The notes under the pieces were generated by a model, which did no database searches, had not been told where the DNA came from, and saw nothing but the letters and a program-made list of their open reading frames with translations. From Herbinix sp. (GTDB taxonomy: Bacteria > Bacillota > Clostridia > Lachnospirales > Lachnospiraceae): 37,794 nt of DNA. How positions within the stretch are numbered: the first letter of the stretch is position 1; every line of letters starts with the position of its first letter. Location: contig JAQVQL010000002.1 in the NCBI GenBank assembly GCA_028701595.1, positions 1 through 37,794 of the forward strand, in the 5' to 3' direction. Positions 1 to 37,794 of this stretch are shown here, piece by piece. The translations under genes were made by a program, and so were the position numbers.

Positions 1-175
1 ATAATACCTGTTCGTTTATTGAAAATCTATTTGAGGTATTAGTTATAATACCTCTGGAACCACATGTGATAGTTCCAGTTTTTTAGAATTTTCAGGGTTG
101 TTTTACTGTTCAATTATCAAGGTGCTAAATGTCTCTAACGCATTACTTTCAATGCTTGCTACGTTTTAACGTCAG
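1..175 (-). other. Probable rRNA operon leader (partial)
   Basis: This is the transcribed leader downstream of the 183-211 promoter. It contains CACCTTGATAATTGAACA (about 107-124), close to the CCTTGAAAACTGAAC-type element that precedes rRNA genes in many Clostridia. It also has two adjacent perfect hairpins: gaggtatt/aatacctc (33-54) and ctggaac/gttccag (54-78). No open frame of interest is present. The identification is by resemblance; the 16S gene would start beyond the left edge. Confidence 0.5.
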
Positions 176-182
176 CTTGACT

Positions 183-211
183 ATATTATCATGCATTAAA
201 AACTTTGTCAA
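183..211 (-). promoter_or_regulatory. Strong promoter reading left, probably rRNA operon
   Basis: On the minus strand there is a perfect -35 TTGACA (206-211), a 17-base spacer and a -10 TAATAT (183-188) preceded by TGA, an extended -10. The transcript would leave the window at base 1 without meeting a protein gene. The leader sequence suggests an rRNA operon, but the rRNA itself is not visible. Confidence 0.7.
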
Positions 212-280
212 CTACTTTTCAAATAAATTTTAAGTATTATGGAGCATTTTTCATTATTACATTTGATTTAAAAAGTAGAA

Positions 281-369
281 CGGAGAAAGAGGGATTTGAA
301 CCCTCGCGCCGCTATTAACGACCTACTCACTTTCCAGGCGAGCCCCTTCAGCCTCTTGGGTATTTCTCC
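281..369 (-). tRNA. tRNA-Ser (anticodon GGA)
   Basis: The 89-nt class II tRNA has acceptor arms GGAGAAA/TTTCTCC with G discriminator, a T arm with GGTTCAAATCC and an extra long variable arm typical of serine tRNAs. The anticodon loop CTGGAAA gives anticodon GGA, which reads UCC/UCU. No CCA is encoded: the discriminator is followed by TTCTAC. It lies downstream of tRNA-Ser(TGA) on the same strand, separated by a hairpin region. Confidence 0.95.
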
Positions 370-402
370 ACAGCGCCAAAATGTCCAAATTGTTCGAACA
401 AT

Positions 403-445
403 AAAACCACCATATTACGGTGGCAAAACCACCTGTATGGCGGTT
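403..445 (-). terminator. Tandem alternative hairpins between the two tRNA-Ser genes
   Basis: Read on the minus strand, AACCGCC..GGTGGTT (427-445) is followed by CCACC..GGTGG (407-423) and then TTTTATT. The middle GGTGG can also pair with the central CCACC, so two mutually exclusive folds exist. The second hairpin plus T-run resembles an intrinsic terminator for the TGA tRNA. It could instead be a processing site if both tRNAs are co-transcribed. Confidence 0.45.
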
Positions 446-455
446 TGATTTTTAG

Positions 456-542
456 CGGAGAGGGTGGGATTCGAACCCACGGTTCCTTGCGGAATCACTG
501 GTTTTCAAGACCAGCTCCTTACAGCCTCTCGGACACCTCTCC
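456..542 (-). tRNA. tRNA-Ser (anticodon TGA)
   Basis: The 87-nt class II tRNA has acceptor GGAGAGG/CCTCTCC with G discriminator, anticodon stem CTGGT/ACCAG and loop CTTGAAA giving anticodon TGA (reads UCA and other UCN codons). It has a long variable arm and a GGTTCGAATCC T loop. CCA is not encoded. Its own promoter lies at 558-586. Confidence 0.96.
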
Positions 543-557
543 AAACGTCGCTTAGCT

Positions 558-586
558 ATTGTATCATCACAGCTTTCTTGTGTCAA
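558..586 (-). promoter_or_regulatory. Promoter for tRNA-Ser(TGA)
   Basis: There is a perfect -35 TTGACA (581-586), a 17-base spacer and a -10 TACAAT (558-563) with an upstream TGA extension. The predicted start is about 10 bases before the tRNA 5' end at 542. Confidence 0.8.
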
Positions 587-663
587 GTGCTTTTCATTTA
601 TTCATTTTGGAATTGTTCTTTTATTCATTACAATTCAAAGAAAGTCGACACAAGTAACTACTT

Positions 664-1374
664 TCACTTATTCATTAATCTATCATTTATCCCTTTTGCG
701 ATAGTCATATCCTCAGGAGTAGTAATCTTTATATTATAGTAATCTCCCTTTACTATTTTTACAGGTTGATTAATATATCTTTCGTATACCATTGCATCAT
801 CTGTAACGGTCTTTCTATCTGACTCATCTCCTTCAAAGAGCAACTTATAAGCCTTTTTGATTGATGAATACATAAATGCCTGGGGTGTTTGAGCTAACCA
901 CATTAATTTTCTATCCGGAGTATCCTTAATCCATCCATCTATATCAACGGCCTTAATAGTATCCTTCACAGGGGCTGCTACTATACATGCTCCATGCTCC
1001 TTTACCTTATCAATTACTTCATTAATTAAATCAGAAGATACAAAAGGCCTGGCACCATCATGGATTAACACATAATCGGTATTATCTACGGCTAAAAGAG
1101 CACGATTCACAGAATCATATCTTTCCTCACCGCCTTCAATAACACTAATTACCTTCTTAAAGCCATAAGGGGTTATAATATTATCAGTGCAGTATTCAGT
1201 TTGCCCCTGGCTGCAAACAAGTATAATCTCATCTACAAGACTTTCTTCAAAGGCCTTTATAGAATAAAAAAGAATCGGCTTATCCTCCAGTGTAAGAAAC
1301 TGCTTTGCCACAGTAGCATTCATTCGTTTCCCTTGTCCAGCCGCTAATATAATTGCTGTAACCTTCTCCTTCAT
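664..1374 (-). CDS. ispD: 2-C-methyl-D-erythritol 4-phosphate cytidylyltransferase
   Basis: IspD transfers CMP from CTP to methylerythritol 4-phosphate in the non-mevalonate isoprenoid pathway, in the cytosol. The N-terminal AAGQGKRM motif is the nucleotide-binding signature of this cytidylyltransferase family. ADNTDYVLIHDGARPF-type and DDAMVYE segments also match, and the length (236 residues) is normal. The ORF track begins at a GTG (1386), but the SD-like GGTGGAG overlaps that start. The ATG at 1374 sits 6 bases after it and yields MKEKVTAIILAAG, which I prefer. It follows tsaD by about 40 bases and appears to be the last protein gene of the rnz-unknown-tsaD-ispD operon. No other MEP-pathway gene is in the window. 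Confidence 0.93.
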   Translation of the reverse strand: MKEKVTAIILAAGQGKRMNATVAKQFLTLEDKPILFYSIKAFEESLVDEIILVCSQGQTEYCTDNIITPYGFKKVISVIEGGEERYDSVNRALLAVDNTDYVLIHDGARPFVSSDLINEVIDKVKEHGACIVAAPVKDTIKAVDIDGWIKDTPDRKLMWLAQTPQAFMYSSIKKAYKLLFEGDESDRKTVTDDAMVYERYINQPVKIVKGDYYNIKITTPEDMTIAKGINDRLMNK

Positions 1375-1417
1375 ATTCATCTCCACCCTATATATCTTAA
1401 TACATGTTTTTTTATTT

Positions 1418-2443
1418 CTATCGTTCTCCTATTTTTAAGTTAGGAATTGCATTCAAATCAAGTCCGCTACTAATGCCTTTTATATATTCATAATAAGCAG
1501 AGGTTCCTATCATAGCAGCATTGTCAGTACAAAATATTGGTGAGGGATGATAAAATTCCAGCTCATTTTCCTTGCAAACTGTGTGCATAGCCTTTTGAAG
1601 TGATGAGTTCGCGGCCACTCCTCCCGCTATAGCAACCTTCTTCATATTATAATCCTTTGCTGCAAGCATAGTTCTACTAACCAGAACATCAACTACTGCT
1701 TCCTGAAATGACGCTGCCACATCAGCTCTGTTAATCTCTTCATGCTTCATCTCTAACGAATTAATATAGTTCAGTACCGCAGATTTCAAACCGCTAAAAC
1801 TAAAGTCATATGGTGCTCCATCTATATGGGCTCGTGGAAATTGAATTGCTTGCCCATTTCCCTCCTTAGATAGCCTATCAATCTTCGGACCTCCGGGATA
1901 TCCTAAGCCGATAGCTCTAGCCACTTTATCAAAAGCTTCTCCTGCCGCGTCATCTCTGGTTCTTCCTATAATTTCAAATTCACCATAATCATTAACAAGG
2001 ACAAGGTGAGTATGACCTCCTGATACTACTAAACATAGAAACGGAGGCTCAAGCTGCTTATTTTCTATATAATTAGCTGAAATATGACCTTCGATGTGGT
2101 GAACCCCAATCAAGGTTTTTTTCGCGGCAAAGCTTATAGCCTTAGCCTCTGCAACACCTACCAATAATGCTCCAACCAGACCGGGTCCGTAGGTAACTCC
2201 AATCGCATCTATATCCTTTAGGGAGATTTCGGCGACGCTCAATGCTTCTTCAATAACCTGGTTTATCTTCTCAATATGTTTTCTGGATGCAATCTCAGGG
2301 ACTACGCCTCCATAAACTTTATGAAGTTCTATCTGTGATGATATAATATTGGAACGAACCTCTCTGCCGTTTCTTACTACTGCTGCGGCTGTTTCATCAC
2401 AGGATGTCTCGATTGCTAATATATTAATGTCCTTTTGTAACAT
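1418..2443 (-). CDS. tsaD: tRNA N6-adenosine threonylcarbamoyltransferase
   Basis: TsaD transfers the threonylcarbamoyl group to A37 of ANN-decoding tRNAs (t6A), working with TsaB and TsaE. The 341-residue protein has the Kae1/TsaD family N-terminus ([15 protein letters not shown]). It has the metal-binding H-x-x-x-H pair at His116/His120 (HHIEGH) and the conserved [10 protein letters not shown] and [10 protein letters not shown] segments. Start ATG 2443 follows GAGGAAGCT. The partners tsaB and tsaE are 3-4 kb away in a separate operon, so the full TsaBDE set except TsaC (the threonylcarbamoyl-AMP synthase) is present here. The gene sits between a membrane-anchored unknown and ispD, 12 bases after the former. 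Confidence 0.97.
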
Positions 2444-2455
2444 AGCTTCCTCTTT

Positions 2456-3037
2456 CTAATTCTGATTGTCAGTTACATATTCCCAACCAAGAATTTTCCA
2501 CTTATCGTCCTTATCCTTTCGCATGGTATAACGCCTTAGCTCCGATGTTTGTCCTTTCTGTGTAATAGTAAATGAAACAAACGCATTGGCGAATTTCTGA
2601 CCATCCTTTGTATAACTTTCTTCTTTCTCTTCATTAACCACAACATTATACTCTATCCTACGATCCAATTGATGCCATAAGGCAATATCTGAGTATAAAT
2701 CGGCTAAATATTGCTCTTCGGAATTAACAGCCAATAGCTCATCATCATATAGGTATCTTATCTTTAATGCTAATTCCTTTATTTCTTCATCTTCGACTCC
2801 AGAGTACAAAAGTCTTGTCATATCTCCGTGAAGCTTAGCCACATCTCTTGGCATTTCAGGATATTCTTTGTCTAGATCCATCTCTAGTAGCTGTTCAACC
2901 TCAGTTAATTTTTTTAAAGAGGCTTCTTTGAGATTTTCTGACTGCTTAGATTGAGTTACATAAACCAATACAAGTACAACTGCTGCAATTGAAATAACAG
3001 TAAAAATAGCTGACATAGGTTTTTTTGATTTTTTCAT
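2456..3037 (-). CDS. Membrane-anchored protein of unknown function
   Basis: I do not recognise a characterised family. The 193-residue protein has a basic N-terminus (MKKSKKPMS) followed by one hydrophobic segment (about residues 9-27). That suggests a single-pass anchor with the bulk outside. The rest is acidic and helical, then an apparent beta-rich C-terminal part (about 120-193) resembling small NTF2/Tim44-like extracytoplasmic domains; this resemblance is a guess. A good SD (AGGAGGTAGAGG then ATG) supports the start. It is placed tightly between rnz and tsaD (12 and 22 bases), so it is translated as part of that operon. Conservation in related Clostridia seems likely but cannot be shown here. 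Confidence 0.8.
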   Translation of the reverse strand: MKKSKKPMSAIFTVISIAAVVLVLVYVTQSKQSENLKEASLKKLTEVEQLLEMDLDKEYPEMPRDVAKLHGDMTRLLYSGVEDEEIKELALKIRYLYDDELLAVNSEEQYLADLYSDIALWHQLDRRIEYNVVVNEEKEESYTKDGQKFANAFVSFTITQKGQTSELRRYTMRKDKDDKWKILGWEYVTDNQN

Positions 3038-3059
3038 CCTCTACCTCCTGTCTATAAGT

Positions 3060-3974
3060 CTATTCATTCTTATCAAATTCCAAGGTGACAGTCTTTCTGT
3101 CCTTTCCCGCCTTTGTATTGGGAAATATACGCTTTGCTTCATTTATAAAATCCCCGGGTCGTGCTAAGGATGGGCTATAATGTGTTAGCCACATTTCCTT
3201 AACCTCTGCTTCCTTTGCTATCTTAGCTGCTTCGCGAAAAGTCATATGCTTATATTCCTTAGCCTTTTCATCCTTTTCTTTCTCGCCATACATTCCCTCG
3301 CATATAAACAAATCGGAATACATAGCATTATCTATAATAGCCTTTGTTGGTCTTGTATCTGTACAATATGTCAGCTTAATGCCTTTTCTTTCAGGACCAA
3401 GTACCATTTCAGGTGTATATAACTTTCCTTCTTCTTCTACAGTTTCTCCCTTTTGTAGTCGATTCCACAATTTCATAGGAACCTGGTTCTCCTCTGCCCT
3501 TTCGGCATAAAACCTACCCCCTCGCTTAATCAGAATGCTATACCCATAGCAAGGTATATTATGTCTGACATAAAATGCCCTAAGAGTATATCCGCAGACC
3601 TCAATTTCCTGCTCTGGTTCAGTCAATTCTATAAAATTAAGCTCAAATGGAAGCTCTGGTGCTATCACTCTTAAGGAATCCACAACCCTTTTTAACCCTT
3701 TTGGACCAATCATATATACAGGTTCTGTACGATCCGAATTGCCCATGGATAGCAAGAGTCCAGGAAGCCCACTTATATGATCACCATGAAAATGTGTAAT
3801 ACATATGACATCAATAGAATGAACACTCCAGCCTTTTTCTCTAATTGTTATTTGTGTTCCTTCGCCACAATCAATAAGCAAGCTCCTTCCGTTAAATCTA
3901 GTCATAAGAGCTGTTAACCATCTTCCTGGTAGAGGCATCATCCCGCCCGTTCCAAGTAAGCATACATCCAACAT
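3060..3974 (-). CDS. rnz: Ribonuclease Z (tRNA 3' processing)
   Basis: RNase Z is an endonuclease that cuts the 3' trailer of tRNA precursors lacking an encoded CCA, which fits the two CCA-less tRNA-Ser genes nearby. The metallo-beta-lactamase zinc motif HFHGDH is at residues 61-66 (His61, His63, Asp65, His66). Further histidines and aspartate appear in CTDTRP and in LTHYSPS near the C-terminus. At 304 residues it is the short bacterial (ElaC-type) form. It is the first gene of a minus-strand operon, with an extended -10 promoter (about 4030-4038) upstream. The SD is weak: AAAGG about 12 bases before ATG. Confidence 0.95.
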   Translation of the reverse strand: MLDVCLLGTGGMMPLPGRWLTALMTRFNGRSLLIDCGEGTQITIREKGWSVHSIDVICITHFHGDHISGLPGLLLSMGNSDRTEPVYMIGPKGLKRVVDSLRVIAPELPFELNFIELTEPEQEIEVCGYTLRAFYVRHNIPCYGYSILIKRGGRFYAERAEENQVPMKLWNRLQKGETVEEEGKLYTPEMVLGPERKGIKLTYCTDTRPTKAIIDNAMYSDLFICEGMYGEKEKDEKAKEYKHMTFREAAKIAKEAEVKEMWLTHYSPSLARPGDFINEAKRIFPNTKAGKDRKTVTLEFDKNE

Positions 3975-4029
3975 TATATTTTCTTACCTTTCCTAATGTC
4001 CATTACTTCTTTCTATATTATTTATCGAC

Positions 4030-4038
4030 ATTATACCA
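4030..4038 (-). promoter_or_regulatory. Extended -10 promoter of the rnz operon
   Basis: TGGTATAAT occurs on the minus strand with TATAAT at 4030-4035. No good -35 is present, which is common with an extended -10. The rest of 3975-4180 is AT-rich with nothing else recognisable. Confidence 0.5.
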
Positions 4039-4180
4039 TTTATATTAAAACAAATTCTACTATATATAATCTACTATAACAATAATATTTTGCCATGCCG
4101 TTATAAATTATATAAGCATAATAACATATTCTATTCCAATTTTCTATAATTTGTCCAGATGGACGTATTTCTTATACCAT

Positions 4181-4212
4181 TAAAAAGAAGGCCTTAGACA
4201 GCGCCCTCTTCC
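4181..4212 (-). terminator. Intrinsic terminator of the tsaE-tsaB-rimI operon
   Basis: On the minus strand the stem AAGAGGGC/GCCTTCTT (8 pairs including one G-U, 4185-4210) is followed by TTTAAT. It lies about 30 bases after the stop of the small four-cysteine gene. Confidence 0.75.
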
Positions 4213-4238
4213 TTTTCATTATTATCATAACCCTATTC

Positions 4239-4484
4239 TTACATTACTTCTATTTTGCTTATAACCTCCACTGGAATCTGAAAGCTATCCGTTATCCTCT
4301 TATAGCAATCCTCACACAAATTAAAGTGGTGAATCTGTGTATCCCAATCAGAAAAATATCCCCACTCTTTTTTTGCTTCAAAGGCATCCTCTCTTAATAT
4401 ACCATTCTCAACCTTTAATTGTTTCCCACATGAATTGCAGTACAAATGCATGTCCCCACTTTTTTTATCCACTGCTCTTTTCAC
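4239..4484 (-). CDS. Small protein with two CxxC knuckles, unknown function
   Basis: The 81-residue protein contains CNSC (about residues 16-19) and CEDC (about 57-60), spaced as in a four-cysteine zinc site. Between them is an aromatic-rich stretch (WGYFSDWDTQIHHF). It reads as an antiparallel zinc-ribbon or knuckle fold of unknown role. The GTG start at 4484 is well supported: AGGAGGG lies 7 bases upstream. It is the last gene of the tsaE-tsaB-rimI run, 85 bases after rimI, and is followed by a terminator. A stray TATAAT in the rimI-side gap could give it its own promoter. Confidence 0.8.
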   Translation of the reverse strand: MKRAVDKKSGDMHLYCNSCGKQLKVENGILREDAFEAKKEWGYFSDWDTQIHHFNLCEDCYKRITDSFQIPVEVISKIEVM

Positions 4485-4569
4485 GACTTATCCCTCCTGA
4501 TTTGATAAACGGAAGCTACCCGCTGCTAGTATCATTATAAGCCTTGCTATCGGTTTTTTACAGTGGGAA

Positions 4570-5010
4570 TTAATGTATTGGGTTTCTCCACATGATTATA
4601 GCGTTCTCAACAGGCTTTGTATAAAAATCTTTTCTAACCCCAGCCTCGGTAAATCCAAGCTTCTTATAGAGATTGATAGCTGCCACATTCGATTGCCTAA
4701 CCTCAAGAGTCAGAGAGCCGATACCCCTACCGACAGCCTGTATAATCAATTCCTTTAGCATCCTTATGCCTATTCCCTGTCGCAAATGGCTTGTTTTAAC
4801 TGCCACATTATAGATATAGCCTTCACCGGCAACACCCCAGTAGCCGCAATACCCAGCGACAATTCCATCCACAATCGCTACAAGGTAATGGTTACTTGGT
4901 TCTGCTATGGATTTAAGAAATGAAGTTTTGCTCCATGGGTCAGAAAAGGTATCCTTTTCAATTGCATATACCTCATCCACATCAGCTACTGTCATGTCCC
5001 GTATAAGCAT
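4570..5010 (-). CDS. rimI: Ribosomal protein alanine N-acetyltransferase RimI
   Basis: This GNAT-fold enzyme acetylates the N-terminal alanine of ribosomal protein S18 (or related proteins) using acetyl-CoA. The acetyl-CoA-binding motif RQGIG is at residues 77-81. The conserved DPWS near the N-terminus and the C-terminal NLYKKLGF(T)EAGVRKDFY pattern identify RimI among GNATs. Its length of 146 residues is normal. SD AAGGAG lies 7 bases before the ATG. Linkage tsaB-rimI is widespread in Firmicutes. Confidence 0.95.
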   Translation of the reverse strand: MLIRDMTVADVDEVYAIEKDTFSDPWSKTSFLKSIAEPSNHYLVAIVDGIVAGYCGYWGVAGEGYIYNVAVKTSHLRQGIGIRMLKELIIQAVGRGIGSLTLEVRQSNVAAINLYKKLGFTEAGVRKDFYTKPVENAIIMWRNPIH

Positions 5011-5064
5011 TATTTATCTCCTTAATCAGAAAGCTTCTACTTGTCCTAGCTCTTCTTGCTTATA

Positions 5065-5784
5065 TCACTTTCTGCCTTTTCTCGCCTTTTCTCGTTCGGC
5101 TCTCTCTCGTTCAGCCTGACTAACCCTTAGATATACTGGTTGATGCTCTGCGGCTGTCTCTACACGATTTTCCTTATAATACTCCAAGCCAAGGGCTGCA
5201 ACAGCTCCTGCCCTTTGTCTGTTCATATGCAAAGGAGCAAAGAAATACCCCACCTTAATGTTCTCTGATATCCTATCCCTGTGAATAGGCACCCCATCTC
5301 CCAGAAATATTACATCTTTTCCTATCGATTCAATCTCATCTATAATCTCATCTATCCCCACAGCCTTCTGTGGGGATATCACCACAAGCTTATCATTAAC
5401 AAATTCATACAGACCTGTATATACCTGATTTCTTCTGGCGTCCATAATAGGACAGATCAACTTGTTCGTGCCATACACATTATAAGCTAAGCTATCAACT
5501 GTAGGTACTGATATAATGGGTTTATCTAGAGCAAGTCCCAACCCCTTAGCAGTTGCGGAGCCTATCCTAAGTCCAGTAAATGATCCCGGGCCTGAGCTAA
5601 TTGCAATAGCATCTACTTCAGATAAATCCAGGTCCACAATACGAACTATTTCATCTAGCATAGGGAGTAAAGTCTGTGAGTGTGTCTTTTTAAAATTTAC
5701 TGTATATTCCGCCAATAAAGCATCCTCAGATGCAATAGCCACGGAAGCTACTAGCCCTGAGCTATCTAGTGCCAGTATTATCAT
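5065..5784 (-). CDS. tsaB: t6A tRNA modification protein TsaB
   Basis: TsaB is the catalytically inactive TsaD paralogue that forms a heterodimer with TsaD and recruits TsaE for t6A synthesis. The N-terminal actin-like strand MIILALDSSG and the segment SSGPGSFTGLRIG (about 63-75) are diagnostic. The zinc-ligand histidines of TsaD are absent, as expected. The C-terminus ends in an unusual highly charged tail of alternating Arg/Glu/Lys (AERERAEREKARKGRK), probably a short helix. SD GAAGGTG lies 7 bases before the ATG. It is 27 bases after tsaE and 54 bases before rimI. Confidence 0.96.
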   Translation of the reverse strand: MIILALDSSGLVASVAIASEDALLAEYTVNFKKTHSQTLLPMLDEIVRIVDLDLSEVDAIAISSGPGSFTGLRIGSATAKGLGLALDKPIISVPTVDSLAYNVYGTNKLICPIMDARRNQVYTGLYEFVNDKLVVISPQKAVGIDEIIDEIESIGKDVIFLGDGVPIHRDRISENIKVGYFFAPLHMNRQRAGAVAALGLEYYKENRVETAAEHQPVYLRVSQAERERAEREKARKGRK

Positions 5785-5811
5785 GATATATCACCTTCTT
5801 ATTATTAGTTT

Positions 5812-6234
5812 CTATATAATATTAATTTCTCGATAATCATATCCTTTGTCTAGGTTCTTCTGTATCTGAATGGTCGTCCTATTATTAGGAAGAATTTCAT
5901 CAACCAATTCTGCCCATTCAATCAGACAGACTCCATCTCCGTAGAAATATTCCTCATAGCCTATCTCCTCCATCTCCGAGACGTCCCCTATACGATAGAC
6001 ATCAAAGTGATAAAAGGGCATATTATTCCTAGCAATATATTCTTGAACTATGGTAAATGTGGGGCTGTTTACATGCTCATCCACTCCTAGGCCTTTTGCA
6101 AAGCCTTGTGTAAATACGGTCTTACCCACACCTAAATCACCATTTATACAATACACCTGACCCTTAGTGGCCTTACTACCCAGATCATAGCCAATCTCGT
6201 AGGTATCTTTGGCGCTAAAGCTTTCTATTATCAT
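5812..6234 (-). CDS. tsaE: t6A tRNA modification ATPase TsaE
   Basis: TsaE is the small P-loop ATPase that activates the TsaB-TsaD complex. The Walker A motif GDLGVGKT is at residues 32-39 and the family motif SPTFTIVQEY is at about 57-66. Later come FDVYRI and LIEWAE, the Walker B-like part. Its 140 residues match the family. It is the first gene of tsaE-tsaB-rimI-(4-Cys protein). An extended -10 promoter and a 5'-terminal hairpin lie upstream. Confidence 0.96.
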   Translation of the reverse strand: MIIESFSAKDTYEIGYDLGSKATKGQVYCINGDLGVGKTVFTQGFAKGLGVDEHVNSPTFTIVQEYIARNNMPFYHFDVYRIGDVSEMEEIGYEEYFYGDGVCLIEWAELVDEILPNNRTTIQIQKNLDKGYDYREINII

Positions 6235-6303
6235 TGTTCTTCCTCGTTCTGTAAAAACTAAAGTATGTTTTACTTTGACTTTTATAATGCGGATTAGTAG
6301 CTT

Positions 6304-6335
6304 GAAAACCTACGGTTTTCGTGTATATTATAGCA
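6304..6335 (-). promoter_or_regulatory. Promoter of tsaE operon with 5'-end hairpin
   Basis: On the minus strand an extended -10 TGCTATAAT (TATAAT at 6327-6332) has no clear -35; that position falls in the ribU terminator T-run. A perfect 7-bp hairpin GAAAACC-GTA-GGTTTTC (6304-6320) begins about where transcription should start and would cap the mRNA 5' end. Confidence 0.55.
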
Positions 6336-6341
6336 GATGAA

Positions 6342-6377
6342 TAAAAAAAAAGATAGGATTTCATAAATCCTATCTTT
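6342..6377 (-). terminator. Intrinsic terminator of ribU
   Basis: A perfect 13-bp inverted repeat AAAGATAGGATTT/AAATCCTATCTTT (6349-6377) is followed on the minus strand by nine T residues. It is 20 bases past the ribU stop. Confidence 0.93.
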
Positions 6378-6396
6378 AAAAACAACTTTATGTGTT

Positions 6397-7020
6397 TCAG
6401 CCTATTGATTTGATTAATCCACTGATCCTTTTATATATCAAGAGTGTTATTAGAGAAACTAATACTCCTTTAATCATATTAAAAGGTACTACCGCATAGA
6501 AAATAAATGTTGATATATTATTTATTGCGGGATTAACAGTGGTTCCCATTTTAACGAGGGCATCCATAGGCATATTGAAGAAATATGCATATATCGGTAG
6601 AAGCACGAACGCATTCATAAATGCTCCCAATACTACCATGAGCATTGTGCCTATCACCAAACCATTAATGGCAGATTTTAGTGTTTTGTTTTTATAGTAA
6701 ATAATTGATGCAGGCACCACAAATGAGCATCCGATAATAAAATTAGCTAGTTCACCGGTTCCTACTGTTTGTGTGCCGGTAGTAACCAGGTTTAAAAGTA
6801 TTTTTAAAAACTCAATAATTATTCCTGCAATAGGTCCTAATGCAAATGCCCCTATAAGCACCGGAACCTCACTAAAATCCAACTCATAGAATGGTGGTGC
6901 AAACCACAGTGGAATCTCAAACCACATTAATGGTACTGTAGCTGCTGCTAATATAGCCATAACGGCCATAGATTTGATTGAAAAAAGACTACTCGTTTTT
7001 TGATTGTTTAAACTTCTCAT
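6397..7020 (-). CDS. ribU: Riboflavin transporter RibU (ECF S component)
   Basis: RibU is the substrate-binding membrane subunit of an energy-coupling-factor importer for riboflavin. It depends on a shared EcfA-A'-T module that is not encoded in this window. The 207-residue protein has about five or six hydrophobic segments. It carries the family N-terminal pattern (IPLWFAPPFYELDFSEVPVL; the EIPL..LDFSDIP type) and GPIAGIIIEFLKILLNLV. Assignment is strongly supported by the FMN riboswitch directly upstream. An SD (AAAGGAG) lies 11 bases before ATG, somewhat far. The gene is a single cistron with its own promoter, riboswitch and terminator. Confidence 0.93.
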   Translation of the reverse strand: MRSLNNQKTSSLFSIKSMAVMAILAAATVPLMWFEIPLWFAPPFYELDFSEVPVLIGAFALGPIAGIIIEFLKILLNLVTTGTQTVGTGELANFIIGCSFVVPASIIYYKNKTLKSAINGLVIGTMLMVVLGAFMNAFVLLPIYAYFFNMPMDALVKMGTTVNPAINNISTFIFYAVVPFNMIKGVLVSLITLLIYKRISGLIKSIG

Positions 7021-7140
7021 AGTATTTAACTCTCCTTTTTTAAAGGAATAATCCCGGTTATAATAGATTGCTTAGCTCAATGCCCATCCTGCACGGAGTG
7101 TTTTTATTGTATAGGTAATTTTAGATAAATTTCCTATACA

Positions 7141-7170
7141 AATAAAAACCCCCGATATGGGTATCGGGGG
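7141..7170 (-). terminator. Riboswitch-controlled terminator
   Basis: A 9-bp perfect stem CCCCCGATA/TATCGGGGG with a 4-base loop is followed by TTTTTATT on the minus strand. It sits between the FMN aptamer and ribU, so it is the expression platform. FMN binding is expected to favour this terminator. Confidence 0.92.
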
Positions 7171-7194
7171 AATAAAGCTAAGTTTATACTATTA

Positions 7195-7323
7195 TTCTTC
7201 TCGCATCCAGACTTTACTGTCGGTTTTGGAATTTCACCAAATCAGTCATAGTGATTAATTAGTTGCATCATTATGAGTCGCGGACTATACCGCCGGTAGG
7301 GAATTTCACCCTGCCCCGAAGAT
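7195..7323 (-). promoter_or_regulatory. FMN riboswitch (RFN element)
   Basis: The minus strand carries the conserved RFN core: TCTTCGGGGCAGGGTGAAAT at the 5' end, then CCCTACCGGCGGTATAGTCC. Later come TGATTTGGTGAAATTCC and ACCGACAGTAAAGTCTGGAT, and the closing GAGAAGA pairs with TCTTC (P1). The element starts about 20 bases after the predicted transcription start and precedes an intrinsic terminator and ribU. Confidence 0.97.
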
Positions 7324-7349
7324 TTACCTTATTTAATTTTTATATTATT

Positions 7350-7378
7350 ATCATACCTCACTAATATTGCCTTGTCAA
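7350..7378 (-). promoter_or_regulatory. Promoter of the ribU riboswitch transcript
   Basis: There is a perfect -35 TTGACA (7373-7378), a 17-base spacer and a -10 TATGAT (7350-7355). The start point falls about 20 bases before the FMN aptamer. Confidence 0.85.
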
Positions 7379-7464
7379 TTATATAACATAACAAATACAA
7401 GGATGATTATCAAAAACTTCTATGCGATATGCATATAATATAGCTGACCTGACATTATAAGAGC

Positions 7465-9828
7465 CTACAGTATCATAGTGAGACTTATTCTGTTCTTTGA
7501 TGCATCTACACCAAGAACCTTAACCTCAACAATATCTCCTACGCTTACTACATCTAAAGGATGCTTTACAAAGCGCTTGTTTGATAGCTGCGATATATGA
7601 ACAAGACCGTCCTGATGGACTCCGATATCCACAAATGCCCCAAAGTCTATGACATTTCGAACCGTTCCCTTTAATATCATGCCTTCCTTCAAATCAGCCA
7701 TTTCAAGCACATCGGTTCTAAGAATCGGCTTTGGCATCTCATCTCTGGGATCCCTTCCCGGTTTTTCTAATTCCTTGATAATATCGACTAATGTTATTTC
7801 ACCGATACCAAGCTCTTTAGAAAGCTTCGCCTTATCTCCTACCTTCTTGCTTAATATGGAATCATTATATCTCTGTCCATCATTACTGGAAAGAGATGAT
7901 TTCTGTTCATTTGATGACTCTTCCTGTAGAGGAGCGGATGCCCCTGACATAGCTGCTGCCAATGCCTTAGCAAGAGCTGTGTCCTGACCTTTTACCACAA
8001 GTCCGGGTGCTTTTTTATTTTGCTTAGTAGAGCTTTCCTTTTTAGGTTCATCCTTTAAAGTCCCCTTCAAAGAAACCTTTGTTTGAATCTGCTTCACGTC
8101 ATCTAGGGTCATGCCCAGCTTAACTAATAAAGTATTAGCAGCTTCATAGGATTCAGGATGAACACCGGTTGCATCCAAAGGGTTATCTCCATTTCGAATA
8201 CGCAAAAAGCCTGCGGATTGCTCAAAAGCCTTAGGTCCAAGCTTGGCCACCTTTAGTAGCTCTTTTCTATTATGGAAGCTACCATTTGCCTCCCTATATG
8301 CAACAATATTGTTAGCAATAGTCTTATTAACTCCTGATACATACTCTAGTAAGGATACAGATGCTGTGTTCAAATCAACACCAACCTTATTTACACAGTC
8401 TTCAACTACACCGGATAAAGCATCTGAGAGCTTTTTCTGATTCATATCATGCTGATACTGCCCTACACCTATAGATTTTGGATCTATCTTTACCAGCTCT
8501 GCCAAAGGATCCTGTAATCTTCTTGCTATGGATGCGGCACTTCTTTGTCCTACATCAAATTGTGGAAACTCCTCAGTAGCAAGCTTGCTTGCAGAATATA
8601 CAGAGGCACCTGCTTCATTTACAATTACATAGCTTATGGGCTTATTAATTTCCTTTAAGAAGTCCACTATAATCTTTTCCGATTCTCTGGAAGCAGTTCC
8701 ATTTCCAACTGAAATCATTGTTATATTATATTTGTCTATTAATTTAGCAAGTACTCTCTTTGATTCCTCTATTCTATTCTGAGGAGGGGTAGGATATATT
8801 ACAACGGTATCTAGAACCTTACCTGTACTATCAACAACAGCTAATTTACATCCGGTACGAAATGCAGGATCCCATCCAAGTACAATCTTACCTGTAATTG
8901 GGGGCTGCATTAGTAACTGAACAAGGTTTTTACCAAATACCTTTATAGCTCCGTCCTCAGCTTTTTCAGTTAAATCATTTCTGATTTCCCTTTCGATTGC
9001 GGGGGCGATCAACCTCTTATAGCTATCCTCAATTAACACCCTTAGTATATCATTGGTATGGATATTATCCTTGATAATCATTTTCTTTTCTAAGTAACGA
9101 AGAATTCTTTCCTCTGGAGCGGCTATTTTTACTGTAAGTATCTTCTCTTTTTCTCCGCGGTTTACTGCAAGTATTCTATGACCTGCTAGCTTTTCTATAT
9201 CCTCTTCGAAGTTATAATACATTTCATATACTGTTTCAGCCTTCTCGTCCTTGGCTACAGATATTAGTTTACCTTCCTTCATCGTAGCTTCTCGGATATA
9301 GCTTCTATATTCAGCTTGATCAGAAACCTCCTCGGCAAGGATATCCATGGCACCGGCAATGGCCTCATCAACAGTATTTACCTCTTTTTCCTCTGATATA
9401 AAGCTTATAGCCAGCTCGCTAATAGGTCTGTCTGTTTCTTGTGCCTTTATAATTTCAGCCAAACCATCAAGGCCCTTTTCTTTAGCAATTGTAGCTCTGG
9501 TCCTTCGCTTAGGTCTATATGGACGATACAAATCATCTACAAGCACCATGGTAGTAGCCTCAAGAATCTGCTTTCTTAACTCCTCTGTAAGCTTTCCCTG
9601 CTCCTCAATACTATTTAAAACCTGGTTCTTCTTATCCTCAAGGTTTCGTAGATACAAGAGTCTCTCGTGAAGATTTCTTAGCTGTTCATCATCTAAGGAG
9701 CCCGTAACTTCCTTACGATATCTTGCTATAAAAGGAATGGTGTTTCCCTCATCGATTAGCTGAACAGCTGCTTCTACCTGCTCCAGGCGTATATTCAGTT
9801 CTTCTTTCAGTTGCTTTAAAATATTCAT
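7465..9828 (-). CDS. tex: Tex-family RNA-binding transcription accessory protein
   Basis: Tex is a cytoplasmic nucleic-acid-binding protein related to eukaryotic Spt6. The 787-residue product begins with the Tex N-terminal helical domain (NTIPFIARYRKEVTGSLDDEQL). It continues with a YqgF/RNase H-like domain (VLGWDPAFRTGCKLAVVD, about 318-335) and tandem helix-hairpin-helix units (about 495-560). It ends in an S1 domain (about 710-787: GTVRNVIDFGAFVDIGVHQDGLVHIS). Relative to typical Tex (about 715-735 residues) it carries an extra linker of roughly 70 residues between HhH and S1, rich in Ser, Lys and Ala. SD GAGGAG lies 6 bases before ATG. It appears monocistronic. Confidence 0.95.
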   Translation of the reverse strand: MNILKQLKEELNIRLEQVEAAVQLIDEGNTIPFIARYRKEVTGSLDDEQLRNLHERLLYLRNLEDKKNQVLNSIEEQGKLTEELRKQILEATTMVLVDDLYRPYRPKRRTRATIAKEKGLDGLAEIIKAQETDRPISELAISFISEEKEVNTVDEAIAGAMDILAEEVSDQAEYRSYIREATMKEGKLISVAKDEKAETVYEMYYNFEEDIEKLAGHRILAVNRGEKEKILTVKIAAPEERILRYLEKKMIIKDNIHTNDILRVLIEDSYKRLIAPAIEREIRNDLTEKAEDGAIKVFGKNLVQLLMQPPITGKIVLGWDPAFRTGCKLAVVDSTGKVLDTVVIYPTPPQNRIEESKRVLAKLIDKYNITMISVGNGTASRESEKIIVDFLKEINKPISYVIVNEAGASVYSASKLATEEFPQFDVGQRSAASIARRLQDPLAELVKIDPKSIGVGQYQHDMNQKKLSDALSGVVEDCVNKVGVDLNTASVSLLEYVSGVNKTIANNIVAYREANGSFHNRKELLKVAKLGPKAFEQSAGFLRIRNGDNPLDATGVHPESYEAANTLLVKLGMTLDDVKQIQTKVSLKGTLKDEPKKESSTKQNKKAPGLVVKGQDTALAKALAAAMSGASAPLQEESSNEQKSSLSSNDGQRYNDSILSKKVGDKAKLSKELGIGEITLVDIIKELEKPGRDPRDEMPKPILRTDVLEMADLKEGMILKGTVRNVIDFGAFVDIGVHQDGLVHISQLSNKRFVKHPLDVVSVGDIVEVKVLGVDASKNRISLTMIL

Positions 9829-9940
9829 CTCATACTCCTCAAAATTAATATAGTAGACCTGTATAATTCTAGTTGTAATATTTTGACTTATTATCTATAA
9901 CATTATTATCATACCAAAAGGATAAATGAAAATCAATGGG

Positions 9941-9980
9941 CAAGACAAGGGGACGGTTCTGTTGTCTTCCCCTTGTCTTG
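9941..9980. repeat. Hairpin repeat, GACAAGGGGACGG type, copy 1
   Basis: A perfect 13-bp inverted repeat (caagacaagggga / tccccttgtcttg) surrounds CGGTTCTGTTGTCT. It shares the core ACAAGGGGACGG with the larger hairpin at 10568-10643. Together they bracket the plus-strand metalloprotease-like gene. Similar GGGGACGG-containing intergenic hairpins are, to my knowledge, scattered in many clostridial genomes; no transposase is present here. Confidence 0.85.
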
Positions 9981-9990
9981 GTTAGCTTTC

Positions 9991-10019
9991 TTTACATCTT
10001 GAATAAATAGTTGTATAAT
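9991..10019 (+). promoter_or_regulatory. Promoter of the metalloprotease-like gene
   Basis: The -35 is TTTACA (9991-9996), followed by a 17-base spacer and -10 TATAAT (10014-10019). The -35 lies only 11 bases after hairpin repeat copy 1. Confidence 0.75.
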
Positions 10020-10063
10020 TAATGTAGTAATAGTAGTTATCATAGTAGGAAGGAGGAGTCTTT

Positions 10064-10567
10064 GTGATTGGGCCCATTCCTTATCAATATGGACCGATTG
10101 GTAATTATGCTGTCGGAAATGCGTCATTGGTCAAACCCACGGAGGCTGTTGACAAGGTCGCAATTTTGGATGCTGTCAAAAGAGATGAATTATCTGTCTC
10201 CGAAACCAGACCAGCCGAATGTCAGACCTGTAAGAACAGAAAATATGTAGATGGTTCAAATGATTCTAATGTATCATTTAAGACGCCCACACACATTTCG
10301 CCTGGGGCCTCCCATGCCATGGTCTCTGCCCATGAGAAGGAGCATGTGACCAATGCTTATAACAATGCAAGTCAAAAGGGCGGTAGGGTCGTGTATGCTT
10401 CTGTCAGTCTTAAGATGTCAGTATGTTCAGAATGTCATACTCCTTATGTAGCAGGTGGTGTTACCAGATCACAGATAAAATATGAAGCCTCCAATCCTTA
10501 TGAAAACAGCAGAAAATCCTTAGAAGGTAGCTTTGTTAAAGGCATGAATATAAATCAATGTATATAA
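10064..10567 (+). CDS. Putative HEXXH zinc metalloprotease (SprA-related family)
   Basis: The 167-residue protein carries a zincin motif HEKEH (His90-Glu91-x-x-His94) in SAHEKEHV. Upstream is the segment ECQTCKNRKY (Cys53, Cys56), followed by VSFKTPTHISPG. A second pair, CSEC, is at Cys121/Cys124. This layout matches a family annotated as putative metalloproteases related to SprA; its substrate is not known to me. There is no signal peptide or membrane segment, so it is probably cytoplasmic or non-classically released. The GTG start is supported by AGGAGG 7 bases upstream and a good sigma-A promoter. It is one of the few plus-strand genes, a single cistron bracketed by hairpin repeats. The two CxxC pairs could bind a structural zinc. 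Confidence 0.8.
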   Translation: MIGPIPYQYGPIGNYAVGNASLVKPTEAVDKVAILDAVKRDELSVSETRPAECQTCKNRKYVDGSNDSNVSFKTPTHISPGASHAMVSAHEKEHVTNAYNNASQKGGRVVYASVSLKMSVCSECHTPYVAGGVTRSQIKYEASNPYENSRKSLEGSFVKGMNINQCI

Positions 10568-10643
10568 GAGTGACAAGGGGACGGGGTTGCTGACACATCT
10601 TTATGTGTCAGCAACCCCGTCCCCCTGTCACTCCCTTGTCACC
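10568..10643. repeat. Long hairpin repeat, GACAAGGGGACGG type, copy 2
   Basis: Arms of 31 bases (10568-10598 and 10603-10633) pair with a single mismatch around a 4-base loop (CTTT). A further CCTTGTCAC follows (to 10643) that can pair with the start of arm 1 as an alternative. It begins immediately after the stop of the plus-strand gene and ends 6 bases before the lysC stop codon. It could therefore terminate both convergent transcripts. It shares ACAAGGGGACGG with the 9941-9980 copy. Confidence 0.9.
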
Positions 10644-10648
10644 TACAC

Positions 10649-11863
10649 CTATACTTGAGATAACAAAAACTTCTCATGTACTGCGTTCATTGCTTTTTCT
10701 ACATGGATATCATCAATTAATACTGTAACCCTAATTTCAGAGGTAGAGATCATCTTAATATTTACTCCTACATCATATAAGGCTTCAAACATTTTAGCGG
10801 CAACTCCGGCATTAGTCATCATTCCCGCGCCTACTATGGAGACCTTAGCTACACCCTTTTCCACGTCTAGCTTTTGGCACTTTAGACTTCCCTGGCGATG
10901 GCGTTCTATAGTAGCTATCGCTTCCTCAAGATCATCCTCTTTAACTGTGAAGCTGATATCCTTAGTTCCATCTCTACCAATGGATTGTAAAATGATATCA
11001 ACATTAACATTATGTCTTGCTAAATGGTTGAATAGCTTAAATGCAACACCAGGCTGATCCTCTAATCCAATTACTGCTATGCGGGCTGTGTTTTTGTCGG
11101 AAGCCACACCACTGACAAGCATTTTCTCCATATTTACTACCTCCTTAACAATGGTACCTTCATTTTGATTGATGCTGGAGCGAACAACCAGCTGTACGCC
11201 ATATTTCTTAGCCATTTCTACAGATCTATTATGCAATACCCCCGCTCCTAAAGAAGCTAGCTCAAGCATTTCGTCATATGTGATCTCATCTAACTTTCTT
11301 GCGGTAGGGACAATTCTCGGATCGGCTGTGTATACTCCATCAACATCCGTGTAAATCTCACACCTATCCGCATGAAGAGCTGCTGCCAAAGCCACTGCGG
11401 TTGTATCAGATCCCCCTCTGCCAAGAGTTGTATAGTTATCGAATTTGTTTACACCTTGGAAACCTGTAACTATAACTACCCGTCTATCTTGTAGTTCATT
11501 TTTTACTCTGTCTGTATCAATCCTTTTTATTCTTGAATTGCTATATACTGAGGTAGTATGCATTGCAACCTGATACGCATTTAATGATACTGCAGGCACT
11601 CCAATTGCATCCAGTGCCATCGCCATTAGAGCGACTGACATCTGCTCTCCTGTCGTAAGTAGCATATCCATCTCCCGTTTAGGAGCATTGGGGTTAATAT
11701 CCTTAGCCATATGAATTAAGGTATCGGTCTGCTTTCCCATTGCCGATAACACAACCACGATTTCATTGCCGTCTCTATAATCTTTTTCAATCCTCTTGGC
11801 AACACTAAATATTCTTTCCTTATCGGCGACTGACGTTCCGCCAAATTTCTTAACTATTAGCAT
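10649..11863 (-). CDS. lysC: Aspartate kinase
   Basis: Aspartokinase phosphorylates L-aspartate, the first step toward lysine, threonine and methionine. The 404-residue protein begins with the kinase signature KFGGTSVAD and has GRGGSDTTAVALAAAL and the DGVYTADPR segment. The C-terminal third holds two ACT domains (from about 265), the usual site of feedback control by lysine and/or threonine. Its length matches monofunctional Bacillus-type aspartokinases. SD AGGAGG precedes ATG by about 6 bases. It is the last gene of the ACT regulator-hom-ApgM-like-lysC run. Which amino acid inhibits it cannot be read from sequence. Confidence 0.95.
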   Translation of the reverse strand: MLIVKKFGGTSVADKERIFSVAKRIEKDYRDGNEIVVVLSAMGKQTDTLIHMAKDINPNAPKREMDMLLTTGEQMSVALMAMALDAIGVPAVSLNAYQVAMHTTSVYSNSRIKRIDTDRVKNELQDRRVVIVTGFQGVNKFDNYTTLGRGGSDTTAVALAAALHADRCEIYTDVDGVYTADPRIVPTARKLDEITYDEMLELASLGAGVLHNRSVEMAKKYGVQLVVRSSINQNEGTIVKEVVNMEKMLVSGVASDKNTARIAVIGLEDQPGVAFKLFNHLARHNVNVDIILQSIGRDGTKDISFTVKEDDLEEAIATIERHRQGSLKCQKLDVEKGVAKVSIVGAGMMTNAGVAAKMFEALYDVGVNIKMISTSEIRVTVLIDDIHVEKAMNAVHEKFLLSQV

Positions 11864-11897
11864 AGCTGCCTCCTAATATTAGTTTTCGTACTTATGA

Positions 11898-13103
11898 TTA
11901 CTCTCCTTTATCAAATAACCTGTCAATAATATTATATCCTTTAAGAATTATGTTGCCACTGCATATAGCATCAATCTCATTATAAAGACAATTATTATTT
12001 TTATTAATTCTGCTGTCATAAAGAAGATAAGGGACCGGATCACTAGTATGGGTTCTAAGGTGAATTGGCGTTGGGTGATCAGGCATAATCAGCATCCTAT
12101 ATTCCTCACCAGATGCCTCCATTCCCTCTACAACAGGTTTAATAACCCTTTGATCCAGATTCTCTATTGCTTTAATTTTGTTTTCTATGCTTCCCTGGTG
12201 TCCCATCTCATCAGGAGCTTCAACATGAACATATACAAAATCATAATTTTGCTTTAAAAGTACATCTAAAGCAGCACTTGCTTTACCTTCGTAATTAGTA
12301 TGGAGTGTGCCATTTGCACCGGGTACCGTGATTACCTTCATTCCAGCTCCCACAGCTATGCCCTTAAGCAAATCAACAGCCGATATCATAGCTCCCTTTT
12401 TATTATTCTTCTCCTCAAAGGAGGATAGAGCAGGCCTTGTACCGGCTCCCCAGAACCATATGGAATTTGCTTTGTTAAGACCATTTTTACTGCGCTGTAT
12501 ATTCAAAGGATGCTCATTAAGAATATCGTAGCTTTTAATCATCATATCCTTTAGTGCCGTATTCTTAGGAAGATACTTCCCAATTGTTTTTCCCAATATG
12601 TCATGGGGTTCCTTAAGGGGTACAACCTCTCCACTCTGCCATATAGTCAGATGCCGATAGCTGGTCCCAAGATAATACTTGTAGATATCATTTTCAAGTT
12701 CATCTCTCACCGCTTTCAGTAAGATAGCAGCATCGTCTGTGGAGATTTCTCCGGAGCTATGATCTATGATGGTTTTATTCTCATAGGATTCTTCCTCAGA
12801 AAGTGTGACAAAATTACATCTTAGGGCAATGTCTGTATCCTTCATATCTACCCCTATGCTTAAAGCTTCCAAGGGTGATCTTCCTGTATAATATATCTTC
12901 GGATCATATCCAAGTACCGAGAGATTTGCCGTATCGCTTCCAGGTTTCATGCCTTGAGGTATGGTATGGGCTAATCCTATTTCTGATTTCTTTGCTAATA
13001 AATCTATAGATGGTGTATCAGCCACCATCAGTGGTGTTTTATCGCCAAGTGTTGGGATTAGTTCGTCTGACATTCCATCTCCCAATATTATAATGTATTT
13101 CAC
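11898..13103 (-). CDS. ApgM-type phosphoglycerate mutase family; proposed homoserine kinase
   Basis: The 401-residue protein belongs to the alkaline-phosphatase superfamily branch of archaeal-type cofactor-independent phosphoglycerate mutases. It has the metal-binding GDGMSDE near the N-terminus, the nucleophile region GSDTANLSVLGYDP (about 53-66) and C-terminal PDHPTPIHLRTHTSDPVP. A subfamily of these proteins, found beside homoserine dehydrogenase in bacteria lacking a normal thrB, has been proposed to act as homoserine kinase. Here it lies between hom and lysC, and no GHMP-type thrB is in the window, so that role is favoured by inference. The start is GTG, preceded by AAAGG and AAGGA elements. 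A housekeeping phosphoglycerate mutase remains the alternative. Confidence 0.85.
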   Translation of the reverse strand: MKYIIILGDGMSDELIPTLGDKTPLMVADTPSIDLLAKKSEIGLAHTIPQGMKPGSDTANLSVLGYDPKIYYTGRSPLEALSIGVDMKDTDIALRCNFVTLSEEESYENKTIIDHSSGEISTDDAAILLKAVRDELENDIYKYYLGTSYRHLTIWQSGEVVPLKEPHDILGKTIGKYLPKNTALKDMMIKSYDILNEHPLNIQRSKNGLNKANSIWFWGAGTRPALSSFEEKNNKKGAMISAVDLLKGIAVGAGMKVITVPGANGTLHTNYEGKASAALDVLLKQNYDFVYVHVEAPDEMGHQGSIENKIKAIENLDQRVIKPVVEGMEASGEEYRMLIMPDHPTPIHLRTHTSDPVPYLLYDSRINKNNNCLYNEIDAICSGNIILKGYNIIDRLFDKGE

Positions 13104-13128
13104 GTCCTTCGCCCTTTCGTATTATAAC

Positions 13129-14343
13129 TTAGAATCTAATTCGAATACTTCCTTTTAATCCTTTAATATGCTCTTTCTTATCCTTCATCTCTTTTTCAGT
13201 AATTAGTGGTGTAATAAATGCAATTTCATCCTTAATCACTTCCGGAAGCTCTTCTACATCACTAAATAATTTTTTAATATCGGCAAGAGTTTCTGCCTTC
13301 TTAGTAACACGGACAAAAAATCTATGCTTCACTAAATCGATATCAATCAACTCAAGCTTCTTACTACTCCAGATAGTCCAGATATTTCTATTTAGATGCT
13401 TTGCGGCATCTACCACATCGGCAACAACTGCACTGGCGGTAGGGAGCTTGCCTGCCCCACTTCCGTAAAACATTACATCACCTATAACATTTCCACGAAC
13501 ATATATGCCATTAAATACATCATTAACACTGTATAAGGGGTGGTTCGCCCTAATCATCATTGGAGCTACCATAGCATATACGTTTTTATCATCCTCACGG
13601 ATGCTGGAAGCAAAAAGCTTAATCCTTGCATTAAGAGCCTTCGCATATATGATGTCCACATCTGTAATATCTGAAATTCCCTCTGTATAAATATCTTCAA
13701 AATCCACCTGCATACCGTAAGCTAAGGATGATAGAATAGCTATCTTTCTGCAGGCATCATGACCATCCACATCGGCTGTCGGATCCCTCTCGGCATAACC
13801 TAAATCTTGGGCCTCTTTTAGTGCATCCTCAAAAGCGATACCCTCATCACCCATTTTGGTTAGTATATAATTAGTTGTGCCATTTAGTATACCTGTAATC
13901 TCCACGATTTCATCTGCCGTAAGAGAATTATTAAGGGGACGAATTATAGGTATTCCCCCTCCTACACTTGCCTCAAATAAGAAGTTTAATTCTCTAGCTT
14001 TAGCAATATCAAGGAGCTCTGCTCCGTGCTTAGCTACCATTTCTTTGTTAGAGGTAATAACACTTTTTCCTTTAAGAAGCGCTTGCTTAGCAAATGAATA
14101 GGCTGGATTAATTCCGCCCATAACCTCAACTACTATTTTTACTTCTGGATCATCTAATATTATGTTCACATCATGAACAAGAATATCCATTATAGGATCA
14201 CCCGGAAATTCTCTAATATCCAAAATATATTTTATATTAATCTCATCACCGGCTCTTTTTCTAATGCTATCACCATTTGTCTTTAGAACCTCTACTACGC
14301 CCGATCCTATTGTGCCATATCCTAAGACTGCTATATTAATCAT
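13129..14343 (-). CDS. hom: Homoserine dehydrogenase
   Basis: This NAD(P)H-dependent enzyme reduces aspartate semialdehyde to homoserine. The N-terminal Rossmann motif is VLGYGTIGSGVVEVL. The catalytic region contains ANKEM-like SNKEMVAKHG, GGGIPIIRPL, ILNGTTNYIL and the GYAERDPTADVDGHDACRK substrate site. The C-terminal 65 residues form an ACT-type regulatory domain (HRFFVRVTKKAETL...), consistent with threonine inhibition. It has 404 residues. SD GGAGG lies 6 bases before ATG. It is 25 bases from the ApgM-like gene and 28 bases from the upstream ACT protein gene. Confidence 0.96.
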   Translation of the reverse strand: MINIAVLGYGTIGSGVVEVLKTNGDSIRKRAGDEINIKYILDIREFPGDPIMDILVHDVNIILDDPEVKIVVEVMGGINPAYSFAKQALLKGKSVITSNKEMVAKHGAELLDIAKARELNFLFEASVGGGIPIIRPLNNSLTADEIVEITGILNGTTNYILTKMGDEGIAFEDALKEAQDLGYAERDPTADVDGHDACRKIAILSSLAYGMQVDFEDIYTEGISDITDVDIIYAKALNARIKLFASSIREDDKNVYAMVAPMMIRANHPLYSVNDVFNGIYVRGNVIGDVMFYGSGAGKLPTASAVVADVVDAAKHLNRNIWTIWSSKKLELIDIDLVKHRFFVRVTKKAETLADIKKLFSDVEELPEVIKDEIAFITPLITEKEMKDKKEHIKGLKGSIRIRF

Positions 14344-14371
14344 GATTATCCTCCATTCTTACTTCAAGTAC

Positions 14372-14812
14372 TTATTCCCTGGCTAAAGTTTTAACATAAT
14401 GGATGCCTTCAAGCCCTTCAATGGTATCAAGCATTATGGAAATGCTTTCCGTCTGGGGCAATATCTCTACACTTAAGGTTAACATGGCAATTTTGTTAAC
14501 AGGAATAGTCTGATGTATTGTCAGAATATTAGCCTGCGAACTTGCTACAAGATTCAGAACTCTAGACAATAGGCCAGGGGTGTCATCCATTTGAATCATA
14601 AATGTAATTGTCTTTCCTCTTGTATGTTCATAGAAGGGGAATATATCATCACGATATTTATAGAAAGAGCTTCTACTTATTTGTACGGCATCTGTTGCTT
14701 CCTGTACAGTCATAACCCGTTCCGAATCAATAAGTCTTTTAGCTTCTACAACCTTTAATAGCACCTCAGGTACAGCTTTTTTCTTAACAATATAATATTG
14801 CTCTTCTTTCAC
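14372..14812 (-). CDS. ACT domain protein of the UPF0735/PheB family
   Basis: The 146-residue protein has an N-terminal helix-turn-helix-like part (about 33-60, TVQEATDAVQISRSSFYKYRD). A C-terminal ACT domain follows (about 65-146, FMIQMDDTPGLLSRVLNLVA). ACT domains bind amino acids, so this is a plausible amino-acid-responsive regulator of the hom operon it heads; that role is inference. The ORF track begins at 14833, but GGAGG lies 7 bases before the internal GTG at 14812. That start gives MKEEQYYIVKKKAVP, the usual family start, and the standard length. The promoter is at 14885-14913. Confidence 0.88.
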   Translation of the reverse strand: MKEEQYYIVKKKAVPEVLLKVVEAKRLIDSERVMTVQEATDAVQISRSSFYKYRDDIFPFYEHTRGKTITFMIQMDDTPGLLSRVLNLVASSQANILTIHQTIPVNKIAMLTLSVEILPQTESISIMLDTIEGLEGIHYVKTLARE

Positions 14813-14884
14813 TCTAACACCTCCCAAAGTCACTCCTACCCCTCATGTATGCATCACAAATACAATTGTCTTTCTAAGAAAGAA

Positions 14885-14913
14885 ATTTTATCATACATTT
14901 ATTCATAATGCAA
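14885..14913 (-). promoter_or_regulatory. Promoter of the ACT-hom-lysC operon
   Basis: The -35 is TTGCAT (14908-14913), with a 17-base spacer and -10 TAAAAT (14885-14890) preceded by TGA. The leader to the start at 14812 is only about 65 bases, too short for a T-box riboswitch. Confidence 0.7.
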
Positions 14914-14997
14914 TACTCAAATAACACTTGCCGAGTAAAAAAACAAACTTTGTGACATATGCTTTACTAACCCTTATAAATATAAAAATGATTGTAT

Positions 14998-15033
14998 AAA
15001 AATAACAATCCTATAACATAATGTTATAGGATT
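14998..15033 (-). terminator. Terminator of the amino-acid ABC transporter operon
   Basis: A 13-bp perfect inverted repeat AATCCTATAACAT/ATGTTATAGGATT (15007-15033) has a one-base centre and is followed on the minus strand by GTTATTTTTATA. It begins 10 bases after the ATPase stop. Confidence 0.85.
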
Positions 15034-15042
15034 ATATGTGAA

Positions 15043-15765
15043 TCATAATATTTTTGAAAGAAATTCCTGTAGTCTAGGATGTTTCGGATTATCAAAGAAT
15101 TCATCAGGGGAGTTTTGCTCCACAATCTTTCCCTCATCTATAAAAAGAACCCTTGTAGCCACCTTTTTTGCGAATCTCATCTCATGAGTTACCACTATCA
15201 TGGTCATGCCCTCATCTGCCAAGCTTGCCATAAGATCCAGTACCTCTCCAACCATTTCTGGATCAAGGGCTGAAGTTGGTTCGTCAAATAGCATCACATC
15301 AGGGCCCATTGCCAAAGCACGTATTATTGCAATACGCTGCTTCTGTCCTCCTGATAATTTATTCGGATAAGCGTTGGCTTTTTCTGTCAAGCCGATTCTT
15401 TTTAGCAGCTCCATGGCCTTGTCATTAGCTTCACTTTTTGTCATAATACCTAGCTGAATTGGTGCGAGGGTTATGTTCTCTAGTACACTAAGATGGGGAA
15501 ATAAATTGAACTGTTGAAAAACCATGCCCATCTTCTGTCTAACCTGATTAATATTCACATTCTTATCTGTTATATTTCTATCCTCAAACCATATCTCGCC
15601 CTCAGTTGGTTCCTCTAAGAGATTTAGGCAACGTAAAAATGTTGATTTGCCGGATCCGGATGGTCCAATTACAACAACCTTTTCACCTTTTTCTATCGTC
15701 TCATTAATACCATCTAATACGACGTTATCTCCAAAGACTTTTTTTAGATTCTTAGTTGTTATCAC
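15043..15765 (-). CDS. Polar amino-acid ABC transporter, ATP-binding protein
   Basis: This is the ATPase subunit of a GlnQ/HisP-type importer. It has Walker [10 protein letters not shown], a Q-loop ([11 protein letters not shown]), the ABC signature LSGGQKQR, Walker B VMLFDEP and the switch histidine in VTHEM. The ORF track starts at a TTG (15774) only one base from the SD GGAGG. The GTG at 15765, 10 bases from it, gives [12 protein letters not shown] and 240 residues, the usual family size. It overlaps the permease gene by 14 bases, indicating translational coupling. The substrate is not determinable; glutamine, cystine and other polar amino acids are candidates. Confidence 0.93.
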
Positions 15766-16495
15766 TCCTAGCAAGCCTCCTTTCGAATACAGACATAAGC
15801 CTGGATAGACCCATAACTATAACCAAATAAAATAAGGCCGCAATTATAAGAGGAGGCAATATGTCCCAGGTTCTTGAGCCGATATATTGAGCTGCTTTAG
15901 TAAGATCAGTAATTGCTATCATACTTGCAACAGAGGTTTCTTTTATTAATACGATAAATTCGTTACCTAAGGCGGGAAGTATGTTCTTAATAGCCTGAGG
16001 AAGAATTATCTTTACCATGGTTTGTATATAATTCATCCCGAGAGAGCGTCCCGCCTCCATCTGCCCTCTGTCAATAGACTCAATTCCTGCCCTTATAATT
16101 TCTGCCACATAAGCACCGGAGTTTATTCCAAAGCAGACAGAGCCAATAATTATCTCATTGGAACTCCTTGACGTAAATATTAGATTATATATTATAAGAA
16201 GCTGTACCATCAGTGGTGTACCCCTTATAACATTAATATATACATTACATATGGATGAAAGCCACTTAATCTTATAGTTAGCAGCCGTCACCTTAAATAC
16301 TGCTACAAGAACACCGATTAGTATGCCTAATATAATTGCAAAGAAAGATATTAGTAGCGTTATCTTTAGTCCCTGCAGATAAGCAAGATATCTCTGGTCA
16401 GGAACTATCGCATTATAAAATGACATATATATGCCCTTAGCCCAGTCAGCTATGGACGATAGAATCCTATTAATCCATGAACCTGATAAATACAA
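15752..16495 (-). CDS. Polar amino-acid ABC transporter, permease
   Basis: The 247-residue inner-membrane permease has an N-terminal soluble extension of about 40 residues. About five membrane segments follow. The EAA loop ([33 protein letters not shown] region) contacts the ATPase. The His/Glu/Gln/Arg/opine family signature is clear ([18 protein letters not shown]). The start is TTG, supported by GGAGG 7 bases upstream. A hairpin lies between this gene and the upstream binding-protein gene (16554-16576). Confidence 0.94.
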
Positions 16496-16553
16496 TTCAC
16501 TTCCTCCCTTCCATGAATACTTTTTTAGTATATACTATCCTTAAATTAATATA

Positions 16554-16576
16554 GGGCTGCATTAGTAACACAGCCC
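16554..16576 (-). terminator. Hairpin between binding-protein and permease genes
   Basis: The stem GGGCTG/CAGCCC, with an 11-base loop and AT-rich flanks (TATATTAATTT) on the minus strand, lies in the gap between binding-protein stop and permease start. This is the usual position of a partial terminator or mRNA-stabilising hairpin that makes the binding protein more abundant than the membrane parts. Confidence 0.5.
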
Positions 16577-16607
16577 CTACAACATTTAATGTTATCTTGC
16601 AGTCCTT

Positions 16608-17354
16608 CTAATCCTGTTTTTTTGTATGATTAGCAGTAAATTCTTCAATCTTTCCATCTGCCTTTAGCTGCTCGATTACAGTATTGATATCCTCAAGCAA
16701 ATCCTTATTACCCTTCTTTACTGCAATAGCATATTTATCCTCGAATAATACTCCGTCTAGAATTACAAGCTCGGAATTAGTGGCAACCATATCCTCAGCC
16801 GGAAATTGATCCATTACTACACAATCAATCTTGCCATTCTTTAGATCCTCAGCTGCCTGACCAAACTTACTATATCTTTTTATTTCCTTTGCAGATATAT
16901 TGTCTTCTACCCAAAAATCTGCAATATTTCCCTGTTGTACGCCGATAATCTTATTATCCAAATCATCTATACTTTCTACTCTTGGATCCTCTTTATTAAC
17001 GACTACAACCTCGGTTGAATTAACATAGTCAATTGAAAAATCCATTTTCTCTAAACGGTCCTCATCTACAGATACACCCGCTGCTACAAAATCTACTGTA
17101 CCGTTCTGTACAGCAATAAGAGCTCCCTCAAATTCCATATTCTTTATTTCAAGCTCTTTTCCAAGATGGTCTGCTATTGCCTGTGCAATATCCATATCTA
17201 TTCCAACAACATCATTACCCTTCATGTATTCATAGGGTGCAAAGCCTGCCTCTGTTCCAACAATAAGTGTATCCTTCTTTGATCCACATCCTGCAAGTAA
17301 CAGTGCCGACAGCAATATAATAGTACTCAATAAACCAATAATTCCCTTTTTCAT
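16608..17354 (-). CDS. Polar amino-acid ABC transporter, substrate-binding lipoprotein
   Basis: This is an extracytoplasmic type 3 solute-binding protein anchored by lipid. The start at 17354 (MKKGIIGLLSTIILL) is set by GGAGG 5 bases upstream; the track's 14 extra residues come from the leader. The signal peptide ends in lipobox LLAGC (Cys at about residue 23). Then come VGTEAGFAPYEYMKGNDVVGIDMDI and DFVAAGVSVDEDRLEKMDFS, the ligand-binding lobe pattern of amino-acid binders. It is 249 residues long. It is first of binding protein-permease-ATPase and lies 56 bases after cheW; its leader contains a perfect 9-bp hairpin. Confidence 0.94.
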   Translation of the reverse strand: MKKGIIGLLSTIILLSALLLAGCGSKKDTLIVGTEAGFAPYEYMKGNDVVGIDMDIAQAIADHLGKELEIKNMEFEGALIAVQNGTVDFVAAGVSVDEDRLEKMDFSIDYVNSTEVVVVNKEDPRVESIDDLDNKIIGVQQGNIADFWVEDNISAKEIKRYSKFGQAAEDLKNGKIDCVVMDQFPAEDMVATNSELVILDGVLFEDKYAIAVKKGNKDLLEDINTVIEQLKADGKIEEFTANHTKKQD

Positions 17355-17370
17355 CTTATCCTCCAACTCC

Positions 17371-17394
17371 GCTAAATTCATCTTTGAATTTAGC
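17371..17394 (-). other. Perfect hairpin in leader of the binding-protein gene
   Basis: GCTAAATTC / GAATTTAGC, 9 bp with a 6-base loop, ends immediately before the GGAGTTGGAGG SD region of the lipoprotein gene. It is not followed by a T-run, so it is not an intrinsic terminator. It may be an operator, an RNA stabiliser, or an occlusion structure. Confidence 0.7.
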
Positions 17395-17410
17395 ATTAAA
17401 ATTTCTTAAT

Positions 17411-17866
17411 CTACTTTTTATCTTTTTGCTTTAATGCGTCCATCTCTTCGTTACTTAGAAGAAAACTACTATCTAAAAGTAGAATCAGCCCATCATCAAC
17501 CTTTGCAATAGACTTAATATAAGAGGTGTCATTGCATTTTATGACAGAAGGAACATCAAATATGTCGGATGAATCAATATCAAGTATACCCTTAACTTGA
17601 TCCACCTCAAAAGCAATATCCATCCCCTTAACATCAATTATCAAATATCTGGTGTCCTTATCCTGATTTTTATCTTCTATACCAAACTTTCTTCTAAGGC
17701 TATAAACAGGGATTTCTCTGCCACGCAAATTAATCTTGCCCTTAACATTAGAAGGTGAATTAGCAATTTTATTAATATCCATATCCTTTTCTATAGTACT
17801 CACTTCTATAATATCGAGTCCATAGTCTTCCCCATTTAATTGAAAAACCGCCTGCTTCGTACTCAT
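17411..17866 (-). CDS. cheW: CheW-like chemotaxis coupling protein
   Basis: The 151-residue protein is a single CheW domain that links chemoreceptors to CheA kinase. Matching features are the N-terminal QAVFQLNGEDYGLDIIEVSTIE, the central VKGKINLRGREIPVYSLRRKFG and the C-terminal KVDDGLILLLDSSFLLSNEEM. No receiver domain (as in CheV) is fused. SD GGGAGG lies 6 bases before ATG. It is 39 bases after prfB and 56 bases before a transporter operon, away from other che genes. It may be a second CheW or serve a dedicated receptor array. Co-transcription with prfB is likely, since no promoter is obvious in the gap. Confidence 0.9.
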   Translation of the reverse strand: MSTKQAVFQLNGEDYGLDIIEVSTIEKDMDINKIANSPSNVKGKINLRGREIPVYSLRRKFGIEDKNQDKDTRYLIIDVKGMDIAFEVDQVKGILDIDSSDIFDVPSVIKCNDTSYIKSIAKVDDGLILLLDSSFLLSNEEMDALKQKDKK

Positions 17867-17905
17867 AAACTACCTCCCTAGCCTTTTACAGGTTTTCTCT
17901 TAGGA

Positions 17906-19019
17906 TTAATTTTTATTTTGCGCATTCCATATTAAGTATGCATTTATAAATGGATCAAGGTTTCCATCAAGAACACCGGTTGCATTGCCTACTTCCTCGT
18001 TAGTTCTGTGATCCTTTACCATAGTATAAGGCTGTAAAACGTAGGAACGAATCTGACTACCCCAGCCTATTTCCTTAACATCTCCGCGGATTCCAGATAT
18101 CTTATCCAGATTCTCCTGCTGCTTCATAAGATATAATCTAGCCTTAAGAATCTGCATTGCCTTATCCTTATTCTGTAGCTGAGAACGTTCATTCTGACAT
18201 TGCACTACTGTATTAGTAGGAATGTGAGTAATTCGGATAGCTGATGATGTTTTATTAACATGCTGTCCTCCTGCACCACTGGAACGGAAGGTATCAATCC
18301 TTAAATCCTTCTCATCGATGGTGATTCCTGTATCGTCCTCAATATCAGGCATGACATCACAGGAAACAAAGGAGGTTTGGCGTTTTCCGGCTGCATTAAA
18401 TGGTGATATTCTTACCAAACGGTGTACACCTCGTTCGGATTTCAAATAGCCATAAGCATTCTCACCATTAACCTGAAGTGTAACAGACTTAAGACCCGCT
18501 TCATCTCCATCCAAGAAGTCTAAAATCTCTGTGGAAAAGCCCCTCTTATCAGCCCATCTTTGATACATCCGAAGGAGCATATTTGCCCAGTCGCAGCTTT
18601 CCGTTCCACCAGCACCCGCATGAAGGGTAAGGATAGCGTTGTAGCTGTCATAGGACTCAGATAACATTGTCTTAAGCTTCAAGTCCTCTAAATCCCGTGT
18701 AAATTTATTAAATGCCTCTTCAATCTCCGGAATTAGTGACTCATCACTTTCTTCATATCCCATCTGGATTAAGGTAGTAACATCGTCATATTCTGATTTA
18801 AGCCTATTATATTCTTCTACGGTACCTTTAAGCTTTGTAAGCTCCTTCATAAGTTTTTGAGCATTACTGGCATCATCCCAAAAATCAGGCTCAGCCATGA
18901 TTTTATTAATTCCTTCTATGCGCGAAATCTTCTCTGCCAGGTCAAAGTGAATCCCCCACTTCAGCCAGCGGTTTTTCATAGGTTTCTAAGGTATACTTAT
19001 ATTGATCTAATTCAACCAC
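17906..19019 (-). CDS. prfB: Peptide chain release factor 2, programmed +1 frameshift
   Basis: RF2 terminates translation at UAA and UGA. The product is encoded in two frames. Codons 1-25 start at GTG 19019 (VELDQYKYTLETYEKPLAEV...) and end at CTT (18947-18945) followed by an in-frame TGA (18944-18942). A +1 slip that skips base 18944 continues at GAC 18943 into the long frame. The slip site CTTTGA, with GGGGG a few bases upstream, is the classic RF2 autoregulatory frameshift. The mature protein is about 370 residues. It has SPF (UGA/UAA recognition) in RISPFNAAGKR and GGQ in SGAGGQHVNKTSS. The ORF-track start at 18979 is in the wrong frame upstream of the slip. SD GAGGTG lies 5 bases before GTG, very close to the predicted mRNA 5' end. 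Confidence 0.96.
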
Positions 19020-19038
19020 TTAATCACCTCTTTCAAGT

Positions 19039-19067
19039 ATTATATCACGTCGCTAATAATTATACAA
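19039..19067 (-). promoter_or_regulatory. Promoter of prfB
   Basis: The -35 is TTGTAT (19062-19067), with a 17-base spacer and -10 TATAAT (19039-19044) preceded by TGA. The predicted leader is only about 13 bases, so the SD lies almost at the mRNA 5' end. Confidence 0.7.
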
Positions 19068-19125
19068 CATAAATGTATATTAATACGTTATGTTTTTAAA
19101 CATTTTGTTATTGGATTTTTGTCCT

Positions 19126-21699
19126 TTATACATTTCGTCCGCAGCAGTGCTTATATTTCCTTCCGCTACCGCATGGGCAAGGATCATTAGGCTGAACCTT
19201 TTTTCCTATTCTTTTTATAGGAGCATTGGCTAGGCTGTCATCTCTATTGGTGCCTGTAACCTTTGCCACCTGTTCTCTTTCAACCTTTTGCTCTATTCTT
19301 ACATGCATAAGGGCCTTAACTGTTTCTTCTTGTATTGAATCTGTCATAGCTTCAAACATTTCGAATCCTTGGAATTTATATTCCACGATTGGTTGACGAT
19401 TACCATAAGCCTGAAGTCCAATTCCCTGACGAAGCTGATCCATATCATCGATATGATCCATCCATTTACGGTCAATAGACTTTAGGAGAATTACGCGTTC
19501 TAGTTCTCTCAAATGCTCACTTTCAGGAAACTGTGCTTCTTTTTCCTCATACTGCTTAACAGCTATCTCCTTCAATTGCTGTATCAGATTATTTTTCTTC
19601 ATACTCTTCATCTGATCAGCTGAAATTTGAACTGGTTCCATAGGTATTATAGGTAGTAGGAGATTGTTTAATGCTTCTAGATCCCATTCACTTACAGGCT
19701 GGTCCTCACTTATGCAGGAATTAACACATCCCTCAACAGTATCGGTTATCATCTTATATATGGTATCTCGCATGCTTTCCCCATCTAGAACTCTTCTTCT
19801 TTCTTCGTATATAACCTCTCTCTGCTCATTATTAACCTGGTCATATTCCAAAAGATTCTTTCTGATACCAAAGTTGTTACTCTCTATTCTTTTTTGTGCT
19901 TTCTCTATAGCATTTGAAAGCATACCATGCTCGATCTGTTCACCGTCGGCAATACCCAAGGAATTGAAAATTCCCATCAGTCGTTCCGAGCCAAATAGAC
20001 GCATAAGGTCATCCTCAAGTGAAATATAGAATCTGGATTCACCGGGGTCACCCTGTCTACCTGCACGTCCTCGTAGCTGGTTATCAATACGTCTTGCTTC
20101 ATGCCTTTCAGTACCGATAATCTTTAGCCCGCCTACTTCGGCCACACCTTCACCAAGCTTAATATCCGTACCACGACCTGCCATATTCGTAGCAATAGTA
20201 ACGCCTCCAAACTTACCAGCCTCAGCTATTATCTCTGCCTCCATCTCATGGAACTTAGCGTTTAGTACATTATGCGGAATATTCTTTTTCTTTAATAGAG
20301 TACTAATCTCCTCAGAAGCATCAATTGTGATGGTACCTACGAGCACGGGTTGACCTTTTTTATGAGATTCAACAATCTCATCAATTATTGCATCATGCTT
20401 TTCCTTCAGAGTCTTATAAACTGCATCCTGCCTATCAATACGTGCTACAGGCACATTAGTGGGAACCTCAATTACGTCCATTCCATAGATTTCTCTAAAT
20501 TCCTGTTCTTCCGTCAGGGCAGTACCGGTCATACCACATTTCTTATTATATTTATTAAAGAAGTTCTGGAATGTAATTGTCGCAAGAGTCTTACTTTCCC
20601 TATTAACCTTAACATGCTCCTTTGCCTCTATTGCCTGATGAAGTCCGTCACTATAACGTCTACCAGGCATAATACGTCCTGTAAACTCGTCCACAATTAA
20701 AACATCATTATCCTTAACAACATAATCCTTATCCCTGTGCATTAAATTATGTGCTCTAAGTGCAAGAATAATATTATGTTGAATTTCAAGGTTTTCAGGG
20801 TCTGCAAGGTTTTCTATACTGAAAAAGCTTTCAACTCTCTTTACACCATCTGCAGTCAGATGAACAGTCTTTTCCTTCTCATTAACAATGAAGTCACCTT
20901 CTTCTGTTATTTCTTCCTTCATGATGGCAGCCATCTTAGTAAGCTCACCACTTGCCTTACCCTTAGTTAGCTGTCTGGCAAGTATGTCACATACCCTATA
21001 AAGCTCAGTGGACTTTCCACTGCTGCCGGATATAATAAGAGGAGTCCTGGCTTCGTCAATAAGGACAGAGTCGACTTCGTCAATTATAGCAAAGTGAAGA
21101 TCTCTTTGTACTAGTTGTTCCTTATAAATGACCATGTTATCCCTTAGGTAATCAAAGCCAAATTCATTATTGGTACCATAGGTAATATCACAGGCATATG
21201 CTTCTCGTCTATCATCCTTTTCTATGCTATTAAGAACAACTCCTACCTTTAAACCTAAAAAATTATGAATCTGACCCATCCATTCCGAGTCACGCTTGGC
21301 TAGGTAATCATTAACGGTAACAATATGGACACCCTTCTCTTCTAAGGCATTAAGATAAGCAGGTAAAGTAGCCATCAGGGTTTTCCCCTCACCAGTCCTC
21401 ATCTCAGCAATACGTCCCTGGTGAAGTATTACACCTGCAATTAGCTGCACTCTAAAAGGTCTCTGTTTGATTGTTCTTTTTGCTGCCTCACGTACAACGG
21501 CATATGCTTCTACTAATATATCATCTAGGGTTTCACCATTCTTAAGTCTGCTTTTGAATTCAGTGGTTTTTGCTCTAAGAGCCTCATCAGATAGCTTTTC
21601 ATACTCAGGCTCCAAAGCTTCTATCTGATCTACAATAGGTATTACTCGTTTAATTTCTCTCTCACTATGAGTTCCGAATATTTTCTCTATTAATCCCAT
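19126..21699 (-). CDS. secA: Protein translocase ATPase SecA
   Basis: SecA is the motor that drives preproteins through SecYEG. The 857-residue protein has Walker A MRTGEGKT at about 100-107 and [19 protein letters not shown] (Walker B and following). It has the [10 protein letters not shown] and [13 protein letters not shown] helicase motifs and a preprotein cross-linking domain. The C-terminus is a zinc-binding tail [14 protein letters not shown] that contacts SecB or ribosomes. The track start (GTG 21711) directly abuts AGGA; ATG 21699 (MGLIEKIFG), 10 bases past AGGAG, matches other SecAs. It is followed by prfB, a common pairing. The promoter is at 21752-21780. Confidence 0.97.
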
Positions 21700-21751
21700 T
21701 TTTATACTCACTCCTGTGTTTTCACATGTTCTTTGCGATTATTCACCTAAT

Positions 21752-21780
21752 ATTGTAACATTAGGAGTATTGTTATTCAA
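21752..21780 (-). promoter_or_regulatory. Promoter of secA
   Basis: The -35 is TTGAAT (21775-21780), with a 17-base spacer and -10 TACAAT (21752-21757) preceded by TGT. Confidence 0.65.
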
Positions 21781-21807
21781 CTTATTTTTATTATAAGCAT
21801 TTTTGGC

Positions 21808-21840
21808 ATAGTAAAGGCTGCCACAAAAGCGACAGCCTTA
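21808..21840 (-). terminator. Terminator-like hairpin after hpf
   Basis: AAGGCTG/CAGCCTT (21814-21839), with a 12-base loop, is followed by TTTACT on the minus strand. It lies about 70 bases past the hpf stop and before the secA promoter. The T-run is short. Confidence 0.65.
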
Positions 21841-21908
21841 AGTCTATAGTCATAACCATTATGCTTCATTCACAGATTTGTATTAGAAAAACTCTCTGCA
21901 TTATTATA

Positions 21909-22436
21909 TTAATACTCAGGTTCAATAAGTCCATAGGTATTTCCTTTTCGTTTATATACTACATTTACTTCATTCGTACTAGCACTTCTAAACACATAGA
22001 AATTATGTCCTAAAAGTTCCATCTGTACACAAGCCTCTTCTGCATCCATAGGCTTAATTGCAAATCGCTTTGTTTTTACAATCTTTATACCATCGTCTTC
22101 AATATAATCATCTTCTATAAATGCTTTATTGAAATTGGTTGATGCTTGTTTATGATTTATCAATTTATTCTTATATTTTCTTAACTGACGCTCAATAATT
22201 TCCTCAACCAAATCAATCGATACATACATGTCGTTACTGGTCTCTTCCGCTCTGATAATACTCCCTTTAACAGGAATAGTGATCTCGATTTTTTGCCTTT
22301 CCTTCTCAACACTAAGAGTTACATGAATTTCTGTATCAGGAGTGAAATAACGTTCTAGTTTCCCAATTTTTTCATATACCGCTGTCTTTAAGCTTTCCGT
22401 TACATCAATATTCTTTCCGCTGATAATATAACGCAT
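21909..22436 (-). CDS. hpf: Ribosome hibernation promoting factor, long form
   Basis: Long HPF binds the decoding centre and dimerises 70S ribosomes into inactive 100S particles during slow growth. The 175-residue protein has an N-terminal beta-alpha S30AE domain (MRYIISGKNIDVTESLKTAVYEKIGKLERYF) and a linker. The C-terminal dimerisation domain contains PMDAEEACVQMELLGHNFYVFRSASTNEVNVVYKRKGNTYGLIEP, the hallmark of the long form. SD AAGGAG lies about 8 bases before ATG. A consensus promoter and a long intergenic region lie upstream; the gene appears to be monocistronic. Confidence 0.97.
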   Translation of the reverse strand: MRYIISGKNIDVTESLKTAVYEKIGKLERYFTPDTEIHVTLSVEKERQKIEITIPVKGSIIRAEETSNDMYVSIDLVEEIIERQLRKYKNKLINHKQASTNFNKAFIEDDYIEDDGIKIVKTKRFAIKPMDAEEACVQMELLGHNFYVFRSASTNEVNVVYKRKGNTYGLIEPEY

Positions 22437-22483
22437 AAGATCAACTCCTTTACCTTATTAGCATTTGATATATGCTTAATTAA

Positions 22484-22512
22484 ATTATAGCATAGTGTAA
22501 AAATTGTGACAA
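22484..22512 (-). promoter_or_regulatory. Promoter of hpf
   Basis: The -35 is TTGTCA (22507-22512), with a 17-base spacer and -10 TATAAT (22484-22489) preceded by TGC. No sigma-B/H-type signature was recognised. Confidence 0.8.
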
Positions 22513-22774
22513 GCACTTTAGGAATATGTACCCAAGTAGTGTCAAGCTTCATAATATTAGATATTTTTTATTTAATTATTACATAATCCTATTTTTTCCA
22601 GCATTTTTCGTTAAGATTTTGTTAATTTACATTAAATCAAGATGTTTTCCGACAATAGCATTCAATGGCAATTTTTGGTAACTTTTTCTTATAAAAGGTC
22701 GATTTATCAGAAGTAACAAAACGAATTTTCGAACTTGACACGTTTTTCCCTATGCGACAAGAGTAGTTTGCAAA

Positions 22775-22845
22775 TGTGGATAATGTGGATAAATCCGTGT
22801 ATAACTTCTTTTTATCCGAAAACCAGGCTTTTTAATTGTTGATAA
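22775..22845. other. Cluster of DnaA-box sequences
   Basis: Two perfect DnaA boxes (TGTGGATAA, reverse of TTATCCACA) abut exactly at 22775-22783 and 22784-22792. Nearby near-matches are CGTGTATAA (22796-22804, 7/9), TTATCCGAA (22812-22820, 7/9) and TGTTGATAA (22837-22845, 8/9). The cluster sits inside the 677-base gene-free stretch between hpf and the PilZ gene. No dnaA, dnaN or rpmH is adjacent, so this is not an obvious oriC. It may be a DnaA-titrating or regulatory site. Apart from this cluster, the hpf promoter and a PilZ terminator, I see nothing else in 22437-23113. Confidence 0.6.
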
Positions 22846-23073
22846 CTTTTTTGGTAATTTATAGTATCAAAATAATTATATCCATTTTAAGTAAATAATA
22901 TTCCCTGCTTTGTGCAGTATTACTATAGCCAACTTTGTCAATAGGTCTTTCCTATAATTTTTAATAAATATCTTAAAATCAAAAGACGCTAAATAAATCA
23001 ATTTTCAATACTTTATGAAAGCTTATTCATTATATTGCTAGCACAATTCATTAATCTATCGAATACTAAACTA

Positions 23074-23105
23074 ATAGAAATCCCATGGACACTAGGCCAT
23101 GGGAT
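23074..23105 (-). terminator. Terminator of the PilZ gene
   Basis: A perfect 9-bp stem ATCCCATGG/CCATGGGAT (23080-23105) with an 8-base loop is followed on the minus strand by TTCTATT. It starts 9 bases after the stop codon. Confidence 0.75.
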
Positions 23106-23113
23106 ACTTTGCT

Positions 23114-23473
23114 TTATTCTGGCTTAAGACTTCTTTCATAATGATCTACTTTGTCAGCAAGAAATGGGGCAAGTCCGACAAATTCCGCTCCATAAGCTTT
23201 CAGGTTTCCTTCTTCCCTACCGACTCTGACTATCTGAATTACCACTCTAAAGAAGTCGCCGTTACTAAAATTGATATTGCCTCTAAAATAATAACCTATA
23301 GGTAAATCTGCCTGGCTGACAAATCCTATTCCGCTTCTTGAGATGTCATAAACCGATATAGAAGCTCCTATATTACTGACTATAACATTATCTTGCTTAA
23401 ATATCTCATCTATCTCAAGTCTAAGCTCAATAGGTAGTCTTTTATTTTTTCTTCTTTCCTGATTATTATCCAT
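23114..23473 (-). CDS. PilZ domain protein (c-di-GMP binding)
   Basis: The 119-residue protein is a single PilZ domain. It has the c-di-GMP-contacting RxxxR motif near the N-terminus (RRKNKR, about residues 7-12) and the second motif DISRSGIGF (about 43-51). Both required motifs are intact, so it should bind cyclic di-GMP. As a stand-alone receiver it could act on flagella or on exopolysaccharide. The motility genes in the window favour the former, but that is inference. An SD (AAGGAG) lies 9 bases before ATG. It is a single gene with its own terminator. Confidence 0.88.
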   Translation of the reverse strand: MDNNQERRKNKRLPIELRLEIDEIFKQDNVIVSNIGASISVYDISRSGIGFVSQADLPIGYYFRGNINFSNGDFFRVVIQIVRVGREEGNLKAYGAEFVGLAPFLADKVDHYERSLKPE

Positions 23474-23576
23474 AAGGCATGCTCCTTCTATATTATTACA
23501 AATAGTCTTACAAAAGGTTAATGAAATAACACTATCCTTATTTTACCACAAAAAAAATTATAATCCAATATTATTT

Positions 23577-23625
23577 AAAATAAGGCTATTCTATAACTCC
23601 ATTTAATGAGTGTTATAAAATAGCC
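23577..23625 (-). terminator. Terminator of the NlpC/P60 gene
   Basis: The stem GGCTATT-TATAAC/GTTATA-AATAGCC (23584-23625) has small internal mismatches and is followed on the minus strand by TTATTTTAAAT. It lies about 15 bases after the stop codon of the hydrolase. Confidence 0.7.
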
Positions 23626-23639
23626 CTGTTCTTATATTA

Positions 23640-24896
23640 TTAATTAACAACTCTTCTTACGCAATAAACCTTACGATAGTTGTACTGTGATATGATAATA
23701 CCCTGTCTCGTGCTAGCAGCATGTACAATCTTATCATTACCTATATACATAGCCACATGGTTTACGGTTCCGCTGCTGTTGGTATAGAATATCAAATCTC
23801 CCGGCTGACGATCGCTAAGATTAACCTTTCGACCTGCTGTTCTAGCCTGATCCCTGGATACTCTATCAAGCTTATATCCATATTGCTTATAAATGGTATA
23901 TACAAAGCCTGAGCAGTCTGCGCCCTTTGTAAGGCTCGTGCCACCCCAGACATATCGGTTTCCTACAAACTTCTGTGCATAATTAGCTATTTCCTTACCT
24001 GAAGAACTACCGGTGCTAGAGCTAGAGGAAGGTTTGTTATCTTCTTTCTTTGATTCTTGATTATTCTTTTTACTTTCCTCCGCAGCCCTTCTGGCCTCTT
24101 CCTGTCTTCTGGCTTGATCCTGACGTCTTCTTTCCTCTTCTTCGGCAAGACGCTGCAATCTTTCTGCCTCGGCTCTTTCCGCCTCACGCTGCTGCCTAAT
24201 TATTCTTTGCTCTTCCTCTATGGATATAGCCTTTTTAAATATAACCTCAATATCCACATAATCTTTATGTACAAAACCGGTAAAATCGTTACCCATATCG
24301 TCTGAGCTAATAAGTATCTCTACCCATTCATCATATTCCTTAACTACGGGGAAACGCTCGCCTAAGGGAATTAATTCCAAGGTTTTTGATTCGATACTTT
24401 GCTCTTCACGTACTCGCAATGTTGGTGTTCCTACAACCGTTGCATATTTTTCGGCATATTCATCAGCAAGTTTTTCTGCCTCCTTACCGATAGCAAGATA
24501 GTTCGAAGCAATATATCCCTCTACATCACCGGAGACAATCTTTACCCAATCTCCTTCCAGCCGTTCTAATATCTCAGCGGCACAACCGTTGTATAGCTTT
24601 CCAACAACATCAATTTCTGTTGATGGTTGGCTTCTAACATTTACATAGCTACTAGCTACAGAAACACCTAGATTTGAAAAAGGTGAATATATCTCTGAAT
24701 TAAATAATTCTGTTATCTTATCACTTACTTCATTATCTCCACAGGAATATACATCGCCCAAGGTTTTTGATATACCTGCCACACCATACTCGACCGATGT
24801 CAACTCCTCGGCATATGCTTTATCCTTTGAAGCTGATAAAAGCATTAAGGCTGATACTGCTATAATGGCAGATTTAAGAGCCTGATATTTTTTCAT
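23640..24896 (-). CDS. Secreted SH3b-SH3b-NlpC/P60 peptidoglycan hydrolase
   Basis: This is a cell-wall endopeptidase cleaving stem peptides. From the chosen start (MKKYQALKSAI, GGAGG 7 bases upstream; the track's first 16 residues are leader) it has 418 residues. A signal peptide covers about 1-29 (..DKAYAEE). Two SH3b domains follow (about 83-138, SSYVNVRSQPSTE; and about 150-215, TPTLRVREEQS). Then comes an Arg/Glu/Gln-rich coiled coil (about 225-285), a Ser-rich linker, and the NlpC/P60 domain (about 300-418). The domain has catalytic Cys about 328 (GADCSGF) and His about 380 and 392 (NHVAMYIG, IVHAAS). The charged coiled coil resembles those of secreted clostridial PcsB/CwlO-type hydrolases. 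It has its own consensus promoter and terminator. Confidence 0.95.
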   Translation of the reverse strand: MKKYQALKSAIIAVSALMLLSASKDKAYAEELTSVEYGVAGISKTLGDVYSCGDNEVSDKITELFNSEIYSPFSNLGVSVASSYVNVRSQPSTEIDVVGKLYNGCAAEILERLEGDWVKIVSGDVEGYIASNYLAIGKEAEKLADEYAEKYATVVGTPTLRVREEQSIESKTLELIPLGERFPVVKEYDEWVEILISSDDMGNDFTGFVHKDYVDIEVIFKKAISIEEEQRIIRQQREAERAEAERLQRLAEEEERRRQDQARRQEEARRAAEESKKNNQESKKEDNKPSSSSSTGSSSGKEIANYAQKFVGNRYVWGGTSLTKGADCSGFVYTIYKQYGYKLDRVSRDQARTAGRKVNLSDRQPGDLIFYTNSSGTVNHVAMYIGNDKIVHAASTRQGIIISQYNYRKVYCVRRVVN

Positions 24897-24995
24897 ATGT
24901 ATTCCTCCCAAGTATTGCAAGCAACATGCTCTTGTCGAATGCAAAGCGGATAGCCATGGTATAATTGTTACAAATATGTTACATCTTTGATAACA

Positions 24996-25024
24996 ATTAT
25001 AGCAAACCCTATACTTGGTGTCAA
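24996..25024 (-). promoter_or_regulatory. Consensus promoter of the NlpC/P60 gene
   Basis: There is a perfect -35 TTGACA (25019-25024), a 17-base spacer and a perfect -10 TATAAT (24996-25001) preceded by TGC. It is the strongest-looking promoter in the window. The leader is about 95 bases and contains TTGTTA..TAACAA arms and a repeated GTAACA. Confidence 0.88.
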
Positions 25025-25111
25025 CAAATTAATGTAGAAAATTGTGTTAAAACCCGTTAAAACATCACCTTTTTCAACTTTTTAATAATATTTACAATGT
25101 TTTTGTCATAC

Positions 25112-26029
25112 TTAATTTTCATTTAAGTATCTTTCTACTGCTGTAATCGCATTTGCCCCGTCCGATGCCGCCGTTATAATTTGTCTCAAATCCTTTGTTC
25201 TTATATCACCAGCGGCAAATATACCCGGAATATTTGTTTCAGTATTTTCTCCTGCAATGATATATCCATTGCTATCGGTTGCAACTATGTCCTTAAATAT
25301 CTGTGAGTTAGGAATATATCCTACTGCAACAAATACTCCTGACACCTCAAGGTTGGAGTATTCGCCTGTTTTTACATTCTTGATATCCAGAGATTCTACA
25401 GTTTCAGTTCCATTAATGCTTTCTACAACGCTATCCCACAAAACAGTAACATTATCGTTGGCAAGTAGCTTATTTACACTGCTCTTAATAGCTCTAAGTT
25501 CATCTCTCCGGTGAATTACATACACCTTATCACTAATTCTAGATAGGAAAAGGGCATCCTCAACTGCCACGTCACCACCACCTACAACAGCTACGATCTT
25601 TTTCTTGAAAAAAGCTCCATCACAGGTTGCACAATAAGATAATCCCAATCCTGAGAACTTATTCTCTCCCGGAACTTCCAAATGACGAGGTAATCCTCCC
25701 GATGCAATAATAACTGTTTTGGCTTTGTATATTGTACCCTCATCCAAAGTTATAACCTTAATATCATTTTCAATATTAAATTTAACAACCTCTCCGGTAA
25801 TAAAGGTCGTACCTAATTTATCACAATGCTCTCTGAATTTAGTACTTAAATCAAATCCACTGATACCAGGTGTTCCTGGATAATTATCAACCTCGTAGGT
25901 ATTAATAATTTGTCCGCCACTCATTCCCGTCTTTTCTATTACTAAATTTGTCAGCTCTGCTCTTTGAGCGTAGATTGCTGCTGATAACCCGGCAGGACCG
26001 GATCCTATAATAATAACATCATAAATCAT
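25112..26029 (-). CDS. trxB: Thioredoxin reductase
   Basis: This FAD- and NADPH-dependent enzyme reduces thioredoxin. The 305-residue protein has the FAD motif GSGPAGLSAAIYA near the N-terminus and the redox-active CATC (about 135-138). The NADPH motif GGGDVAVEDA and the C-terminal FAD contact AAGDIRTKDLRQI are also present. SD AGAGGAGG lies 6 bases before ATG. No trxA is adjacent. It is divergent from the YjfB-like gene, with a GGAGGTT palindrome in the shared region. Confidence 0.95.
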   Translation of the reverse strand: MIYDVIIIGSGPAGLSAAIYAQRAELTNLVIEKTGMSGGQIINTYEVDNYPGTPGISGFDLSTKFREHCDKLGTTFITGEVVKFNIENDIKVITLDEGTIYKAKTVIIASGGLPRHLEVPGENKFSGLGLSYCATCDGAFFKKKIVAVVGGGDVAVEDALFLSRISDKVYVIHRRDELRAIKSSVNKLLANDNVTVLWDSVVESINGTETVESLDIKNVKTGEYSNLEVSGVFVAVGYIPNSQIFKDIVATDSNGYIIAGENTETNIPGIFAAGDIRTKDLRQIITAASDGANAITAVERYLNEN

Positions 26030-26071
26030 ACTAATCCTCCTCTATAATATAAACTTTTGATAACATATAAC

Positions 26072-26087
26072 GGAGGTTTTAACCTCC
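26072..26087. other. Perfect palindrome in trxB leader
   Basis: GGAGGTT-TT-AACCTCC has 7-bp arms and lies 43 bases upstream of the trxB start. On the minus strand one arm reads AGGAGG, a decoy or sequestered SD. No T-run follows. It could be an operator or an RNA hairpin. Confidence 0.55.
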
Positions 26088-26107
26088 TATTAGATAATAA
26101 ATTGCTA

Positions 26108-26136
26108 TTTAAATAATTGACATAATATGCTATACT
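26108..26136 (+). promoter_or_regulatory. Candidate promoter of the YjfB-like gene
   Basis: An extended -10 TGCTATACT (TATACT at 26131-26136) has a weak -35 TTTAAA 17 bases upstream (26108-26113). The motility sigma consensus TAAA-N15-GCCGATAT is not matched. Confidence 0.5.
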
Positions 26137-26200
26137 GAATGTATCAATAGATACTAAATGTGATTTATAGACACGCCTTATGCGTAGAACAGGAGCATGT

Positions 26201-26377
26201 ATGCAAATTGCTTCCATACCGATTTCTACAACTCCCTCTCTTAACAGTGTTGATGTGGGTGTTGCGGTACTATCCAAGAATCTTGATGTAGTAAAGAAAC
26301 TCGGTCAAAGTATGATAAAGATGATGGAACAATCTGTCACACCACACCTAGGTCAGAATATCGACCTTACAGTTTAG
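26201..26377 (+). CDS. YjfB-like putative motility protein
   Basis: The 58-residue protein (MQIASIPIST...) matches the small YjfB family. That family starts with MDIA-type residues and ends with an amphipathic helix and a conserved HLGQNIDLTV-like tail. Its function is unknown; it has been tied to motility by regulon membership and distribution. The start is set by AGGAG 5 bases before ATG 26201; the track's seven extra residues have no SD. It is divergent from trxB, has an extended -10 promoter and is followed by a strong hairpin terminator, so it is monocistronic. It fits the flagellated lifestyle implied by the other genes. Confidence 0.75.
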   Translation: MQIASIPISTTPSLNSVDVGVAVLSKNLDVVKKLGQSMIKMMEQSVTPHLGQNIDLTV

Positions 26378-26437
26378 GCCATAATAATAATATTGGGATA
26401 AAACATCTCCCTAGTATTAATTAGTATGGCCATTTTT
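26377..26437 (+). terminator. Compound terminator of the YjfB-like gene
   Basis: Nested stems GGCCATA/TATGGCC (26377-26431) and TAATA..TTGGGA/TCCC..TAGTATTA inside are followed by ATTTTTG. They start at the last base of the stop codon. Confidence 0.8.
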
Positions 26438-26599
26438 GTGCACATTAGCATGAATCTATCGAACATTAACTTATTATATCAAAACAGAATAGTAATTACT
26501 AGTGATTTAGTCACCATAGATAATTCTGTGAACAAAGAGTAAGAAGTGTCAATAATATAAGTAAAAATAAACTTTACTGGAATTTACTTGAATTATATG

Positions 26600-26628
26600 G
26601 TATGTTATTATTTAGTATTTTACTAAAT
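26600..26628 (+). promoter_or_regulatory. Palindrome near promoter of the thioesterase operon
   Basis: A perfect 8-bp palindrome ATTTAGTA-TTT-TACTAAAT (about 26610-26628) lies just downstream of a candidate extended -10, TGTTATTAT (about 26602-26610). Its -35 is TTTACT. The position overlaps the transcription start, as an operator would. It ends at the SD region of the acyl-ACP thioesterase gene. Confidence 0.55.
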
Positions 26629-26647
26629 GATTTGGAGATGCTTTTCT

Positions 26648-27367
26648 ATGTACACATTTGATAGTCGCATACGCTATACAGAAATTAATCACTATAAGGG
26701 TACCCTAGATCCCTCATCAATAATTAATTACTTTCAAGATTGTAGCACATTTCAATCAGAGGATTTAAATCTTGGGATATCTTATCTGGAGAAGAAGAAA
26801 AGAGTATGGCTACTGGCTGGCTGGAACCTTCAAGTTTTTAGGCAGGTAACTCTTGGTGATTATATAACAGTAGGCACTTGGCCTTATGCATTTAAAGGTT
26901 TTTATGGATATCGTAACTTTATTATGATGGACAGAAGCGAAAACATTATTGCTGTTGCCGATTCAATATGGGTCTATATGGATACCGAAAATAAATGTCC
27001 CCTAAAGGTTCCTAATGATTATGGGGGTTATGTTCTCGAACCAGCTTACCCCATGGAGCATATGGATAGAAAGATTTCCATACCTGATAACCTTGTTACT
27101 TATCCTTCATTTCCGGTTATAAAGTCTAATATTGATTCTTATAACCATGTTAATAACGGTCAATACGTAAAGATGGCTGAGGAATTCTTGCCGGATAATT
27201 TTATTGTAACCAATATGCATGTTGAATACAAAACACAGGCACTTCTTGGAGATACAATATATCCTAAGGTAATTTACCATAATAACAAATATTATATTAT
27301 ATTAGACAGCAAAGAGGGAAAGCCCTATGCTGTTGTTGAATTTGATGGACATAGAAAGGATAAATGA
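26648..27367 (+). CDS. Acyl-ACP thioesterase
   Basis: This enzyme hydrolyses acyl-ACP to release free fatty acids, ending fatty acid elongation. The 239-residue protein is a double hotdog of the FatA/FatB-like bacterial family. The N-terminal repeat contains RYTEINHYKGTLDPSSIINYFQDCST. The C-terminal repeat contains DSYNHVNNGQY, carrying the catalytic Asp/Asn/His set of this family. The start at 26648 (MYTFDSRIRY) has GGAG 10 bases upstream; the track's seven extra residues include that SD. Its stop overlaps the next start (ATGA), so it is coupled to the CvfB-like gene. No fatty-acid synthesis genes are nearby. Confidence 0.92.
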   Translation: MYTFDSRIRYTEINHYKGTLDPSSIINYFQDCSTFQSEDLNLGISYLEKKKRVWLLAGWNLQVFRQVTLGDYITVGTWPYAFKGFYGYRNFIMMDRSENIIAVADSIWVYMDTENKCPLKVPNDYGGYVLEPAYPMEHMDRKISIPDNLVTYPSFPVIKSNIDSYNHVNNGQYVKMAEEFLPDNFIVTNMHVEYKTQALLGDTIYPKVIYHNNKYYIILDSKEGKPYAVVEFDGHRKDK

Positions 27368-28206
27368 TGATTGAATTAGGAAAATATCAGATATTAGAGG
27401 TTTGTAAAAAAACCGATTTTGGAGTATATCTTTTTAAACCGGGTGAAGACAGCGAACATAGAATCCTTCTTCCCTTAAAGGAGGTTCCTAGTGATACCAA
27501 GCTTAATGACAAGATAAACGTCTTTGTCTATAAGGACTCCGAAGATAGGGAGATAGCAACTACAGCGGAAGTTCCCCTTACTGTCGGTGGAACCGCTGTT
27601 CTTAAAGCTAAGGAAATTACCAATATTGGTGCCTTCTTGGAGTGGGGTCTTATGAAGGATTTGTTACTTCCCTTTAAGGAGCAAACCCATACAGTTAAAG
27701 AAGGTGAGAATGTACTAGTAGCCCTTTATGTCGATAAAAGTGATCGTTTATGCGCCACTATGAAGGTTTACGAATATCTGCAATCGGATTCTAACTATAA
27801 ATTAGGGGACATGGTATCTGGCATCGTTTACGATAACATCGACAGCTTCGGCACCTTTGTTGCAGTGGATAATATTTATTCTGCACTAATTCCTAATAAT
27901 GAATTATTTAAGCCTCTTAAGTATGGTGATATTGTAAATGCCCGAATAGCTAATGTAAGGGAGGATAAAAAGCTAACACTCAGTCTTCGAGAGAAATCCT
28001 ACATTCAAATGGATTCCGATTCAGAAATGATTTTACAATCTCTTGTAGATGCTGGTGGTTTTCTTCCTTTTCATGACAAATCAGATGCCGATGAGATTAA
28101 GAATAAATTCCAGATTAGTAAGAGTGCTTTTAAAAGAGCTATAGGAAAACTATATAAAAACGGATCCATCACCATAAAAGATGATGGCATCCGTCTGATA
28201 GAGTAA
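27364..28206 (+). CDS. cvfB: CvfB-like S1 RNA-binding protein
   Basis: The 280-residue protein has an N-terminal S1-like module (GKYQILEVCKKTDFGVYLF), a second (VLKAKEITNIGAFLEWGLMKDLLLP, about 78-140) and a third (GDMVSGIVYDNIDSFGTFVAVDN, about 147-210). A C-terminal winged helix follows (about 225-280, KSAFKRAIGKLYKNGSITIKDDGIRLI). This is the domain order of Staphylococcus CvfB and Bacillus YitL, RNA-binding virulence and growth regulators. The start overlaps the thioesterase stop by 4 bases. Only a weak hairpin (AGCCC/GGGTT, 28217-28231) lies before the convergent yvyF. Confidence 0.92.
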   Translation: MMIELGKYQILEVCKKTDFGVYLFKPGEDSEHRILLPLKEVPSDTKLNDKINVFVYKDSEDREIATTAEVPLTVGGTAVLKAKEITNIGAFLEWGLMKDLLLPFKEQTHTVKEGENVLVALYVDKSDRLCATMKVYEYLQSDSNYKLGDMVSGIVYDNIDSFGTFVAVDNIYSALIPNNELFKPLKYGDIVNARIANVREDKKLTLSLREKSYIQMDSDSEMILQSLVDAGGFLPFHDKSDADEIKNKFQISKSAFKRAIGKLYKNGSITIKDDGIRLIE

Positions 28207-28252
28207 CTATAATATAGCCCCTTGTGGGTTATTGATAAATATATGTATTCCT

Positions 28253-28657
28253 TTACTGATCAAGGAATCGCATCCTCGCACTCTCTTTAGTATCTGCTGG
28301 CTTTTGCTTGGGCTCGGGCTTATAATACAAATCCTGAAATCCTTTTGCCAGTCTATCCTTACACGCTTTACAATAGCGACCAGTCTTAATGGTTACACCA
28401 CAGCTTTCACACTCAATTCCTATCATAGAATCCTCTGCAAAGGCTAATCTCTCTTCGCGAATCCATTGCTTTATCTGTGGTATGCTAACCTCAAAAACCT
28501 CAGACACCTCTTGCATATCGACTCTTGGATGGTCATACACATATTCCTTAACCTCTTCAAACTTAACATCAAGCGCTTTGGCACAGGTTGGACACAAATG
28601 CGGCCCTTGAATATAGTTAAATAGCTTCCCACATCCCTTGCAGTTTCTTACATCCAT
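28253..28657 (-). CDS. yvyF: Flagellar-region protein YvyF
   Basis: The 134-residue protein has an N-terminal zinc ribbon (CKGCGKLF..CPTCAKAL) and a helix-turn-helix-like middle (MQEVSEVFEVSIPQIKQWIREERL). A second zinc knuckle (CESCG..CKACKDRL) precedes a charged tail. This matches the YvyF/TIGR03826 flagellar-region family, encoded next to comFC and flgM in Bacillus. Here comFC is 40 bases upstream but flgM is absent, since the window turns to convergent genes. Start ATG 28657 is set by AGGAGGAG; the track's first 12 residues are leader. It may be a regulator of flagellar expression; its function is unproven. Confidence 0.88.
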   Translation of the reverse strand: MDVRNCKGCGKLFNYIQGPHLCPTCAKALDVKFEEVKEYVYDHPRVDMQEVSEVFEVSIPQIKQWIREERLAFAEDSMIGIECESCGVTIKTGRYCKACKDRLAKGFQDLYYKPEPKQKPADTKESARMRFLDQ

Positions 28658-28697
28658 AATCTCTCCTCCTAACCATGTCCTCCCAGAAGACAATCTC

Positions 28698-29420
28698 CTA
28701 GAAGCCTTTTCCTATGCATAACGTAATAAAATAAATATTCTCAATTCCACTCCTCACTAATACGTTCGTACACGCTTCTATAGTACTGCCTGTGGTATAG
28801 ATATCATCAACAAGTAAAATACTATTTAGCTTTTCTGGAAATTCACTAAAAGCTTTATCGTTAAGAACAAATGCCTCCTGTAAATTCTTAAGTCTTTCCT
28901 TATCACTTAGCTGCTTCTGAGGTAGGGTCTTTTTATCTCTTATTAACAGATGAGGTATAACCGGTATATTAAGCCCTTTTGCTATTCCATTTGCAAGTAT
29001 TTCTGCCTGATTATAGCCTCTTTCTCGATACTTACTTTTATGTATAGGCACCGGTACAAGAACATCCGGAGCCATTCTATTTATTACATCTCCATAGTTT
29101 AAGATTACTTTTTCAATATAATACTTAGCATATTCCTTCCTATAATGATATTTGAAGTTAGAAATCGATTTCTTCATTATAGAATCATACACCCACAAGG
29201 AATATCCGTACTTAAAATGATATTCCTTACTCTTGCAATCACTACAGTATTCACTTTGATCCTGATCAATGGGTTTACTGCACTTCTTGCAACGGGGCTG
29301 GGTTATAAGCTGTAGTTTTTTCTCACAAGGACTGCAAATTTTACTATCCTTCGGTATAACAATATCACCGCATACAGGACATCTAACTGGATACAACATA
29401 TCTAATATGGCTTGAAGCAA
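28698..29420 (-). CDS. comFC: ComFC-type phosphoribosyltransferase
   Basis: ComF family proteins aid DNA uptake in competent bacteria and share a phosphoribosyltransferase fold. The 240-residue protein has an N-terminal zinc finger with paired cysteines (CPVCGD, CSPC, CKKC, CSDC). The PRPP-binding motif VDDIYTTGST is near the C-terminus, and VPVPIHKSKYRERGYNQAE is also diagnostic. The TTG start is supported by AAGGAG 6 bases upstream. The usual comFA helicase is absent beside it, so competence cannot be inferred from this gene alone. Confidence 0.92.
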   Translation of the reverse strand: MLQAILDMLYPVRCPVCGDIVIPKDSKICSPCEKKLQLITQPRCKKCSKPIDQDQSEYCSDCKSKEYHFKYGYSLWVYDSIMKKSISNFKYHYRKEYAKYYIEKVILNYGDVINRMAPDVLVPVPIHKSKYRERGYNQAEILANGIAKGLNIPVIPHLLIRDKKTLPQKQLSDKERLKNLQEAFVLNDKAFSEFPEKLNSILLVDDIYTTGSTIEACTNVLVRSGIENIYFITLCIGKGF

Positions 29421-29430
29421 TCTTTACTCC

Positions 29431-30336
29431 TTATTCTAAATCGGGATAAGCACCACTGTCAATTAATTGCCTAATAGACTCCACAACAGAAGCTTTATCC
29501 TCCTTGTAGGTAACACCAAACCAGCGATCGGATGTTTTTAATACCTTTACTTTTGCAATATTACTATTAACCAAACTACCTACCACCTCTGGAAGAAGGT
29601 ATTCTTTCTTAATATCCTCAGGTGAAAGACTGTCTAGAAATTCCTTAAAGCCCTTCTCCAATTCCTCAAATACGGTTGGCTTAAAGCCCCACATATTCAT
29701 GGATACAGAACTATTAATGTCAATTACTATATCCCTATCATCCTTGCCTTTTGCCTTAGCGTGATCGCCCTCCTTGATGATACCGGATGTTTCGACAATA
29801 TCCATAAGCCATCCGTCGCTGTCGGTCTTACATATTCCGCGGGTTACTGTTCCGTTCTCACTAAGGGTGTTGCCCAAGACAAATCCAGCCATACAATATA
29901 AATAGGGGTTGTTTTCATCAGAGTTTAGAAAATTATAAATTATTCTGAAGGCTTCCTTTCCATAGTAGTCATCTGCATTAATAACAGCGAAGGGCTCATT
30001 TACAAGGTCTTTACAGCAGTATACCGCATGACCTGTACCCCATGGCTTTTTGCGTCCTATCTGTGTACTATAACCACCAGGTAAAATATCCGATTCCTGA
30101 AACACATATTCAACCTTAATCTGCTTTTCAATACGTTTGCCAATAACTTCTTTAAAATCTTTTTCAATATCCTTACGTATAATAAAAATCACTTTATTGA
30201 AGCCGGCACATATAGCGTCGTAAATCGAATAATCCATAATAATCTCACCGTTAGGACCGACAGGCTCTAATTGTTTAATTCCTCCATACCTGCTTCCCAT
30301 GCCTGCTGCCATAATAACCAAAGTAGTAAATGCCAA
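29431..30336 (-). CDS. NDP-sugar nucleotidyltransferase
   Basis: This is a GT-A fold pyrophosphorylase that activates a sugar phosphate with an NTP. The N-terminal signature MAAGMGSRYGGIKQ is a variant of the G-x-G-x-R-(x)-P/K motif. The metal-binding region is FAVINADDYYG and a product-site lysine region follows later. The 301-residue length and sequence fit the family annotated simply as sugar nucleotidyltransferase in Clostridia. It is not clearly GalU or RmlA; GalU is similar in size, but the N-terminal motif differs. The start is TTG, 8 bases after GGAGG. It lies 10 bases before comFC and 74 bases after recD2. The sugar substrate is unknown. Confidence 0.85.
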   Translation of the reverse strand: MAFTTLVIMAAGMGSRYGGIKQLEPVGPNGEIIMDYSIYDAICAGFNKVIFIIRKDIEKDFKEVIGKRIEKQIKVEYVFQESDILPGGYSTQIGRKKPWGTGHAVYCCKDLVNEPFAVINADDYYGKEAFRIIYNFLNSDENNPYLYCMAGFVLGNTLSENGTVTRGICKTDSDGWLMDIVETSGIIKEGDHAKAKGKDDRDIVIDINSSVSMNMWGFKPTVFEELEKGFKEFLDSLSPEDIKKEYLLPEVVGSLVNSNIAKVKVLKTSDRWFGVTYKEDKASVVESIRQLIDSGAYPDLE

Positions 30337-30410
30337 TGAAATAACCTCCGTTTCATATACACCTTATTCTTATATTATAACCCTTTTTACAAAATAATGC
30401 ACTATATAAT

Positions 30411-32630
30411 TCAGCCTGCTATTTCCCTGATTTGCTCTCCTAGTCTTGAATACCTGCTTTGCTCACTTCTATTATCAATCATTGTTTTCACCATTTTGTC
30501 ACTGCCTACTATCACAACACAGCTTTTTGCTCTAGTTACTGCTGTATAGAGTAGGTTTCGGTTAAACAATAGTCTTGGCCCGTCCAGTATTGGAAGAACA
30601 ACCGCAGGATATTCACTTCCTTGGGATTTATGGATAGTAACAGCATAAGCAAGCTCCAGCTCATCCATTTGACTAAAGCTGTAATCCACTAGCCTATAAT
30701 CATCAAATTCCACAACTAGATGTTCTGAAAATAAATTGATTTCCTTAATAACTCCCGCATCACCATTAAATACGCCTGTTCCTGATGCTGTAGTTATTCC
30801 ATAGCTACTTTTAATCTCCCAGGCAAGCTGATAATTGTTCTTAATCTGCATCACCTTATCTCCCTCACGAAAGACTCCCTGATGGTATTCCTTTTCTTGT
30901 TTTTTCGAAGAAGCAGGATTCAGAGCCATCTGAAGAGCTTTATTAAGCCTTTCAACCCCTAATTCTCCTTTTCTCATAGGTGTTAGGACTTGAATATCAA
31001 AGGGGGTGGCCTTTACATACTTTGGTAACTTATTTCTTATCAGATTAATCATTACAGCAATTATGATGTCTGCTTCGCCCCTTTTTAACATAAAGAAATC
31101 CATACTCTCATTATCAAGATTAATCTGCTCACCATCATTTATCTTATGTGCATTTATGATAATATCACTGCCTGCTGCTTGACGAAATATCTTGGTAAGC
31201 TTCACTATATTAAAGCAATGAGAATTAATAATGTCCTTTAATATATTTCCAGGGCCTACGCTGGGAAGCTGGTTCACATCTCCCACTAAAATTAATCTTG
31301 TTCCAACAGAAATAGCTTTCAAAAGTGCATTCATCAGTCCAATATCCACCATGGACATTTCGTCGATTATAAGCACATCGGTTTCCAAAGGGTTAGTTTC
31401 ATTTCGTTCAAAGGTATAGTTATTGCTATCGCCCTGTGTTAATTTACTTAGCTCTAACATCCTATGAATAGTCTTTGCCTCATATCCAGTTGTCTCGCTC
31501 ATTCGCTTTGCTGCTCTCCCGGTGGGTGCTGCAAGTAATATACTCAGACCTTCTGCCTCAAACAGCTTTATAATCGCATTAATTGTAGTGGTTTTTCCTG
31601 TACCCGGTCCACCCGTAATAACTAAAAGGCCATTACAAACTGCTTCCTTAACAGCAGTTCTTTGCTGTTCATCAAGTACTGTCTCTGTAAGTTTCTCAAT
31701 TTGTTTCAATCTATTATTAAGGTCGCCTCTATCATAGCTATAGCTAATATTTAAATCATGTAGCATTCTGGCAACATTTAGTTCCATATAATAAAATGTA
31801 GCGCTGTAAATTAGTTTCTCTTCATCATTTTCTATAATAACTATTTTCTTTTCAATATTAAGTGTTGTTATTTGACGCTGTATAGCATCATCCTCTGCCA
31901 TTAAAAGGCCCTTTGCTCTATATATAAGCTCGCGCTCCGGTAGATATACATGTCCCTCCCCGTTTGCTTGTAGAATAACATAAAGAATACCCGCCTTGAT
32001 CCTATAGTCTGAATTCGACTCAATACCCACTCTTCCTGCTATTTCATCAGCCGTCTTAAAGCCTACACCGGTAATATCTTCTGCTAACCGGTAAGGATTT
32101 TCTCTAATAATATCATACATTCTTTGACCGTATTCTTGAAATATCTTTACTGCCAAACTCCCTGTAATATTATATTTTTGCAGGAACATCATTGCACTTC
32201 TCATGTCCCTTTTGTCCTCAAATTGACGATAAATCTCAGTAGCCATGCGTTCGCTTATACCCTTAATTTTAGCAAGCATACTAGGCTCTTCTACTATTAT
32301 GCGAAATGTGTTATCTCCAAACTTCTTCACTATTCTAGATGCCAGGGCTTTCCCAATTCCTTTAATAGCACCGGAGCTAAGGTAAAGCTCTATAGAATAC
32401 GCATCCTCTGGCTCCTTTATTTCATAGCCTTCCAATAAAAACTGCTCTCCATATACAGGATGCTGTGTAAAGCCTCCTGTAGCATGAATAAACTCACCCT
32501 CATTTATCATAGTAAGATATCCGACGCAGGTAAGCTCGTCTTCATTATGTGTGAGACTAAATATAGTATAGCCATTATCATCATTACGATATACTATTTT
32601 TTCAATATAGCCTTCTACTGTCTCGGCCAT
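30411..32630 (-). CDS. recD2: RecD2-type 5'-3' DNA helicase
   Basis: This SF1 helicase unwinds DNA in repair and acts without RecBC. From the chosen start (ATG 32630, MAETVEGYIEKI, GGGAGG 7 bases upstream) it has 739 residues. An N-terminal OB-like region and tandem helix-hairpin-helix units (about 90-205) precede Walker A GGPGTGKT at 340-347. Next come Walker B DEMSMVD and further SF1 motifs (GDVNQLPSVGPG, VTIHKSQGSEY, YTAVTRAK). The track's 28 extra residues (MPGTVLLVPGT...) are translated intergenic repeat and terminator, not protein. A hairpin with T-run sits just before its SD. Confidence 0.94.
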   Translation of the reverse strand: MAETVEGYIEKIVYRNDDNGYTIFSLTHNEDELTCVGYLTMINEGEFIHATGGFTQHPVYGEQFLLEGYEIKEPEDAYSIELYLSSGAIKGIGKALASRIVKKFGDNTFRIIVEEPSMLAKIKGISERMATEIYRQFEDKRDMRSAMMFLQKYNITGSLAVKIFQEYGQRMYDIIRENPYRLAEDITGVGFKTADEIAGRVGIESNSDYRIKAGILYVILQANGEGHVYLPERELIYRAKGLLMAEDDAIQRQITTLNIEKKIVIIENDEEKLIYSATFYYMELNVARMLHDLNISYSYDRGDLNNRLKQIEKLTETVLDEQQRTAVKEAVCNGLLVITGGPGTGKTTTINAIIKLFEAEGLSILLAAPTGRAAKRMSETTGYEAKTIHRMLELSKLTQGDSNNYTFERNETNPLETDVLIIDEMSMVDIGLMNALLKAISVGTRLILVGDVNQLPSVGPGNILKDIINSHCFNIVKLTKIFRQAAGSDIIINAHKINDGEQINLDNESMDFFMLKRGEADIIIAVMINLIRNKLPKYVKATPFDIQVLTPMRKGELGVERLNKALQMALNPASSKKQEKEYHQGVFREGDKVMQIKNNYQLAWEIKSSYGITTASGTGVFNGDAGVIKEINLFSEHLVVEFDDYRLVDYSFSQMDELELAYAVTIHKSQGSEYPAVVLPILDGPRLLFNRNLLYTAVTRAKSCVVIVGSDKMVKTMIDNRSEQSRYSRLGEQIREIAG

Positions 32631-32644
32631 CCATATACCTCCCA

Positions 32645-32674
32645 ACAAAAATGTCATCCTAAACGATGATGACA
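32645..32674 (-). terminator. Hairpin with T-run immediately before recD2 SD
   Basis: TGTCATC/GATGACA (7 bp, 32652-32674) with a 9-base loop is followed by TTTTTGTT on the minus strand, ending just before the recD2 SD. It is probably the terminator of the mreB-flagellar operon. It would also work as an attenuator for recD2, since no promoter separates them. Confidence 0.7.
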
Positions 32675-32681
32675 TAAAAAT

Positions 32682-32750
32682 AGTACCAGGCACCAAAAGA
32701 ACGGTACCAGGCACCTGCTGAGGAATATGCCTAGGTTGGTGCCTAGTACT
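32682..32750. repeat. Hairpin repeat, GGTACCAGGCACC type, copy 1
   Basis: The outer arms AGTACCAGGCACC (32682-32694) and GGTGCCTAGTACT (32738-32750) match at 12 of 13 positions. An extra direct copy GGTACCAGGCACC lies inside (32703-32715). It lies directly after the flgJ-like stop codon. A similar element is at 33123-33172. Confidence 0.85.
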
Positions 32751-32753
32751 GTA

Positions 32754-33095
32754 TTATTTAGTATATAAACTATTTCTTTTCATGGACTCATACAGCATCT
32801 GCGCCAGCCCAAGCTCTTGATTCTCAGTGGCACTCTTTGCATATTCCTGATAAAGCATATCACCGAAATTCTCTAGATATGGATTCTTCTTGTCCTCAGA
32901 GGGTATGGTCTTTTCCATCCCCTTCATGACTTGCTCCAGTAAATATGTCTCAAAGCTTTTACATACCTCCATTAACTCCTCATCGGTGGTAGGTTTACTT
33001 TGTAATTTATCTTCCAGAATACTCTCTCTTGATTTGTCTGCTGCCATAGCCCCGTTCATAAAATACTGTGAATTCGGATCTATATTAATGCTCAT
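32754..33095 (-). CDS. FlgJ-like rod-binding domain protein
   Basis: The 113-residue protein matches the rod-binding domain of FlgJ. It has KSRESILEDKLQSK and CKSFETYLLEQVMKGMEKTIP (about 45-65), then PYLENFGDMLYQEYAKSATENQELGLAQMLYESMKRN. The muramidase domain of Gram-negative FlgJ is absent, as in many Firmicutes. Such proteins chaperone rod assembly. Start ATG 33095 (MSINIDPNSQ) has GGAGAG about 9 bases upstream; the track's first 18 residues (MLFSWCLVP...) are translated repeat. It follows flhP and is the last gene of the mreB-flhO-flhP run, bracketed by two hairpin repeats. Confidence 0.87.
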   Translation of the reverse strand: MSINIDPNSQYFMNGAMAADKSRESILEDKLQSKPTTDEELMEVCKSFETYLLEQVMKGMEKTIPSEDKKNPYLENFGDMLYQEYAKSATENQELGLAQMLYESMKRNSLYTK

Positions 33096-33122
33096 TGTAG
33101 GCTTCTCTCCTCTCATTAATAA

Positions 33123-33172
33123 CGGTACCAGGCACCAGCTGAAAAGCATTCCCTTATTGGTGACTGGTACCG
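33123..33172. repeat. Hairpin repeat, GGTACCAGGCACC type, copy 2
   Basis: Arms CGGTACCAGGCACC (33123-33136) and GGTGACTGGTACCG (33159-33172) pair at 13 of 14 positions, with a 22-base loop. It occupies the gap between flhP and the flgJ-like gene and shares GGTACCAGGCACC with 32703-32715. Confidence 0.87.
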
Positions 33173-33185
33173 ACGTTTAGAGCTT

Positions 33186-33998
33186 TTATCTTAAATTATT
33201 TGCCTGCTGTAGCATCTGATCGGCGGCTGTAATTATCTTGGAGTTCATCTCATAAGCCCTTTGTGCAACAATAAGGTTAACCATCTCGTCTACCGCTTGT
33301 ACATTTGAGCCCTCTAAATATCTTTGCCTGACTTTACTTATCTCCAGAGTGAAATCATCAGATTCTAGCCTGGGTAAGCCAGAGGCGTCTGTCTCCTTAA
33401 GCAAGCTTCCAGAAGTCTTCTCTAGTCCACCGGGATTATTGAACTGAACCAAACCTATGGTTATACCGATGGGTACCATGTTATTATTTTCATCAGGATA
33501 GCTGAGCTCTCCAAATTCACTTACTGCAATTTTAGTCGGATTGTATGCTTCGTTAATTACAATAGCTGATCCGGTTGAATCGAGGAGTGGATTTCCATTA
33601 GTGTCCGAAATTGTCACACCTTCTGTTCCTACTGCAAGACCGAATGAGCCATTTCTTGTATAGCCTATGCTTCCATCCTGAGTTCTTACCATAAAGAAAC
33701 CCTTACCTTCTATAGCAAAATCAAAATCATTTCCAGTCTCAAGTAATGACCCCTGAGTATATTGAGAGGTTATTGCCGAATTTCTTACTCCAAGTCCTAC
33801 CTGAATACCTGCAGGCTTAGGATCTCCGTTGTTATCATAGGAATTCTCTTGTATTGTCTGATAGAATAAGGATTTGAATTCCGCTGTTTCTTTCTTATAA
33901 CCCGTGGTATTAATATTAGCCAGGTTATTGGAAATAGTATCTACATTAGACTGCTGAGCCGTCATACCGGACGCTGCTGTCCATAAGGATCTCATCAT
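33186..33998 (-). CDS. flhP: Flagellar rod/hook basal-body protein FlhP (FlgG-like)
   Basis: The 270-residue FlgE/F/G family protein forms part of the flagellar rod. It has the N-terminal flg_bb_rod motif NNLANINTTGYKKE (about 25-38) and the internal EGKGFFMVRTQDG, YTRNGSF and DxxGNPLLD segments. The C-terminal helix is NLIVAQRAYEMNSKIITAADQMLQQANNLR. Position after a MreB-family gene and flhO, as in Bacillus mbl-flhO-flhP, supports FlhP. The sequence is also close to distal-rod FlgG. SD GGAGGG lies 7 bases before ATGATG. Confidence 0.88.
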   Translation of the reverse strand: MMRSLWTAASGMTAQQSNVDTISNNLANINTTGYKKETAEFKSLFYQTIQENSYDNNGDPKPAGIQVGLGVRNSAITSQYTQGSLLETGNDFDFAIEGKGFFMVRTQDGSIGYTRNGSFGLAVGTEGVTISDTNGNPLLDSTGSAIVINEAYNPTKIAVSEFGELSYPDENNNMVPIGITIGLVQFNNPGGLEKTSGSLLKETDASGLPRLESDDFTLEISKVRQRYLEGSNVQAVDEMVNLIVAQRAYEMNSKIITAADQMLQQANNLR

Positions 33999-34032
33999 AT
34001 CATTTCCCTCCTAGGTCAGTAAATCTGCATTA

Positions 34033-34806
34033 TCAAACCCTACCAACAGAATTAGCAGCCAAATCAAGAGTCTTATCTATCGACTGAATCACCTTCTGAT
34101 TTGCTTCATAGGCTCTGGTAACTGAAATCATTTCCACCATTTCAGACACCACATTCACGTTAGACTGCTCCGTAAAGCCCTGATTTACGCTAGCTGTTGC
34201 AGGTATAATTAATGCGCCATCTACAGTTTCGAACATTGTATCCCCTGATTTAATGAGATAATTATAATCCTCAAAATCTGCGATTAAGAGAGTATCTACA
34301 TAATTCCCATCTGCATATATACCACCGGTTGCATCCACAACTACGTTTACAGCATTAGTAGGAATAATCACCTCTCCACTTTCTCCCATCAGGTGGTTTC
34401 CATCTGTGTCCACGATATGACCATCCCTTGTCATTGTAAAAGTACCGTTTCGTGTATATTTAGTATCGGCATTTCCTTCTCTATCCGTAACAGACATTGT
34501 GAAAAATCCTTTTCCCTCCAATGCCAGATTATAGGTATTGCCGGTCTGTCTCAAGGATCCTTGTGTATGACTTGTATAAGCTTCTCCCAGCTTAACGCCC
34601 AGGCTCATCTTACCAATCGGCCTGTCATTAAAGGATTCTGAATTATCCCGTATCTTAATAGTTAAGACGTTATCAAATGCTTGATTAGTTACATTCTCTT
34701 CCTTATACCCAACAGTTGCTGAATTTGCCAGATTGTTAGCAATAATATCAAGCCTTTTCTGTTCGTTAGCCATTCCGGTATAAGCTGTATATAGCCCTCT
34801 AACCAT
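34033..34806 (-). CDS. flhO: Flagellar rod/hook basal-body protein FlhO (FlgF-like)
   Basis: The 257-residue paralogue of the next gene has N-terminal NNLANSATVGYKEE (about 24-37) and central EGKGFFTMSV, YTRNGTFTMTRDG and VDTDGNHLMG. The C-terminal EMISVTRAYEANQKVIQSIDKTLDLA forms the coiled rod helix. It lies 26 bases after mreB/mbl and 34 before flhP. The SD is AAGGAG. Either FlgF-like proximal rod or FlhO naming is defensible; synteny favours FlhO. Confidence 0.88.
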   Translation of the reverse strand: MVRGLYTAYTGMANEQKRLDIIANNLANSATVGYKEENVTNQAFDNVLTIKIRDNSESFNDRPIGKMSLGVKLGEAYTSHTQGSLRQTGNTYNLALEGKGFFTMSVTDREGNADTKYTRNGTFTMTRDGHIVDTDGNHLMGESGEVIIPTNAVNVVVDATGGIYADGNYVDTLLIADFEDYNYLIKSGDTMFETVDGALIIPATASVNQGFTEQSNVNVVSEMVEMISVTRAYEANQKVIQSIDKTLDLAANSVGRV

Positions 34807-34832
34807 TTGTACCAGCTCCTTTGTCTATAGAA

Positions 34833-35822
34833 CTAATCTCTTCGTCCACTTAAAAATTCAACAAATTTTCCCGTTCCGATAGCAACGGCAGTCATGGGAT
34901 CTTCAGACGTCATAGTCGTAATTCCTGTTTTCTCTTCAATAAGCTCTTCCAGTCCGTATAACAAGCAACCACCACCAGTCAATACAATACCTCTATCAGC
35001 TATGTCGGCAGCCAATTCAGGTGGAGTCTTTTCGAGAACACTATGAACAGCCTCTACTATCTGAGCCGTTGTCTCTCTTAAGGCTTCCTCTGTCTCCTCT
35101 GAGGTTACTGCTATAGTCTTAGGAAGTCCCGTTACCAGATTTCTTCCTCTGACCTCCATAGAAACTGACTCCGGCCTACGATATGCCGAGCCTATCTTTA
35201 TCTTAATATCCTCTGACGTTCTTTCACCGATTAGAAGATTATGCTTCTTCCTCATATATCTAACGATTGCATCGTCAAAATCATCTCCGGCTATTTTAAC
35301 AGATGTACTAACTACAGTACCGCCTAGAGAAATTACAGCAATATCCGTTGTGCCACCGCCAACGTCAACAATCATATTACCGCAGGGTCTTGAAATATCA
35401 ATGCCTGCTCCGATTGCTGCTGCTATAGGTTCTTCAATAATAGCCACTTCTCTTGCTCCTGCCTGATAAGTAGCATCCTCAACAGCTTTTTTCTCAACCT
35501 CGGTTACACCGCTAGGTACACACACGCTAATTCTGGGTTTTCTGAAACGTTGCTTACCAACAGCCTTTTGAATAAAATATTTGAGCATCTTCTCTGTAAC
35601 TGTATAATCAGATATTACACCCTGTCTTAGTGGTCTTACAGCAACTATATTTCCTGGAGTTCTACCAAGCATTAATCTGGCTTCTTCGCCAATAGCTTTG
35701 ATTTTATTAGTATCTCTGTCAAAAGCTACTACTGATGGCTCTTTAAGTACAACACCCTTCCCTTTTATATAAACTAAAACACTTGCAGTCCCCAAATCAA
35801 TTCCAATATCGGTGCCCATCAT
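34833..35822 (-). CDS. MreB/Mbl actin-like cell shape protein
   Basis: This bacterial actin moves with the elongasome to direct side-wall synthesis. The 329-residue protein shows the actin ATPase signatures: phosphate 1 GIDLGTASVLVY (about 6-17), phosphate 2 DVGGGTTDIAVISLGG (about 152-167) and the adenosine motif VLTGGGCLLYGL (about 280-291). The membrane-binding hydrophobic pair region is not obvious. Location before flhO-flhP matches Bacillus mbl rather than mreB (which precedes mreC-mreD), so Mbl is the better name by synteny. The start is the first of two ATGs, 7 bases after GGAG. Confidence 0.93.
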   Translation of the reverse strand: MMGTDIGIDLGTASVLVYIKGKGVVLKEPSVVAFDRDTNKIKAIGEEARLMLGRTPGNIVAVRPLRQGVISDYTVTEKMLKYFIQKAVGKQRFRKPRISVCVPSGVTEVEKKAVEDATYQAGAREVAIIEEPIAAAIGAGIDISRPCGNMIVDVGGGTTDIAVISLGGTVVSTSVKIAGDDFDDAIVRYMRKKHNLLIGERTSEDIKIKIGSAYRRPESVSMEVRGRNLVTGLPKTIAVTSEETEEALRETTAQIVEAVHSVLEKTPPELAADIADRGIVLTGGGCLLYGLEELIEEKTGITTMTSEDPMTAVAIGTGKFVEFLSGRRD

Positions 35823-36008
35823 AATGAAACTCCTTTCCTATACCGCAAAAAACGGTTCTATCTTATATAATGTTTTTATTATTTATCGTATTTATAAGTT
35901 TTTTCCACTATTATCAAAGATATAAAAATGATTTGCTTATCTTAATATATATTGCATCCTTTTTTATATTTTCTTCCAAATTAGGCCAACTTAAACATAC
36001 TCTACTAT

Positions 36009-36036
36009 ATTATATATCATTTCCCTGTTTTTTCAA
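36009..36036 (-). promoter_or_regulatory. Promoter of the mreB/mbl-flhO-flhP operon
   Basis: The -35 is TTGAAA (36031-36036), with a 16-base spacer and -10 TATAAT (36009-36014). The leader is about 180 bases. The 35823-36253 gap is very AT-rich. It holds this promoter and the tuf terminator; I recognise no gene or other element in it. Confidence 0.65.
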
Positions 36037-36177
36037 AGGTTATTTTAAAAACTTTCAATTTTCACCATTGTCCAGTCAAAATTCTACATGATGTATTGTT
36101 ATAATATTTATCGTATTTTTTTATGAACTAGTTAAGTATTAATATGTTTTATATAAAAGAAATATTTTCCTATTATA

Positions 36178-36220
36178 TCATAAAAACTCCCGGTTATAAG
36201 CAAGCTTATAACCGGGAGTT
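36178..36220 (-). terminator. Terminator of tuf
   Basis: A perfect 17-base inverted repeat AACTCCCGGTTATAAGC/GCTTATAACCGGGAGTT (36185-36220) is followed by TTTTATG on the minus strand. It lies 33 bases after the tuf stop. Confidence 0.95.
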
Positions 36221-36253
36221 ACTTTAGTTGTTTTTATATAATGTATAAACGGA

Positions 36254-37447
36254 TTACTCGATTATTGCAGCAACCTTACCTGAACCTACTGTTCTTCCAC
36301 CCTCACGGATAGCGAAGCCTAAGCCTTGCTCCATAGCGATAGGATGAATTAGTTCAATAGTCATCTCGATATTATCACCAGGCATACACATCTCTACGCC
36401 TTCGGGAAGGTTACATACACCTGTAACGTCGGTTGTTCTGAAATAGAACTGAGGTCTGTAATTATTAAAGAAAGGAGTATGACGTCCACCCTCGTCTTTA
36501 GTCAATACATAAACCTGAGCTGTAAATTTCTTGTGGCACTTAATTGAACCGGGTTTACAAAGAACCTGTCCTCTTTCAATGTCTGTTCTTTGAACTCCAC
36601 GAAGAAGTGCACCAATGTTATCACCAGCCTGAGCATAGTCCAGAAGCTTTCTGAACATCTCAATACCAGTACAAACAACTTTACGGGACTCTTCCTTAAT
36701 TCCAACGATTTCTACTTCTTCAGAAACCTTTAACATACCACGCTCAACACGACCAGTAGCAACAGTACCACGACCGGTAATTGAGAATACGTCCTCAACA
36801 GGCATAAGGAAAGGTCTATCACTTTCTCTCTGAGGATCAGGAATCCAAGTATCAACAGCTTCCATTAACTCTAAGATCTTATCTCCCCATTCACCTGAAG
36901 GATCTTCAAGAGCCTTAAGAGCGGAGCCCTGAACTATAGGTGTATCATCACCAGGGAACTCATACTCGGTTAACAGGTCTCTGATTTCCATCTCTACTAA
37001 TTCTAATAATTCAGGATCATCAACCATGTCACATTTGTTCATAAATACTACGATATAAGGAACACCAACCTGACGGGAAAGTAAGATATGCTCTTTAGTC
37101 TGAGCCATAACACCATCTGTAGCAGCAACTACAAGTATAGCGCCATCCATCTGAGCAGCACCGGTAATCATGTTCTTTACATAGTCAGCATGTCCAGGAC
37201 AGTCAACGTGTGCATAATGTCTGTTGTTTGTCTCGTACTCAACGTGAGAAGTAGAAATTGTGATTCCTCTTGCCTTCTCCTCGGGAGCCTTGTCAATCTT
37301 ATCAAATGCTACGATTTCACCAGTACCAAGTCTTTCATTAAGGGTTCTGGTAATAGCTGCTGTAAGAGTTGTTTTACCATGGTCAACGTGACCTATTGTA
37401 CCAATATTAGCATGTGGTTTGTTTCTTTCAAATTTAGCCTTAGCCAT
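36254..37447 (-). CDS. tuf: Translation elongation factor Tu
   Basis: EF-Tu delivers aminoacyl-tRNA to the ribosome using GTP. The 397-residue protein has G1 GHVDHGKT, G2 RGITI, G3 DCPGH, G4 NKCD and G5 GSALK. Domains 2 and 3 follow, and the conserved C-terminus ends in [14 protein letters not shown]. It lies downstream of fusA, as in the str operon. It has its own consensus promoter and leader and an efficient terminator, and SD AGGAGG lies 10 bases before ATG. A second tuf elsewhere is possible but not testable here. Confidence 0.99.
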
Positions 37448-37501
37448 TTTACAACGTCCTCCTTTAATATAAATGCTTCTAAGCTCTTGTTTTCACGTCC
37501 A

Positions 37502-37522
37502 GATTTCCCCTTCTTGGGGATA
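37502..37522 (-). other. tuf leader hairpin
   Basis: GATATCCCC/GGGGAAATC (stem of 8 pairs with one mismatch, loop AAGAA) lies in the roughly 115-base tuf leader between promoter and SD. No T-run follows. Confidence 0.5.
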
Positions 37523-37564
37523 TCTCCTCGTGCGGCTTATTATATATATTGCCTCATATGCCCT

Positions 37565-37593
37565 ATTATATTTCAAGTTAGAAATATTTTCAA
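37565..37593 (-). promoter_or_regulatory. Promoter of tuf
   Basis: The -35 is TTGAAA (37588-37593), with a 17-base spacer and perfect -10 TATAAT (37565-37570). It lies in the fusA-tuf gap, so tuf need not depend on read-through from fusA. Confidence 0.8.
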
Positions 37594-37648
37594 GCACTAA
37601 GAAATGAAAATATGATATTACTTAATTTGTCCGTCTAGATTAGTCAAT

Positions 37649-37794
37649 TTAATTCTTAACCTTATTTGAAAGTATCTTTTCCTGAACACTCTTAGGTACT
37701 CTCTCGTAAGAATAAAAGAACATAGAATATGCTCCACGACCCTGTGTACGGGAACGAAGCGAAGTGGCATATCCAAACATCTCTGACAATGGAA
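37649..37794 (-). CDS. fusA: Translation elongation factor G, 3' end (partial)
   Basis: The last 48 codons and stop (TAA at 37649-37651) of EF-G are absent from the ORF track because the gene runs off the right edge. The translation contains [20 protein letters not shown] and YSYERVPKS, which match EF-G domain V and C-terminus. EF-G catalyses ribosome translocation with GTP. It is 200 bases upstream of tuf on the same strand. Confidence 0.95.

Follow-up and report, generated by a model that had tools for sequence, protein, structure and literature searches.

The analysed window is a stretch of 37,794 nucleotides of Herbinix sp. (contig JAQVQL010000002.1 of assembly GCA_028701595.1, positions 1 to 37,794), and it contains a small HEXXH protein gene that is placed between two hairpins and between a tex-like gene and lysC. 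The features of the locus are listed by position.

7465–9828, minus strand: tex-like gene, adjoining on the left here as it does in relatives
9941–9980, no strand assigned: left element, a short-form palindrome of the GACAAGGGGACGG family, AAGACAAGGGGACGGTTCTGTTGTCTTCCCCTTGTCTT
9991–10019, plus strand: predicted sigma-A promoter of the HEXXH gene, TTTACA-17-TATAAT, a block kept in close relatives
10064–10567, plus strand: gene for a protein of 167 aa with HEXXH and CxxC...CxxC, family unnamed, read as resident and outside the mobile element
10568–10633, no strand assigned: right element, a long palindrome of two inverted GTGACAAGGGGACGGGGTTGCTGACACAT end-sequence copies and a 4-nt loop
10633–10642, minus strand: extra outward terminal-repeat copy CCCTTGTCAC (GTGACAAGGG), common at copies of the hairpin family
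10649–11863, minus strand: lysC (aspartate kinase), adjoining on the right here as it does in relatives

The initial annotation had described two hairpins around one HEXXH gene, and its coordinates (9941–9980, 10064–10567 and 10568–10633) were reproduced. The left element has perfect arms of 13 bp (CAAGACAAGGGGA, 9941–9953; TCCCCTTGTCTTG, 9968–9980) with a 14-nt loop, and lies 10 bp ahead of the -35 box in the predicted HEXXH promoter. The arms of the right element (10568–10598 and 10603–10633) are paired at 30 of 31 bp with one mismatch. This element fills almost the whole of the 81-bp spacer that separates two convergent genes, HEXXH and lysC. The gap of 6 bases to the lysC stop (10649) is recovered when it is counted from the end of the extra outward copy at 10642. 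Both hairpins fold far more strongly than shuffled sequence, with z = -4.4 for the left element and -61.4 kcal/mol (z = -11.4; matched by 0 of 200 shuffles) for the right one. The sequence reported to be common to both, the 12-bp tag ACAAGGGGACGG, is exact in each hairpin (at 9945 and 10573). The two hairpins are related through this tag, but they represent different subfamilies, the short AAGACAAGGGGA..TCCCCTTGTCTT form on the left and the long GTGACAAGGGGACGGGGTT palindrome on the right.

The HEXXH gene represents a conserved unnamed Clostridial family with an invariant HExxH and two CxxC pairs; H90, E91 and H94, C53/C56 and C121/C124 are invariant across 24 sequences. Neither Pfam nor NCBIfam gives a family above cut-off for the protein, no sequence relative was found in the PDB, and its AlphaFold model is weak (pLDDT 64), with no Foldseek match at E ≤ 0.001. 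The predicted promoter block aligns with that of the relatives and is undamaged by the left element.

Both hairpins belong to a dispersed family. The proposed genome search for tagged hairpins revealed nine copies of ACAAGGGGACGG in the own genome, compared with one of a reversed control pattern, and 43 copies in the sister genome G210. The G210 copies are mostly pairs in opposite orientation, 40–50 bp apart, like the right element. Their architecture, GTGACAAGGGGACGGGGTT..TGTCAC-loop-GTGACA..AACCCCGTCCCCTTGTCAC, is that of the right-element type, which is also present at C304, C87 and C48 of the own genome and at many places in G210. The distribution is patchy, ranging from none to 43 copies, with at least one copy in 22 of 99 relatives and, across the class, in 88 of 291 genomes, although single copies in relatives are partly due to chance according to the control pattern. 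Because the motif with two mismatches gave 47 matches against 42 for the control, which is little excess, the count was restricted to exact or palindromic copies. A scan of named species returned at least 80 loci, many of them single chance matches; among the 80 loci listed, five are paired and six have a transposase within 1.5 kb, and Geosporobacter subterraneus (L270) is a two-sided case among the matches listed. A literature search for the motif letters found nothing relevant.

The long palindromes share one consensus. In an alignment of 16 of them, 98.9% of the cells pair, which is expected in itself because the copies had been selected as palindromes. Changes on both sides were observed in 11 of 28 pairs, compared with a shuffle mean of 4.2 and unreached in 500 shuffles, and these matched changes show that one arm changes along with the other. 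The left-element type also occurs elsewhere in the own genome, at C12 (AAGACATGGGGACGGTTCTGCTGTCCCCATGTCTT), C301, C323 and other places, and one short-form copy there (AAGACATGGGGA / TCCCCATGTCTT) has a matched change in both arms. Strong folding and family covariation could also be expected of a structured regulatory RNA, or of a functional element of the tex–lysC locus itself. However, the hairpins are absent from this locus in relatives, copies adjoin many unrelated genes, and no Rfam family was found at gathering score, the sub-threshold matches being mostly eukaryotic miRNA-type hairpin noise. We regard this explanation as very improbable.

The family shows a preferred position. As determined with simple ORF calls, which missed the right element owing to its arm mismatch (it would make 10/26), 9 of 25 palindromic copies are located in convergent gaps, compared with 21 of 176 other gaps (OR 4.2, p = 0.004). 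The median distance of palindromic copies is 14 bp to a stop codon versus 120 bp to a start codon. The right element, which directly follows a stop codon and lies between convergent genes, therefore occupies a site typical of the hairpin family. When 14–19 elements, an estimated number, were randomly placed in 2000–2400 gaps, two fell into neighbouring gaps in 7–16% of trials (3–4% with 9 elements only), so two hairpins around one gene need no special cause.

The same position raises the idea, already contained in the initial annotation, that the hairpins are shared transcription terminators, i.e. host terminators of tex, the HEXXH gene and lysC and not mobile DNA. Relatives do have ordinary hairpins in the HEXXH–lysC spacer, and T tracts accompany some of these (L161, L162); the very stable right hairpin occupies this convergent gap here. 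However, the GC-rich hairpin followed by a T tract that defines an intrinsic terminator is not found at the right element on either strand, and no terminator was called there. The left hairpin, placed ahead of the HEXXH promoter in a divergent gap, matches the terminator consensus only weakly, and the hairpin sequence also turns up at the ends of transposase genes and in many other, unrelated gaps. Host terminators are thus an unlikely account of the pair, while a hairpin of this kind may have a side role as a transcription barrier.

To follow the tex–lysC junction in close relatives, as had been suggested, we compared the loci of the HEXXH gene, which was matched in 74 of 200 family genomes (one match each in 73 of the 74, one split match) and in 11 of 34 genus genomes, the own genome included. 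In the ten other same-genus genomes, whose loci were cut at ±1.5 kb or at contig ends, tex adjoins the HEXXH gene in nine and lysC in eight, and the order where seen is tex(-) HEXXH(+) lysC(-), as in the window. None of these ten genomes has a GGGGAC hairpin at either junction of the HEXXH gene. In G202, approximately 1 kb separates the gene from lysC, and the G211 locus shows apgM and no lysC within its extent. In another genus (L079) the order tex-HEXXH-lysC-apgM-hom is kept, and many more genera keep part of the neighbourhood, with the orientation of the HEXXH gene relative to tex and lysC flipping from genus to genus. An exact empty site or target duplication is unreadable because the relatives are too diverged and their spacer sequences differ; the right element may have replaced the old terminator, or the remainder of the spacer may have been lost later.

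These comparisons bear directly on the proposal that the hairpins moved with the gene or captured it in the style of a composite element, for which the common 12-bp tag and the presence of exactly one gene in between would speak. The cassette idea fails because relatives carry the gene at the same tex–lysC place without the hairpins, and the shared gene order in other genera, the occurrence of the gene once per genome and the different subfamilies of the two hairpins all stand against it. Nor are the hairpins tied to gene gain, as copies at other sites stand singly beside unrelated genes, and the core accA gene of G231 is likewise found between two degraded copies. A gene that occurs only together with its flanking repeats is not what the genomes show, and the composite element was rejected on synteny; we give it next to no credence. 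Gene order indicates that the HEXXH gene has long resided between tex and lysC and was neither captured nor moved. A tidy pattern of one gene between two repeats can be a coincidence, and the same locus in relatives provides the best test.

The suggestion that the hairpins are REPIN/MITE-like and linked to a Y1 transposase is supported by sequence common to the dispersed palindromes and the ends of REP-associated transposase genes. The Y1 transposases of motif-carrying genomes form two groups, a short IS200-type and a type of ~250 aa (~255) with YCLMxNHxH. GGGGACG upstream or CGTCCCC downstream was observed at 15 of 20 ~255-aa genes compared with 0 of 8 short IS200-type genes (Fisher p = 4e-4), and repeats on both sides at 9 of 20 versus 0 of 8 (Fisher p = 0.03); the genomes were picked for motif abundance, which inflates the absolute association and leaves the contrast with the short transposases of the same set unaffected. 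Among 5327 background windows, 2 had GGGGACG/CGTCCCC on both sides. Inverted copies are legible in the end repeats, e.g. AACACAAGGGGACGGTTCTTTTGTGTT and TGTGTCAAGGGGACGGAGTTGTTGACACA, and such repeats were seen in relatives G211, G227, G406, G451 and others; the AGACAAGGGGACGGTTCTGTTGTCTT half of the left element is found among the repeats beside the G406 transposase gene.

In the same-genus genome G211, ATGTGTCGACAACCCCGTCCCCTTGTCAC lies a few bases downstream of a gene for a 253-aa transposase; this sequence is close to the right half of the right element in the window. The G211 protein contains NHLH (HUH) and YIFQNP (class 2 YxxxNP) and matches Pfam Y1_Tnp above cut-off (2.4e-13); its match to NCBIfam REP_Tyr_transpos (E 7.8e-19, 68 bits) is under the model cut-off of 80. 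A search for an HTH tail at the C-terminus gave weak matches below cut-off (E 0.07–0.09). The own genome has six Y1 matches, one of which, at G000:C304:1963-2172 (L015), is a decayed 111-aa remnant of a REP-type transposase fused in frame to a terminal repeat. No intact ~255-aa REP-type transposase was found in this MAG (79% complete), so present mobility in the own genome is at most putative.

Among known systems, the elements most resemble TIRYT/TIRtron repeats and REPINs. TIRYT genes are flanked by inverted repeats, some with GGGGWSAS, a motif that is common to some described TIRs, not all, and is not strictly defining, and TIR families are dispersed and often dimers (Di Nocera et al. 2013, PMC3733652). 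Correspondingly, the dispersed repeats match the inverted repeats that flank a RAYT-like Y1 gene in relatives and at the own-genome remnant, contain a GGGGAC core within long inverted repeats, and include many dimers. The transposase has the NHxH and YxxxNP motifs (HUH and class 2) at ~240–260 aa, which agrees with the ~240 aa of TIRYT (G211, 253 aa). In contrast, GGGGWSAS itself is not found in the window, where GGGGACGG matches 7 of 8 positions and differs at position 7; the host is from Clostridia, and the palindromic dimers are long, with additional GTGACAAGGG copies in tandem on the outside. The survey of Quentin et al. 2018 (PMC6006769) placed most TIRYT in TnpAY1 subclass 2.1, reported that genes of this subclass lack REP-like sequences nearby and left the link open, whereas repeats are found here beside transposases that were assigned to this subclass by motif and length, not by tree.

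REPINs and BIMEs, the subject of Bertels and Rainey 2011 (PMC3116915), are a further comparison. Such elements also consist of two inverted units in one hairpin, are linked to a Y1 transposase (RAYT), and are non-autonomous, extragenic and often 3′ of genes. The present arms, however, are terminal repeats, not canonical REPs, and their foot is GTGACA or AAGACA, not the canonical GTAG or GTGG. CGTC-tagged REPs (PMC3733652) are similarly palindromic and extragenic with CGTC on one strand; however, they have an unpaired terminal CGTC and stems of 8–9 bp, while the stems here are 13–38 bp and the elements are linked to transposase genes. In the right element, CGTC is paired within the 31-bp stem, and the left element has a 13-bp stem and no terminal CGTC. 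IS200/IS605 share the HUH/Y1 catalytic domain but lack the repeats, as GGGGACG was present at 0 of 8 short IS200-type transposases in these genomes. In their working the elements are comparable to a REPIN/MITE, and by appearance they form a new family among TIRYT-type repeats; their movement is inferred.

Very probably, the two hairpins are non-autonomous miniature palindromes (MITE/REPIN-like) of a transposase-linked Clostridial GACAAGGGGACGG family, and the HEXXH gene is resident. The palindromes would be made from the terminal inverted repeats of this family, whose end sequences flank genes of ~255-aa REP-associated Y1 tyrosine transposases (TIRYT type). We infer that the transposase moves the hairpins, and that it most likely nicks, copies and pastes them via single-stranded hairpin intermediates. 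Their copies settle mainly in convergent gaps and directly after stop codons. One copy would have entered the HEXXH–lysC terminator gap, and a second copy, of the other subfamily, the tex–HEXXH spacer ahead of the promoter. Dispersed hairpins of Clostridia are thereby linked to the ends of a Y1 transposase class that had been surveyed as without REP partners. More tentatively, Clostridial subclass-2.1 (TIRYT) transposases might drive terminal-repeat palindromes that prefer, and can replace, host terminator hairpins, as at HEXXH–lysC, a mobile element thus taking over the 3′ ends of transcripts.

Several minor observations concern other copies and families. In G231:C68 (L219 2007-2885), accA stands between two degraded single units of the hairpin family, and the beginning of its reading frame is overlapped by the unit at the accD-accA junction. 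In G227:C11 (L213 2026-2669), two near-identical palindromes ~550 bp apart bracket a DeoR-like reading frame, and one of them lies at its start and appears to shorten it; the accA and DeoR-like names were given by eye from translations. Copies in L202 (G210:C243) and L241 (own C224) are surrounded by A and T runs (AAAAAAGAAGTGAC..GTCACTTCTTTTTT; ..CTTGTCTTTTTTT), as if they lay within terminators or acted as such. The window itself contains a second, unrelated palindrome family (GGTACCAGGCACC..GGTGCCTAGTAC) at 32675–33170; a transposase in G212 (L180) has GGTACCAGGTAC inverted repeats, and one in G201 (L179) has GGTGCCTGACCCC. The two hairpins of this family in the window, 421 bp apart, enclose another small gene, of 131 aa (32754–33149).
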